This document shows positions 1 through 42,036 of a stretch of DNA of 42,036 nucleotides, in pieces. The position numbers and the translations under genes are program-made. The notes beneath the pieces were generated by a model that ran no database searches, was not told the DNA's origin, and worked only from the letters and a program-made list of their open reading frames with translations. Position 1 is the stretch's first letter; every line of letters starts with the position of its first letter. The DNA is from a virus, in the IMG/VR virus record IMGVR_UViG_3300036886_000515, positions 1 to 42,036 of that record. The stretch is one strand, 5' to 3'.

Positions 1-1395
1 CGGCACTGCTACCTTGGCCTCGGTCAGCAGACGCGGTCCACCGACTTCGATGCTCTTGCCGTTTACGAGTGCACGTGCCCCTCGACCGGACAGCGCTTCG
101 AAGTCGGCAGCCTGCAACGTGGGCAGGTTTCGGCGCTTGGCTTCGGCCACGATTGCTTTAGCGAGCGGGTGTTCGGAGGTGGCTTCGACGGCAGCAGCGT
201 GGGCCAGCAAATCATTCTCGCTGCTGCCAGGCGCAGCCGCGACTCCCGACAATGCAGGAGACCCGCGCGTGAGCGTTCCGGTCTTATCGAAAATCACCAT
301 GTCCAGATTGCGGGCGCGTTCGAGTGCGAGTCTGTCCTTGACGAGGAGGCCGTTCTGCGCGCCGAGCGATGTCGAGATGGCAATTACGAGCGGAATCGCC
401 AATCCTAGGGCGTGTGGGCAAGCAATGATGAGTACGGTTGCCGTCCTGATCAGGGCGTGCTCTTTGTCTCCTGAAAACCACCAGTATGTGAACGTGATCG
501 CGCCAGACGCGACGGCCACGTAGAAAAGGAGTGCCGCGGCACGATCGGCGAGGGCTTGCGTGCGAGAACCGGAAGCTTGTGCAGCAGCAACGAGCCGCAT
601 GATGCCGGACAGAGCGGTCTGCTCTCCGACTGCCGTGACGCGGATTTGAAGGCTTCCACCACCGGCGACTGTCCCCGCGGTAACGGCGGCGCCTGGTCCT
701 TTCGGGACCGTCCGGGACTCACCGGTAATCATCGACTCGTCAACGTCGGCAGATCCCTCGGTGACTGTCCCATCCGCCGGGACGCGGGTTCCGGGCCGAA
801 CGAGGATAATGTCGCCCATCTTCAACTCAGAAAGGGGAACGGTTCGAGTCTCCGCACCGCCTACGAGTTCGGCAGTGTCTGGAAGCAGCGCGGCGAGCGC
901 ATCGAGCGCGCCACGAGCCTGGGAAATTGCTCGCATTTCCAGCCAATGGCCGAGGAGCATGATCGTAATCAGAGATGCGAGTTCCCACCAGACTTCGATC
1001 TCGAAGAGGCCGAAAGTTGCGGCGAGCGACGTACCAAAGGCAACCGTAATCGCCAGGCTGATGAGGGTCATCATGCCGGGCTTGCGGTCCGCCAGTTCGC
1101 CCCATGCCCCACGGATGAAAACGAGGCCACCGTAAACGAAGACCACCGTTCCAAGGATTGGGGCGATTAGTTTGGAGCCGGGGAAAGAAGGTGCTGTGTA
1201 TCCAAGCCAGTGTTGGACATCGGTCGACCAGAAGATCACTGGAATTGTGAGAGCAAAGCTCAACCAAAACTTGTCACGAACCATCGCCACAGAGTGCCCT
1301 GAGTGGCGCTCGTGGCTCCCGTGGTCTTCCGCCATCTTGTGGCCCGCAAGGGCGTCGGCCGTTTCCCCGTGCGCTCCGTGTGTCATTTGCTCCAT
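1..1395 (-). CDS. copB: Copper-translocating P1B-type ATPase, C-terminally cut by window edge
   Basis: Heavy-metal P-type ATPase that would export copper or a related metal across the inner membrane. Reading leftward, 465 codons are visible: a Met/His-rich N-terminus, hydrophobic helices, the actuator loop with an ITGES motif, the transmembrane CPH motif (about residue 324) typical of the CopB subgroup rather than the CPC of CopA, the phosphorylation site DKTGTLT (about residue 369) and the SEHPLA nucleotide-binding motif. The GDGxND hinge and last two helices lie beyond the window. ATG at 1395 is preferred because GGAG lies 6 bases upstream; an in-frame ATG at 1446 has no such site. The His/Met-rich leader has no classical HMA domain. 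It lies outside the tRNA-end remnant and so is read as chromosomal flank. Confidence 0.93.
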   Translation of the reverse strand, partial: MEQMTHGAHGETADALAGHKMAEDHGSHERHSGHSVAMVRDKFWLSFALTIPVIFWSTDVQHWLGYTAPSFPGSKLIAPILGTVVFVYGGLVFIRGAWGELADRKPGMMTLISLAITVAFGTSLAATFGLFEIEVWWELASLITIMLLGHWLEMRAISQARGALDALAALLPDTAELVGGAETRTVPLSELKMGDIILVRPGTRVPADGTVTEGSADVDESMITGESRTVPKGPGAAVTAGTVAGGGSLQIRVTAVGEQTALSGIMRLVAAAQASGSRTQALADRAAALLFYVAVASGAITFTYWWFSGDKEHALIRTATVLIIACPHALGLAIPLVIAISTSLGAQNGLLVKDRLALERARNLDMVIFDKTGTLTRGSPALSGVAAAPGSSENDLLAHAAAVEATSEHPLAKAIVAEAKRRNLPTLQAADFEALSGRGARALVNGKSIEVGGPRLLTEAKVAVP

Positions 1396-1514
1396 ATTGA
1401 ACTCCGATGCCAATCCACCTGGACGAGAAACGGGCAAACCGGACATGTGGCCGCTACGAATCTAAGGGGAGGGCCTTGTTACAGGCCCTTGGCTGAAAAC
1501 AAGAATTAAGAAAA

Positions 1515-1535
1515 TGGTGCCGGAAGGGGGAGTCG
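1515..1535 (-). other. tRNA 3'-end remnant, candidate attL
   Basis: On the minus strand this segment reads as the end of a tRNA: part of a T-loop and T-stem, acceptor strand TTCCGGC, discriminator A and CCA. It most resembles bacterial tRNA-Leu 3' ends. The rest of a tRNA is absent: the T-stem partner strand is degraded and no matching 5' acceptor GCCGGAA is found within 90 bases. A lone 3' end beside a phage is the usual scar of integration into a tRNA gene. The orientation predicts an intact copy to the right of the integrase, outside the window. Confidence 0.55.
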
Positions 1536-1935
1536 GATTCCCACCACGTATTGATGGGATTCAACTTACTGGTTTTTATCGGTGCACGATGCGCATGAAA
1601 TGCACGATTTCTGATTTTTTGGTACGCCACAGGTACATGCCTTGCAGCTTTGCCGGAAATGAAATCGGTCCATAAGAATTCGATTTATCTTTCGTATTTT
1701 TGGTATTAGAATATCGGTAGTTGGTGGAATGGACCGTTTGCCCAATTGCGGGAACGGTGTCAAGAAACCAAGCTAGTACCCCGCGCAGTATGGAACTGCG
1801 ATGGGAAGGTCCGATCGAAGCGGAAAGTTGTCCGCACACCGTGAGTAGCCGGCCTCTGCTAGCTGTCTCTTAAACAGGGACAGTGACGGGCACGTTCAAG
1901 CGGAAATCGAACAACAGACACGAAGGAGTGTTTGT
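1536..1935. other. Non-coding left end of the element
   Basis: No convincing gene is seen. Overlapping minus-strand ORFs at 1566-1839 have no SD site or recognisable family. A short inverted repeat (GTGCA/TGCAC, about 1582-1605) is visible, and the stretch is more AT-rich than its surroundings. It would hold the left arm of the attachment site and the promoter for the gene at 1936, but no clear -35/-10 pair could be assigned. Confidence 0.4.
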
Positions 1936-2160
1936 ATGTTCGACCTCTGCGAACGTCACTACGAAGTCCTTGACCTCGCCGAAACTTGGAACGTCCACCC
2001 CTGCACCGTCCGCCGCATCTTTAGTGATGAACCCGGCGTCCTGAAAATCACCAAACGAAAAAAAGGCAAGCGCCGCTGGGTGATGCTCCGCATTCCAGAA
2101 TCCGTCGCGAAGCGTGTCTATGACCGCCTCACGCAAGGAGGTGGATCGTGGCGCGCCTAG
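1936..2160 (+). CDS. Small helix-turn-helix DNA-binding protein, excisionase-like
   Basis: A 74-residue basic protein. Residues 11-35 form a helix-turn-helix (LDLAETWNVHPCTVRRIF) of the kind found in excisionases and MerR-like HTH_17 proteins, followed by a Lys/Arg-rich wing. Position next to the candidate attL and at the head of the module suggests an excisionase (recombination directionality factor) or a regulator of the downstream genes; the sequence does not decide between them. AAGGAG lies 7 bases before the ATG. Its 3' end overlaps the next gene by 13 bases, so the two are translationally coupled. Confidence 0.75.
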   Translation: MFDLCERHYEVLDLAETWNVHPCTVRRIFSDEPGVLKITKRKKGKRRWVMLRIPESVAKRVYDRLTQGGGSWRA

Positions 2161-2660
2161 ACCTCACCTGCTCGTTCACGCCTATCGTCCGCAGCGGGGA
2201 AAAGCTCTACCTCTCCGTCTTCTTCTCGCTCTCGCTCCGCGCCACCCTTGCCCAGGATTTTGAAATAGCCAAACAGGACCTTGGCGCCAGGGCGGACAAC
2301 CTTATTAACCAGTGGGCGCTCCGCATCCCGAACGCCCACCACGCTATTGCGAACGGGTTTGACGACATCCCCGTATTCCTCAGTTCCATTTCCTCGCGGG
2401 ACTATTCCGTGACGGCCATTGTTCTGCGGGAGATTTCTAGTCCCGATTCCACGTCGGTTGCCCAGCAAGAATCCCGCGCCGACCGGATCACCCGTGATAT
2501 CCAGGAGGACGGCGCCCTATACGACCACGTCGTGAACCTGAAGGTGCAGTTCTTCAAAGAGCATCCTTCCATCCAGACCGAGCCGGTCCACACCACCCGC
2601 CTGAACAACCGGTTCGAGGCCATTTTTCTTTCCATTCTCGGCCGCAGGAGAGAGGTATGA
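2148..2660 (+). CDS. Unknown protein in the mobilisation-like module
   Basis: 170 residues, not recognised. The start is GTG at 2148, fixed by a near-perfect AAGGAGGTG 4 bases upstream that lies inside the preceding gene. The N-terminal third is hydrophobic and beta-like (KLYLSVFFSLSLRATLAQ); the remainder is mixed and charged with no membrane helix of convincing length. It is coupled to its neighbours on both sides (13-base overlap upstream, ATGA overlap downstream). Conservation of the gene order with the downstream ATPases would be the best clue to its role; an accessory DNA-processing protein is only a guess from position. Confidence 0.7.
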   Translation: MARLDLTCSFTPIVRSGEKLYLSVFFSLSLRATLAQDFEIAKQDLGARADNLINQWALRIPNAHHAIANGFDDIPVFLSSISSRDYSVTAIVLREISSPDSTSVAQQESRADRITRDIQEDGALYDHVVNLKVQFFKEHPSIQTEPVHTTRLNNRFEAIFLSILGRRREV

Positions 2661-2917
2661 ATCCGTATCAGCTTCGTATCACCGTTCCGCCGAAAACTTT
2701 CGGCGTGGAAATAAGCTATCGCCCTTTGCTAGCGTGGGTTACCGGTTCACCACCCCGCCCTCGTCCCGACTCGGGTATCTTCCGACTACTTGCTCCTACC
2801 GTTCACAAGTTGCTTATCTGCACCGCCGGAAGATACCCGAGTCGCCGCTACCGCTGGCGAGGGTCGCTAGCGCTCGGGGTGGTGACCAGTTGTGAGGAGG
2901 TGACCGGTGCTCCCTGA
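2657..2917 (+). CDS. Small unknown protein overlapping a long inverted repeat
   Basis: 86 codons beginning at an ATGA overlap with the preceding stop, with AGGAGAG just upstream, so initiation is well supported. The first 27 residues look like an ordinary protein; the rest is encoded by the nested inverted repeat at 2747-2885 and is low in recognisable structure, rich in Arg, Pro and Gly. The ORF may therefore be a short peptide or a gene truncated by the arrival of the repeat. Its 3' end overlaps the start of the ATPase gene at 2907 by 11 bases, which would couple the two. Confidence 0.4.
   Translation: MNPYQLRITVPPKTFGVEISYRPLLAWVTGSPPRPRPDSGIFRLLAPTVHKLLICTAGRYPSRRYRWRGSLALGVVTSCEEVTGAP
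2747..2885. repeat. 139-bp nested inverted repeat, candidate oriT or regulatory cruciform
   Basis: Three pairs of arms are nested around one centre. The inner pair is a perfect 17-bp match (2768-2784 with 2827-2843, GACTCGGGTATCTTCCG). A 6-bp pair CCCTCG/CGAGGG lies at 2758-2763 and 2858-2863, and an 11-bp pair TCACCACCCCG/CGGGGTGGTGA at 2747-2757 and 2875-2885. The 42-base central loop contains a further ACTTG/CAAGT pair. It ends 21 bases before the TraG-like gene. Long inverted repeats beside mobilisation genes are typical of origins of transfer, but a transcription or translation attenuator is equally possible. Confidence 0.6.
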
Positions 2918-4442
2918 GTGGTTCAACTACCGTACCCATGCGGTTGCCAAAGGAACGACGCAATCCGGCAAAAGCAAGTTTGCCGAACACTGTATGAGGG
3001 AGCACGTCCTCCAAGCAAACGGCTTCTGCCTTCTTGACTGGCACGGCACCCTCTACGACGGCATTCTGGAATATCTCGCGTACCTCCGGCCGCAGCAGCC
3101 CGTGATCCTCATCAACCCTTCCCAGCCGGATTTCATCACCCCGTTCAACCCCTTCAGGCTGGTGGAGCCGGACGAGGTCACCGCGCACGCCGGCCGACTT
3201 GCCGATGTCCTCGTCAAAAGCTGGGGCGCCGCGAACACGAACGAGCTCCCGACCTACGAGCGGGTCGTGAAGATGGTCATTACTTTCGCCGCCGTCTCCG
3301 GGGAACCCCTCCACCATTGCGCCCGGCTCCTCGAAATGCCGAAGAAGGAGCACCGGGAATATGCCATCTCCATCATCGAGGACGATTACATCAAGCAGCA
3401 GTGGAAGCAGCTTCAGTACATCAAAAGCTTCAAAGATTGGGTCCACGAGGTGCAATCCACCCAGAACCGCCTTGCCCGGTTTGTCGGCTCAAAGGGCGTC
3501 AAGCTCTTCACTGGGCTTCCCGGTGAAGGGCTCCGCGTGGACGATGCCATTGAACGCGGGGCCATCCTCCTCGTTAACCTGAAGCCATCCGGCAACCTCT
3601 CGGCAGAATCCGGCAAGGTCTTTGCCGGACTCCTCCTCTCCGAATTCCTGAATGCCGCTTTGAGGCATACCGACCGCGAACGGCCCTATTTCTTATATTG
3701 CGACGAAGCCCAGAATTACCTCACGCCGGATGCTGCCGGTATCCTTGACCAGGTGGTGAAGGCAGGGTTGCGCGTCACCCTCCTCCACCACCACGAGGGA
3801 CAGTTCTACGGCAACGTGCCGCTCATTGAATCCATCCGCACGAACGCGCGGATCAAACTCATCTTTGGGGGACTAACTCCCGCAGCCGCGAAGGAATCGG
3901 CGGAGGAACTCTTCCTTCCTGAATTGAACGAACGCTGGAAAAAGGACGACAAGGTCCATTACATCACGCAATACGACGAGGAACAGTACGAGACCATAAC
4001 GGACAGCAGTACATCTTCTTCCAGCTCCGGCACGATTGGGGAAACGGAGACTCAAAGCTCCGGCGACGGCTCCTCACATTCCGTGCAATACGGGAGCCGC
4101 CTCCGCCCTCGCGTTGAGCGCATCGTGGACGGGCAGGAGGACTGGAGCCATGAGGAGAAAATATCCAAGCTCGCCGAGCGCCTCACTGCACTTTCACCGC
4201 GACACTGTTACGTGAAGCTCCCCGACAGGACGTATGCGTGGGAAGTGCCCTGGGTAGAGCCGGTCTTGCTATCCCCTGATACGGTTCTAGAATTTATAAA
4301 AACCATCCCATCCACCCCACTCCATGAGGCAGAAGAAATCATTAGACAGGAGGAAGCCCGTTTCCTTAAACGGACAAATGAGTATGAGCGTGGCGGCAGT
4401 CGCCCCAAAAAGAAACCGCCGACTTTACACCCGCAGCGGTGA
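2907..4442 (+). CDS. TraG/VirD4-like type IV coupling ATPase (soluble)
   Basis: 511-residue P-loop ATPase of the conjugative coupling-protein / HerA group, which moves DNA through a pore or channel by ATP hydrolysis. Walker A is GTTQSGKS (16-23) and Walker B is YFLYCDEAQN (261-270), with a DEAQ arrangement typical of TraG/TraD-like proteins. A Ser-rich linker lies at about 370-395. No N-terminal membrane helices are present, unlike classical VirD4, so it would act in the cytoplasm or through a partner. GTG at 2907 is chosen because GAGGAGGTG lies directly upstream. It is followed by, and overlaps, the Replic_Relax gene and a second ATPase, which together look like a DNA-mobilisation cassette. 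Confidence 0.8.
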   Translation: MLPEWFNYRTHAVAKGTTQSGKSKFAEHCMREHVLQANGFCLLDWHGTLYDGILEYLAYLRPQQPVILINPSQPDFITPFNPFRLVEPDEVTAHAGRLADVLVKSWGAANTNELPTYERVVKMVITFAAVSGEPLHHCARLLEMPKKEHREYAISIIEDDYIKQQWKQLQYIKSFKDWVHEVQSTQNRLARFVGSKGVKLFTGLPGEGLRVDDAIERGAILLVNLKPSGNLSAESGKVFAGLLLSEFLNAALRHTDRERPYFLYCDEAQNYLTPDAAGILDQVVKAGLRVTLLHHHEGQFYGNVPLIESIRTNARIKLIFGGLTPAAAKESAEELFLPELNERWKKDDKVHYITQYDEEQYETITDSSTSSSSSGTIGETETQSSGDGSSHSVQYGSRLRPRVERIVDGQEDWSHEEKISKLAERLTALSPRHCYVKLPDRTYAWEVPWVEPVLLSPDTVLEFIKTIPSTPLHEAEEIIRQEEARFLKRTNEYERGGSRPKKKPPTLHPQR

Positions 4443-5205
4443 TTCCGGCATTTTGCAGGACGTTGCAAAGTACCAGTTCGTCACCGTGGAGATGGTCGCG
4501 GAGGACCTCGCGCGGAACATCATCGCCGTCCGCCGGCGCATGATGCAGCTCTACCAGGCGGGCATGTTGAACCGGGTCCGCAGGGATAAGCTCGCCCCGT
4601 ATGTTTATTTCCTTTCGGAGAAAGGTTCCGAGGAGGCGCTGAGGCGCGGACACCTGCATGAACCCCGCTATATCAATTCAAAAAGCCCCCTGCTCGTTTC
4701 GCACGACTTGGAAATCACGATGTTCCACCGCGCCTTGGGGGAGAAGCTACAGGAGGTTGAATGGATTCACCCCGAAGAAGCCAGCTCGTCATACTTTGAG
4801 TGGGAGCAATGGCGCGGAGCCCTGAAGCAGAAAGTGCAGACCGAAGAAGGGGCAGAATCGCTCATCCCTGACGCGCGCTTTATGGTGAACGGCACGACCA
4901 TGTTTCTTGAGATCGTGAAGAGCTACGAATCGGAATACGAGAACGGCGAGTCAAACGTGGAACACAAGATCGGGCTTTATAACCAGTGGTGGAAAGAAGG
5001 AGGGGAGGATTTCCGGGTCTGTTTTGTGCTTCCAACGAAAGCCCGTGTCGCGCATCTTCTTTCAAAGCTTGAGGACCGTTTCCCTTACCGCCGTTTTTAT
5101 TTCACGGACGAGGAAAGTTACCGGAAGAACGTCGTAGGACATATCTGGTGGACGCCCAGGGATTTCCGCGAGGCAACGTATTCCCTTCTTCATGAAAAAC
5201 CCTAA
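4378..5205 (+). CDS. Replication-relaxation (Replic_Relax) family protein
   Basis: Protein of about 275 residues with the Replic_Relax layout: an N-terminal winged helix (VTVEMVAEDLARNIIAVRRR and onward) that would bind DNA, then a C-terminal domain with a PD-(D/E)XK-like pattern (LIPDARF, then FLEIVKS). The family is named from plasmid proteins implicated in replication or relaxation of plasmid DNA, and commonly sits beside TraG/TraD-like ATPases on integrative elements. The start is uncertain: ATG at 4324, 4378 or 4384 are all possible and none has a good SD site; 4378 reduces the overlap with the preceding gene. The ending at 5205 is secure. Confidence 0.75.
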   Translation: MSMSVAAVAPKRNRRLYTRSGDSGILQDVAKYQFVTVEMVAEDLARNIIAVRRRMMQLYQAGMLNRVRRDKLAPYVYFLSEKGSEEALRRGHLHEPRYINSKSPLLVSHDLEITMFHRALGEKLQEVEWIHPEEASSSYFEWEQWRGALKQKVQTEEGAESLIPDARFMVNGTTMFLEIVKSYESEYENGESNVEHKIGLYNQWWKEGGEDFRVCFVLPTKARVAHLLSKLEDRFPYRRFYFTDEESYRKNVVGHIWWTPRDFREATYSLLHEKP

Positions 5206-5272
5206 ACTTAAAGGAATCGCGGTCAACAATTGCGCGGGGCGGGCAGCGGATGCTCCCGCACATACTCCGACT

Positions 5273-5323
5273 CCCCGTCCTCTCTTCGCGTATCCCGCGT
5301 TCCGATGGGGACGGGGACGCGGG
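5273..5323 (+). promoter_or_regulatory. Crossing inverted repeats masking the ribosome-binding region
   Basis: CCCCGTCC (5273-5280) can pair with GGACGGGG (5309-5316), and CCCGCGT (5294-5300) with ACGCGGG (5317-5323). The pairs cross, so they form either a pseudoknot or two alternative hairpins. The right arms end 2 bases before the preferred start codon at 5326 and contain its only G-rich ribosome-binding candidate, suggesting translational control of the second ATPase. Confidence 0.4.
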
Positions 5324-5325
5324 AC

Positions 5326-6621
5326 ATGAATGTAACTATCGGCACTGATTTCAGCACGGGCGACCCGATCGCCATTGACACCTCAAAGCATATAAATCTT
5401 GAAGGGATGTCGGGCGTAGGAAAGTCAACGACGCTTGTCCGGCTTTTTATTGAGCATATCCGCCAGGGAAACGGCGGAGTTTTTATTGATCCTCACGGAG
5501 ACACAGCCGACCAGCTTGCCACCCTTATTCCCAAGGGCCGGATGCGCGATTTCATTTGGATTGATCCCGATGCGACGCATGTACCCGGCCTGAATATCTT
5601 TGACTACGACGATCCGAGGGACAAGGAGCTCGGCGTGGAGAGTTTCATCACCATGATGAAGGCGCTCGCCGGCAGCGCGTGGGGGGATGAGACCGCGAGG
5701 GTTTTGACGAACGCAGCGGATGCGATCGTGGAGCAGACCGACCGCCCGACCGCAATCCCTATCTTCCGCTTTATGGCGGATGATGCCTTCCGTAAAAGTA
5801 TCCTTGCGAAATCAGAGAATCCCCTGCTCCGGATGTTCAAAGAACAGTATGACGACAAGCTCAGGGAGTCGGAGCAGATGAGCAAGTTCAGCCCGCCGAT
5901 CAACAAGGTGGGAAAACTCCTCCGGCCCTCCATCATCCCCATCATCGGACAGCCGAAATCCTTGGATTTCCTGGAGGCGATGAACAGCAAGAAGATCGTG
6001 GTCTGCCGCTTTTCAAAAGGGAGGTTGGGAGAAGAAGTGTCACAGATCCTCGGGTCGCTCGTGGTTTCTATGGTCTCCATCTCCGCATTGAAGCGTGAAC
6101 GGCAAAAGAAGCGCCCACCCTTCATGCTCGTCGCGGATGAGGTCCACAACTTCGTTCATGGAGGAAGGTTCGGCACGTTATTGGCGGAGAGCCGGAAGTA
6201 CGGTATCACGCTCGTCATGGCTTCCCAGGGGATGTACCAGCTTCCCTTCGCGAAGGACATCCAGGCGAATTGCTCCACGCAGATCGTCTTTAATGTTTCT
6301 GGGGAGGACGCCCAGGCGATCGCGGACAACTGGCGCTGGATTGAATACCCGGAGGAGCTGCGGGCTGCGGATATCACCGCCCTTCCCCGGTATGCGTTTT
6401 ATTGCAGGACTTTTGTGGACGACACGCCGATGGTGGTGAAGGCGCGGGCCCTCCAGGTTACGAAGCGCGGCGACGAGGCAAACCCGACAAAACTCATTAA
6501 GAGTTCGCTTGAGCGATGGGGCAAGCGAAAGAAGGAAGTCCTTTTGAGAATCGGGAAATTCCTCTCGGATGGCTCGGTTCGCCCTTCCCACTCACCCTCT
6601 CGGAATCGTGTTCGCGGTTAG
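5326..6621 (+). CDS. TraD/HerA-like type IV secretion system DNA-binding ATPase
   Basis: 431-residue P-loop ATPase. Walker A is GMSGVGKST (27-35), followed by the family motif FIDPHGD (53-59); Walker B is FMLVADEVHNF (266-276), and LVMASQ (296-301) is the expected sensor region before the arginine-rich end. This is the TrwB/TraD/HerA fold used in conjugative DNA transfer and in some defence systems. No membrane helices are seen. An upstream TTG at 5230 would extend the frame, but the intervening bases are low-complexity hairpin DNA, so ATG 5326 (or 5305) is preferred. It differs clearly from the ATPase at 2907, so the module carries two distinct motor proteins around one Replic_Relax protein. 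Confidence 0.8.
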   Translation: MNVTIGTDFSTGDPIAIDTSKHINLEGMSGVGKSTTLVRLFIEHIRQGNGGVFIDPHGDTADQLATLIPKGRMRDFIWIDPDATHVPGLNIFDYDDPRDKELGVESFITMMKALAGSAWGDETARVLTNAADAIVEQTDRPTAIPIFRFMADDAFRKSILAKSENPLLRMFKEQYDDKLRESEQMSKFSPPINKVGKLLRPSIIPIIGQPKSLDFLEAMNSKKIVVCRFSKGRLGEEVSQILGSLVVSMVSISALKRERQKKRPPFMLVADEVHNFVHGGRFGTLLAESRKYGITLVMASQGMYQLPFAKDIQANCSTQIVFNVSGEDAQAIADNWRWIEYPEELRAADITALPRYAFYCRTFVDDTPMVVKARALQVTKRGDEANPTKLIKSSLERWGKRKKEVLLRIGKFLSDGSVRPSHSPSRNRVRG

Positions 6622-6703
6622 CGGGCTTCGCCTCGCCGCTTCTCATCCCACCCAGCCGCTCGCTTACAGAGGCCCTTTCCTTTTCTCTTCAGTGTAGCGA
6701 CGT

Positions 6704-6781
6704 TTCCGTCCCGTCAAGGTACTTCGACTCAATTGCGGCAGAGCCGCAACACAGTGGACGATCCACCTTGACTGAACGGAA
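6704..6781 (+). ncRNA. Candidate three-way-junction leader RNA
   Basis: The plus strand can form a closing stem TTCCGT/ACGGAA (6704-6709, 6776-6781), an inner stem GTCAAG/CTTGAC (6713-6718, 6767-6772), and two hairpins inside it: TTGCGGC-AGA-GCCGCAA (6733-6749) and GTGGA-CGA-TCCAC (6754-6766). It ends 56 bases before the small gene at 6838 and just before the AAAGGTCGAA motif. The fold is by eye; no covariation was tested. Confidence 0.45.
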
Positions 6782-6811
6782 CCCCTTTGTCGCCCCCCTG
6801 TGAGCATAAGG

Positions 6812-6821
6812 AAAGGTCGAA
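6812..6821 (+). promoter_or_regulatory. AAAGGTCGAA leader motif, copy 1
   Basis: Exact copy of the recurring motif, 26 bases before the ATG at 6838; the bases between are almost free of G. Confidence 0.55.
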
Positions 6822-6837
6822 ACCTAAAACTAAACTC

Positions 6838-7020
6838 ATGTACGAATACGAGGTCATCCTGGTCGAGAAGACGTATGGACGCATACGAGTGAAGGCCAAC
6901 GGGCTTGAAGAGGCAAAGGAGCTTGCCCTTCATTCCGTCGATGTTGAATGGGAGGATGCACGCGATGCGGAGGTCATGTTTGCCATCAAAGACGGCGACC
7001 GCGACGGCATCATTTGGTGA
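6838..7020 (+). CDS. Small phage-type protein of unknown function
   Basis: 60 residues beginning YEYEVILVEKTYGRIRVKA, a beta-beta-alpha pattern seen in many small phage proteins in which a conserved Glu-Glu-Ala-Lys helix (LEEAKELAL) follows two strands. Function unknown. ATG 6838 is preferred over an in-frame upstream start at 6787 because the latter would translate the AAAGGTCGAA leader. There is no SD site. A strong intrinsic terminator follows 8 bases after the stop, so the transcript is short and apparently monocistronic, controlled by the structured leader at 6704-6781. Confidence 0.65.
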   Translation: MYEYEVILVEKTYGRIRVKANGLEEAKELALHSVDVEWEDARDAEVMFAIKDGDRDGIIW

Positions 7021-7028
7021 ATGGGTTC

Positions 7029-7058
7029 GCCCCGTGTGCACAGGCGCGGGGCTTTTTT
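7029..7058 (+). terminator. Rho-independent terminator
   Basis: Stem GCCCCG (7029-7034) with CGGGGC (7047-7052), 12-base loop, then six T. It closes the transcript of the small gene ending at 7020. Confidence 0.85.
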
Positions 7059-7061
7059 AAT

Positions 7062-7090
7062 GCTCGCGAGCGGCTCTCCCGCCCTATAAT
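7062..7090 (+). promoter_or_regulatory. Promoter with consensus -10 and a palindrome at the -35 position
   Basis: TATAAT at 7085-7090 is a perfect sigma-70 -10 box. There is no good -35 hexamer; instead the perfect 10-bp palindrome GCTCGCGAGC occupies 7062-7071, suggesting an operator or activator site. The predicted transcript starts at or within a few bases of the ATG at 7099. Confidence 0.6.
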
Positions 7091-7098
7091 GCGCCGAA

Positions 7099-8052
7099 AT
7101 GAAAATCGAGCAAGAACAGCGGCGCGAGGACCCCGTCCGCACATCGTCCGGTTTGCCTCGGAGCGTTTGGATTGTTCTAACCCTTGTCATCGCGGGATTA
7201 GCGATTCTGATATCCCTTCGCGACCGTGGGACGAAGGACACGCGGCGAACTTGGGAATCGGTCGGCTATTCCCGGGATATTTGCGACGACGGATGGAAGA
7301 CCGTAATAGATCATTCAAACGATTCTATCCAGTACTTCGACCTCACGCTCCGGCCTGGCTGTTTTTCGGGATGGGTATCGATACCGAAAACGTGGCAGGT
7401 GTGGGATGGTCAGTTCATCGGCGATAAAGCGAATACGTGGCACGCAATTTGGTATGCGAATTGGACTGGTCCGCAGGGGCCTTGGGCTGGAAACCAGCGC
7501 GGGCCAGACTTTCACAATGTGGACCACCGATTTCGCATAGAGGGGAGAGGGACGGTACGTGTCTACGTATTATCGCCAACAGGCAAGCAGCTATCAGAGA
7601 ATCCTCCCGACGCAGGGGTGAAAGACGCAGTTGATGATCCCCGTTCGGGACCGGTTGCGGTTGAAAAGGACGCGGACGTGTTCCGGTTCGGATTTTGGCC
7701 GTGCCGCCGATATGCCGCGGCCGTCGTCTGTACCGGCTTTGTCCGCAACGAATATCGTGAGGTCCCCTTCGCGAAGATGCTCCTTACAACAGCACATGAC
7801 GACCTTGGGAACGAATACATTGCGGATGAGTTTAAGATTGGTAGGTCTTCTTGTTTGGAGAGAGAAGACGGTTGCCGAAATTGGATCAGCCCGAAGGCTT
7901 CTGAAGCTGTTGAACTGAAACTCCACGGAGTTGTTGCGGAGGCAAAAGCCGTCGTGATCGCGATTCATGTGACGATGACGACCACTTCCAAGACCGAGGA
8001 CCTCTCCATTACGGTTCCGATTGCTCCACAAAAAAAGCCCCCTTCAGAGTAA
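7099..8052 (+). CDS. Membrane-anchored unknown protein, candidate lysogenic cargo (moron)
   Basis: 317 residues with a short basic cytoplasmic N-terminus, one transmembrane helix at about 21-40 (VWIVLTLVIAGLAILIS) and a large outer domain of about 275 residues. The outer domain contains several Cys (including ICDD, GCFSG, PCRR, SCLEREDGC) that could form disulfides, and aromatic-rich beta segments. No family is recognised. It has its own promoter, follows a terminator, and is separate from the phage operons, the usual layout of a cargo gene expressed from the prophage. A role in altering the host envelope (for example superinfection exclusion) is an inference from topology only. Confidence 0.7.
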   Translation: MKIEQEQRREDPVRTSSGLPRSVWIVLTLVIAGLAILISLRDRGTKDTRRTWESVGYSRDICDDGWKTVIDHSNDSIQYFDLTLRPGCFSGWVSIPKTWQVWDGQFIGDKANTWHAIWYANWTGPQGPWAGNQRGPDFHNVDHRFRIEGRGTVRVYVLSPTGKQLSENPPDAGVKDAVDDPRSGPVAVEKDADVFRFGFWPCRRYAAAVVCTGFVRNEYREVPFAKMLLTTAHDDLGNEYIADEFKIGRSSCLEREDGCRNWISPKASEAVELKLHGVVAEAKAVVIAIHVTMTTTSKTEDLSITVPIAPQKKPPSE

Positions 8053-8058
8053 GGGGGC
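8029..8058 (-). terminator. Rho-independent terminator of the leftward primase gene
   Basis: GCCCCCTT (8037-8044) pairs with AAGGGGGC (8051-8058). The A run at 8029-8036 is a U tract on the minus strand, so it ends leftward transcription. It overlaps the last codons of the convergent gene at 7099-8052. Confidence 0.85.
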
Positions 8059-8075
8059 AAGAAGACCGGGGCGCA

Positions 8076-8999
8076 TTATTCGACAAGGTGCGCTTTCAAG
8101 ACTTTATGACCGGCAGCTTTCAGCCGCTCAATGATCTTGGTTGCCTTTTCATTTCCAGTGTCGTCGTTGTCGAGCGCCACCGTAATCGCGTGAAACGGCC
8201 TCAAGCATTCCTGTTGCGCCGCTGTCATGTCGCTTCCAAGCAGGGAGGCTGCCTGAACCCCGTTCTGAGAGAACCAGAGGACGGCCCAGGGACTTTCTAC
8301 CAGCACCAGTGGCTTCGCCGCATCGCAGTGGTCAAGCCCATACAGGAAGGATTTGACGAGCCCGGACGGCATGAGCCATTTCGGTTCTTGGCCCTCTAGA
8401 GTGGCCCGGCCGATATACCCGACCAGTGCGCCATGCTGGAAAAGCGGGAACACGATGCGCCCGGCCATCGAACCCTTTCCAGGGAAGAACCCGACGCCGA
8501 ACATCGCAGCAGTTTCTTTCGTGATACCCCGCTTCTCAAGGTACTCGCAATAGGCGATGCCCTTGAGTTCAAACGCGAGGGGTTTATTGACGAGCGGAGC
8601 GGGCGAGGTAGGATTGGAAGGTACCACCACGGCACCGCTCCCATTGGGTTTCGTACCATTCGGGGCCGGTGCCATTCCGTTCTGCGGGAACCATTCCAGC
8701 AGTTTCTTTGCCGCATCGAGCGCGGTGTGTGTGCCTTCCATGAGCATCACCAGGTCCAGTACGTCGCCGCCCTTCTTTCCCGAGCCCTTCACGCACGAAT
8801 CGGACTTGCAGCACCACAGGTTCAGTTGCGTGTTGATGCTGAAAGACCCTTTTGATTCCTTTGAAGTGTGGGAGGAAAGGGGACAGTCGCAACGCAGATA
8901 AATGGTGTTCACCTTTCTCGTCGGGACGCCGTAGCGTTGGAGCACGGAGTCAATCGGGATGTCGTGTTTCAGGGTTTTGAAGTCGATCCTAGGGTCCAT
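8076..8999 (-). CDS. DnaG-like primase: CHC2 zinc finger plus Toprim domain
   Basis: 307-residue compact primase that would make RNA primers for phage replication. The N-terminal zinc finger uses C39, H44, C64 and C69 (CPLSSH, then CKSDSC), followed by a Pro/Gly-rich linker (about 105-135). The Toprim core has the catalytic E235 (LVLVESPW) and the DND pair D277/D279 (VALDNDDTG). It is about half the length of bacterial DnaG and lacks a helicase-binding C-terminal domain or fused helicase, and no helicase was recognised elsewhere in the window. A strong SD (AAGGAGG, 6 bases) precedes the ATG, in contrast to the early and structural genes. It is transcribed leftward, opposite to the main phage operons. 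Confidence 0.88.
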   Translation of the reverse strand: MDPRIDFKTLKHDIPIDSVLQRYGVPTRKVNTIYLRCDCPLSSHTSKESKGSFSINTQLNLWCCKSDSCVKGSGKKGGDVLDLVMLMEGTHTALDAAKKLLEWFPQNGMAPAPNGTKPNGSGAVVVPSNPTSPAPLVNKPLAFELKGIAYCEYLEKRGITKETAAMFGVGFFPGKGSMAGRIVFPLFQHGALVGYIGRATLEGQEPKWLMPSGLVKSFLYGLDHCDAAKPLVLVESPWAVLWFSQNGVQAASLLGSDMTAAQQECLRPFHAITVALDNDDTGNEKATKIIERLKAAGHKVLKAHLVE

Positions 9000-9129
9000 A
9001 CTTCCTCCTTCCGGAACCTGTTTTCAGCATAGGAACGTCAGGTCGTCGTGAACAGGCAAAGAACAAGCGGGGAAATTGCAGGATGAGCAGGAATGAGGAC
9101 GGGAACGGTTTTGCGCCGTCCCCGTCGAT

Positions 9130-9336
9130 TCAGCCTTGCGGTTGTTCTTCGTTCTCGTTTTCCACGAGGACGAGTTTCGTGTGTGATTGGAAGACGACGG
9201 GCAAGCCGGCATTCACCTCGACTCCGATGGAACCGTTATCGTTCTTCCATGCGGCGCCGACGCGATGCCAAACCTTTTTGCCCTTCCCGTTGTCCTCGAC
9301 GAACATCAAGCGATAGTCCGGTTTTCTTCCTGGCAT
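9130..9336 (-). CDS. Small unknown protein upstream of the primase
   Basis: 68 residues starting MPGRKPDYRLMFVED, with an aromatic and Gly-rich beta pattern (VWHRVGAAWKNDNGSIGVEV) that resembles the DUF736-like group of small phage and plasmid proteins; the match is by eye. ATG 9336 is preferred over an in-frame TTG at 9354; AAAGGGG lies about 9 bases before it. It precedes the primase on the same strand with a gap of about 130 bases in which no gene was seen, so both probably share a leftward transcript starting in the divergent promoter region at 9360-9500. Confidence 0.65.
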   Translation of the reverse strand: MPGRKPDYRLMFVEDNGKGKKVWHRVGAAWKNDNGSIGVEVNAGLPVVFQSHTKLVLVENENEEQPQG

Positions 9337-9470
9337 ATGAGCTGCCCCTTTCAAGTCAGCTATCTTTAGAATAGGAAATGTGAGCTAACACGCAAGGGGC
9401 TTGACAGGTGATTGTGCGTAGTGATGTAGCGGTATAGATAAAGTGGGCTATATAGAGCGGTTGGCCGGAC

Positions 9471-9498
9471 TGGACAGAAGCTTACAGTAAGCTATCAT
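9471..9498 (+). promoter_or_regulatory. Early rightward promoter with an operator-like palindrome in the spacer
   Basis: TGGACA (9471-9476) and TATCAT (9493-9498) are each one base from consensus and are separated by 16 bases. The palindrome CTTACaGTAAG (9481-9491) fills the spacer, where a bound repressor would block polymerase. The ATG at 9505 follows the -10 box by 6 bases, so the first gene would be read from a leaderless mRNA. A separate TTGACA at 9401-9406 has no good -10 partner. Confidence 0.65.
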
Positions 9499-9504
9499 TA
9501 TGGT

Positions 9505-9618
9505 ATGACGATTGACCGAAAGAAACTCTGTAAGAAATGCCGCGCGGCAATCAAACGGGCGGACGCAGAGTACATGCGGAAATATCGCCAGAATAAAAAG
9601 GTCGAAACCAAAACATAA
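9505..9618 (+). CDS. 37-residue basic protein with CxxC, first gene of early operon
   Basis: 37 codons; Lys/Arg-rich, with one CKKC pair that could bind zinc or be redox active. Its last codons (KVETKT) are encoded by the AAAGGTCGAAACC leader of the next gene, so the regulatory motif and the end of this gene share DNA. The position of the ATG immediately after a strong -10 box supports expression from a leaderless message. Function unknown. Confidence 0.5.
   Translation: MTIDRKKLCKKCRAAIKRADAEYMRKYRQNKKVETKT
9597..9606 (+). promoter_or_regulatory. AAAGGTCGAA leader motif, copy 2
   Basis: Exact copy, 29 bases before the ATG at 9626 and inside the last codons of the gene at 9505. Confidence 0.55.
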
Positions 9619-9625
9619 CTAGTAC

Positions 9626-9802
9626 ATGAAGAATTACTTTGTGCAGATCACCGTTGATGACCCGTATCCGAAGAAGTTTGAGATCACGGGAACGGCGGCG
9701 AGCGCAGAGGTTGCGGTAAAGCGTGCGCTTCAGAAGTTCCGCAAGGAGTTTTGGGCGCGGCGTCCTCTCACCGAGTTCCGAGTGTACGTTAAGAAGATAT
9801 AG
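9626..9802 (+). CDS. 58-residue unknown phage protein
   Basis: Reads MKNYFVQITVDDPYPKKF and continues with an amphipathic helix (AEVAVKRALQKFRKEF) and a final strand. This beta-alpha-beta shape resembles the small protein at 6838, whose leader has the same motif, so the two may be distant paralogues. There is no SD. The stop TAG is followed 2 bases later by the ATG of the next gene, a coupling pattern repeated in this phage. Confidence 0.6.
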   Translation: MKNYFVQITVDDPYPKKFEITGTAASAEVAVKRALQKFRKEFWARRPLTEFRVYVKKI

Positions 9803-9804
9803 CA

Positions 9805-9951
9805 ATGCTTAACGAACACCTTCTCTGGACCCGCATTATTCAGAACGACGGCCGGCTTCAAAAGGAACCGACGTTCCTCGGAGCCAGCCTCCTCTTCGTA
9901 GCAATCTGCGCCGGATTCTATGCGCTCATCTTCCTCGGCGCCGCACTCTAG
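9805..9951 (+). CDS. 48-residue single-pass membrane protein
   Basis: The first 23 residues are polar and the last 25 form one membrane helix (ASLLFVAICAGFYALIFLGA). Such tiny membrane proteins in early phage operons can act on host membrane processes, but nothing here identifies a target. Start by TAG-CA-ATG coupling to the preceding gene. It ends CTC TAG, as do four other genes in this element. Confidence 0.55.
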   Translation: MLNEHLLWTRIIQNDGRLQKEPTFLGASLLFVAICAGFYALIFLGAAL

Positions 9952-9961
9952 AAACGGTTGC

Positions 9962-10040
9962 ATTCGGGAGGGAAAAGGGTACATGACCCAGCGAGTCTAT
10001 CGGCAACGGTTTGAACTCGCACCCTCCCGAATTATTCGGG
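9962..10040 (+). ncRNA. Candidate structured regulatory RNA with alternative folds
   Basis: An 11-bp stem ATTCGGGAGGG/CCCTCCCGAAT (9962-9972, 10022-10032) encloses two hairpins, GGGT-ACATG-ACCC (9977-9989) and GCGAGT/ACTCGC with an 18-base loop (9991-10020). The 3' strand of the long stem is also the 5' strand of a second hairpin, CCCGAA-TTA-TTCGGG (10026-10040), so the two cannot form together. It lies 23 bases before the nuclease gene at 10064. This is riboswitch- or attenuator-like geometry, drawn by eye. Confidence 0.5.
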
Positions 10041-10051
10041 AAACAAATTAA
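9983..10051 (+). CDS. Possible 22-codon upstream ORF (leader peptide)
   Basis: ATG 9983 sits in a hairpin loop of the structured region and reads 22 codons to TAA at 10051, ending 12 bases before the nuclease start. GGGAGGG and AAGGG lie just upstream. Translation through it would melt the long stem and free the alternative hairpin, so it could be a leader peptide controlling the nuclease gene. Arg is frequent (5 of 22). Low confidence as a coding gene. Confidence 0.25.
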   Translation: MTQRVYRQRFELAPSRIIRETN

Positions 10052-10063
10052 CCAAACTTCAAC

Positions 10064-10900
10064 ATGAAATCAGCAGTAATCGGCCAGTTTCTCAAAGACC
10101 CTTCAGTAGTATTCGACAAGGAAAAGCACACCTACAAGACGGCCGGCGGCGAGCTTTACACCGGCTGCACGACGATCGCCGGGGCGTGGGATAAAAGTTA
10201 TTTCCTCGGCCCCTGGCACGCGAAGGAGATGGCCCTCGCCATTCTCTCCCGTCCGTTCGACGAAGTAGCCAAGCTCACCCCACCGGAGTTCGAGAAGTTC
10301 ATCACGAATGCAAAGGGTGCGGCCAAGCGCAAGAGTGAGGCGGCGGCGAACACGGGCACGCTCGCTCACGATTGGATAGCGAGTTTCATCTCTTCCCGGA
10401 TTGACCCCAACCTCGACCTCATCCCCACGCCGGATGATGACGAGGCAAACAACGCCATCGAGGCGTTCGTCACGTGGCAACCGACAGAAAGAATCACATG
10501 GCTCGCAAGCGAGGAGCTTGTGTGCTCCGATGAATACCGAATCGCAGGCACGCTTGATGCGATTGCCTCATTCGACGGCATCCCGTTCATCGTGGACTTC
10601 AAGACGAGCGGCCAGCTCTCTCCGAGCTACCTGCTCCAGTGCGCGGGCTACGACATCATGCTCCGCGAGATGGGCTTCGCGGTCGCAGGCTACAAGATTA
10701 TCCGCATCCCGAAGGACGGCACCGCGGCCGAAACTCTCACCATCACCGACGCAAAGGACATGCAGTTCTTCCGCGAAACATTCCTCAAGCAGAGAGAAGC
10801 GCATCGCTTTTACGTGTACACGACCTCGAAGTTCACTGATATGGCGACCGGCAAGATGAGAGTCGATTTGCCGGAGTTAAAGGTCGAAGAAACAAATTAA
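10064..10900 (+). CDS. PD-(D/E)XK exonuclease of the RecB/Cas4-like family
   Basis: 278 residues with the full RecB-family nuclease signature: H102 (GTLAHDW), D165 (AGTLDAI), D178 and K180 (FIVDFKTS) and the Q192-x3-Y196 motif (QCAGY). Such enzymes resect double-stranded DNA ends during phage recombination or replication. The following 157-residue protein may be its single-strand DNA partner. The start lacks an SD and follows an A/C-rich leader (ACAAATTAACCAAACTTCAAC) and the structured RNA at 9962-10040. The C-terminal KVEETN is encoded by the leader motif of the next gene. Confidence 0.85.
   Translation: MKSAVIGQFLKDPSVVFDKEKHTYKTAGGELYTGCTTIAGAWDKSYFLGPWHAKEMALAILSRPFDEVAKLTPPEFEKFITNAKGAAKRKSEAAANTGTLAHDWIASFISSRIDPNLDLIPTPDDDEANNAIEAFVTWQPTERITWLASEELVCSDEYRIAGTLDAIASFDGIPFIVDFKTSGQLSPSYLLQCAGYDIMLREMGFAVAGYKIIRIPKDGTAAETLTITDAKDMQFFRETFLKQREAHRFYVYTTSKFTDMATGKMRVDLPELKVEETN
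10879..10888 (+). promoter_or_regulatory. AAAGGTCGAA leader motif, copy 3
   Basis: Exact copy within the final codons of the exonuclease gene, 35 bases before the ATG at 10914. Confidence 0.55.
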
Positions 10901-10913
10901 TCACAATAAACAC

Positions 10914-11387
10914 ATGGCAGATTACGAAAAGCAGGAGTTCATTTCGGGAAAGTGGGCCGACAAGGCCGAGCTTTATGAAAAGCGGGTGGGCAAAGCGAGG
11001 ATACTGAGCGAGACGAATCCAGAAACGAGTTCGTTCAAGAACGAGGACGGGTCGCCGCAAATACAGCACGTCTGCAAGGCTCAATTTGCTGGCTACACCG
11101 AACCGCTCAAGATTTCTTTAAACCGCGCGACCATCAATGCCCTCGTTGATGCTTTTGGCAAGAGCTCGAAGGATTGGCAGGGACAGGTTTTGGGAGTGGA
11201 GGTTGATAAGCTCCCCGGCAAGAAATTCCCTCTCTATCTCATTCCTCAAGGATATGAGCGCGTCGAGGACGAGAACGGTTATTCCGTGATCCAGAAGAAG
11301 GGCGCAAAGGCCGAACCGGCGGGGAAAACCCCGATAGACGCTGTGAACGGTAGCCTTGATACCGACCTCAGCAACATCCCCTTCTAA
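10914..11387 (+). CDS. Unknown early protein, candidate ssDNA-binding partner of the exonuclease
   Basis: 157 residues; charged N-terminus (MADYEKQEFISGKWADKAEL), then a beta-rich centre (ISLNRATINALVDAFG, GQVLGVEVDKLPGKKFPLYLIPQGYERV) and a polar tail ending SNIPF. The acidic, Phe-terminated tail is reminiscent of single-strand DNA-binding proteins, whose C-terminal ...PF tip recruits partners. With the nuclease immediately upstream this suggests an exonuclease plus SSB-like pair. No family was recognised with certainty, so the function is an inference from tail and context. Confidence 0.65.
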   Translation: MADYEKQEFISGKWADKAELYEKRVGKARILSETNPETSSFKNEDGSPQIQHVCKAQFAGYTEPLKISLNRATINALVDAFGKSSKDWQGQVLGVEVDKLPGKKFPLYLIPQGYERVEDENGYSVIQKKGAKAEPAGKTPIDAVNGSLDTDLSNIPF

Positions 11388-11399
11388 AAGAAACCAACG

Positions 11400-11424
11400 A
11401 CGGGCGGGACGGCCAACCGCCCGT
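11400..11424 (+). promoter_or_regulatory. Intergenic hairpin
   Basis: ACGGGCGG (11400-11407) pairs with CCGCCCGT (11417-11424), 13 bases after one stop and 9 bases before the ATG at 11434. No T run follows, so it is more likely an RNA-processing or stability element than a terminator. Confidence 0.5.
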
Positions 11425-11433
11425 AAAGCCCAA

Positions 11434-12045
11434 ATGAAAAACACACCAATAATCAATATTTCCAAAGCAGAAGCAGAAAAGCATTACAAGGAATATCTGG
11501 AGACGGTAAAAACCCGCAAGGAAAAGTATCTGACCGATCTGAAGCAGGTTTACTACCATCTCTCGCAGGGCCACAAGGTCTTGGATATCTACGAGGTTTT
11601 CAAACAGTCGGGAGTGAATAAAGACGGCGAACCCCAACTGGCGCTTTGTCAAGCCGATGAAAGGCAGTGCGGTTTCAGAAAGCAGATATTAGGCTCAGGA
11701 AGATTCTATGGGCTTAAGGATGGTATGTGGAAAAAGAGCGCTATTTCCTTGCCCTCTAGCACCTTTGGAGAGTGGAAAACGGAGAAGGGAAAGGATGAAT
11801 GGAACAAGGATGATGACGTGATTGTTCGGCGCGAAATAAAGACGACAGTCCCGATTGTCCCAGCTCATCTGCTGCCCGAAGGAAGATTGGACAATTACTA
11901 CATTCTCTGGGAGGTTTCCGGTTGGGAAGAGGTCCCACAGTACGCCGACCCGTTTCTCCTGAAGCGCATTAACGATAACGCTTTCATTATCCTCGCAGAA
12001 TGGGATTTGACCGAGGTCGAACAAGCGGTGATTCGCGGCCTCTAG
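11434..12045 (+). CDS. Unknown early protein
   Basis: 203 residues, not recognised. The N-terminal 50 residues are a Lys/Glu-rich helix likely to be a coiled coil (AEAEKHYKEYLETVKTRKEKYL). The C-terminal half ends in a compact domain with LTEVEQAVIRGL. Start ATG 11434 is chosen over an in-frame upstream start at 11356, which lies within the preceding gene and across the hairpin. It ends CTC TAG, six bases before the next ATG. Confidence 0.65.
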   Translation: MKNTPIINISKAEAEKHYKEYLETVKTRKEKYLTDLKQVYYHLSQGHKVLDIYEVFKQSGVNKDGEPQLALCQADERQCGFRKQILGSGRFYGLKDGMWKKSAISLPSSTFGEWKTEKGKDEWNKDDDVIVRREIKTTVPIVPAHLLPEGRLDNYYILWEVSGWEEVPQYADPFLLKRINDNAFIILAEWDLTEVEQAVIRGL

Positions 12046-12051
12046 TTCACC

Positions 12052-12498
12052 ATGACCGAACGCTGTCCCCATTGCGGCGCCGGCATGAAGCAGTTCTGGC
12101 ACACGCTGAACCCCGGCCTCGTATCAGTCCTCGTGAAGTGCATCCAGTTCGTTCACGAGCACAATAAGAACGAGTTCCACCTCCAGCGCGACCTCCATTT
12201 GAGCGTGAATGAATTTTGTAATCTGACCAAGCTAAGATTTCACGCCTTGGTTGCGAAAGTGGACGGAAAGCCGGGATTTTGGCTGATAACTTCCCGTGGC
12301 GGCCAATTCCTTCGGGGAGAAATATCCATTCCAACAAGGGTAAAGACGTTCCGCAATAGGGTGATAGACCACGCGCCGGAGCTGATTCATATCGACCGGC
12401 TCAAAGGACGGATACCGGAGTTTGAGCGGGAATATGCCTATGAGTACCAGCGCCCGATCGAAAAGGGCAAAACCCAAAAACTATTTGTAGTCGCATGA
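12052..12498 (+). CDS. Unknown protein with N-terminal CPHC and a helix-turn-helix-like core
   Basis: 148 residues. The N-terminus carries CPHCG, one half of a zinc ribbon, without an obvious second CxxC. The centre (FHLQRDLHLSVNEFCNLTKLRF) looks like a winged helix that could bind DNA, followed by a strand pair (GFWLITSRGGQFLRG). Proteins of this type are common in phage early regions as regulators or replication accessories. Overlaps the next start by ATGA. Confidence 0.6.
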   Translation: MTERCPHCGAGMKQFWHTLNPGLVSVLVKCIQFVHEHNKNEFHLQRDLHLSVNEFCNLTKLRFHALVAKVDGKPGFWLITSRGGQFLRGEISIPTRVKTFRNRVIDHAPELIHIDRLKGRIPEFEREYAYEYQRPIEKGKTQKLFVVA

Positions 12499-12839
12499 AA
12501 AATCCATTTAAGCAGTTGCGAGACCTTGAACTGGAGATGAAGGGTCTTACACTTCAACACGAGATGTTGCACCAGGGTACGTTCGGAAAGAACAGTTTAC
12601 AGAGTCAGGTATCGAATCTTGAGCAAGGTATGAACCTAAATGGCTCTGACCATCCCTATCCTCTGATTCGTATTTTGGGAGCAATTATTGAATATCTCAA
12701 CGTGGATATTGATAGGGGTTTTGAACCCGACCTGAATATGTTGCCACCAGACCGAGCGATGCGACCGTATCTCCGTTTAATCCCAAGACTTCCGCGCCGT
12801 CCGAGCGGAAAGAAACAAACCCACGCGAAAAAAGCATGA
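12495..12839 (+). CDS. Unknown early protein
   Basis: 114 residues, no family recognised. The N-terminus is a probable coiled-coil helix (FKQLRDLELEMKGLTLQHEML) and the C-terminus is a basic Pro/Arg/Lys-rich tail (RLPRRPSGKKQTHAKKA) that would bind nucleic acid non-specifically. Starts and ends in ATGA overlaps, so it depends on translation of its neighbours. Confidence 0.6.
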   Translation: MKNPFKQLRDLELEMKGLTLQHEMLHQGTFGKNSLQSQVSNLEQGMNLNGSDHPYPLIRILGAIIEYLNVDIDRGFEPDLNMLPPDRAMRPYLRLIPRLPRRPSGKKQTHAKKA

Positions 12840-13120
12840 AAGAGGTGAATGAAAACGAGAAGAAGGTTTTGAAAGCTCTCGCCGAGAGCTATTACGACAA
12901 CGACGAATTTGGCTTCTGGGGGTTCGATGGCCTCGCAAAGGAAACGTGCCTTGACCGGAAACAAGTGCGTCGAGCGTGCCGATCGTTACGCCGAAAGGGC
13001 CTCGCCCAATTCGAAAAAGGATTGTGGACGGAAGATGGCGAACCCGCCGGAGCTGGATATGGCGCGACCAAAGAAGGTGCGGAGCTCGCACGAACCGAAC
13101 AAGAACCTCTCATCGCATGA
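12836..13120 (+). CDS. Small winged-helix DNA-binding protein
   Basis: 94 residues. Residues 5-60 form a winged helix (NEKKVLKALAESYY, then GLAKETCLDRKQVRRACRSLRRKGL and FEKGLW), the standard recognition-helix-plus-wing pattern of small phage regulators. It may control early-to-late gene expression; no target site is assigned. Coupled by ATGA to both neighbours and lacks an SD. Confidence 0.65.
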   Translation: MKEVNENEKKVLKALAESYYDNDEFGFWGFDGLAKETCLDRKQVRRACRSLRRKGLAQFEKGLWTEDGEPAGAGYGATKEGAELARTEQEPLIA

Positions 13121-13425
13121 AGGAGTCCGATATCCAAAAACAAATCCTCGACCTGCTCAAGCTCAAGCGCTACGTTGTCTTCAAGCATCGGAACGTCGGC
13201 ATTATGAAGCCGAACGGCAGCTATATTCCCCTCGCGTTCGGCGAGAAGGGCATCAGCGACATCATCGGATGCTCGCCGGAGGGCGTTTTTACCGCGATCG
13301 AGGTGAAGCAGCCGGGCAAGAAGCCAAGCCCGGACCAGGTCGAGTTCATCAAAAACGTCATCCGCAACAAAGGCGTCGCGTTCGTCGCAACTTCGCTGGA
13401 CGACGTGCTGGGGCAACTGCAATGA
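13117..13425 (+). CDS. VRR-NUC domain nuclease
   Basis: 102 residues forming a stand-alone VRR-NUC (virus-type replication-repair nuclease) domain of the PD-(D/E)XK superfamily. The catalytic pattern is visible: GISD48 I, E62-V-K64 (IEVKQPGKKPS) and Q74. These enzymes cut branched DNA such as Holliday or flap structures and can serve phage recombination or resolve DNA before packaging, which fits a place just before the terminase genes. ATG 13117 (ATGA overlap) is preferred to an upstream in-frame start at 12976 inside the previous gene. Confidence 0.88.
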   Translation: MKESDIQKQILDLLKLKRYVVFKHRNVGIMKPNGSYIPLAFGEKGISDIIGCSPEGVFTAIEVKQPGKKPSPDQVEFIKNVIRNKGVAFVATSLDDVLGQLQ

Positions 13426-13426
13426 A

Positions 13427-13633
13427 ATGACCTCCCACCCGAAGCAACTCACGGAAGAATGCCTCCGCGGCGACCACGAGAATTGCGACGGGTACGTTCC
13501 AAGGATTGACTTCGGGCAACACGACCAGCCGTGCACCTGCCATTGCCACCCGATCTACGGGGTACGGGAAGAACAGCGAGCCCTAGACAGATTGCCCAAA
13601 CATCCTAGAATCAAAGAAAGCCTCGAAGAATAA
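13427..13633 (+). CDS. Small Cys/His-rich protein
   Basis: 68 residues with a cluster of metal-ligand residues: C17 and C24 near the start (EECLRGDHENCDGY), then CTCHCHP. The spacing fits a small zinc-binding module. Located one base after the nuclease stop, in the run of small genes leading to the terminase. Function unknown. Confidence 0.55.
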   Translation: MTSHPKQLTEECLRGDHENCDGYVPRIDFGQHDQPCTCHCHPIYGVREEQRALDRLPKHPRIKESLEE

Positions 13634-13635
13634 CT

Positions 13636-13827
13636 ATGTCCCGCAAGTACGACCGCCAATTACAAATCAACAAGAAGGTCATCGAAGTCCTCGAAGACCC
13701 GGCCACGACGCACTATCTCGCCTCGAAACTCATCCGGCGCAAGCCGAAGTATCTTCCCCGCATTATCTGGAAGGGATTGCTCTTCCTTGTGATGGCGCCG
13801 AGTACGAGAAAAGTCTCAAAGAAATGA
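13636..13827 (+). CDS. Small basic protein with a possible membrane segment
   Basis: 63 residues, strongly basic. A hydrophobic stretch (IIWKGLLFLVMAP) near the C-terminus is short for a membrane helix and may be a buried amphipathic helix. Starts 2 bases after the preceding stop and overlaps the terminase small-subunit gene by ATGA. No family recognised. Confidence 0.5.
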   Translation: MSRKYDRQLQINKKVIEVLEDPATTHYLASKLIRRKPKYLPRIIWKGLLFLVMAPSTRKVSKK

Positions 13828-14162
13828 GCGACATACCCCTTGAAACAATTGAAAAGAAGCCGAAATCCAAACGCGGCGGAGCCCGGCCAGGTTCAGGGCG
13901 CAAACCTCTCATCGACAAAGCCGAGATAGATCGTGTCCGCGCGCTCATTTCCCAGCACGGCATTGAGAAAGATCCGGGCGATATAAAAAAACGGGTGCGC
14001 ATTTTACGCTTACTGGACGTTCTTTATGAAAAAGGAGTCAGTAAGGACGACACGCAAGCGATTCGCGAGTATCTCGACCGGCAACTTGGAAGGAGTAAGG
14101 AGCGCCTCGACGTAACGACCGGCGACCTTCCCTTCAATCTCACGATTGCCCAAAAGAAATGA
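13824..14162 (+). CDS. Terminase small subunit (candidate)
   Basis: 112 residues immediately upstream of the large terminase. The N-terminus carries the basic motif RGGARPGSGRKP, common at the start of small terminase and related phage DNA-binding proteins, followed by helical segments (EIDRVRALISQHG, KKRVRILRLLDVLYEKG). The small subunit would recognise the packaging site and load TerL. Assignment rests on the motif, size and neighbourhood; no pac or cos site was identified. Confidence 0.7.
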   Translation: MSDIPLETIEKKPKSKRGGARPGSGRKPLIDKAEIDRVRALISQHGIEKDPGDIKKRVRILRLLDVLYEKGVSKDDTQAIREYLDRQLGRSKERLDVTTGDLPFNLTIAQKK

Positions 14163-14341
14163 ACGCCGACCCGCTCGTCGTCTTTGAGTGCAACGTATGC
14201 GGCCGGGGAATGATGGGCCAGCCGGACGCTTTCGATTTTAATACCGGATTCACATATTGCACGGAACACACGCCGCAACGTCCTCCGCTCATCATCGACA
14301 TTCAAGCCCCCCAGAACCCCAATGGAGGAAAGGCGAATTGA
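14159..14341 (+). CDS. Small zinc-ribbon-like protein
   Basis: 60 residues with CNVCGRG near the start and YCTEH later, giving a C-x2-C ... C-x2-H set of metal ligands. It overlaps the terminase small subunit (ATGA) and the large subunit (20 bases), so all three would be made together. Role unknown. Confidence 0.5.
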   Translation: MNADPLVVFECNVCGRGMMGQPDAFDFNTGFTYCTEHTPQRPPLIIDIQAPQNPNGGKAN

Positions 14342-15533
14342 GCTCTTCAAGCAGCAGTTCGAGGCGTTCAACTTTCAGGGCCAGTTCTCCGCCGCGATAG
14401 CCGGAGTCCAATCAGGGAAGACGTTCCTTGGCTCCATTTGGGCCGGCAAGAAGATAACCGAGTTCCCCAAAGGCAACGGGATCATCGGCGCGCCGACCTA
14501 CAAGATCCTCCAGCAATCCACCCTCGACAAATTCTTCCAAAACTTCCCGATGCTCCGGAAGTATTACAAGGAATCCAAAGGCGAGATAGAACTGCCGACC
14601 GGTGGAAAAGTATTCTGCCGCTCATTCGACCAGCCGCTTGGAGCGGAAGGCATCACCGCGGATTGGGTATGGCTCGACGAGGCAGGCCAGATGCCACGCC
14701 TCGCTTGGACGATCATCAGATCCCGCGTCGCCATGACCGGCGGCCAGATCCTCATCACGACGACGCCGTACTCGCTCAATTGGCTCTATCAGGAGTTCTA
14801 TCTCCCGTGGCTGAACCATGAAGACCCGCGTCTCAGCGTCTTCACTTGGGCATCGACCGACAATCCCAATTTTCCGCAAGAGCACTTCGACGCTGAGAAA
14901 AAGCGATTAAGTCCGGAGGAGTTCGCGCGCAGATACGAGGGCCGATTCGCAAAGATGGAAGGGCTCGTCTACGACCTGCCAAAGGAACAGATCATCGCGC
15001 CACGGCCGATCAACGTGAAGGAAGTGATCCTCGGCTTCGACTTCGGCTTCCACAATGCCGCCGCCGGCGTCGTCATCAAGATCGACAACGATTCCAATTA
15101 CTACATCACGAACGAGTATTACGCCTCGGGGAAAGTGCAGGACGAGATCGAGTCCGACCTCAAGGCGCTCCAGATGGAGACCAGTTTCAGGGATGTCTAT
15201 CCCGATCCGGCCGAGCCCGACCGCATCGAGAACATGAAGCGGCACGGCTTCTACGTCAAAACCGTCGATAAGAACGTCGTTTTGGGCATCGACCGGGTCC
15301 GGGAGCTGATTCGCAAGCGGCAATTATTCGTCTTTGACACCTGCAAAAACACGCTCGACGAGTTCAACACCTACCGCTACGACCCGGAAAAGCCCAAGGA
15401 AGAGCCGATCAAGGAGAACGACCACTGCATGGATGCGATTCGGTACGCGATCTATAACCACCACGGGCAATCGTTCAGCGTACCGCGCCCGACACTCGGG
15501 CTCGTGAAGCCGTTTCCGGGGCTTACGGCTTAG
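14322..15533 (+). CDS. terL: Terminase large subunit (packaging ATPase-nuclease)
   Basis: 403-residue motor that pumps phage DNA into the prohead and cuts it. The ATPase has Walker A AGVQSGKT (27-34), Walker B WVWLDEAG (115-122) and the coupling motif ITTTPY (145-150). The RNase H-like nuclease follows with GFDFGF (D240), YPDPAEPD (about 291-298) and DHCMDAIRYA near the end supplying the remaining acidic residues. All key residues are present, so it should be active. Starts in the preceding gene; its 3' end overlaps the convergent minus-strand nuclease by 11 bases. Confidence 0.95.
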   Translation: MEERRIELFKQQFEAFNFQGQFSAAIAGVQSGKTFLGSIWAGKKITEFPKGNGIIGAPTYKILQQSTLDKFFQNFPMLRKYYKESKGEIELPTGGKVFCRSFDQPLGAEGITADWVWLDEAGQMPRLAWTIIRSRVAMTGGQILITTTPYSLNWLYQEFYLPWLNHEDPRLSVFTWASTDNPNFPQEHFDAEKKRLSPEEFARRYEGRFAKMEGLVYDLPKEQIIAPRPINVKEVILGFDFGFHNAAAGVVIKIDNDSNYYITNEYYASGKVQDEIESDLKALQMETSFRDVYPDPAEPDRIENMKRHGFYVKTVDKNVVLGIDRVRELIRKRQLFVFDTCKNTLDEFNTYRYDPEKPKEEPIKENDHCMDAIRYAIYNHHGQSFSVPRPTLGLVKPFPGLTA

Positions 15534-16113
15534 GGGCGAACTCCCACAAGTCTTCATATCGGAATAGCAGGTCCCGTTCCGTTTTCTTCCACGCTTTCTT
15601 TTCTGATAGATGCTCGCGCGCGCCAGCCGTGAGATCCGAATAAATGAGGTAAGGCTTATGTGGATTGCCGTCCTTCTTTTTTGTCCGGTGATAGCCGGCG
15701 AGGTTGATCTGCACGGCCTCCTCAGCCACTTCGACCGGCAGCACGAAGCACCTGTATTCCGATGGCTTGACGACGGCGACAAGCACCACAATTTCGGCCT
15801 TGTAGAAGCTCGATGGTCCGGAGTGCGGATTGAAGAAGTGTCTTTTAGGCTCGTCAATATGCTCCTGCTTGCAATGCCCATACCCGACCCACCATTTGTC
15901 TTTCTCGGTATTCGTCGAGCCCTTCACCTGGATCTGCCACGTCCTGCCGTCTTTAACGGCGAGCAGATCGGCGTTTGAGGCGACCCCTTGCCTATTGAGA
16001 TCGAGCACGCGGTATCCGTGAAACTCCAATTCGTTCGCAACGATGCGTTCGGCAATCCGACCGACGTTCTTCGCTGTGATCTCGCCGGCCGCCTTCTTCG
16101 TCATTTCGTTCAT
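15523..16113 (-). CDS. PD-(D/E)XK-like nuclease on the opposite strand within the packaging operon
   Basis: 196 residues. Residues 18-66 carry a nuclease core of the type found in group I intron-associated and Holliday-junction-like enzymes: E22, D49 (NADLLAV) and a Q62-V-K64 in place of the usual E-x-K. The C-terminal half has aromatic and Lys-rich segments and is unfamiliar. It sits antisense between terminase and portal, genes that are normally adjacent, which suggests a mobile insertion such as a free-standing homing endonuclease. ATG 16113 is chosen over upstream in-frame starts because GGGGG lies 4 bases before it. Confidence 0.7.
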   Translation of the reverse strand: MNEMTKKAAGEITAKNVGRIAERIVANELEFHGYRVLDLNRQGVASNADLLAVKDGRTWQIQVKGSTNTEKDKWWVGYGHCKQEHIDEPKRHFFNPHSGPSSFYKAEIVVLVAVVKPSEYRCFVLPVEVAEEAVQINLAGYHRTKKKDGNPHKPYLIYSDLTAGAREHLSEKKAWKKTERDLLFRYEDLWEFAPKP

Positions 16114-16204
16114 CGTTCCCCCACTCATTCGCAGCCATCTTAGGCCACTTATGCACACCCTAGACACATTTAAATAACCCCTCATACTGAAAGCAATCCC
16201 CCGC

Positions 16205-17914
16205 ATGGTCCAACCCCTCACCATCGACCAAATCCAAAAGCACAACTTCTCCGACCGCTTATGGCGTGAGCGTCGGCATCCTCAGTGGACGCTGAATTAC
16301 GAGCTGTATCGGGACACGGTCATCGTGAACCGCTTGACCCAGCGGCAGAGCGTAAACGTCCCGTACATGAAGAAGACGCTCAAGACGTACCTCACGCAGA
16401 CCAACTGGCCCGTCGATAACTTTTACGAATCAAAATCGAACGACAAGCAGGCGGAATTATTCCTGAACGCCTATTGGGACGAGTGTGTTGACCGGCTGAA
16501 AATCGACATCCTCGAAGAAGTGGACCGCAAGCAGGAATGGCTTTACGGCCGCACGTTCACGAAGCTGAACATTATCGACGGCTGGTTCCACATGGAGGTG
16601 ATCGACGCCCAGGACGTACTGCTCGACCGCTACATGAACCCGTGGGACTTGCAAAGTGCGCGGCGCATCACACACGTCGGCATTTTCCGCACGCTCTCTG
16701 ACGTTGAGCGCAATCCGCTTTACGACAAAGCGGCCGTCGCAAAGCTCAAAGAGTTCTTCGCGACGAAACAAGGACTCATCAAAGCAGGACAGAACTCGCT
16801 CATTGCGGCAGACAAAGCGCAACGGATGCTCGACATGGGCGTGCCGGACGTATTGAGCCCGATCCTCGGGGAAACATACGTCGAGCTGAACGAAATGCAG
16901 ATCAAGGTGTGGGACGAAGCAAAGAAGCGCGACACGGTCATGGTGATCGTGAGCGGCAACAGCGACGAGATCCTCATGCAGAAGCCTCTCAAAGATATTC
17001 TCGGTATCAATATCTTCACTTGGGCATCGTGGGCCGGCGACGTGGAACGCACGGATTGTTGGAGCGACGGCGGCGCTGATTCCGTACGCGGATTGAACCT
17101 CGTCGCGAACGCGCGCTGGAGCCAGAAGGTGGAGAACGGCCAGCTCGCCAATTACGGGATGCACTTCTACGACTCGACGATGAAAGAAGGGTGGACGCCC
17201 GTCGGCTACGACCCCGCGCCCTTCGGCTTCTACCCGTTGCCGGGCGATCCGAACAAGGTTCTCAAGTCCGTTGACATCAAGGAAATGAACGAAGTCTTCG
17301 GCGAGCTCGACTGGATCGACAAGGAGATCCAGGGCGTGACGGGAGCCACCGCGATCGAGCAAGGTTCAACGGATAACCCCGGAGCGCAGCAGACCGCCCA
17401 GGAGATACAGATACTCGCCGCGAAAGCGAAAGAGCGCGCCCAGAACGTGAACAAGTACCACAAGCGCTATTGGGAGGACATCGGCAGGATATTCGACGAA
17501 TTGGTAAACGCGAACGCCGCGACGATGGTAAAGCCGAAGCTCCACAAGAAATCGGCGAAGGGCATCTACTTTGCGAAGGAACTCGACCTCACGAAGGCAT
17601 ATTCCAAAGACGGCTACAAAGTGAAAGTGGGTTCCAAAGCGGACAAAGAATCCGATTCGCTCGACATGATAAAAAAGCTCAACGTCGCGACCGCGATATT
17701 CCCCAACAACGCCCCGCTCAAGAAGATCGCGAAAGAGAAGACGCTCGATTGGCTGAACCTCACGCCGGACGAGACGAAGGAAGTCATGGACTTTGACGAC
17801 CAGGCCGCGGCGATGATGGGAGCAGGAGCACCCGGAGCGCCGGGACCAGGAGCGCCCGGAGTAGGACCGATGCCGATGATGCCGCAAAAACAAATGATGC
17901 CCGCCAATGCTTGA
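16205..17914 (+). CDS. Portal protein
   Basis: 569 residues that would form the dodecameric DNA gateway of the capsid. Identification rests on size, place after TerL and before the scaffold and coat genes, and portal-like features: an alpha/beta wing region rich in Trp and Asp (VIDAQDVLLDRYMNPWDL), a long helical stem region around 370-470 (EMNEVFGELDWIDKEIQGVTGA, in part) and a flexible Gly/Pro/Met-rich C-terminus (about 530-569). Closest in general character to podovirus portals. No SD; the last 8 bases overlap the next gene. Confidence 0.85.
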   Translation: MVQPLTIDQIQKHNFSDRLWRERRHPQWTLNYELYRDTVIVNRLTQRQSVNVPYMKKTLKTYLTQTNWPVDNFYESKSNDKQAELFLNAYWDECVDRLKIDILEEVDRKQEWLYGRTFTKLNIIDGWFHMEVIDAQDVLLDRYMNPWDLQSARRITHVGIFRTLSDVERNPLYDKAAVAKLKEFFATKQGLIKAGQNSLIAADKAQRMLDMGVPDVLSPILGETYVELNEMQIKVWDEAKKRDTVMVIVSGNSDEILMQKPLKDILGINIFTWASWAGDVERTDCWSDGGADSVRGLNLVANARWSQKVENGQLANYGMHFYDSTMKEGWTPVGYDPAPFGFYPLPGDPNKVLKSVDIKEMNEVFGELDWIDKEIQGVTGATAIEQGSTDNPGAQQTAQEIQILAAKAKERAQNVNKYHKRYWEDIGRIFDELVNANAATMVKPKLHKKSAKGIYFAKELDLTKAYSKDGYKVKVGSKADKESDSLDMIKKLNVATAIFPNNAPLKKIAKEKTLDWLNLTPDETKEVMDFDDQAAAMMGAGAPGAPGPGAPGVGPMPMMPQKQMMPANA

Positions 17915-18224
17915 CGCCCTCTTAGAGAAGTTGAAGCTGAAGAGCCCCGACGAGCTCACGACCGCCGAACGCGAGACCTATCGGCAATGGTCCGAAGTAC
18001 TCGCGAAGCAGGATGTCTCCATTGACGACCTGAAGAAGATTCTCCCCAGAGAGCTTGAACGCGCGCACGTTGAATTGCGAAAGTTCGAGAACTCGAAGGA
18101 GAAGGACATGTTCTACAAGGCGTATGCCGAGCTGTGCGAGAACATTTCGAAGATCATCATTGCTCCCCAGCAACAGCGCGAGCACCTTCGCTCCTTCCTG
18201 AAAAATAAATTCGGTATTGAATAA
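17907..18224 (+). CDS. Small helical virion or assembly protein
   Basis: 105 residues, almost entirely helical and charged (LEKLKLKSPDELTTAERETY, then VELRKFENSKEKDMFYKAYA). Lies between portal and scaffold, where podoviruses often encode small assembly factors. Start by 8-base overlap with the portal gene. Not recognised. Confidence 0.6.
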   Translation: MLDALLEKLKLKSPDELTTAERETYRQWSEVLAKQDVSIDDLKKILPRELERAHVELRKFENSKEKDMFYKAYAELCENISKIIIAPQQQREHLRSFLKNKFGIE

Positions 18225-18232
18225 AGGTCGGT
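18223..18232 (+). promoter_or_regulatory. AAAGGTCGGT leader motif variant
   Basis: Shares AAAGGTCG with the exact copies; begins in the stop codon region of the gene ending at 18224 and lies 30 bases before the ATG at 18253. Confidence 0.4.
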
Positions 18233-18252
18233 AAATACAATCACAAGAACCA

Positions 18253-18459
18253 ATGGAGCAAACATGGCAGGAAAAGCTCAATGAGATCCTCATGAAGGAA
18301 CCGGCGGCGCTCACCCCCGGAGATATCGAGTTCCTCCGCGCTCGACGTTCCTACCTGAATGCGGATCAACTGAGCCAGTACGCGGAGGTCCTCAGCGTGG
18401 AATCCGTAAACGTGGAACCCGAAAAGGTCGAGAAACCAGCAAAGAAACCCAGCAAATAA
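18253..18459 (+). CDS. Small helical protein before the scaffold
   Basis: 68 residues with a helical N-terminus (TWQEKLNEILMKEPAALT) and a Lys/Pro-rich tail. The tail (EKVEKPAKKPSK) is encoded by a leader-motif variant. Function unknown; it may be a capsid assembly accessory. Confidence 0.5.
   Translation: MEQTWQEKLNEILMKEPAALTPGDIEFLRARRSYLNADQLSQYAEVLSVESVNVEPEKVEKPAKKPSK
18423..18432 (+). promoter_or_regulatory. AAAGGTCGAG leader motif variant
   Basis: One mismatch to the exact motif, inside the end of the preceding gene and 40 bases before the ATG at 18463. Confidence 0.4.
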
Positions 18460-18462
18460 TTC

Positions 18463-18564
18463 ATGGAACCAAACGAAATTGTAGAACCGCAGACCCCCGT
18501 GGAAGCGGCGCCGGAAACCCCGGCGGAAGAGACCCCCGCGGAAACAGAGACGAAGTCAGAGTAG
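18463..18564 (+). CDS. 33-residue acidic Pro/Glu/Thr-rich peptide
   Basis: A short ORF of repeated P-E-T residues (TPVEAAPETPAEETPAETET). It starts 3 bases after the previous stop and behind a leader motif. The composition matches the N-terminus of the scaffold protein downstream, so it may be a decayed duplicate or a small acidic assembly peptide. Confidence 0.35.
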   Translation: MEPNEIVEPQTPVEAAPETPAEETPAETETKSE

Positions 18565-18569
18565 GCACC

Positions 18570-18597
18570 TTGCGCAAAATCGAGCGCACCCTAAAAT
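18570..18597 (+). promoter_or_regulatory. Candidate promoter of the capsid genes
   Basis: TTGCGC (18570-18575) and TAAAAT (18592-18597) are separated by 16 bases. It would drive the scaffold and coat protein genes, which are needed in large amounts. GCGC repeats in the spacer could form a small hairpin. Confidence 0.4.
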
Positions 18598-18640
18598 AAA
18601 AGTAATGCCAAACCCCGAATAGGGACGGCAACAAAATCAA

Positions 18641-19309
18641 ATGCCAGAAGATCCAAACCTCCCAACGGAGACGGAAGAAGTGAAGGAGAACACTCAAACA
18701 ACTCCGGAGCCCCAGCCGACGACTCCTCCCGTCGATTACGAGAAGAAATTCGCGGAATCAACGCGGGAAAACCAGCTCTTGCAAGCGAAACTCGCCGAAC
18801 AAGAGAAGGCACGGCAGGATTTGACAAAAGAACCAACCGATTCGGAACTGAGGGCAGCATTCCCGGAGTGGGAAACGCTGTCGGAGTTCGAGAAGCGGAT
18901 GGCGCGCGAGGCCCTCGCTGCAAAGCGCATGGCCGCAACCGCCAATACCTCGGTGAAACAGATGCAGGAAGATCGGGCATGGAGCACGAGCATCGAGCTC
19001 GCACTTTCCTCCGATCAAGCCTTACAAGGCAAAGAGCAGGAGTTTCGCCAATTCGCTTCGAAGCCGCAGTACCGGAATGTCCCCATGGATGTTCTGACCG
19101 CGGCCTTCCTCCAGAAAGCTGGAGCGGCACCGCAGCCTCCCGCACCGACGCCACGGCCAGGTCTTGAGACCGGCACTGGCGGCCCGAAGACACCCGATAG
19201 GCCTAAGTTGCTAAGCGCCGATGAGCTCCGCACGCTCCGTAAGACCGATGAAAAGGCTTACATCGTGTACATCAAAGCTCATCCCGACGCGCTCGACGCA
19301 GACCTCTAG
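18641..19309 (+). CDS. Capsid scaffold protein (candidate)
   Basis: 222 residues, acidic and largely helical, with a disordered Glu/Thr/Pro-rich N-terminus, a coiled-coil centre (FAESTRENQLLQAKLAEQEK) and a Pro-rich hinge (APQPPAPTPRP) before a basic C-terminal helix (SADELRTLRKTDEKAYIVYI). That order and its position just before the coat gene are typical of scaffolds, which guide capsid assembly and then leave. No SD; an A-rich leader precedes the ATG. Ends CTC TAG. Confidence 0.75.
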   Translation: MPEDPNLPTETEEVKENTQTTPEPQPTTPPVDYEKKFAESTRENQLLQAKLAEQEKARQDLTKEPTDSELRAAFPEWETLSEFEKRMAREALAAKRMAATANTSVKQMQEDRAWSTSIELALSSDQALQGKEQEFRQFASKPQYRNVPMDVLTAAFLQKAGAAPQPPAPTPRPGLETGTGGPKTPDRPKLLSADELRTLRKTDEKAYIVYIKAHPDALDADL

Positions 19310-19349
19310 GCAAAGGCGACGGTTGGCAGATTAACCACCAACCAAATTC

Positions 19350-20447
19350 ATGAACGCATACGCAACTAAGTTAGCGGAAGCCTTCTCCTCGAAGGTCACC
19401 CGCGAACTTTACGCACGCTCCATCTTCGATGAAGCGGTCAACCGCGACTACGAAGGCGACATCGTCGGGGTAGGTTCCATCCTCAATATCCTGAACCTCG
19501 GGAAATTGACGGAAAAAACTTACAACGGCACGAACCTTACCGTTGATGACCTCACGGAATCGAACGGCCAGCTCGTCATTGACCAGCAGAAGTCTTTCTA
19601 CTTCCGCACCAAGACGATCGACAAGTTCAAGTCGTACCTCAAGAATCCGGAAGGCATCGTGAAGGAACAAGCCTTCAACGAGCGCCGGAAGAACCTCGAC
19701 AAGTTCGTCCTTGGCAAATACGCCAAGGTCGCCGCGGGCAACCGCATCGGCACGGACTACACGACAGGAACGGTGACGGTTGATGTGACGACGGGCGCCG
19801 TAACAGGCTCCGGCACCACATTTACCAGCGCCATGGTCGGCCGCGGCTTCCAGGCCGCAGGGCAGACCTCGTGGTACCGCGTGAAGAGCTACAGCTCGAC
19901 CACGGCCATCGTTATTGAGGACGACCTCGACGAAATCGCTTCCGCCTACACCGGCGGCGCGGTCTCCGGAGGCTCGACCTACGTGATCGAGGCCAACACC
20001 CCGATCGCGCTTACCCGCGCAAACATGCTCGTCTACATCCTCAAGCTCAAGCAGCGTCTTGACACTCTGGAAGTACCCGAGGATGACCGCATTTTGGTCT
20101 TCCCCACGGAGGTCGCGAACCTTCTCCCCAACGCCACCGGCGTTGTGCTGAACGTCCCGGCCGCCTATCAGGACCTCGTCGTTAAAGGCATGTTGACCGA
20201 ACTCGTCGGCTTCAAGGTCTTTAGCTCTGCTCGTCTCACTGGCGACAACACGAACGGCTACCGAGCCCTCGCGATCCAGAAGAACTGGCAGACTTTCGCG
20301 GACAAAGTCCTCGAAGCGGAAATTGAAGAGCAGCTCATCGGCAACTTCGGCATGGCCTACAAGGATCTGTACGTTTACGGCTCCTTCACGAAGGACAACC
20401 GCAGGAAGTTCGCCGCAGAATTGTTCTGCACCGGCTCCTGGGCATAG
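19350..20447 (+). CDS. Major capsid protein with an inserted beta-rich domain
   Basis: 365 residues, placed directly after the scaffold. The N-terminal arm is helical (YATKLAEAFSSKVTRELYAR), followed by segments resembling P22-type and N4-type coat proteins. Residues about 135-216 differ in character: Thr/Gly/Ser-rich strands (TVTVDVTTGAVTGSGTTFTS) of a kind usually seen in phage tail proteins. This looks like an insertion domain in an HK97-fold coat and may be exposed or stabilising, as the P22 I-domain is. The start follows a GGTTGG/CCAACC hairpin and a G-poor leader. Confidence 0.8.
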   Translation: MNAYATKLAEAFSSKVTRELYARSIFDEAVNRDYEGDIVGVGSILNILNLGKLTEKTYNGTNLTVDDLTESNGQLVIDQQKSFYFRTKTIDKFKSYLKNPEGIVKEQAFNERRKNLDKFVLGKYAKVAAGNRIGTDYTTGTVTVDVTTGAVTGSGTTFTSAMVGRGFQAAGQTSWYRVKSYSSTTAIVIEDDLDEIASAYTGGAVSGGSTYVIEANTPIALTRANMLVYILKLKQRLDTLEVPEDDRILVFPTEVANLLPNATGVVLNVPAAYQDLVVKGMLTELVGFKVFSSARLTGDNTNGYRALAIQKNWQTFADKVLEAEIEEQLIGNFGMAYKDLYVYGSFTKDNRRKFAAELFCTGSWA

Positions 20448-20460
20448 CCCTTAGCTCTGA

Positions 20461-20484
20461 CCCCCGCCCATAAAAAAGCGGGGG
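20461..20484 (+). terminator. Strong hairpin after the coat gene, leaky terminator or 3' stabiliser
   Basis: CCCCCGC (20461-20467) pairs with GCGGGGG (20478-20484), with an A-rich loop. The hairpin is strong but no T run follows, so complete termination is unlikely; protection of coat mRNA is a good alternative. Confidence 0.5.
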
Positions 20485-20491
20485 TTGGGGC

Positions 20492-20501
20492 AAAGGTCGA
20501 A
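20492..20501 (+). promoter_or_regulatory. AAAGGTCGAA leader motif, copy 4
   Basis: Exact copy directly after the hairpin, 38 bases before the ATG at 20530; the intervening leader has no G. Confidence 0.55.
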
Positions 20502-20529
20502 ACAAACCTAATCAACAAAAATCAATTCA

Positions 20530-21027
20530 ATGTCTCGAACCAAATCAATCAATTTTCCGAACACCGAGGGCGAAATGACTCCTCTGTTCGACAAATTACA
20601 GCGCGCCACGGTGAACGTCCTCTTGAACACCGGAGCGCTTGCCATCAAAGGCTCATCCTCCGCTCTCGCAAAGACGGTCAACACGGTCTACTTCATGATC
20701 GACGGGCAGGTTTTCTCAAAGGCAGCGGCCGACATGGCCGCCCTCGCCGGCAGCGTCACTAACGCGAAGTTCAATGTCTTCGTCTTTTCAGTGAACGCCG
20801 CGGGCACGCTCGCAACCCAGATGGGGACCGAGGCGGCTACGCTTGGCGCAGTCGTCTTCCCGTCCGTTCCGGACGGCTCCGTAGCGATCGGCTTCGTCAT
20901 CGTGAATCCCACCGGCACCGGCGCCTTCGTCGGCGGCACGGCGCACTTGGACGATGACGCATCAACTCCGAACGCCGTCTACGTGAACACCGTCGGCGAA
21001 TTCTTCCCGCAGTTTGCAACCCTCTAG
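20530..21027 (+). CDS. Virion protein downstream of the coat gene, candidate decoration protein
   Basis: 165 residues, Ala/Val/Gly/Thr-rich and predicted all-beta (KFNVFVFSVNAAGTLATQ, then VPDGSVAIGFVIVNPTGTG). The position straight after the coat gene, with its own leader motif, fits a head-decoration or head-fibre protein, but no family is recognised. Ends CTC TAG, 2 bases before the next ATG. Confidence 0.6.
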   Translation: MSRTKSINFPNTEGEMTPLFDKLQRATVNVLLNTGALAIKGSSSALAKTVNTVYFMIDGQVFSKAAADMAALAGSVTNAKFNVFVFSVNAAGTLATQMGTEAATLGAVVFPSVPDGSVAIGFVIVNPTGTGAFVGGTAHLDDDASTPNAVYVNTVGEFFPQFATL

Positions 21028-21029
21028 CA

Positions 21030-21266
21030 ATGGCAAAGAAACCAAAAATGACGCCCGTATCCAAAGGCCACAAGCCCAAGGGTGCGCGCGGCATGGCAGC
21101 CGTGAAGCGGCTCGGCCGAACGAAAACGACGGGTAACTTCAACAAGATCGCCGAAGCGGCAGAAAAGGAGTACGGCTCCAAAGCCGCCGGACAGCGCGTC
21201 GCCGGAAGCATCTACCAGAAGAAAGCGATGGCGCACGCGAAAGCAGCGATGAAATCCCACAAATAA
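21030..21266 (+). CDS. Small basic virion-associated protein
   Basis: 78 residues, very basic (KPKMTPVSKGHKPKGARG at the start) with a helical C-terminal half containing GSKAAGQRVAGSIYQKKAMA. Similar short Lys-rich proteins occur near coat genes of other phages and may bind packaged DNA. Start by TAG-CA-ATG coupling to the preceding gene. Confidence 0.6.
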   Translation: MAKKPKMTPVSKGHKPKGARGMAAVKRLGRTKTTGNFNKIAEAAEKEYGSKAAGQRVAGSIYQKKAMAHAKAAMKSHK

Positions 21267-21275
21267 AGGTCACTC
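21266..21275 (+). promoter_or_regulatory. AAAGGTCACT leader motif variant
   Basis: Begins at the last base of the preceding stop codon and lies 34 bases before the ATG at 21300; leader to the start has no G after the motif. Confidence 0.35.
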
Positions 21276-21299
21276 AAATCAAACAAACAAACTCTCAAA

Positions 21300-21875
21300 A
21301 TGGCAGCAGTTTTTCATTGGTGCGAAGATAACGGGGCTCAGACCGGCTCGCCCTTACACGGGACGACCCGTTCCGGCTTCCCCGCAGACACGCACTACGC
21401 AACGGACGTGAACTGGAAGACCGCAGATGACTGTACCGCGAACACCGGCACGGCCTACTCAGCGGCCCCCATCAGCGTTCCCGCATCCAGCTCCAACTAC
21501 TCGATGCCGAAGTACCAGTACGGCTACTTCGTCAGCGGTTTCAACCAGATCTCCGCAGGCAAGTGGTCAGCGCACACGGACGCGAACACCTTGCCCTCAG
21601 GCGTAACCCTGAAAGGCACGGTCACTTCGACTTACGCGACGCCCGCCACCACGAACTCCTCGTTCGCCACGGACTTCAGCTCGCAGGTCGTCATCGGCTC
21701 CGGCTCGACGGTCAACTTCGCCACGAGCGGCCCCGAGAACGCATCCCCGACCTCGACGCTCTCAGCCGCGGGGTACACGCAGTATCTCGCCACCCAGCTC
21801 GTCGTGGCATCCACGTGCACGACGCCGGGCGACACCTCAACGCTCACTTCGACGTTGCAGTACTCAGAAAATTAA
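21300..21875 (+). CDS. Structural protein, probable beta-rich virion component
   Basis: 191 residues, rich in Ser, Thr, Ala and aromatic residues, predicted all-beta, with three Cys (WCEDN, DDCTAN, STCTTPG). Typical composition for a tail or head accessory protein; family not recognised. No SD. Followed by a hairpin and a short leader before the next gene. Confidence 0.6.
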   Translation: MAAVFHWCEDNGAQTGSPLHGTTRSGFPADTHYATDVNWKTADDCTANTGTAYSAAPISVPASSSNYSMPKYQYGYFVSGFNQISAGKWSAHTDANTLPSGVTLKGTVTSTYATPATTNSSFATDFSSQVVIGSGSTVNFATSGPENASPTSTLSAAGYTQYLATQLVVASTCTTPGDTSTLTSTLQYSEN

Positions 21876-21877
21876 CG

Positions 21878-21900
21878 CGCATACCAGCGCAAGGTATGCG
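21878..21900 (+). promoter_or_regulatory. Intergenic hairpin
   Basis: CGCATACC (21878-21885) pairs with GGTATGCG (21893-21900), seven-base loop, 12 bases before the ATG at 21913. No T run follows, so it resembles the other hairpin-plus-leader arrangements in this operon. Confidence 0.5.
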
Positions 21901-21912
21901 AATACAATCGCA

Positions 21913-22284
21913 ATGAAATATCTATTTACAGCACAGTTTAGCGGCGAGACGTACGAGCAGACCGCAGAGGACGTGTCAAAGACCGAGCCGACCAGATCAG
22001 CTTACTTTGACATCAAGGACAAACCGATTGAAGCATTTTCGCTTCACGGAGAGGGACATCAGTATCTCGTTGACCTGAAAGACGGTCACTTCGAGATAGA
22101 CGGTGTCCCTTTTGTCGTTGAAAAAGTCCCTCCGGACGCCACGCTTCGCCTTATCTATTACCGCAACAACACGGTGCACTTCAGTGGCACGGAGGAAACC
22201 GGCCGCGAGGTTGAGTTCGTCATCGGCTGGCAGTACACGGGCAAGAAGAAAAAGAACCACCAGCAGACCATTTCCATAATCTGA
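21913..22284 (+). CDS. Unknown structural-region protein
   Basis: 123 residues, mixed alpha/beta, charged, with a Lys-rich stretch (GKKKKNHQQ) near the C-terminus. The centre has alternating strands (HFEIDGVPFVVEKV, then LRLIYYRNNTVHFSG). Lies four bases before the long repeat-bearing tail protein and may help its folding or attachment, by position only. Confidence 0.55.
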   Translation: MKYLFTAQFSGETYEQTAEDVSKTEPTRSAYFDIKDKPIEAFSLHGEGHQYLVDLKDGHFEIDGVPFVVEKVPPDATLRLIYYRNNTVHFSGTEETGREVEFVIGWQYTGKKKKNHQQTISII

Positions 22285-22288
22285 ACTG

Positions 22289-24796
22289 ATGTCCGTCGTC
22301 TATAGAACAAGTTCTGCCGGAGGAGGCACAAGCGGTACCGGTAACCGGACCTCTACCATCTCCGCTGTCGCGGGCGACCTGCTTCTTGTTTTCGTAAAGT
22401 GGTCCGGCAACGCGGCGACCAACCCGACGTGCACGGACAACCAGTCCGGCACTTATTCTCTCGTCCTCACCGCGCTCAACAACGCAAGCGCGGACATAAT
22501 GGCGATCTTCGTCCGCAACCAGACGGTCGCTTCCACGGCGACCATCACCGTCGCTCCGGTCGTCGGTTCGGGCACCAACACGGCCGGTGAGATCGTTGTC
22601 GTTGCGGGCAGCGGAGCTGCAATCTTCGGCGCGAGCGCGATTCGCGGTTCCGGCAAGCAGGAGAACCAGACGACGGGAGTTCCCACTCCCGTTTTGTCTG
22701 CCGCCGCTTTGACGGGGAATATGACGATTCAGGCGGCTGGTTCCACCACAACTACTGGGTCTGTTCCTAACGCGAGCTGGACGGAGCGTCAAAACGTCAG
22801 CCAAATCACACCTACGACGGTGATTGAAGTGGCCACGAGAGACAGCGGATTCACGGGAACGTCCGCCGCGTACGTATCCATCGCGTCAGCCGTATGGTGC
22901 TCGGCGATTTTAGAAATTGACGGCAGGATTACTTCCTCGCAGACACAGACAGGCAAAGCACGCATCACTATTTCGACCCAGCAAACACAGACAGGAAAAG
23001 TAAGAATATCCAAAACCACTCCGCAGACCCAGACGGGTAAAGCGCGCATCACCGCGACCCCCAGCCAAACTCAGACGGGGAAAATAAGAATCACCGTTGA
23101 TCCCACCCAAACGCAAACAGGGAAGGCCAGCATCATCAAGAAAGTCTTCCCCGTGGATACGGGCGGCACGCTTCTTACGGGCTTGGTTGCATATTACAAA
23201 CTTGAAGATGCCACTGAATATTACGTCGGCGGCGGCACTTACGATTTAACGAACGAGAATACGGTCGCCTTTAACGCCGGTCTTGTAAATAACGCCGCTG
23301 ACGGGGGAAGCGGGAACACCAACAAGGCTCTCAACTTGGCGAACGGCCTCGGCATCAATGGAGGAAACTTCTCCATGTCGATGTGGATTAAATTGGCGAG
23401 CACCATATCGAGCATCACGACGTTCGGAGGTCAGGCATCAAACGGAGGAAGCAATGTCGGGTATGAGTTTGAATACGACGGCACGACACTCACCTTCAAC
23501 CGTTTCCAAAACGGCACCAACGATTTTAACGCGACAGAAACGGTTGCGCTAAGCACAGGCACTTGGTATCACCTCGTCGGGACTTATGACGGGACGACTC
23601 TCAAACTTTATCGGAACAACGTTGCCAAGACGCCATTAACGACCAGCGGGAATGGCGGTTCCGCCCTTACCCAGAAGTTCGTCTTATTCAAGAACCCGAC
23701 AGCCAATGTCCGCTATTTCAGCGGCAAGATTGATGAAGTCGGCGTATGGAGCAAGGCCCTCACCACCACTGAGATCGCCGACCTCTACAACGGCGGGGCA
23801 GGGCAGACGATGGGCTTAGCGGCCATCACAAGCACCCAGACGCAGACCGGAAAATCAAGAATCACGGGCACCACATCCAACACCCAGACGGGGAAAGCGA
23901 GCGTCAAGGGCACGACCTCACAGACACAAACGGGCAAAGCACGGCTCACCCTCACCTCTCCCCAGACCACGACAGGAAAGGCACGCATCACAAAATCAAC
24001 CAGCCAGACGCAAGCCGGCCAGTCACGGCTCACGGTTACGACCCCACAAACACTCACGGGAAAGACACGCATCACCAAATCCCAAACTCAGACGCAGACG
24101 GGGCTTTCGCGGATTACGAAGACCAGCTCCCAGACCATTACGGGCAAGGCGAGAGTTAGTGTAACGACCAGTCAGACACAAACAGGCAAAGCCAACCTCT
24201 CACTACCTCGCACGCAGACAGGCCTCGCCCGCATCACAAAGACACAAACGCAGACGCAAGCCGGAAAATCCCGCGTCACGAAGACACAGAGTCAGACCCA
24301 GGCGGGGCAATCCCGAATCACGGAAACGACCGCGCAGACCCAAACGGGGAAAGCCAACATCCTTACCGGCCAGACAAGTACCCAGACGCAGACCGGTCAA
24401 GCTCGCATCACGGCGACCACCTCGCGCACCCAAACCGGACAGGCACGCATCGCGGAGGCAGGAACACAGACCCAGACGGGGAAAGCGCGGCTCACCATTT
24501 CGACCCAGCAATCCGCGACCGGCAGATCCCGAATTGCGGTAACCACTCCACAAACGCAGACCGGAACAGGAAAGATAGTTTTCGTGAGGACGCAGACCCA
24601 GACCGGCAAAGCACGGATTCTCTTAGTGAAGCAACAGACGCTTACGGGCAAGGCGAGGGTCAAGGTCTTCCCCGCTTTCACCTCGAAATACTCCGCGCGG
24701 GGCACGGCCTTCACGAGCAAGCTCACTCCGCAAGGCACGCAATTCACAGACCGCTATGGACAACAGGGCATAAGGTTCTATCCTAAATACATATAG
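22289..24796 (+). CDS. Tail or surface protein with LamG-like domain and TQTGKARI repeats
   Basis: 835 residues. Residues 1-215 are a beta-rich head; 217-285 hold five repeats of about 13 residues around TQTGKARI; about 296-507 are a concanavalin-like LamG/laminin-G domain (LVAYYKLEDA, MWIKLAS, WYHLVGTYDGTTLKLYRNN, FSGKIDEVGVWSKALT) that would bind sugars; about 515-790 hold roughly 20 further repeats; the end is aromatic and basic. The layout suggests a receptor-binding fibre with the lectin domain set within a repetitive shaft. No SD; starts 4 bases after the preceding stop. Confidence 0.8.
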   Translation: MSVVYRTSSAGGGTSGTGNRTSTISAVAGDLLLVFVKWSGNAATNPTCTDNQSGTYSLVLTALNNASADIMAIFVRNQTVASTATITVAPVVGSGTNTAGEIVVVAGSGAAIFGASAIRGSGKQENQTTGVPTPVLSAAALTGNMTIQAAGSTTTTGSVPNASWTERQNVSQITPTTVIEVATRDSGFTGTSAAYVSIASAVWCSAILEIDGRITSSQTQTGKARITISTQQTQTGKVRISKTTPQTQTGKARITATPSQTQTGKIRITVDPTQTQTGKASIIKKVFPVDTGGTLLTGLVAYYKLEDATEYYVGGGTYDLTNENTVAFNAGLVNNAADGGSGNTNKALNLANGLGINGGNFSMSMWIKLASTISSITTFGGQASNGGSNVGYEFEYDGTTLTFNRFQNGTNDFNATETVALSTGTWYHLVGTYDGTTLKLYRNNVAKTPLTTSGNGGSALTQKFVLFKNPTANVRYFSGKIDEVGVWSKALTTTEIADLYNGGAGQTMGLAAITSTQTQTGKSRITGTTSNTQTGKASVKGTTSQTQTGKARLTLTSPQTTTGKARITKSTSQTQAGQSRLTVTTPQTLTGKTRITKSQTQTQTGLSRITKTSSQTITGKARVSVTTSQTQTGKANLSLPRTQTGLARITKTQTQTQAGKSRVTKTQSQTQAGQSRITETTAQTQTGKANILTGQTSTQTQTGQARITATTSRTQTGQARIAEAGTQTQTGKARLTISTQQSATGRSRIAVTTPQTQTGTGKIVFVRTQTQTGKARILLVKQQTLTGKARVKVFPAFTSKYSARGTAFTSKLTPQGTQFTDRYGQQGIRFYPKYI
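22936..24666 (+). repeat. About 25 degenerate tandem coding repeats (TQTGKARI)
   Basis: Units of roughly 33-45 bases encode variants of TQTGKARI followed by 3-6 variable residues; the LamG domain interrupts the array after five units. Codon choice differs between units, so the array is old or diverges quickly; length changes by recombination remain possible. Confidence 0.8.
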
Positions 24797-24799
24797 GCC

Positions 24800-25018
24800 A
24801 TGGACGAACACGACGACAGTTTCTACCGCGAAAGAACTTGGGACCTTCTCTTTGAGGAGATCAACTCCATCAAGCGGTCCCAACAAGCCCAGGCCAAAGA
24901 CATCACTGACATTAAATCTCAGCTCCGATGGATCATGGGCATCGCGACCGGAATCACGATAGCTGTCAATGTCGCGTGGACTTTCCTTAAAAACAACGTC
25001 TTAAAATCCTTTTCATAA
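24800..25018 (+). CDS. Small coiled-coil plus membrane-helix protein, XhlA-like
   Basis: 72 residues. An acidic N-terminus and a coiled-coil stretch (LFEEINSIKRSQQAQAKDIT) precede one C-terminal membrane helix (WIMGIATGITIAVNVAWTFL). This architecture is that of the XhlA/haemolysin-associated phage proteins, which work with holins or tether components to the membrane. Placed 3 bases after the fibre gene rather than beside the lysis genes, so a structural or entry role is also possible. Confidence 0.65.
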   Translation: MDEHDDSFYRERTWDLLFEEINSIKRSQQAQAKDITDIKSQLRWIMGIATGITIAVNVAWTFLKNNVLKSFS

Positions 25019-25020
25019 TC

Positions 25021-26739
25021 ATGGCACTCCGCATCCTCCCCTTTGGCGCATTGCAAGGATTCTCCGATCTCGGCATCGCGGGAACTTCTTATTACTCGCA
25101 GGGAATGAGTCCGTCGCTTTTCGGCGGAGCGACGCTCTACTCCATCGTCAACAAGATCGACAGCAGTACCGTCTCCACGATGGGCAATATCAAGTGCTAC
25201 GCGCTCGGGCCGGGAGGTTTCACGTACGCCCAGGACACCGCCGGCCACATCCTCAAGGAAGCAACTCCGGGAGCATATGACTTTACGATCGTCCACTCTC
25301 CGGGCGGAAACGGCGCGGGGCTTTTCGGCGACCAGTACGGGAATCTGCTCTACGCGTGCGGCACGACCAACAACCAGCTCGGCCTTTATGACGGCAGCTC
25401 GTGGAACGACACGTATCAATCTCTCATCTCATGGCAGCACCCGATGAGCGCCTACGAAGACCTGCGCGTCATCGGAAACAAGAACGCCGTCGCGTGCATC
25501 TTCTCCGATGCCACATGGAACAATGCCGCGTTCACGCTTCCTTCTTTCATGACGATCGATGCCATCAGTGGCGGGCCGACCGGCATCCTCATGGGCGCGA
25601 ATTACGGCAACCGCGGCGCGATCATTCTCTGGGACGGGAACAGTCCGCGCTCAAAGTATCCGTGGAAGTGGACGAATGGCACGATCCTTTCCATCGCGCC
25701 TTTTGGCGAGAACTGGATCGTCGAAACCCAGCGCGAAGTGCTTATCACGAACGGCGTGACCGTCAAGCAACTCTTCCATGTCTTTGACGATCCGCTTTCG
25801 ATGCGCAGCTTCAGCGTCGGAAACGATGCCGACCTCACACAACGGATGCTCGTCATCAATGACACGCTCATCTTCGCCGTGCCCCGCCAGATAAGCGGCC
25901 CCACATCGTATGAATACGGGAAGATGAAGCCGGGCCTTTACCTCTACTCGCTTTCGCACCACGCTTGGAATTATCTCCCCGTCGCGACCGGCAACACGAT
26001 CACGGCCGATGTCTATTCCATCTTCAGCGATGCCGCCAGGAACCGCATCCTTATCGGCTACCAGGACGCGACGACAGCCGTGAATTACATCGCGACCATT
26101 TCCAACGCGCCCGCGACGCGCGCCATGTGGGTTTCGGAACCGCTCGGCATCGGCCGCGTCCATTACCAGCGCGTCTTCTTCGGCCCCACGGATAAAGTGG
26201 CTGAAGCGGTCGTGCTGAATCTCGGCATTCTCAATTCGATCACTGACCCCGCCACGAACACTTTCAATGTCGCGCTCAAGCTCTACGACTTCAAGCGCCA
26301 GCTCTGGGGCAAGCAGATGACGAACGCGTCCATCACCGGTAACAACAAACTCCAAGTGGACGGCACGAGTTCCAGTTATTCAAAAGCGCAAGCGGGCGAC
26401 GAAGTGACCGTCCTGAACGGAACGAACGCAGGGCAGATAGCGCACATCGCGAGTATCGCGAACGCAGGCACCAACACCGAGACGTGGACGCTTGATACGA
26501 CGCTCACGAACCAAACCGCGAACAACATTTCGCTCAACGTGCAACCATTCAAGCTCGTCGAGAAAAAGACCTTCACCAATCTCTCCCAGCTCAAGCGCAT
26601 TTTCTTCAGCGTGAAGGACTCGAACCGCGCCTCGCAATTTCTCGTGAAAGTTGTATTGGACGGCCTCGGTACGAACCTCCAGCTTGAGCTTCAGACCTCA
26701 TACTTCGTGTTCGACGACCTCGGCTACGACCAAACCTAA
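25021..26739 (+). CDS. Large tail protein, possible beta-propeller (tail tube or spike)
   Basis: 572 residues, predicted nearly all-beta, with repeated W/Y-rich blade-like segments (AIILWDGNSPRSKYPWKW, then AWNYLPVATGNTITADVYSI). In podoviruses a propeller-containing tail tubular or needle protein has this size and place; the assignment is by appearance. Starts 2 bases after the upstream stop and shares TAATG with the next gene. Confidence 0.6.
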   Translation: MALRILPFGALQGFSDLGIAGTSYYSQGMSPSLFGGATLYSIVNKIDSSTVSTMGNIKCYALGPGGFTYAQDTAGHILKEATPGAYDFTIVHSPGGNGAGLFGDQYGNLLYACGTTNNQLGLYDGSSWNDTYQSLISWQHPMSAYEDLRVIGNKNAVACIFSDATWNNAAFTLPSFMTIDAISGGPTGILMGANYGNRGAIILWDGNSPRSKYPWKWTNGTILSIAPFGENWIVETQREVLITNGVTVKQLFHVFDDPLSMRSFSVGNDADLTQRMLVINDTLIFAVPRQISGPTSYEYGKMKPGLYLYSLSHHAWNYLPVATGNTITADVYSIFSDAARNRILIGYQDATTAVNYIATISNAPATRAMWVSEPLGIGRVHYQRVFFGPTDKVAEAVVLNLGILNSITDPATNTFNVALKLYDFKRQLWGKQMTNASITGNNKLQVDGTSSSYSKAQAGDEVTVLNGTNAGQIAHIASIANAGTNTETWTLDTTLTNQTANNISLNVQPFKLVEKKTFTNLSQLKRIFFSVKDSNRASQFLVKVVLDGLGTNLQLELQTSYFVFDDLGYDQT

Positions 26740-28064
26740 TGGCAATCACCGAAGACCAGCTCAACACGGCGATCACGAGCGGAAAAGCCACGATGGTCGA
26801 TAATCCCGACTCGTCCACCGAACCCCCGAAGACCCCCGACGCGCCCGCGCAGGAACCCACATCCGTTGACCAGTACGTCCCGCTCCTCGCCGGGCTCCAG
26901 AGCGTCCAATTCACAAGGACAACCCCGCCGACCGTCGCCCCACAGTCCTTCGCGGACCAATTCCAATTCGTCTACGACGGCGTGAGCGCATGGTTTTACT
27001 TCTGGGCGAATAACCAGTGGAACTCCATCGTCATTCCGCCGAACAAATACGGCGACGGCTCCGACGGCGACGCCACTATCTCCACCACCGTCACGCTCAC
27101 GAGGGATAAGTTCTACAACTCTCTCACGATTGCCACGGGCGGCATTTTGAAACCCGCCGGCTTCAGGGTTTATTCCAAGAAGCCCATCCTCGTGCAGAGC
27201 GGCGGCACGCTCACCGTTGCCGGAGGTGATGGCGGAGCGGGCGGAGCGGGCGGAACTATAAGCGGAGCGCCGGGCAATGGCGCGGGAGGAACCGCGGGGA
27301 CGGCCGGTACCGGCATCTCTTCAGGAACGATCCGGCAACCCGGAGATGGTCCCGCGGGAACGGTTGGCATGACGGGCAATAGCAACGGCGACCCCAACCT
27401 AAAGAACGGCTCCAATGGAGTCAGCGAGCCGCATTGCGTGCTCCCCAACAATGCGGGGAATGGCGCAAACAGCGGAACCGGCGCCATCTTTACCTCTACC
27501 GGCTACAGCGACAACCACAGCACCGGCGGCACCGGCGGCACCGCGACTCAATTGACCAAATTAAGCGCGCTCGATATCGCACTTTCTCTCATGGTCAGTG
27601 GGAATCCTCTTGGTTGCAATCCAACACCGGGTTCAGGTGCGGGCGGCGGAGGTGGATTGCCCTCGGTATCAAGCAGCGCTTCCGGAGGAGGTGGCGGCGG
27701 CGGAGGCGCGGGCGCTCCCGGCGGGATCGCATGGCTTTTTGCTCCGGCAATTATTGTTAGCTCGGGTGCCACGATTACGGGGATTGGAGGAAACGGCGGC
27801 CACGGCGGCGACGGCGGCAGCGCATCCAATTCCGGCCAGCAGAATGTCGCAGGAGGCGGGGGTGGAGGCGGGGCCGCAGGGAACGGCGGCGTCATTCTTC
27901 TCATCACGCCCAGCTATTCGAACGCCGGAACCGTTACCGTTGCCCCCGGCACCGGAGGCATAGGCGGAGCGGCCGGAAGCAGTTCAGGTTCTCCAGTTCT
28001 CGCGGCGGCGGGAGCCACCGCAGCGAACGGCACCGCCGGCCAGATTGTGCAAATCGTCCCCTAG
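26739..28064 (+). CDS. Glycine-rich tail-tip adhesin
   Basis: 441 residues. The N-terminus (1-150) is polar with Trp/Tyr clusters (VSAWFYFWANNQW) and would attach to the tail. From about 155 onward the chain is dominated by Gly with Ala, Ser and Asn (GGDGGAGGAGG, GGGGGGGGAGAPGG), the composition of polyglycine-II bundle adhesins such as T-even-like gp38. Such tips decide host receptor choice. No SD; the ATG overlaps the preceding stop (TAATG). Confidence 0.7.
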   Translation: MAITEDQLNTAITSGKATMVDNPDSSTEPPKTPDAPAQEPTSVDQYVPLLAGLQSVQFTRTTPPTVAPQSFADQFQFVYDGVSAWFYFWANNQWNSIVIPPNKYGDGSDGDATISTTVTLTRDKFYNSLTIATGGILKPAGFRVYSKKPILVQSGGTLTVAGGDGGAGGAGGTISGAPGNGAGGTAGTAGTGISSGTIRQPGDGPAGTVGMTGNSNGDPNLKNGSNGVSEPHCVLPNNAGNGANSGTGAIFTSTGYSDNHSTGGTGGTATQLTKLSALDIALSLMVSGNPLGCNPTPGSGAGGGGGLPSVSSSASGGGGGGGGAGAPGGIAWLFAPAIIVSSGATITGIGGNGGHGGDGGSASNSGQQNVAGGGGGGGAAGNGGVILLITPSYSNAGTVTVAPGTGGIGGAAGSSSGSPVLAAAGATAANGTAGQIVQIVP

Positions 28065-28109
28065 ACACCAACCATGAACCCCTTACAATAAAACTAACCC
28101 CTCACAAAA

Positions 28110-28853
28110 ATGCAATTTGTTGAAGCCCAGCAAGACCTCTGTCGCGACCTGAATATCAACTTCACCGATGTTACCGCCGGACAGAATTCTCTTTTCTCTC
28201 TCGACGACATCAAAGCGTTCGTTATCGCGGGAGCGCACCAGGCGTGGGACTATAAGCCGTGGACGTTCACCGAAAAGACGTACACGTTCTCGATCACGAG
28301 CGGAATCGTCACGGCCGGATATGTTGATTACCCGAGCAACTTCGAGGACGAGAGCGCGTACCGGCTGGAGATAGAAGGCGTGGCCGAGTTCACGAAAAAG
28401 AACTTCGCCGATTACCAGAAGTGGTTCACCGACTACCCGAACGACACGTCGAAAATCTGGTCGGAGCACGAGCGCTTCATTTTCACCAACCCGAACGCAA
28501 TTTCGGCCGGACAGACCGCCGACATCACCGGCAAGCTTCGGATGCCGACGCCCGTCAACGACACCGACCTTCTTCCGTTCTCTCCCACGCAAGACAACAA
28601 CGAGAACTCCGGCAACGATGCGATCGTCCATCTTGCCCGCGCACACGCGCTTCAGTCCGAAAAGAAAAAGGAATATACCCAAGCAGTCGCCGTTGAAAAA
28701 GATGCCCTCGCCATGCTCGACAACGTGTGGAAGCCGATGGGCGAGCGCCGCGCGCAACAGCAATCCCAGAACCGGAGTTTCTTCAACACTTTTGATTTCT
28801 TCCCGAACCGGCGCTCGACGCGCGGCGACACAAACATAGGCAATTTCCCATAA
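28110..28853 (+). CDS. Head-tail adaptor or tail accessory protein (podovirus type, candidate)
   Basis: 247 residues. The N-terminal helical region (LDDIKAFVIAGAHQAWDYKP) matches the start of podovirus head-completion or tail-adaptor proteins such as the P22 gp4-like group; the centre is beta-rich and the C-terminus is helical with a basic Arg-rich end. It lies after the adhesin and before the internal virion protein. A -10-like TACAAT at 28084-28089 lies upstream, without a good -35. Confidence 0.6.
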   Translation: MQFVEAQQDLCRDLNINFTDVTAGQNSLFSLDDIKAFVIAGAHQAWDYKPWTFTEKTYTFSITSGIVTAGYVDYPSNFEDESAYRLEIEGVAEFTKKNFADYQKWFTDYPNDTSKIWSEHERFIFTNPNAISAGQTADITGKLRMPTPVNDTDLLPFSPTQDNNENSGNDAIVHLARAHALQSEKKKEYTQAVAVEKDALAMLDNVWKPMGERRAQQQSQNRSFFNTFDFFPNRRSTRGDTNIGNFP

Positions 28854-28857
28854 CATA

Positions 28858-29787
28858 ATGCCCCCCGTAACAACCCCCATCGCTCCCGTCGCGAACACGA
28901 ACCTCAACGCACTCCCCGGCGAGAGTATGCAGCAGTACGAAACGCGCATGGGCAAAGCCAGCGCAGGAGTCGGCACCGGCTTCGGCACGCCCGCTCCAAT
29001 TTCATTGCCGCTCGACAGTTCGAAAGTCACCGGTACCCAAAGCGGGGAAGACGCCGTTGCGAAATCGCTCGGCTATAACTCCTATCAGGAAGCCCTCGCC
29101 ACGCTCACCGCTCCGGCGGACGACACGACGAAGTTCTATAACGACGCGTACACCGCCGCCGGCCTCAGCGACCTCTCGAACAAAATCGCGGGGCGACAGA
29201 ACGATTTGAATAACGCGACAGGAAATATCAACGACAACCCGTGGCTCGACGAGTCGAGCCGCTTGGGGAGGGTCAAGAACGTCACGACGCTCGCGACCGG
29301 CGATATTAAAAATCTTCAAGACGAATACAAAACGAAGCTCGCCTCCGTCCACGACCTCGTCACGCAACATTCCAAGGATCTTCAGACGACGGCCGCCGCG
29401 AACAAGACGAAGCTCACCGCGCTCGAAGCCCAGGCAAAACAGCTCGCGACCGAGGCGACCACGAACCAGAAAGCGCCCTCCACAATCTCCGGACCGAACG
29501 GCACGAAGTTCCAGTGGAATCCGCAGACGCAATCGTTCGAGCCGTTGAATCTCGGAGGCGCGCCGGGCACCACGCCGCCCCCAATTTCAACGAAGGACGC
29601 AATCTCAGGTATGTCCAAAGAGCTTGGTACGATCACCGGCAACGACGGATACATCAACCCAAAGGATTGGCAGACCGCGATGAACGCATGGAACGGGAAA
29701 GGACTCAGCACCGCTTCCTTCATTTCAAACTTCAAGAAGTACGCGAATCCAAACGACACCTATACCGGCTTACCTAAGAAGAAATAA
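28858..29787 (+). CDS. Internal virion or tail protein with coiled coil
   Basis: 309 residues. N-terminal Ala/Pro/Thr-rich region, then a coiled coil at about 130-210 (LQDEYKTKLASVHDLVTQHS, then KTKLTALEAQAKQLATEATT), and a Gly-rich C-terminal region ending in basic residues. Probably one of the internal (ejected) proteins of a podovirus-like particle, paired with the very large protein that follows. Its stop overlaps that start (TAATG). Confidence 0.55.
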   Translation: MPPVTTPIAPVANTNLNALPGESMQQYETRMGKASAGVGTGFGTPAPISLPLDSSKVTGTQSGEDAVAKSLGYNSYQEALATLTAPADDTTKFYNDAYTAAGLSDLSNKIAGRQNDLNNATGNINDNPWLDESSRLGRVKNVTTLATGDIKNLQDEYKTKLASVHDLVTQHSKDLQTTAAANKTKLTALEAQAKQLATEATTNQKAPSTISGPNGTKFQWNPQTQSFEPLNLGGAPGTTPPPISTKDAISGMSKELGTITGNDGYINPKDWQTAMNAWNGKGLSTASFISNFKKYANPNDTYTGLPKKK

Positions 29788-32700
29788 TGGCCGCACCATT
29801 CGCCGGACTCTTCACAGGCAGCCCAGCACCGCAAGCTCCGCCTGCGGCACCTTCTGATACAAAACCGTCCGGCGCATTTTCCGGACTCTTCACCAGCAAA
29901 GCGGCACCCGCTCCGGCGCCTATCGCTTCCAGTGCGCCCGCGGCACCTTTTTCGGGCAAAGGATATTCCCCCGCCGTACAGACCGACCCGGCCTCCAGTA
30001 AGCCCCTCGCCACCGTCCCGATGACGATTCCGAAGACGTTCATGTCGCCACAAACGACTGCTGAAGTTGTGGACACGACGCGCACCGCGCCTTCCATTGA
30101 CCCGACGAAAGCGCAACCGCTCGACAAAGGTATCCTCCAAAACGGCCGGATGCCCGAGAGCGTGAGTCAAGCGATCAAAGCGAACTTCAGCGGAACCTCC
30201 GCGCAGGAACTTGACCACATCATGCCGCTCGAACTCGGCGGCTCAAATAACAAAACCAATCTCCGGCTTGAGAACAACGTCCCCGGAACGAAGAACACCC
30301 CGACCGACCCGCTCGAAAATAAGCTCGCCCAGGACGTGTACGGCGGGAAACTCTCGCTTGTCGATTCTTGGCGGCAGATGGCCAAAGCAAAGGGCATCAC
30401 CATTCAGGAAGACAAGGCGCTCAACAGCCCCCTCAATGATTGGCTCCTAAACACGCCAAACGTCCTGAAACCGCTCGCAGACGCTCAGGACGCGATCACC
30501 GGCACCGCCGGTAAGGTCGGCGACTATTTCAAGGGACTGTTTTCCAACCCCAACAAGACCGTCAATGAATCCGCCACGCCAATTTTCAATGCCGTTGGCG
30601 GCCAAGCGCTTGTTCATCCCGTGGACACTTTCCACAAAATCGTCGATAGAGCGAGCACTGACGAGAAGGGTGTCATACAGAATCTTGTGAACAGTGCGAC
30701 CCAGGTCGTCGCAAACGGCGCGGACCCAAAGCGGATGAATGATCCAAAGAATGTGGCTGACATTCTCAACCTTTACGGCGCCGCCGCCTCAACGTTGTTC
30801 CTTCCCATTTCCGAACTCTTCAACATCGCGTCCCAGCTTCCGGTAATCAAGCCCGCCGCGGATGCCGTCGGCCTCATATTCGACAAGACCGGCAAACTCG
30901 GCGGATTCGCGGCAGGCACGCTCCTCGACACCCTCCCCATTTCCCAGCAAGCAAAAGACACGCTCCAGCGTTCAGTGGAAGGCATAGGCGGTTTGGCCGG
31001 CCAGGTTGTTTTGGGGGGATATGTCTACGGCAAGATAACGGGCGCGATGGACGCGAAAAGTGAAATACCAAGAGCACATGAAGTAGCCATTGAGCGCGAC
31101 GTTCAGAAGAAAGCCGAAGAATTGAACAAGGCGGCCGTGCCGGAGCCGAAGACCGAAGCCCCAAAAATCGAAGCAAAAACCCCTACAAGCCCCGTAAAAC
31201 CTAGCGAAAATGCACTCCCTGCCATGAAGGAAGGGGAAGCGAAGACCGAAGCGCCACAACCGAAGGCGGGCGAACTTAATCCGCGCGGAGGTTCCGTCTC
31301 TCCGGAAGGCATCGCCGGAGGAGTGAAAGAAAATGTCCAGAACGTCAAAGATTTCCTCGCCAAGTCGCAAGAGACCGGCAAAGCTTCTACCGACTTGCAG
31401 GGCAGTTTCAACAATCTCCGCACGTCCGCGACCGCCGACGAGATTCGCGCGAAGGAGCTCCTCAAGAACTCCAATCTCGACCCGAAGGACGCCGAAGCGA
31501 TCTACCACTATTCCGAGGACAAGAGCATCAAGCTCACCGACGAGCAACAGAAGATATACGACGAACAGATCAAGCCGCTCCAGGACGCCCGGCAAAAGAT
31601 GTTTGAGAAATTGAAGAACGACGGACTCCCAATGAACTCGGAGGACTACACGCCGCGCTTTGTAGCGGATCGCGGAGGCGTTTACGAGCGCCTTGCCGAC
31701 ACAGGAAGGAAAATCGTAAGCGGCATGGGCGGCCTGCTCGGCAAATCAGCATCATCTTTCAAGCACCGCGTCATGATGGCGTTCGAAGATACCGAAGGCA
31801 ACCGCAAGGTGGTGTCCATCAAAGACAACCGCATCACCGCCTTTGAAAACGGCAAGTCAGAAGACCTCGGCCGCTACGACAGCCGCGCCGAACTCAATAA
31901 GGGAACATTCACCGACAAGAACGGCAAAGACTGGAAGATCACCGACGCCACCACCAAAGAGATCGAGGCCAATACCAACCTCAAGTATCACAAGAATGTT
32001 TTGCTCAATGAGCTTCTCACCTACAACAAGCTTCGCCAGATCGACCGCGCCTCACAGTTCCTTGACTCATTCAAGGAGTCTCCGCAGTTTGAGAAATACG
32101 CCATGAAATTCGGCACCGCAAATATCCCGAAGGGATGGCACGGCACTGAATTGCCGCAGTTCAGGGGGTACGCCTTCGATCCAAAGATTGCTGATGTGCT
32201 CGATTCATTCGCGAAACAGATGAAAAAGGGCGGCGACATTCTCGCGCCGCTCACGAAAGCAAACCAATTCCTTCGCACCGCGATCTTCTACCAACCATTT
32301 CTCCACGTTCCCAATATCGCCGTCCATTGGCTCGTAAATCGGGGAGTAACGAAATTCGCCATTCCAACGGAATACGCGAGCCTCTATCGCTCGTCCGATG
32401 CCGCGGTATCCTCCATTCTTCATCCGGATGTTGCGCCCAAGACGGGCCTGCCGAGCTACACCGAACTCTTGGACAAAGGCGCAAACCTTCAATACTCGGG
32501 AACCACAAAGACCCTCACCGATCTCATGCGGCAAAAGATGGGCGAGGAGCTGATGCAAAACAAACCCCTGCTGAAACAGATGGGCGATGCTCTTGGATAT
32601 GCGAACCCCATGAAATTGGTGGACCTCGTTTTTGGGCGGGGCGGAGTCTCTTCCAAGATAACGTGGTTCACGAATGATCTTGCCACCATACAAGCGATCT

Positions 32701-33644
32701 ACGACGAGATGGGCCACGGCAAAACGGCGGAAGAAGCCATCACGGACGTAGGCAAACACATTCCCAATTACCAGATCCCCAGCCGCGTGCTCGGAAGCAA
32801 GGCGCTTGCCGAGGCGATGAAGAACCCCAATATCACCATGTTCTCCGCGTATCACTACGGGGCAATCAAATCTTACGGCGAGATGGTCAAATCGCTCCTC
32901 AGTGGAACCGACATCAAAGAACGAGGCGAGGCGCTCGACAAGCTCGCCATGATGGGGCTCATCACCCTCGTCATTTATCCTCAGTTGGATAAACTCGCCA
33001 AACAGGCCACCGGCAATCCCAATGCTCAAATGCGCCGCGCCGGCGCCTCGACCGTTCCCTATAATGCCTATCAGACCGCCACGGGAAAGATGGACTACTC
33101 CACCTTCCTGCAATCCATCCTCACGCCCTCCGTAGGAAGCAAGCTCGCCGTCGAACTGGCCACGAACCGCGATCTGTTTTCCGGTAATCAGCTCATCCGT
33201 CAGGGCAGCGTCGCTTCCGACCTCGGGTCCGCCGTGGCGAAATCCATTGCTCCCGTCTATCAGGCCAGCCAGATCACGAGCGGCACCAAGTCCATCAAGC
33301 AATTCCTTGCAGGGCTTATCGGCGTCAACAGCCCGAAGAACACGCCGAGCGTCAACAACCTCAACGCAATGCTGTACACCGAACGAACCCAGCGGCTCTC
33401 GGATATCAAGAACAATATCTCGAACGGAGATACTCGCGCCGCCCAAGCGATCATTGACGAATTCAATAATCGCCTGCTTCAGAATGCGAAAGACGCTATT
33501 CGAGAGGCGGGAAGAACTCCCCCATCGGACGACGCGCTCAAAATAAAACTCAGCAGTCAACTTCTCAAAATGCCGACCGATAAAACAATGCAGACTTACG
33601 GGGCAAATCACGGCAAGAACACCGTTCAAAAACTCGGCCTCTAG
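29787..33644 (+). CDS. 1285-residue internal virion protein with an HNH-like domain
   Basis: A very large protein that is probably packaged in the particle and ejected with the DNA. The N-terminus (1-110) is Ala/Pro-rich with a repeated FxGLFT motif (5-10, 31-36). Residues 139-198 carry an HNH-like nuclease domain of the kind written DHIxPLELGGSN-x-NL: D143, H144 and N158 are present. The remainder is mostly helical (KHRVMMAFEDTEGNRK, FLRTAIFYQPFLHVPNIAVH) and resembles polyvalent or internal phage proteins. No tape-measure features. Ends CTC TAG; no SD. Confidence 0.7.
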   Translation: MAAPFAGLFTGSPAPQAPPAAPSDTKPSGAFSGLFTSKAAPAPAPIASSAPAAPFSGKGYSPAVQTDPASSKPLATVPMTIPKTFMSPQTTAEVVDTTRTAPSIDPTKAQPLDKGILQNGRMPESVSQAIKANFSGTSAQELDHIMPLELGGSNNKTNLRLENNVPGTKNTPTDPLENKLAQDVYGGKLSLVDSWRQMAKAKGITIQEDKALNSPLNDWLLNTPNVLKPLADAQDAITGTAGKVGDYFKGLFSNPNKTVNESATPIFNAVGGQALVHPVDTFHKIVDRASTDEKGVIQNLVNSATQVVANGADPKRMNDPKNVADILNLYGAAASTLFLPISELFNIASQLPVIKPAADAVGLIFDKTGKLGGFAAGTLLDTLPISQQAKDTLQRSVEGIGGLAGQVVLGGYVYGKITGAMDAKSEIPRAHEVAIERDVQKKAEELNKAAVPEPKTEAPKIEAKTPTSPVKPSENALPAMKEGEAKTEAPQPKAGELNPRGGSVSPEGIAGGVKENVQNVKDFLAKSQETGKASTDLQGSFNNLRTSATADEIRAKELLKNSNLDPKDAEAIYHYSEDKSIKLTDEQQKIYDEQIKPLQDARQKMFEKLKNDGLPMNSEDYTPRFVADRGGVYERLADTGRKIVSGMGGLLGKSASSFKHRVMMAFEDTEGNRKVVSIKDNRITAFENGKSEDLGRYDSRAELNKGTFTDKNGKDWKITDATTKEIEANTNLKYHKNVLLNELLTYNKLRQIDRASQFLDSFKESPQFEKYAMKFGTANIPKGWHGTELPQFRGYAFDPKIADVLDSFAKQMKKGGDILAPLTKANQFLRTAIFYQPFLHVPNIAVHWLVNRGVTKFAIPTEYASLYRSSDAAVSSILHPDVAPKTGLPSYTELLDKGANLQYSGTTKTLTDLMRQKMGEELMQNKPLLKQMGDALGYANPMKLVDLVFGRGGVSSKITWFTNDLATIQAIYDEMGHGKTAEEAITDVGKHIPNYQIPSRVLGSKALAEAMKNPNITMFSAYHYGAIKSYGEMVKSLLSGTDIKERGEALDKLAMMGLITLVIYPQLDKLAKQATGNPNAQMRRAGASTVPYNAYQTATGKMDYSTFLQSILTPSVGSKLAVELATNRDLFSGNQLIRQGSVASDLGSAVAKSIAPVYQASQITSGTKSIKQFLAGLIGVNSPKNTPSVNNLNAMLYTERTQRLSDIKNNISNGDTRAAQAIIDEFNNRLLQNAKDAIREAGRTPPSDDALKIKLSSQLLKMPTDKTMQTYGANHGKNTVQKLGL

Positions 33645-33653
33645 AACATTACA

Positions 33654-33746
33654 ATGACCCAAATCTTCATGCTCGCCAGAATCATCATCGCCATCCTCCT
33701 CGTCTGCGCCATCATCGACCATCCCGCCCACGACCCGAAGAACTGA
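33654..33746 (+). CDS. 30-residue single-pass membrane peptide
   Basis: Residues 3-23 (QIFMLARIIIAILLVCAII) form a membrane helix followed by a short polar tail. It lies 9 bases after the large virion gene and just before the endolysin, so it may assist lysis; it is too short for further claims. Confidence 0.4.
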   Translation: MTQIFMLARIIIAILLVCAIIDHPAHDPKN

Positions 33747-33765
33747 GCTATCCCCAGCCCTACGC

Positions 33766-33793
33766 TTTACGTCCTCCCATAACACCCTACGAT
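33766..33793 (+). promoter_or_regulatory. Candidate endolysin promoter
   Basis: TTTACG (33766-33771), 16-base spacer, TACGAT (33788-33793). The ATG at 33801 follows 7 bases after the -10 box, again predicting a near-leaderless message. Hexamers are only moderate matches. Confidence 0.35.
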
Positions 33794-33800
33794 TAAATCA

Positions 33801-34418
33801 ATGCCTCAATTCTCCCCGCTCTATCCCATCTTTCCTTGGAAGGTCAATCAGCCGTGGGGAACCTTGAACCCGGCGGTCTATTCTCAATTCGGATTCACGC
33901 GCCACAACGGTTTGGATATCGCCATCGGCACGGATGGAATTGTCCGCGCGCCGTTCAACGGCCACGTCTTCCAGAACGGCTTCCAACCGAACGGCGGCGG
34001 GATTTACTGCGGTTTTCTCTCCGATGATGAGTTTGACTTCAACAGTTTTCTTTGCCACACGCCGGACGGCGCGATTATTCCTTTTCCCGCCGGCCAGTAC
34101 CGCGTCCTCTTGGACTTCCTCCACCTCAAGAGCATCAGCGCCGTCGAAGGCCAGGCGTACAAGACAGGCGACGTGCTCGCCGTGCAGGACAACACGGGAT
34201 TTTCCACCGGCCCCCACACGCACATCCAGCCCCGACGCGTTACCTATGACGGCAAGATTTTGAACGACGCGGACACGAATGACGCACACGGCTCATTCGA
34301 CCCAACCCAATTCTTTCCCGGCGCTTACGCCATCCAGCAGCAGACGATCACCTACGCACAAAAGGCGCTCGCCCTCCTCACTCAACTTCTGAACAGAATC
34401 AAAGGTCGAAGCAGCTAA
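33801..34418 (+). CDS. M23 metallopeptidase endolysin
   Basis: 205 residues forming a LytM/M23 zinc peptidase that cuts peptide cross-links in peptidoglycan for host lysis. The zinc ligands and catalytic residues are all visible: H35 and D39 (RHNGLDIA), H108 (LDFLHLKS) and H139-T-H141 (GPHTHIQ). No signal peptide, so it depends on the holin encoded next. The C-terminal tail is basic (LLNRIKGRSS) and encoded by a leader motif. The N-terminus WKVNQPWGTLNP is a typical M23 substrate groove segment. Confidence 0.88.
   Translation: MPQFSPLYPIFPWKVNQPWGTLNPAVYSQFGFTRHNGLDIAIGTDGIVRAPFNGHVFQNGFQPNGGGIYCGFLSDDEFDFNSFLCHTPDGAIIPFPAGQYRVLLDFLHLKSISAVEGQAYKTGDVLAVQDNTGFSTGPHTHIQPRRVTYDGKILNDADTNDAHGSFDPTQFFPGAYAIQQQTITYAQKALALLTQLLNRIKGRSS
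34401..34410 (+). promoter_or_regulatory. AAAGGTCGAA leader motif, copy 5
   Basis: Exact copy in the final codons of the endolysin, 44 bases before the ATG at 34445, the longest spacing of the set. Confidence 0.5.
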
Positions 34419-34444
34419 TCACACAAACATCACATAAATATCCA

Positions 34445-34672
34445 ATGACCAAATCTCAACAGGCCCTCGTTTCATTCGCTATCAGGATCGTTGCCATCGC
34501 CGCCGTCGCGGTGCTCGACTACGTTTCTGCGGGCCTCTCCAACGGCACCTTCCAACTTCCTCTTCCCGCCGTGTTCGTTCCCATCATCGGTCTCGTCGTT
34601 TCCGAGGCTGACACTTGGCTCGTCCAGTGGGAAAAGACAAATGAGGTTGTACCTCAACTTCCACCTCAGTAA
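34445..34672 (+). CDS. Holin candidate
   Basis: 75 residues with two hydrophobic segments (ALVSFAIRIVAIAAVAVLDY, and LPAVFVPIIGLVVSEA) separated by a short loop, and a polar C-terminus. Size, topology and place directly after the endolysin are those of a class II holin that forms membrane lesions to release the enzyme. No sequence family recognised with certainty. Last gene of the SD-less region. Confidence 0.7.
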   Translation: MTKSQQALVSFAIRIVAIAAVAVLDYVSAGLSNGTFQLPLPAVFVPIIGLVVSEADTWLVQWEKTNEVVPQLPPQ

Positions 34673-34706
34673 CCGCGAATCCTAAGATTGAAACGTCCTG
34701 GAGGGG

Positions 34707-34750
34707 AGGCGTTTTCGACCCGCCTCTCCACTAGGGCGCTCCCGCCCTAT
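34707..34750 (+). terminator. Paired hairpins at the boundary of the structural module
   Basis: GAGGCG/CGCCTC (34707-34712, 34722-34727) and TAGGGCG/CGCCCTA (34733-34739, 34744-34750) lie between the holin and the DUF932 gene. No T run follows either stem, so termination would be partial or Rho-assisted. They mark the change from SD-less to SD-led genes. Confidence 0.4.
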
Positions 34751-34783
34751 CCGCACCTTCAAAACTGAATAAGGAGAATCCAC

Positions 34784-35506
34784 ATGGAAGGCTTAATGGC
34801 CCACGCGGGCGCAGATAAACTCACCCGCGAACAACTCGTCACCATCCTGCCACCCGAACCAACCGACACTCACAAGCCCATCGCCCACATCGAGCTCGTG
34901 AACTCGCTCCTCGAAACGCTCTCCTTCCGCCACATCAACGTGGTGAAGGACGAGTACGCCGTTTCCCATGACGGCATGAAGCTCTTCGGCGTCATGGAAC
35001 TCGAAACGACGGGGGACGGCTACCGCTTCTCTCTCGGCCTCCGCAACGCGAATGACAAGTCCATGCGGCTCGGCCTCGTGGTCGGTGTCCGCGTCTTCGT
35101 GTGCGACAACCTCGCCTTCAGCGGCGACTTCCAGCCGGTGCTGGCGAAGCACACGAAGCATTTCAACCTCGTGGACGCCCTTGCCGTCGGCATCGACCAG
35201 ATGCAACGCAACTTCAAGCCGATGGGCGAACAGATCGAACGCTGGCGCGCCACGCAGATCCCCGATGAATACGCCCGCCTCTGCATCTACAAGGCGTTCA
35301 TCGAGGACAACCTCGACGCGCCGAAGCATCTGGCGAAGTACGTCCACGAGAACTACTTCCAGCCGCAACTGCCGGACTTCGCCCCGCGCACGAAGTGGAG
35401 TTTGCAGAACGCATTCACCACGGCGTTCAAGGAGCTCGACCCCATCCCCCTCTACCGCGCCACCGCGTCCCTCGGCGCTTTCTTCGACCACGTCAACCTG
35501 AACTGA
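34784..35506 (+). CDS. DUF932-family protein
   Basis: 240 residues of the DUF932 family, found on plasmids, phages and integrative elements; the molecular role is unknown. The core shows the expected pattern (FRHINVVKDEYAVSHDGMKL, FSLGLRNANDKSMRLGL, VFVCDNLAF). The sequence is, by recall, closest to acidobacterial members. AAGGAG lies 8 bases before the ATG, in contrast to the preceding 25 kb. First gene of the accessory block. Confidence 0.8.
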   Translation: MEGLMAHAGADKLTREQLVTILPPEPTDTHKPIAHIELVNSLLETLSFRHINVVKDEYAVSHDGMKLFGVMELETTGDGYRFSLGLRNANDKSMRLGLVVGVRVFVCDNLAFSGDFQPVLAKHTKHFNLVDALAVGIDQMQRNFKPMGEQIERWRATQIPDEYARLCIYKAFIEDNLDAPKHLAKYVHENYFQPQLPDFAPRTKWSLQNAFTTAFKELDPIPLYRATASLGAFFDHVNLN

Positions 35507-35553
35507 AAGGGGGTGCTATTGACTTCGGTAACCCCCCAGTTACTATTAAGTTA

Positions 35554-35847
35554 ATGACCTTCGCCACCGGCTCATGGGGGAGCCAAGCTAAAGAAAGGAG
35601 CAGGAGACGAAATGCTTACTTTTGGACATACAAGAGGGCGCACCGCAAGCAATCTACCGCTCGGAAAGCCATCGAATATGCCCTCAAGCGTAAATGGATT
35701 ACGCGCAAACCCTGCCGCGACTGCAATTCCACCAGGAAACTGAACGCCCACCATCCTGATTACAACAAACCACTTGAGGTGATTTGGTTATGTCCAACAC
35801 ACCATCGCTCCGAACACCGCATTCACCAACCCCTAAACAAGACCTAG
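35554..35847 (+). CDS. Small HNH-type zinc protein
   Basis: 97 residues, basic. The second half holds CRDC, then NAHHPDYNKPL, then WLCPTHHRSEH, the ligand and His pattern of short phage HNH-family proteins. The DNA-cutting residues are plausible but not certain. ATG 35554 is chosen over an in-frame start at 35395 inside the DUF932 gene. A GGGGGT/ACCCCC hairpin lies between the two genes. Confidence 0.7.
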   Translation: MTFATGSWGSQAKERSRRRNAYFWTYKRAHRKQSTARKAIEYALKRKWITRKPCRDCNSTRKLNAHHPDYNKPLEVIWLCPTHHRSEHRIHQPLNKT

Positions 35848-35920
35848 TCCGAAGGGAGGCGATCCGTTTCTAAGGTGCTCGTGCACCGGCTTGGCCCAAC
35901 CCGCCAGGAGCGGAGAACAT

Positions 35921-36115
35921 ATGAGCCGCACCAACCGCCACCACCTCACGCCCCGCAGCCGTAACGATCAGCCATTCCACGGCAACCACCAACAGAACAT
36001 TCTCCACATTGACGTGGAAAAGCACGAGAAATGGCACGCTCTCTGGGGCACTCGCACCTTGGAAGAGGTGCTTGCACTCCTCTCACGGCTCGCCCGCGCC
36101 AAGCGCAGGCAATGA
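35921..36115 (+). CDS. Small HHxTPRSR-type protein (HNH-related)
   Basis: 64 residues starting MSRTNRHHLTPRSRNDQPFH and ending in a basic helix; HIDVEKHEKWHALWG in the middle. This short family with HHLxPRS and H-x2-WH motifs is found near HNH proteins and may bind zinc or nucleic acid. ATG 35921 is preceded by GGAG at 7 bases; an upstream in-frame ATG at 35891 is less likely. Confidence 0.6.
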   Translation: MSRTNRHHLTPRSRNDQPFHGNHQQNILHIDVEKHEKWHALWGTRTLEEVLALLSRLARAKRRQ

Positions 36116-36119
36116 GCCG

Positions 36120-36150
36120 CCCCCGATCAACCAATCGGGGGATTCTTTCA
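36120..36150 (+). terminator. Weak intrinsic terminator
   Basis: CCCCCGAT (36120-36127) pairs with ATCGGGGG (36134-36141), six-base loop, followed by ATTCTTTC. The T run is broken, so efficiency is probably modest. Confidence 0.5.
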
Positions 36151-36179
36151 CCGCAAACGATAGGAGGTAAAATACCGCC

Positions 36180-36407
36180 ATGCCCAAATTCAATCCAGGC
36201 GATCACGTCAAGATTGAAGTCAAAGACGACAATTCCGGCGAAATCGAATGGATGTGGATGCTCGTCGATGCCTGTAACGACGAGACACGCATCGTCTTCG
36301 GCAAACTGGACAACGAACCCGTTCTCAACACGGACATGTATTTAGGGCAGGAACTCGCCGTGAGTTTCGACAAAGTCCGGGACCACCGGCCCGGAGGCCA
36401 GCAATGA
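36180..36407 (+). CDS. DUF2314-like small protein
   Basis: 75 residues with an SH3-like beta pattern: GDHVKIEVKDDNSGEIEWMW, then RIVFGKLDNEPVLN and a final VSFDKVRDHRP. This resembles the DUF2314 group (WMWV-type motif, 'dNeP' loop) of unknown role. A near-perfect AGGAGGT precedes the ATG. Overlaps the next gene by ATGA. Confidence 0.65.
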   Translation: MPKFNPGDHVKIEVKDDNSGEIEWMWMLVDACNDETRIVFGKLDNEPVLNTDMYLGQELAVSFDKVRDHRPGGQQ

Positions 36408-36661
36408 CCACCTACAAGTCGTGGCGCGATGAAGTGAAAGCCGCGCTCCGAGAGATCAACATGCCGTTCGATGATTGGCAGAAAAGATGGCCGTTCGATT
36501 TCCGGAAAGAATACGTCGCCGAGACCTCGCCCGTTGAAGCCGCGAAGAAGGTGAACCGCTTCTGGTGGCACCAGCAGAACAAGGCGATGCACCAGGAATG
36601 CCACAAGACCCCGAACTGCTGGCTTCCCGACAGGCACCAAGGCGACTGCCAACCCCTTTAG
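36404..36661 (+). CDS. Unknown protein with Trp/Cys-rich end
   Basis: 85 residues. The C-terminal half has CHKTPNCWLPDRHQGDCQP, four potential metal ligands (C, C, H, C), and several Trp. GGAGG lies 6 bases before the ATG. Coupled to the upstream gene; a strong terminator follows 8 bases after the stop. Function unknown. Confidence 0.6.
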   Translation: MTTYKSWRDEVKAALREINMPFDDWQKRWPFDFRKEYVAETSPVEAAKKVNRFWWHQQNKAMHQECHKTPNCWLPDRHQGDCQPL

Positions 36662-36668
36662 AAACACT

Positions 36669-36695
36669 GAAGCCGCAACGCGGCTTCTTTTTTTT
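36669..36695 (+). terminator. Strong rho-independent terminator
   Basis: Perfect 8-bp stem GAAGCCGC/GCGGCTTC (36669-36676, 36680-36687) with loop AAC, then eight T. It ends the DUF932 block and isolates the restriction-modification operon. Confidence 0.93.
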
Positions 36696-36788
36696 CCACA
36701 GGTTACGCACTCGACCATGTGCGCCGCGCGGTTCATACTCAAAAAGTTCCTTTCTCCCGCACTCACAATTAGCTAAACTGCGAATGAA

Positions 36789-37928
36789 ATGCCTCGCCTG
36801 GCGACTCCCAAAACAAAACGCAAGATGCAGACCGGAACATACCGGCTAATTGACCTATTCTCGGGAGCGGGCGGCTTGAGCCTCGGCTTCAGCAAGAAAT
36901 TCGGGCACAGGTTCGAATCCGTATGGGCAAACGATTTCGACGAGGATTGCGTGCTGAGTTACAACGAGAACTTCGGCGAGCATTGCGTGCACGGCGACAT
37001 CGTGCAACTCCTCAACGATCGGAACATCAGGATTCCCAAAGCCGATATCGTCATCGGAGGGCCGCCCTGTCAAGGTTTCAGCCTGCTTAACAAGAAGCGG
37101 GGCGACGACCCGCGAAGGGAGCTCTGGCGGCAATATTTCGAAGTCGTCGAGCGTTCCGGAGCGGATATTTTTGTAATGGAGAACGTGCCGCAGATCCTCG
37201 ACTCTTTCGAGCACGGCGAGATCATCGGCGCCGCGAAAACCCTCGGCTTTGAGTTTGTCACGAGCGGCAAGCTCCTCGCGGCCGACTACGGCGTTCCGCA
37301 AATCCGTTCCCGCGCCTTCATCATCGGTTGCAAGTTCGCCGATCCGGCGACTGTCTTTCCGCCCCAAAAGACCAATTACAATCCGAAGAACGGTTACCTG
37401 CCCGGCGTGGCCGGATATGTCAGGAATCCCGACAAATGGGTGACGGTCAAACAGGTCATTGGTAGGCTTCCCGCGCCGCAAGGCACTGAAATTCGCAACG
37501 CCAAACCGCCTCTGGATCTTCACTTCGGCCGGAATCCCACGCCGATGAGCCTCAAGCGATATAAAGCGATCCCTAGAGAGGGCATGAATCGCTTCGATTT
37601 GCAGCGCCGCGCACCTGCAATCACGCCCGGCTGCTGGATTAGAAAGAAGTCCGGAGGCACAGACCTCTTCGGCCGCTTATGGTGGGACCGGCCGGCGTTT
37701 ACGATAAGGACCGAATTCTTCAAGCCGGAAAAAGGCCGCTATCTGCACCCCGAGCAGAACCGCCCGATCACGCACCGGGAAGCCGCTCGCTTCCAAACGT
37801 TCCCCGACGATTTCATCTTCTACGGTTCAAAGATTGAGATCGCAAAACAGATCGGCAATGCGGTTCCGCCACTCCTCGCGTCGGCCGTAGCCGGCTGCAT
37901 CGAGAAGCTCCTAGAATCTCGTAAGTGA
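36789..37928 (+). CDS. dcm: DNA (cytosine-5) methyltransferase
   Basis: 379 residues transferring a methyl group from S-adenosylmethionine to C5 of cytosine in a specific DNA sequence. Motif I DLFSGAGG (22-29) binds the cofactor; motif IV GGPPCQGFS carries the nucleophile C94; motif VI ENVP (131-134), motif VIII QIRSRAF (171-177) and the final RFQTFPDDF ... QIGNAVPP (motifs IX-X) are all intact, with a recognition domain of about 130 residues between VIII and IX. Target sequence unknown. A -10-like TAAACT at 36774-36779 predicts a start at or near the ATG; an internal ATG at 36825 is an alternative. Followed by vsr and an HNH nuclease. Confidence 0.95.
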   Translation: MPRLATPKTKRKMQTGTYRLIDLFSGAGGLSLGFSKKFGHRFESVWANDFDEDCVLSYNENFGEHCVHGDIVQLLNDRNIRIPKADIVIGGPPCQGFSLLNKKRGDDPRRELWRQYFEVVERSGADIFVMENVPQILDSFEHGEIIGAAKTLGFEFVTSGKLLAADYGVPQIRSRAFIIGCKFADPATVFPPQKTNYNPKNGYLPGVAGYVRNPDKWVTVKQVIGRLPAPQGTEIRNAKPPLDLHFGRNPTPMSLKRYKAIPREGMNRFDLQRRAPAITPGCWIRKKSGGTDLFGRLWWDRPAFTIRTEFFKPEKGRYLHPEQNRPITHREAARFQTFPDDFIFYGSKIEIAKQIGNAVPPLLASAVAGCIEKLLESRK

Positions 37929-38350
37929 CCGACGTATTCACCGCCGCCAAGCGAAGTGCCATCATGGCGCGCATTCGCGGCAAAGATACCGCCCCGGAAA
38001 TGACCGTGCGCCGCCTCCTTTTTCACATGGGCTACCGCTTTCGCGTCCATCGGAAAGATTTGCCCGGTTGCCCCGACATTGTCCTCCCGCGCCATCGTGC
38101 CGTCATTCTCGTGAACGGCTGTTTCTGGCACGGACATTCCTGTAAACGCGGCAAACAGCCGACTTCGAACACTGAGTTTTGGACGACCAAAATAGGGAGA
38201 AACAAAACCCGCGATAAGAAGCTCCGTAAGCAGCTTAATTCGTTGGGCTGGCACGTTCTGGTAGTATGGCAATGCCAACTCCAAGACGATCTACAGGACA
38301 GGCTATTTCGCTTTTTACGAGGCGAACAAAGTGGCCAACGAAGCGCCTAA
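37925..38350 (+). CDS. vsr: Very short patch repair endonuclease
   Basis: 141 residues. Vsr nicks DNA beside the T of T:G mismatches that arise when methylated C deaminates, protecting the methyltransferase target. In the numbering from GTG 37925, E25, D51, F67, W68, H69, W86 and D97 match the positions recalled for the E. coli enzyme. The exception is position 64: Asn where E. coli has catalytic His64. Either this subgroup tolerates Asn or activity is altered. GTGA overlap with the methyltransferase gene shows coupling. Confidence 0.93.
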   Translation: MTDVFTAAKRSAIMARIRGKDTAPEMTVRRLLFHMGYRFRVHRKDLPGCPDIVLPRHRAVILVNGCFWHGHSCKRGKQPTSNTEFWTTKIGRNKTRDKKLRKQLNSLGWHVLVVWQCQLQDDLQDRLFRFLRGEQSGQRSA

Positions 38351-38960
38351 AAAGAAGATTAAAAAAGACGCCGCCAAAAAGAAGATCCGGGAATTCCTCA
38401 TCGCCAACGTCGGCAAGAAGGTCACCACCCAACAAATCTCAAAAGTCTCCGGCATCATTGCCCACGCCCGGCGAGTGCGGGAGCTTCGCGACGACGAGGG
38501 AATGCAGATCAGCACCCACAAGGATCGGGACGACCTCAAGCCCGGAGAGTACGTCCTGGAATCCATCGAGAGTAAGCCCGTCGTCGGCGGAGTCTCCTCG
38601 AAACTCCGAAACCAGGTACTTGAGCGAGACGGTTTTACGTGCGTTTTGTGCGGAGCGACTGCCGGCGATCCGAGCGCATATAACCCGAACCGCAAGCTCA
38701 AGCTCCACGTCGATCACAACAAGCCGGGCAGTCAAGAAGGAAAACCCACGCTCGAAAACTTACGAACCTTATGCTCCGACTGCAATCAGGGCCGCCAGAA
38801 CATACAAGCGCCGAGTGAGACAGCACGGAACATCCTCGCCCGGATAAGGCGTCTCCCCCGCGCCGAACAGCGGGAGGTACATAACATCCTGAAGAAATCT
38901 TTCCCCGACGAACAACCGCTTTTGATTCCGATTGAAAAAATACCGGAAAAACCGTCGTAA
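38331..38960 (+). CDS. HNH endonuclease, probable restriction enzyme of the operon
   Basis: 209 residues: a basic N-terminus, a winged-helix domain (30-90; VTTQQISKVSGIIAHARRVR) and a C-terminal HNH domain with CVLCG, LHVDHNKPG and LCSDC. The winged helix plus HNH order occurs in type II restriction enzymes encoded with a cytosine methyltransferase and Vsr. It would cut DNA lacking the methyl mark and so defend the lysogen against other phages. The GTG start at 38331 lies inside the vsr gene with GAGG 8 bases before it. Specificity unknown. Confidence 0.85.
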   Translation: MANEAPKKKIKKDAAKKKIREFLIANVGKKVTTQQISKVSGIIAHARRVRELRDDEGMQISTHKDRDDLKPGEYVLESIESKPVVGGVSSKLRNQVLERDGFTCVLCGATAGDPSAYNPNRKLKLHVDHNKPGSQEGKPTLENLRTLCSDCNQGRQNIQAPSETARNILARIRRLPRAEQREVHNILKKSFPDEQPLLIPIEKIPEKPS

Positions 38961-39083
38961 AGGGCTGTGGACAGCCCCCTTTGACATTCCCCGCCCTTGT
39001 GCCACCCTTAATGGGTCGCCAAAAATTAAGTTCAACAAGGGGACCGAGTAGGGACCGCAAAATCCCGAAAACGCCCGCCAAAA
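38961..39083. promoter_or_regulatory. Intergenic region after the RM operon: hairpin and possible promoter
   Basis: GGGCTG-TGGA-CAGCCC (38962-38977) is a small hairpin right after the HNH stop. A TTGACA hexamer follows at 38981-38986 with a possible -10 (CTTAAT, 39007-39012) at 20 bases, longer than usual. The TGTGGA...CCCCCTT string here recurs in related form near 40342. Confidence 0.3.
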
Positions 39084-39536
39084 TTGAAAAATCATCACCT
39101 TGCCTCAGCCTTCCTCCTCCTACCCATCGCCATTGCCTCAAATTTGACCTTTACGGGCCTTTTATTCCCAGACAGACAAATCCTCGTCTCACCACCTCAT
39201 CCAACCACGGCTACGACCCTAGCCGGTAAGAACTGGGCGTATACCGTCCCTTTCGAGGTCAAAAACAAGGCCGCCATCCAGAAGCTCATCCAGTGCGAGA
39301 GCTCCGGCATAAACATCAGCCGCCCGGACAATGACGGCATCGTGAGTGACGGGATCCTCCAATTCCACCGCGGGCCACTCAACACGATGCAGAGCAGCAC
39401 GTGGGAGTTCTTTTCAAAGGCCAGCGGCATCGCCGGCTCGCCCATCATCCCGGCCGACGCGATCCGAATGACCGATTGGGCAATCGAGCACGGCTTAATA
39501 CATCACTGGACTTGCGCGCGGATTCTCAACCTATGA
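39084..39536 (+). CDS. Lysozyme-like protein with N-terminal membrane or signal segment
   Basis: 150 residues. The N-terminus is a signal-like hydrophobic stretch (ASAFLLLPIAIASNLTFTGL), so the protein is exported or anchored. Residues 60-150 resemble the lysozyme-like fold: catalytic-type Glu in IQCESSG, then VSDGILQFHRG, a TWEFF motif, DAIRMTDWAIEHGLIHHW. It would cleave or bind peptidoglycan. The start is unclear: TTG at 39084 has no SD and no better start is seen. A second wall enzyme in addition to the M23 endolysin, outside the late operon. Confidence 0.65.
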   Translation: MKNHHLASAFLLLPIAIASNLTFTGLLFPDRQILVSPPHPTTATTLAGKNWAYTVPFEVKNKAAIQKLIQCESSGINISRPDNDGIVSDGILQFHRGPLNTMQSSTWEFFSKASGIAGSPIIPADAIRMTDWAIEHGLIHHWTCARILNL

Positions 39537-39554
39537 AGCTGTGCGAGAGCGCGT

Positions 39555-40061
39555 CTATTTTTGTTGCTCTTGATTCGTGAGGTAAGGCTCAAGCGTCACG
39601 TATTGGCGGTCCGCGTCGGGCGAAAAACCGAACCCGATGTATTGATCGAACGGCGCCTCCATCCGTCGCGCGTAAACCCGAATACCACCCCGCCACTCTT
39701 CGCATCCGACCGCCTTCACCTTGTCACTCTTGTTCCACAACGCGGTGAACGCATCGTTGATCGCATCGAGCCCTTTGTCGGCTCGATTATCGAATGCTGC
39801 GGCCAAAATGACGCTGTCTCGGCAAACAACAGCATAATCAACGGTGTAGACCGGCTTGGAATAGTCGAGCTTCTGCGGAACTGCTTTTGATTCCGCACGA
39901 GGGTCGAGCTTCTGCGAAATGGCTTTTGGTTCCTCGCGAGGAACGGGCAATATCTCAGGGCCATAGCCTGAGCCTTGAAGTATTCCGACGACGACATATC
40001 CACCGACGGCCACGATGACGCCGACCAATACGAATGCCAATGCTCTGTTTCGTTTTTGCAT
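39555..40061 (-). CDS. Membrane-anchored unknown protein with a 13-residue tandem duplication
   Basis: 169-residue frame with an N-terminal basic stretch and one membrane helix (ALAFVLVGVIVAVGGYVVV). The linker contains two copies of a 13-residue unit ending PQKLD or SQKLD, encoded by adjacent 39-bp direct repeats (39865-39903, 39904-39942). The C-terminal domain (DYAVVCRDSVILAAAFDNRA onward) is outside the membrane. No family recognised. ATG 40061 is preferred to GTG 40064. Convergent with the lysozyme-like gene. Confidence 0.65.
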   Translation of the reverse strand: MQKRNRALAFVLVGVIVAVGGYVVVGILQGSGYGPEILPVPREEPKAISQKLDPRAESKAVPQKLDYSKPVYTVDYAVVCRDSVILAAAFDNRADKGLDAINDAFTALWNKSDKVKAVGCEEWRGGIRVYARRMEAPFDQYIGFGFSPDADRQYVTLEPYLTNQEQQK

Positions 40062-40105
40062 CACGCCACGCGCTCGGCTGCATTATCCCGCACTGACCGG
40101 CAGAT

Positions 40106-40134
40106 TTGCCATCGATCTGCGCCCCTGCTAGGAT
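40106..40134 (+). promoter_or_regulatory. Promoter of the gene at 40144
   Basis: TTGCCA (40106-40111) and TAGGAT (40129-40134) with a 17-base spacer. The ATG lies 9 bases after the -10 box, so the transcript would have a leader of only a few bases or none. Confidence 0.6.
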
Positions 40135-40143
40135 TCCGCGCAC

Positions 40144-40335
40144 ATGGACACCGCCCAGATAATCGCCGCCCTCCGCGACGAGCGCGACCGCATCGACCGC
40201 GCCATCAACCTATTAACGACTGTTAACCGACCCCGCCGCGGCCGTCGCGCCGGCACGTACCACATGAGCGCCGCCGCCAGGAAGCGCATATCCCAAGCGA
40301 TGAAGGCACGCTGGGCCGCCAAAAAGAAGCCATAA
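40144..40335 (+). CDS. Small basic helical protein, acidobacterial type
   Basis: 63 residues: an N-terminal helix (DTAQIIAALRDERDRIDRAI), a basic Arg/Gly linker and a C-terminal MSAAARKRISQAMKARWAAK that resembles DNA-binding basic tails. Very similar short proteins are, by recall, common in Acidobacteriota. Probably a nucleic-acid-binding protein; role unknown. Confidence 0.65.
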   Translation: MDTAQIIAALRDERDRIDRAINLLTTVNRPRRGRRAGTYHMSAAARKRISQAMKARWAAKKKP

Positions 40336-40341
40336 ACAGGG

Positions 40342-40350
40342 TGTGGATAA
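40342..40350 (-). promoter_or_regulatory. Single DnaA-box-like site
   Basis: Reverse complement reads TTATCCACA, a perfect match to the DnaA box. One box alone does not make an origin; no cluster or AT-rich unwinding element is seen nearby. Confidence 0.3.
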
Positions 40351-40425
40351 GTCCCCCTTGTGCCCATTCACAGATGCTTCATTATTAGGTTGTCCAGTAA
40401 TGGGCGACCGAGGAAGCGCGCTGAG

Positions 40426-40511
40426 AACCTTTTGACGGCGCGTTCCAGTGAGGGCTTCGGCTCTCCCGCGGCTTAAACCGCAGACTGGAACCCCGGTCAA
40501 AGGGTTTTTTT
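40426..40511 (+). ncRNA. Candidate structured small RNA ending in an intrinsic terminator
   Basis: An outer stem pairs AACCTTTTGAC (40426-40436) with GTCAAAGGGTT (40496-40506); the next stem is GTTCCAGT/ACTGGAAC (40442-40449, 40484-40491). Inside lie GAGGGC-TTCG-GCTCTC (40450-40465), with the very stable UUCG tetraloop, and GCGG-CTTAAA-CCGC (40468-40481). The outer stem is followed by seven T (40505-40511). No ORF covers it. A three-way junction with a terminal T run is what a small regulatory RNA would look like; a complex terminator is the alternative. Confidence 0.5.
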
Positions 40512-40583
40512 ATAGCCGAGGGGTAAACAACGACAGGCTCTAAACAGTCGTTCCGGTCAGCTTGCGGGGGAGCTTAATCCCCG

Positions 40584-40608
40584 TCCGAAACTCAATTCGT
40601 GAATAAGA
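40584..40608 (+). repeat. 25-bp imperfect direct repeat, copy 1
   Basis: Matches copy 2 at 40805-40829 in 21 of 25 positions; both contain TCCGAAA, AATTCGT and AATAAGA. The starts are 221 bases apart. Confidence 0.65.
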
Positions 40609-40654
40609 CCGACTCTCTCACCCACCCGTTCGTTCTTTGAGAATTGCTCAGTAG

Positions 40655-40679
40655 GGATACGGTGTGCACACCTCTATCC
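40655..40679. promoter_or_regulatory. Long palindrome, candidate operator
   Basis: A perfect 12-bp core GGTGTGCACACC (40661-40672) flanked by GGATA (40655-40659) and TATCC (40675-40679). The symmetry suits a dimeric repressor or recombination-associated protein. Confidence 0.5.
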
Positions 40680-40756
40680 TATGCCCGTCAACGAAACAGG
40701 TTTTTCGCAACCATTTCGGGCGGTCAAGTCCTGGGCAATTTTCAGAGAGCGAATTC

Positions 40757-40780
40757 AAAAAATCGTTTCGCCGATTTTTT
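40757..40780. terminator. Bidirectional intrinsic terminator
   Basis: AAAAAATCG (40757-40765) pairs with CGATTTTTT (40772-40780), loop TTTCGC. A run on one side and T run on the other allow termination in both directions, including of the leftward integrase transcript. Confidence 0.6.
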
Positions 40781-40804
40781 AAGACGGGGGGTAGGGGGGT
40801 CATA

Positions 40805-40829
40805 TCCGAAATCTAATTCGTAAATAAGA
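40805..40829 (+). repeat. 25-bp imperfect direct repeat, copy 2
   Basis: Copy 2 ends 2 bases before the ATG of the 47-residue ORF at 40832; copy 1 has no ORF after it. Confidence 0.65.
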
Positions 40830-40831
40830 AA

Positions 40832-40975
40832 ATGACTGAAGAATCATCAGAATTTCACAAGAGATTGAAGCTCACCGCTCTTTGGGCGCGCGGTTTAGAT
40901 GTTCACTTTCCGATTCCTCTTCCTCCGATCGAAGAAGAAATTAAAACGGCCGACGAGGGATACAACTTCTTTTAA
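40832..40975 (+). CDS. 47-residue unknown protein
   Basis: Reads MTEESSEFHKRLKLTALWAR followed by a Pro-rich stretch (FPIPLPPIEEEI) and ends NFF. Acidic overall. Its 3' end overlaps the integrase 3' end by 4 bases (convergent). No SD (AATAAGAAA precedes the ATG). Could be a small regulator; function unknown. Confidence 0.4.
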   Translation: MTEESSEFHKRLKLTALWARGLDVHFPIPLPPIEEEIKTADEGYNFF

Positions 40976-42036
40976 GCCCAGGTTTTTTTGACGGCAACTT
41001 CAAGCGCATCCTGCCTGCTTTTCACCCACGGCGCGTAGTGCTTTTCGGTTGTCTTAATCGAGTGATGCCCGAGGAGGGTTGAGACCTCTTGTAGTGGCAC
41101 GCCCTTTTCTAAAAGCGACACGGCGAACGTATCCCTGAACCTGTGGCTATGGCCGTCAGGTATCCCGGCGAGTTCAAAGAGCTTTTTCAACCTCGCTTGC
41201 CATTCAGTGATGCACGTCTTCAGCTTTCCCACGCCCGGATAGAAAAATCGGCCGTCGCCGTCATCCACCCCTTCCAACGTCTTCAGGATTTCCTTCGGTA
41301 AGGGCAGCATCACCGGATGACCCGTCTTTGCCTGGTAGAGAAAGAGCCGACCTTTTGTATCAATCCGTTCGCCCCGGAGCGTGACAGCGTCGGAGATCCT
41401 CAGCCCCGAATACCGCATGAGGAGGACGAGCGCGCGCATCTTTTTTACCAGGCGCTCGGGAACCTTCGGATGGATTTCCCGGAAGGTATCAAGCGCAATC
41501 GTGATGTTTTTCCATTCCTCGTCCGAGAACGGCATCGTTGGACTGAACGACGCTTTCGGCAGCCGGACGGTCTTCGCCGGATTCCCCTGCACCCACCCGC
41601 CATCGGAACAGAACCTAAAGAACGTCCGCAGTCGCTCCAACTTCTTGCTTGCGGTGATCGGCGCGAGCTTCCACCCCTCCCGGTATTTCCGAAGCTCATC
41701 AACTGTGATGCGCCGGACGGCGACGGCACCGAATAACTCCGTCAGCTCGTCTGTGAGGAGTTTGTATTTTCCCTTCTGTGCCGCCCCGAGACCCCGCGCC
41801 TCGCAGTCTTTTGTGAATCGCTCGCACGCCTCCTTCACCGTGAGAGCGTTCGCTTCCCCGTGTATTTCCAGGTCTCTAATGCGGGTTTGCGCGGCCTCCC
41901 ACGACGTGAGATCGAGCGCCCGGCGGACAGACTTCCCTTCCAAAGTCCCCTGGACCCATATCGGGCAGAAACATCCCCGATGCCGCCGAGAGCGGTGTTT
42001 ACAGGTGCTTCGATGGCGCCGGTATGCCGTGAGCAT
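40972..42036 (-). CDS. Tyrosine recombinase (phage integrase)
   Basis: 354 residues that would join and excise the element at its attachment sites. The catalytic set is complete: R213 (SGLRISDA), K237 (YQAKTGH), H298-x2-R301 (HSHRFRDT), H324/H325 (LGHHS) and the nucleophile Y334 (EKHYAPW). The N-terminus has a Cys/His/Arg-rich segment (CKHRSRRHRGCFCPIWVQG) of a kind recalled from acidobacterial integrases, followed by a SAM-like core-binding domain (about 64-150). The ATG is the last base of the window, so an earlier start or upstream sequence cannot be excluded, although MLTAYRRH is the usual beginning of this family. Confidence 0.93.
   Translation of the reverse strand: MLTAYRRHRSTCKHRSRRHRGCFCPIWVQGTLEGKSVRRALDLTSWEAAQTRIRDLEIHGEANALTVKEACERFTKDCEARGLGAAQKGKYKLLTDELTELFGAVAVRRITVDELRKYREGWKLAPITASKKLERLRTFFRFCSDGGWVQGNPAKTVRLPKASFSPTMPFSDEEWKNITIALDTFREIHPKVPERLVKKMRALVLLMRYSGLRISDAVTLRGERIDTKGRLFLYQAKTGHPVMLPLPKEILKTLEGVDDGDGRFFYPGVGKLKTCITEWQARLKKLFELAGIPDGHSHRFRDTFAVSLLEKGVPLQEVSTLLGHHSIKTTEKHYAPWVKSRQDALEVAVKKTWA

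Follow-up and report, generated by a model that had tools for sequence, protein, structure and literature searches.

A putative MOBC-type relaxase module with a co-inherited, origin-like DNA site in a lineage of temperate Acidobacteria phages

Gene spread by phages is treated as a route distinct from gene spread by conjugative elements. Among such elements, relaxases of the MOBC family contain the Replic_Relax domain (PF13814) (PMC5357655), and a review of the MOBC site of the plasmid pAD1 places five direct repeats 70-120 bp from its nic region (PMC12857230). The mobilisable plasmid CloDF13 (MOBC1) encodes its own coupling protein together with a MOBC relaxase and needs a helper channel; the transmembrane domain of its coupling protein, MobB, is essential, but coupling proteins without an N-terminal transmembrane domain exist, making this domain typical rather than universal (PMC7431656). 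Of the intact P1-like phage-plasmids, only two have a relaxase or an oriT, which are encountered chiefly in derivatives that no longer possess phage functions and have turned into mobilisable plasmids; intact phages with a relaxase and an oriT have been reported, for P1-like elements, as rare exceptions (PMC10879196). In Bacillus phages, Replic_Relax genes have been read in print as replication genes (PMC9658697, PMC7685451).

Here we analyzed a window of 42,036 bases, comprising the whole of IMG/VR record IMGVR_UViG_3300036886_000515, for which the original prediction had described two coupling-protein-like ATPases surrounding a Replic_Relax protein within a complete phage. The three-gene cassette, in the order ATPase A - Replic_Relax - ATPase B, was confirmed at positions 2907-6621, with all three open reading frames present and with matches to TrwB (by family profile), to PF13814 and to the TrwB_AAD_bind and TraG-D_C models (Table 1). 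Pfam, phrog and capsid/portal searches likewise confirmed a terminase, a portal and a major head protein, belonging to a structural module that we designate type I (terminase phrog_2, head protein phrog_267). The phage itself is not complete. The first 1.4 kb of the record correspond to a bacterial minus-strand gene that reads as a copper-type P-type (metal) ATPase, and its last base falls on the integrase start codon, so that the record represents a prophage cut at one end. Relatives of this phage are located in Acidobacteria genomes, on the chromosomes of soil Acidobacteria. In nearly all of these relatives the cassette adjoins a primase gene, which in several of them is reduced to its zinc finger. 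Family searches with the membrane-anchored protein encoded between the cassette and the primase in the window returned no match.

Table 1. Coordinates of the features analyzed in the 42,036-base window.
Feature	Position	Strand	Details
oriT-like nested inverted repeat	2747..2885	+	outer arms TCACCACCCCG (2747-2757) / CGGGGTGGTGA (2875-2885)
ATPase A, coupling-protein (TrwB/VirD4)-like P-loop ATPase, 511 aa	2907..4442	+	GTG start after GAGGAGGTGA
Replic_Relax protein, MOBC-type relaxase homologue, winged helix and putative PD-(D/E)XK-like domain	4324..5205	+	PF13814, 4.3e-9
ATPase B, TraG/TrwB-like ATPase	5230..6621	+	TrwB_AAD_bind 4.2e-8, TraG-D_C 3.8e-6, both over Pfam cutoffs
Membrane-anchored protein, one N-terminal helix	7099..8052	+	homologue immediately precedes ATPase A in the G013 prophage
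DnaG-like primase (zinc finger and toprim)	8076..8999	-	PF13155, PF08275, phrog_47
Tyrosine integrase	40972..42036	-	PF00589, 8e-21; opposite prophage end; record stops at the integrase start codon (42036)

The coupling-protein similarity of ATPase A is seen only through its family profile, its own sequence having no Pfam match, whereas ATPase B matches Pfam models directly. The family profile of ATPase A (A3) matches TrwB (1e9r; E = 9.5e-8), and ATPase A also matches phrog_5156 (8e-20) and, by hhalign, the coupling protein of pTEF1 (E = 1.6e-7). A TrwB-type P-loop nucleotide-binding domain is thus present in both proteins, and the Walker A and B motifs of ATPase A are intact. ATPase B, which probably starts at 5305 or 5326, since its relatives begin there (alignment A1), is the more conserved of the two, with roughly 70% identity in the closest relatives; the ATPases of known phages share about 21-26% identity with those of the window. 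As had been predicted, neither window ATPase presents a clear transmembrane helix, and the N-terminal membrane domain typical of coupling proteins is absent from both, for which reason we refer to coupling-type ATPases and not to VirD4 coupling proteins. This does not extend to the relatives, at least nine of which contain an open reading frame, overlapping the start of ATPase A or just before it, that encodes a membrane protein with one to three helices. Furthermore, the ATPase-A-like protein of a distant relative, G012, has two N-terminal helices of its own.

The PF13814 match of the window relaxase homologue exceeds the curated cutoff, and the same Pfam model matches most of the homologues in relatives, as well as the TraX homologue of pTEF1, the traX product of a pAD1-like plasmid. 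Residues D152, E170, E172, K176 and Y181 of TraX are reportedly important on the basis of mutation, and in the pTEF1 TraX sequence these residues stand at the expected positions. Across 13 phage homologues, D157, E179, K198 and Y202 (numbered on the L004 protein) are invariant (13/13), while the second acidic residue, equivalent to TraX E172, is kept in 11 of the 13 and is replaced by V in the window protein. The invariant K-x3-Y pair sits in the next helix and may correspond to TraX K176/Y181. In an AlphaFold model of the L004 relative (pLDDT 82.7), a winged helix leads into a helix, three strands, a further helix and a final strand, an order that fits a PD-(D/E)XK-like fold, with the D and E at its central strands; D157 opens the second strand, E179 lies in the third strand, and K198 and Y202 are located in the helix that follows. 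Foldseek searches with the relaxase model returned winged-helix proteins only and no PD-(D/E)XK structure, and direct alignment of the relaxase profile with TraX covered the winged helix alone. Queried with the relaxase homologue, collections of phages and plasmids yielded no match.

Upstream of ATPase A, and ending 22 bp before it, we identified a nested inverted repeat that does not appear in the original prediction. Outer arms of 11 bp enclose perfect inner arms of 18 bp (2767-2784 and 2827-2844) separated by a 42-base loop, and this is the sole inverted repeat in the 42 kb with arms of at least 13 bp and a loop of up to 90 bases. Equivalent elements are present in 18 records and in the G269 prophage, in most cases 20-60 bp ahead of the operon's first gene, with a site core that reads either GGGTA (once AGGTA) or GGGCA. 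The longest arm spans 11-65 bp in these relatives, compared with at most 9-15 bp in shuffled sequences, which places the repeats far beyond chance. Copies of a CTANCG motif are found at 2796, 2848 and 2867 in the window element, and most elements contain three to six copies where about 0.1 would be expected.

The two stems are maintained by compensating changes. In eight well-aligned relatives we counted 25 double changes and no one-sided changes, and 98.2% of cells are paired, compared with 33-54% when the partner is slid. This count refers to eight sequences of one site type, as a DNA alignment of 15 sequences spanning the two site types was of insufficient quality to derive a consensus fold; the raw tally of 297/305 Watson-Crick pairs is biased by arm picking and was not used as proof. 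A covariance model built on the eight relatives, with the window excluded, recovered the window element at 2745-2886 (E = 7.5e-7 in 1.1 Mb) and in general identified one place per phage. When applied to 396 Acidobacteria genomes, the model returned only the G013 prophage and one new place, corresponding to G269.

The location of the element shortly before the operon in most relatives is what would be expected of a structured RNA leader or attenuator of that operon, as opposed to a DNA site. Nevertheless, the variation observed in the arms of the eight relatives is entirely from Watson-Crick to Watson-Crick pairs, with no one-sided G-U intermediates, and comparison of the nested repeat with Rfam produced no family match. 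In G269, moreover, the element is found next to the primase, at the opposite side of the cassette, instead of preceding the ATPase operon, and this position is an argument against a leader RNA. We consider this interpretation very improbable. A large inverted repeat accompanied by direct repeats close to the gene is, on the other hand, characteristic of MOBC relaxase sites, and both the layout of the element and its co-inheritance fit a site that the relaxase homologue is predicted to bind.

This co-inheritance is apparent when the site label (GGGTA or GGGCA type) is mapped onto the protein trees. A single change suffices to divide each of the ATPase A and relaxase trees by label (support 100/100 and 100/99, respectively), whereas four changes are required on the ATPase B tree, none of whose bootstrap trees shows only one. 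Both labels are found with both of the structural modules described below. These splits indicate that the site, ATPase A and the relaxase homologue travel as a unit, while ATPase B and the capsid genes do not. Physical linkage accounts for part of the co-inheritance, although ATPase B too directly adjoins the relaxase gene. We consider it highly probable that the site, the relaxase homologue and the coupling-type ATPase constitute a MOBC-type module.

Scans with ATPase B retrieved related virus contigs and three Acidobacteria MAG contigs, and further relatives were gathered by capsid, portal and profile searches. The A-relaxase-B order was found together with phage structural genes (terminase, portal or capsid) on 17 virus or prophage sequences (G000, G001, G003-G006, G008-G010, G013, G269, G423, G425, G430, G432-G434); two further cassette contigs (G014 and G015) end before structural genes would be reached. 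The cassette is associated with two unrelated structural modules, type I, as in the window, and type II, composed of terminase phrog_38, portal phrog_2662 and head protein phrog_10. The G013 prophage spans 52.1 kb between 23-bp repeats, one of which is the end of an intact tRNA-Met gene, and the G269 prophage, 40.1 kb long, is bordered by 21-bp repeats whose sequence reads as the 3' end of a tRNA; a second prophage search with the capsid profile, covering 397 related genomes, returned G013 only. With G013 and G269 integrated between att repeats, and an integrase and bacterial flank in the window, these elements do not show the extrachromosomal lysogeny that defines phage-plasmids. The presence of the cassette with two unrelated full structural modules, inside ordinary tRNA-integrated prophages, also means that an integrative mobilisable element that captured a phage, one of the options originally put forward, misdescribes the present state of these elements.

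The more distant phages G012, G439 and G442 keep ATPases and a relaxase homologue, and the 60-kb distant relative G440 contains no part of the cassette. On G304, distant homologues of the cassette reside on an integrated element, beside a plasmid-type RPA replication initiator and a primase, and a search of G304 for phage markers found none, which suggests that the module may have come from a plasmid-type integrated element. The original prediction had held that a cassette occurring always and only with phage packaging genes would indicate a plain phage function. Such exclusive association was observed for the three-gene order among the close relatives, on the 17 sequences listed above, but not for the distant homologues on G304, and exclusive linkage would not in itself denote a plain phage function, given the oriT-like site.

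The conservation of the cassette bears on two further interpretations. One is that a captured mobilisation region is decaying in these prophages, as the loss of one acidic residue from the window relaxase and the truncation of the primase in several relatives might suggest. Against this, the cassette reading frames are intact in the 17 records, the Walker motifs and the D, E, K and Y residues are preserved, and both stems have been kept through compensating changes, all of which make decay very improbable. The other, also raised originally, is a defence module in which HerA-like ATPases, together with a nuclease-like partner, shield the lysogen from other phages. The ATPases do match the PADLOC mad8 and HerA profiles, and the topology of the relaxase homologue is nuclease-like, but these profile matches are at the superfamily level, and neither the partner protein nor the scanned neighbour gave a defence match of the kind expected of HerA or MADS partner genes. 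The cassette is, in addition, a constant of the lineage rather than variable cargo, and a defence function would leave the co-inherited DNA site unexplained; we regard it as highly unlikely.

All the records of the lineage that extend well past the primase carry the cassette, a pattern expected of a core function such as replication and one that counts against mobilisation. Five records of the same structural type that seemingly lack the cassette (G411, G413, G415, G419 and G427) end within approximately 1.1 kb of the primase, and most of them likewise terminate near the integrase on the opposite side. These records were probably trimmed and, all of them ending near the primase, they are uninformative and do not constitute counter-examples. 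This pattern would be the same whether the cassette is always present or is trimmed when present, and universality is not claimed.

Under a replication interpretation, the relaxase homologue would be the replication initiator of the phage, nicking the hairpin and starting rolling-circle or strand-displacement replication of the excised genome, with the ATPases and the primase as helicase and priming partners and no involvement of conjugation. The constancy of the cassette and its position next to the primase favor this interpretation, as does the failure to recognise a DnaB-type helicase or any other initiator in the scanned window proteins, which yielded one weak helicase-loader match. A single-copy hairpin with iteron-like repeats fits a replication origin equally well, and the Replic_Relax genes of Bacillus phages have been read in this way. 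The ATPases, however, are coupling-protein-like and not helicase-like, a membrane protein often adjoins ATPase A, and the layout of the site is that of a MOBC transfer origin. Bolokhovo, one of these Bacillus phages, provides no real precedent, since its Replic_Relax protein is merely 92 aa long and the phage has its own DnaB and polymerase. Replication without conjugation is the chief rival to mobilisation and appears to us possible, if unlikely, although mobilisation and nick-initiated replication are compatible.

Mating channels were searched for by means of VirB4 (PF03135), which is absent from the nine virus records assessed (the window and eight related records), in agreement with the predicted lack of type IV channel genes. 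VirB4 is encoded elsewhere in three of four host genomes, compared with 122 of 298 genomes (41%) in the order; this difference is not significant, and an enrichment of helper T4SS in hosts was not retained. The combination of a MOBC-type relaxase, a coupling-type ATPase and an oriT-like site with no VirB4 favors the remaining option of the original prediction, that of a phage which a conjugation system of its host can mobilise as well. On balance, we infer from these sequence features that the main use of the module is probably the helper-dependent mobilisation of a temperate Acidobacteria phage, with nicking, coupling and transfer as its predicted steps.

According to the mobilisation model, the relaxase homologue, with its winged helix and nuclease-like topology, would bind the nested repeat and nick one strand, and ATPase A, which in many relatives is produced alongside a membrane protein, would take the nicked strand to the membrane. 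There, a conjugative element resident in the host could provide the type IV channel through which the phage genome passes to another cell. The adjacent primase would make the second strand; ATPase B would act as a second, separately inherited motor. Replication of the excised phage DNA might begin from this nick as well. Conjugation is not needed by a phage that already possesses capsids, which counts against mobilisation. The lack of a transmembrane domain in the window ATPases, given that this domain is essential in CloDF13, and the V at the second acidic position of the window relaxase are further observations that weigh against it, as are the restriction of the TraX profile alignment to the winged helix and the absence of PD-(D/E)XK structures from the Foldseek matches.

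More tentatively, a widespread phage lineage that integrates into chromosomes may keep a complete, co-inherited MOBC relaxosome (site, relaxase and coupling motor) as a core block while swapping unrelated capsid modules, and may spread both by particles and by conjugation through helper channels. If this is true, the same virus may leave the cell in two ways, as a particle and through cell-to-cell DNA transfer. A lineage with a constant module and a covarying, co-inherited DNA site offers a concrete and testable case of a possibly mobilisable virus. The ends of the related records suggest, in addition, that automatic prophage trimming cuts them right at the module, an effect that would keep it out of surveys.

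Several known systems resemble this locus in part. The Bacillus phages Bolokhovo, Izhevsk and Kirov are also annotated with Replic_Relax and FtsK-like genes, Bolokhovo differing in the respects noted above. The deep-sea thermophilic phage D6E harbors a TraG-like ATPase whose gene neighbours an integrase gene and a ParM-like gene, but presents no nested repeat near the ATPase. The MobB-MobC module of CloDF13, compared here by description only, likewise joins an own coupling protein to a MOBC relaxase, but MobB has its own essential membrane domain and CloDF13 carries no phage genes.

The TraX/oriT2 system of the pAD1 family, as represented by pTEF1, shares with the phage module a Replic_Relax protein with a winged helix and the D and E residues, a nested inverted repeat, nearby direct repeats and a coupling-protein gene alongside. 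The pTEF1 repeat, which we take as oriT2 from its position and from the description in PMC12857230, consists of a 25-bp inverted repeat with a 27-base loop and 17-bp outer arms, followed by a run of direct repeats, and immediately adjoins the coupling-protein gene, at a distance of 0.6 kb from traX. The phage element thus has the same layout with an unrelated sequence. The pAD1 family is made up of full conjugative plasmids with channel genes, whereas the phage lacks VirB4 and encodes two soluble ATPases, and sequence identity between the two systems is low. In P1-like phage-plasmids, as here, a phage lineage meets an oriT and a relaxase; the present lineage differs in that the module is a constant feature of chromosomally integrating phages with full structural genes.

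Past the bacterial metal (copper-type) P-type ATPase gene that flanks the prophage, a tRNA 3'-end-like sequence (TGGTGCCGGAAGGGGGAGTC) lies on the minus strand at window position ~1515 and may represent the putative left attachment site. The primase, which was also compared in relatives, varies in length among phages, some encoding a full-length protein with zinc finger and toprim domains and others one reduced to the zinc-finger part. Five IMG/VR prophage records (G411, G413, G415, G419 and G427) have one end at most ~1.1 kb from the primase, and most of them also stop close to the integrase; these ends look as if the mobilisation module had been cut off by trimming software. The DUF932 protein is conserved at 52-68% identity among phages, spanning both of the unrelated structural modules (type I and type II).

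Features of the window and of two related records
Feature	Record	Position	Strand	Remarks
Metal (copper-type) P-type ATPase	Window	1-1446	-	Bacterial
Primase	Window	8076-8999	-	
835-aa tail-region protein	Window	22289-24796		Many QTQTGKARIT-like motif repeats; laminin-G-like domain
DUF932 protein	Window	34784-35506		
C5 cytosine methyltransferase	Window	36789-37928		Close to right end
HNH endonuclease	Window	38331-38960		Close to right end
ParB-like protein	G010	43426-44793		Adjoins cassette
ParB-like protein	G009	46304-47701		Adjoins cassette

In the related record G014 (L057, 14203-14402), the oriT-like element is included in a perfect inverted repeat of 65 bp whose loop spans 65 bases; this repeat could be either real or an assembly artefact. 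Strong matches to the type IV channel ATPase VirB4 (E below 1e-14) were obtained in 7 of the 298 genomes searched from the host order, two of the three sampled host genomes (G013 C59 and G015 C93) among them; this pattern, spotted post hoc, makes a helper system in these hosts possible. A ParB-like protein adjoins the cassette in some relatives, which suggests that some members of the lineage have a partition function.

Follow-up and report, generated by a model that had tools for sequence, protein, structure and literature searches.

The DNA analysed here (the window) is an IMG/VR virus record of 42,036 bases, in which phage genes for a terminase, a major head protein, a primase, and a PD-(D/E)XK exonuclease were identified. 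Directly before the exonuclease gene lies a strongly folded segment, and the question is what this RNA is and on what it acts. A first-pass annotation had read it as a riboswitch-like or attenuator leader of the RecB-family nuclease, sensing either a ligand or translation, with a 22-codon ORF running through it. The features of the locus are listed in Table 1. A promoter-like site approximately 450 bases upstream is a possible start of the early + strand operon, and the element lies near the beginning of that operon. The 22-codon ORF, which most relatives lack, is probably incidental, and the small protein encoded downstream of the exonuclease gene, which showed no PHROG or Pfam match, is by inference SSB-like. 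Elsewhere in the window (22940-24611), an array of 42-base repeats was found inside an 835-aa ORF with a laminin-G-like domain.

Table 1. Features of the early region around the element; X, b, X', and b' are the four pairing segments in 5' to 3' order.
Feature	Position	Strand	Remark
Sigma-70-like promoter match, TGGACA-16-TATCAT	9471..9498	+	Match to consensus only; chance expectation 0.6
Small membrane-type protein ORF, 48 aa	9805..9951	+	TAG at 9949-9951 directly 5' of element
Segment X (1), AAACGGTTGC	9952..9961	+	Starts right after stop codon; can pair with X'
Segment b (2), 5' strand of stem	9962..9972	+	Pairs with b'
Junction arm GGGT-ACATG-ACCC	9977..9989	+	Counterpart only in L091
22-codon ORF crossing the element	9983..10051	+	Without counterpart in most relatives
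Junction arm GCGAG...CTCGC, loop carrying X'	9991..10020	+	Same stem in L091
Segment X' (3), GCAACGGTTT	10003..10012	+	Nine pairs with X; mismatch at position 6
Segment b' (4), 3' strand of stem	10022..10032	+	Pairs with b
Hairpin TCCCGAA-TTA-TTCGGGA (earlier proposed alternative, extended)	10025..10041	+	Compatible with X.X'; common to L091 and L005 only
A/U-rich leader of next gene	10033..10063	+	Largely unpaired in both states
PD-(D/E)XK (RecB-like) exonuclease gene	10064..10900	+	phrog_298, 4.6e-35
Small protein, acidic C-terminus ending IPF	10914..11387	+	Used for finding relatives

In the window, a perfect 11-bp stem (ATTCGGGAGGG at 9962-9972 paired with CCCTCCCGAAT at 10022-10032) encloses a three-way junction of 71 bases. 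The stem, the junction, the alternative hairpin, and the 22-codon ORF were all found where the first-pass annotation had placed them, and its statement that the structure is not a tRNA agrees with ARAGORN, which recognised no cloverleaf. The minimum free energy (MFE) of the element was -36.3 kcal/mol, compared with -21.5 ± 3.0 kcal/mol in shuffled sequences (z = -4.86; 0 of 200 shuffles as good), and its fold ranks fourth among 1399 + strand windows; perfect 11-bp stems occur 0-1 times per shuffled window. Other strong folds were also identified in the window. The strongest on the + strand (1861-1980, z about -7) lies upstream of and extends into an ORF that begins at 1936 and has a GGAG-type ribosome-binding site, and a perfect 18-bp inverted repeat (CGACTCGGGTATCTTCCG; 2767-2844) with a 42-nt loop and a z of -5.9 is located just 5' of a HerA/FtsK-like ATPase ORF. 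Strong - strand folds were found at 6680-6790, in a gap between + strand genes, and at 36040-36160.

Relatives were found by searches with the terminase and the small SSB-like protein; a direct search with the nuclease yielded one distant contig only. BLAST searches of cultured phages with the locus DNA and the family proteins returned no element-bearing relatives, and the terminase and capsid matches were distant. A homologous element was identified in 12 related contigs (L005, L007, L085, L087, L088, L089, L090, L091, L092, L093, L095, and L114, which was the last to be noticed, by visual reading of its sequence). It is carried on the coding strand in all of them and resides among the small genes of the same early cluster, usually 3' of a small membrane protein gene, with homologues of the 48-aa ORF preceding it in most. 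The upstream stop codon is located 7-12 bases 5' of b in 11 of 13 members, another small structure intervening in L087 and L114, and this adjacency may reflect only the compactness of the genomes. The distance from the end of b' to the next ATG is 22-31 bases (11 in L088). Read-through of the stop codon, which the spacer and hairpin behind it had brought to mind, was rejected because an in-frame extension into the next gene was present only in L007 among the members read by eye. A separate short element, TTGTGCGG...ACAA, occurs 3' of the small membrane protein gene in L087 (3470-3500), L007 (4317-4355), and L114 (3142-3175). HNH-type ORFs in L088 (4018-4554) and L123 (3912-4529) appear to interrupt the exonuclease gene, as an insertion or intron, and contig L086 opens (1-180) with a tandem array of units resembling GTTCGCACGCGGAGCTTCGGGGAA.

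The stems of the members share little sequence. The three-way junction is retained only in L091; the elements of L093 and L114 are branched otherwise, and the remaining relatives contain simple or bulged hairpins. Because the junction is confined to the window and L091, there is no conserved aptamer core, and the consistent set of downstream genes that ligand sensing calls for is likewise missing. An equivalent of the 22-codon ORF is also present only in L091, so that the family has no conserved leader ORF of the kind that a leader-peptide attenuator would need. The gene next to the element varies, being the exonuclease in the window and various small proteins in the relatives, and tblastn detected no relative of the nuclease in L005, L007, L089-L093, or L095, all of which carry the element. 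The variable downstream gene and the lack of the nuclease in most relatives show that the element is not a riboswitch or leader of the nuclease. The first-pass annotation had named loss of the stems while the gene is kept as an outcome that would speak against it; the reverse was found, the stems being kept while the gene changed.

In each member, the sequence immediately 5' of the stem (ten bases) can pair with the apical loop in a second helix, X.X', giving the segment order X-b-X'-b'. The core pairs of X and X' are GTTGC/GCAAC in the window and L091, GATGC/GCATC in L005, CTCTC/GAGAG in L089, L090, and L095, TGGAC/GTCCA in L092, TTGAC/GTCAA in L085, CTTGC/GCAAG in L007, TCATC/GATGA in L087, GTTAC/GTAAC in L088, and GTGC/GCAC in L093, and L114 pairs through one G.U. 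The element of L088 was first found as a hairpin and then fitted the X/X' rule. When the 5-base X core was compared with its own loop, all five positions matched in eight of nine independent types, whereas none of 120 cross-pairings reached 5/5; in a permutation test, the observed sum was reached once in 200,000. The helix extends over ten bases and contains one mismatch, which falls on position 6 in 11 of 12 sequences. The exception is L093, with the mismatch at position 5, and L114 likewise has it there. Hairpins in these genomes do not in general have flanks complementary to their loops (45 of 807, versus 38 and 30 for control flanks). As a fair negative control, 44 chance matches from viral and genome collections, obtained with a pattern unable to match the family, showed no X.X'/b.b' pairing.

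A strict descriptor was applied to 634 kb (the window and 16 related records), in which approximately three chance matches are expected over both strands. It recovered one homologous element per genome in ten genomes and missed those of L005, L093, and L114 because of bulges or mismatches. Chance matches to loose descriptors were too numerous, and a pattern scan from the apical loop recovered only L005, its other matches being unrelated or due to chance.

Covariation was scored on a gapless alignment of 12 distinct sequences, divided into blocks of X (10), b (9), X' (10), and b' (9). With both helices included, 92.1% of the cells were paired, compared with 60.0 ± 2.4% in shuffles, and both-sided changes were found in 15 of 19 pairs. 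The covariation score was 0.838 versus 0.184 ± 0.032 in shuffled alignments and at most 0.194 in slid versions, although the blocks were cut by hand from related sequences and X' was placed by complementarity, so that the comparison with slid versions is partly biased by selection. Neither the cross-pairing test nor the descriptor scan depends on this alignment. X.X' alone scored 0.726 versus 0.183, and its outer pairs (positions 7, 9, and 10) covary as well. In b.b', the sequence of b is free whereas the strength of the stem is maintained, and the off-pairs are mostly G.U on the + strand, as expected of a sense RNA. The covariation check recommended in the first-pass annotation thus came out strongly positive among the homologues.

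The two helices interleave with no linker between X and b, 0-1 base between X' and b' in the simple members, and 4-7 bases between b and X'. Complete X.X' and complete b.b' therefore cannot coexist, and a standard H-type pseudoknot of the full helices was rejected on these steric grounds; by geometric reasoning on a coaxial model, b' could be reached from X' only across the full extent of both helices. A shortened pseudoknot, made up of the 5-bp X core and the upper part of b.b', could form. These results define an RNA segment with two mutually exclusive helices, both of which are conserved by covariation. That the folds exclude one another had been correctly anticipated, but the better-supported alternative to the stem is the pairing of the 5' flank with the apical loop and not the hairpin at 10025-10041. 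The latter hardly forms at equilibrium (pair probability 4e-5; -32.0 kcal/mol for the best fold that includes it, versus -39.5 kcal/mol), and it would accompany X.X' only in the window, L091, and L005 (3 of 13 genomes), where its GC core is unchanged.

In the full RNA at equilibrium, b.b' is favoured over X.X' by 7-18 kcal/mol, and X.X' can thus be at most transient unless it is stabilised. When MFE folds of growing transcripts were calculated, X.X' was the best fold of window transcripts ending at 10008-10020 and b.b' that of transcripts from about 10026 onwards; among 12 members, nine had X.X' or a close variant as the best fold of their truncated RNA. In the full RNA with b.b' formed, X' lies open in the loop and X remains unpaired. 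The region of the start codon is unpaired in both folds, and neither fold hides a ribosome-binding site.

The reading that best accounts for these observations, to which a probability of about one half is assigned, is that of an RNA element carried by the early polycistronic mRNA, acting in cis and folding sequentially, in which X.X' is the transient and b.b' the final structure. During transcription, the X.X' hairpin would form once X' emerges and would give way to b.b', which is far more stable, as soon as b' has been made. If X were held by a ribosome finishing the upstream ORF, or by a protein, b.b' would form at once, and anything stabilising X.X' would delay it. A ribosome at the upstream stop codon would cover approximately the length of X and would be an attractive setter of the switch, with the reservation that the adjacency is not universal. 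The existence and covariation of both helices, the MFE folding order, the single copy per genome where the element was found, and the independence from the downstream gene are computed results; we infer that the alternation itself constitutes the function and works in cis on the early transcript, and that its timing as transcription proceeds is decisive. The expression switch of the first-pass annotation survives as a switch-like RNA, with a different partner and scope, whereas ligand and leader peptide have no support. Metastable hairpins that form co-transcriptionally are known in type I toxin mRNAs such as aapA3 of Helicobacter pylori (PMC6733600). There, transient hairpins hide the Shine-Dalgarno sequence and an antisense RNA exists, whereas no ribosome-binding site is hidden here and the helices are interleaved without a linker.

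No covariance model of Rfam 15 matched the element over its gathering threshold, the best permissive match being Flavi_NKV_xrRNA at chance level (E = 9.6), and the element is absent from Rfam. A second conserved structured RNA, also without an Rfam match, was seen right 3' of the SSB gene in L007 (5887-5960), L005 (5795-5870), L086 (2545-2615), L092 (5450-5525), and L095 (3845-3920), with variants in L090 and L093; none was seen in the window. It consists of a closing stem P1, a hairpin P2 with the conserved loop AATAAGC(R)CGGGGCAATA, and a variable P3, and a loop CGGGG is complementary to CCCCG in the 3' flank.

Among the other explanations, a hairpin for intercistronic mRNA processing or stability is somewhat unlikely but fits several observations. 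In such a case, b.b' would be cut by a ribonuclease or protect from one, and X.X' would merely keep b from mispairing; the hairpins between T7 early genes have a comparable ribonuclease-linked role. The position between early genes, whatever these genes are, is consistent with this explanation, as are the thermodynamic dominance of b.b' and a stem whose strength is kept while the sequence of b is free. However, processing leaves unexplained why ten flanking bases covary with the loop around a fixed mismatch and why a single such element is present per genome despite many gene junctions.

An antitermination or attenuation RNA of the early operon, with a role like that of the HK022 put RNA, which acts in cis to render RNA polymerase resistant to terminators, is unlikely. 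The nascent RNA would in this case act on RNA polymerase or on Rho, the C-rich b' being exposed in the X.X' state. The put RNA consists of two stem-loops over approximately 70 nt, and putR is located approximately 270 nt past its start site (PMC9378689). Like put, the element would act in cis from a site early in a phage early operon, approximately 450 bases past a promoter-like site and independent of its neighbours, and it is present in one copy per genome. However, put comprises two side-by-side stem-loops in two copies per genome, whereas most members of the present family form a single hairpin with a competing interleaved one; a put RNA by structure was rejected because two adjacent stem-loops are absent from most members. 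An intrinsic terminator was rejected as well, no terminator-like site or U-tract after b' being found in 9340-10100. Attenuators that pair an intrinsic terminator with an antiterminator resemble the element in having two exclusive alternative hairpins chosen during transcription but differ from it in the U-tract, which b' lacks.

Related genomes contain other interleaved X-b-X'-b' repeats in which b.b' is followed by a T-run, and these fit such attenuators better. They were found on the reverse strand in L176 (G003; 1985-2065), L194 (G010; 18190-18265), and L196 (G011; 18100-18180), with a weaker case in L180 (G005). They covary among genomes and are attenuator-like terminators with a competing hairpin, and their occurrence counts in favour of a put-like role of the present element.

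An intermolecular contact or a partial pseudoknot is quite improbable. X of one RNA, or X with b partly open, would pair with the loop X' and produce a dimer or a compact knot, for which X' is accessible in its loop and X is available once b.b' has formed; a 5-bp core with a shortened stem is, by reasoning, sterically possible. A short pseudoknot would not need the covarying outer pairs of X.X' (positions 7, 9, and 10), and the simple members leave it no linker. A role of the interleaved inverted repeats at the DNA level, as a replication origin or protein-binding site for example, is very unlikely. Although there is one per genome, near genes for primase, exonuclease, and SSB-like proteins, their orientation is fixed with transcription, G.U pairs occur in the stems, and no clear minimum or maximum of GC skew was seen at the element.

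Highly improbable is an autogenous operator of the SSB-like protein. In bacteriophage T4, the gene 32 translational operator is a pseudoknot directly before its own ssb gene (PMC535899). The two share a folded RNA followed by an unpaired leader rich in UAAA/UUAA on a replication-gene transcript, here in an operon encoding an SSB-like protein. However, the T4 structure is a short pseudoknot, whereas the full helices of the present element are exclusive, and an operator of this type was rejected because an exonuclease gene or various small genes, and not ssb, follow the element. The SSB-like gene is the next gene in none of the relatives and has its own leader, and similar A/U-rich leaders precede other genes in these phages. 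A ligand riboswitch or leader-peptide attenuator of the RecB-like nuclease, which the strong fold directly 5' of the gene in this genome had suggested, is scarcely tenable and largely refuted by the relatives, in which the element is kept where the nuclease is absent and junction and ORF are not conserved.

No compared system (the hairpins of type I toxin mRNAs, put, and the T4 gene 32 operator) matches all of the tested features. The sequentially folding element may tentatively be regarded as a possible new class of phage early-operon RNA switch, consisting of two interleaved hairpins without linkers, of which the transient one contains a conserved mismatch. Such a switch would be set during transcription, for example by a ribosome finishing the preceding ORF, and would control the rest of the early transcript independently of a ligand, a U-tract, or any particular downstream gene. 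It is difficult to demonstrate from sequence that alternative RNA folds are conserved, because as a rule the final fold alone leaves a trace. In the present phage family, covariation is seen in both of two helices that are unable to coexist in full, which makes selection on a folding alternative directly testable with short, portable sequences. The element would be an operon-level RNA that Rfam lacks, and the searches revealed no cultured relative of the phages that carry it.
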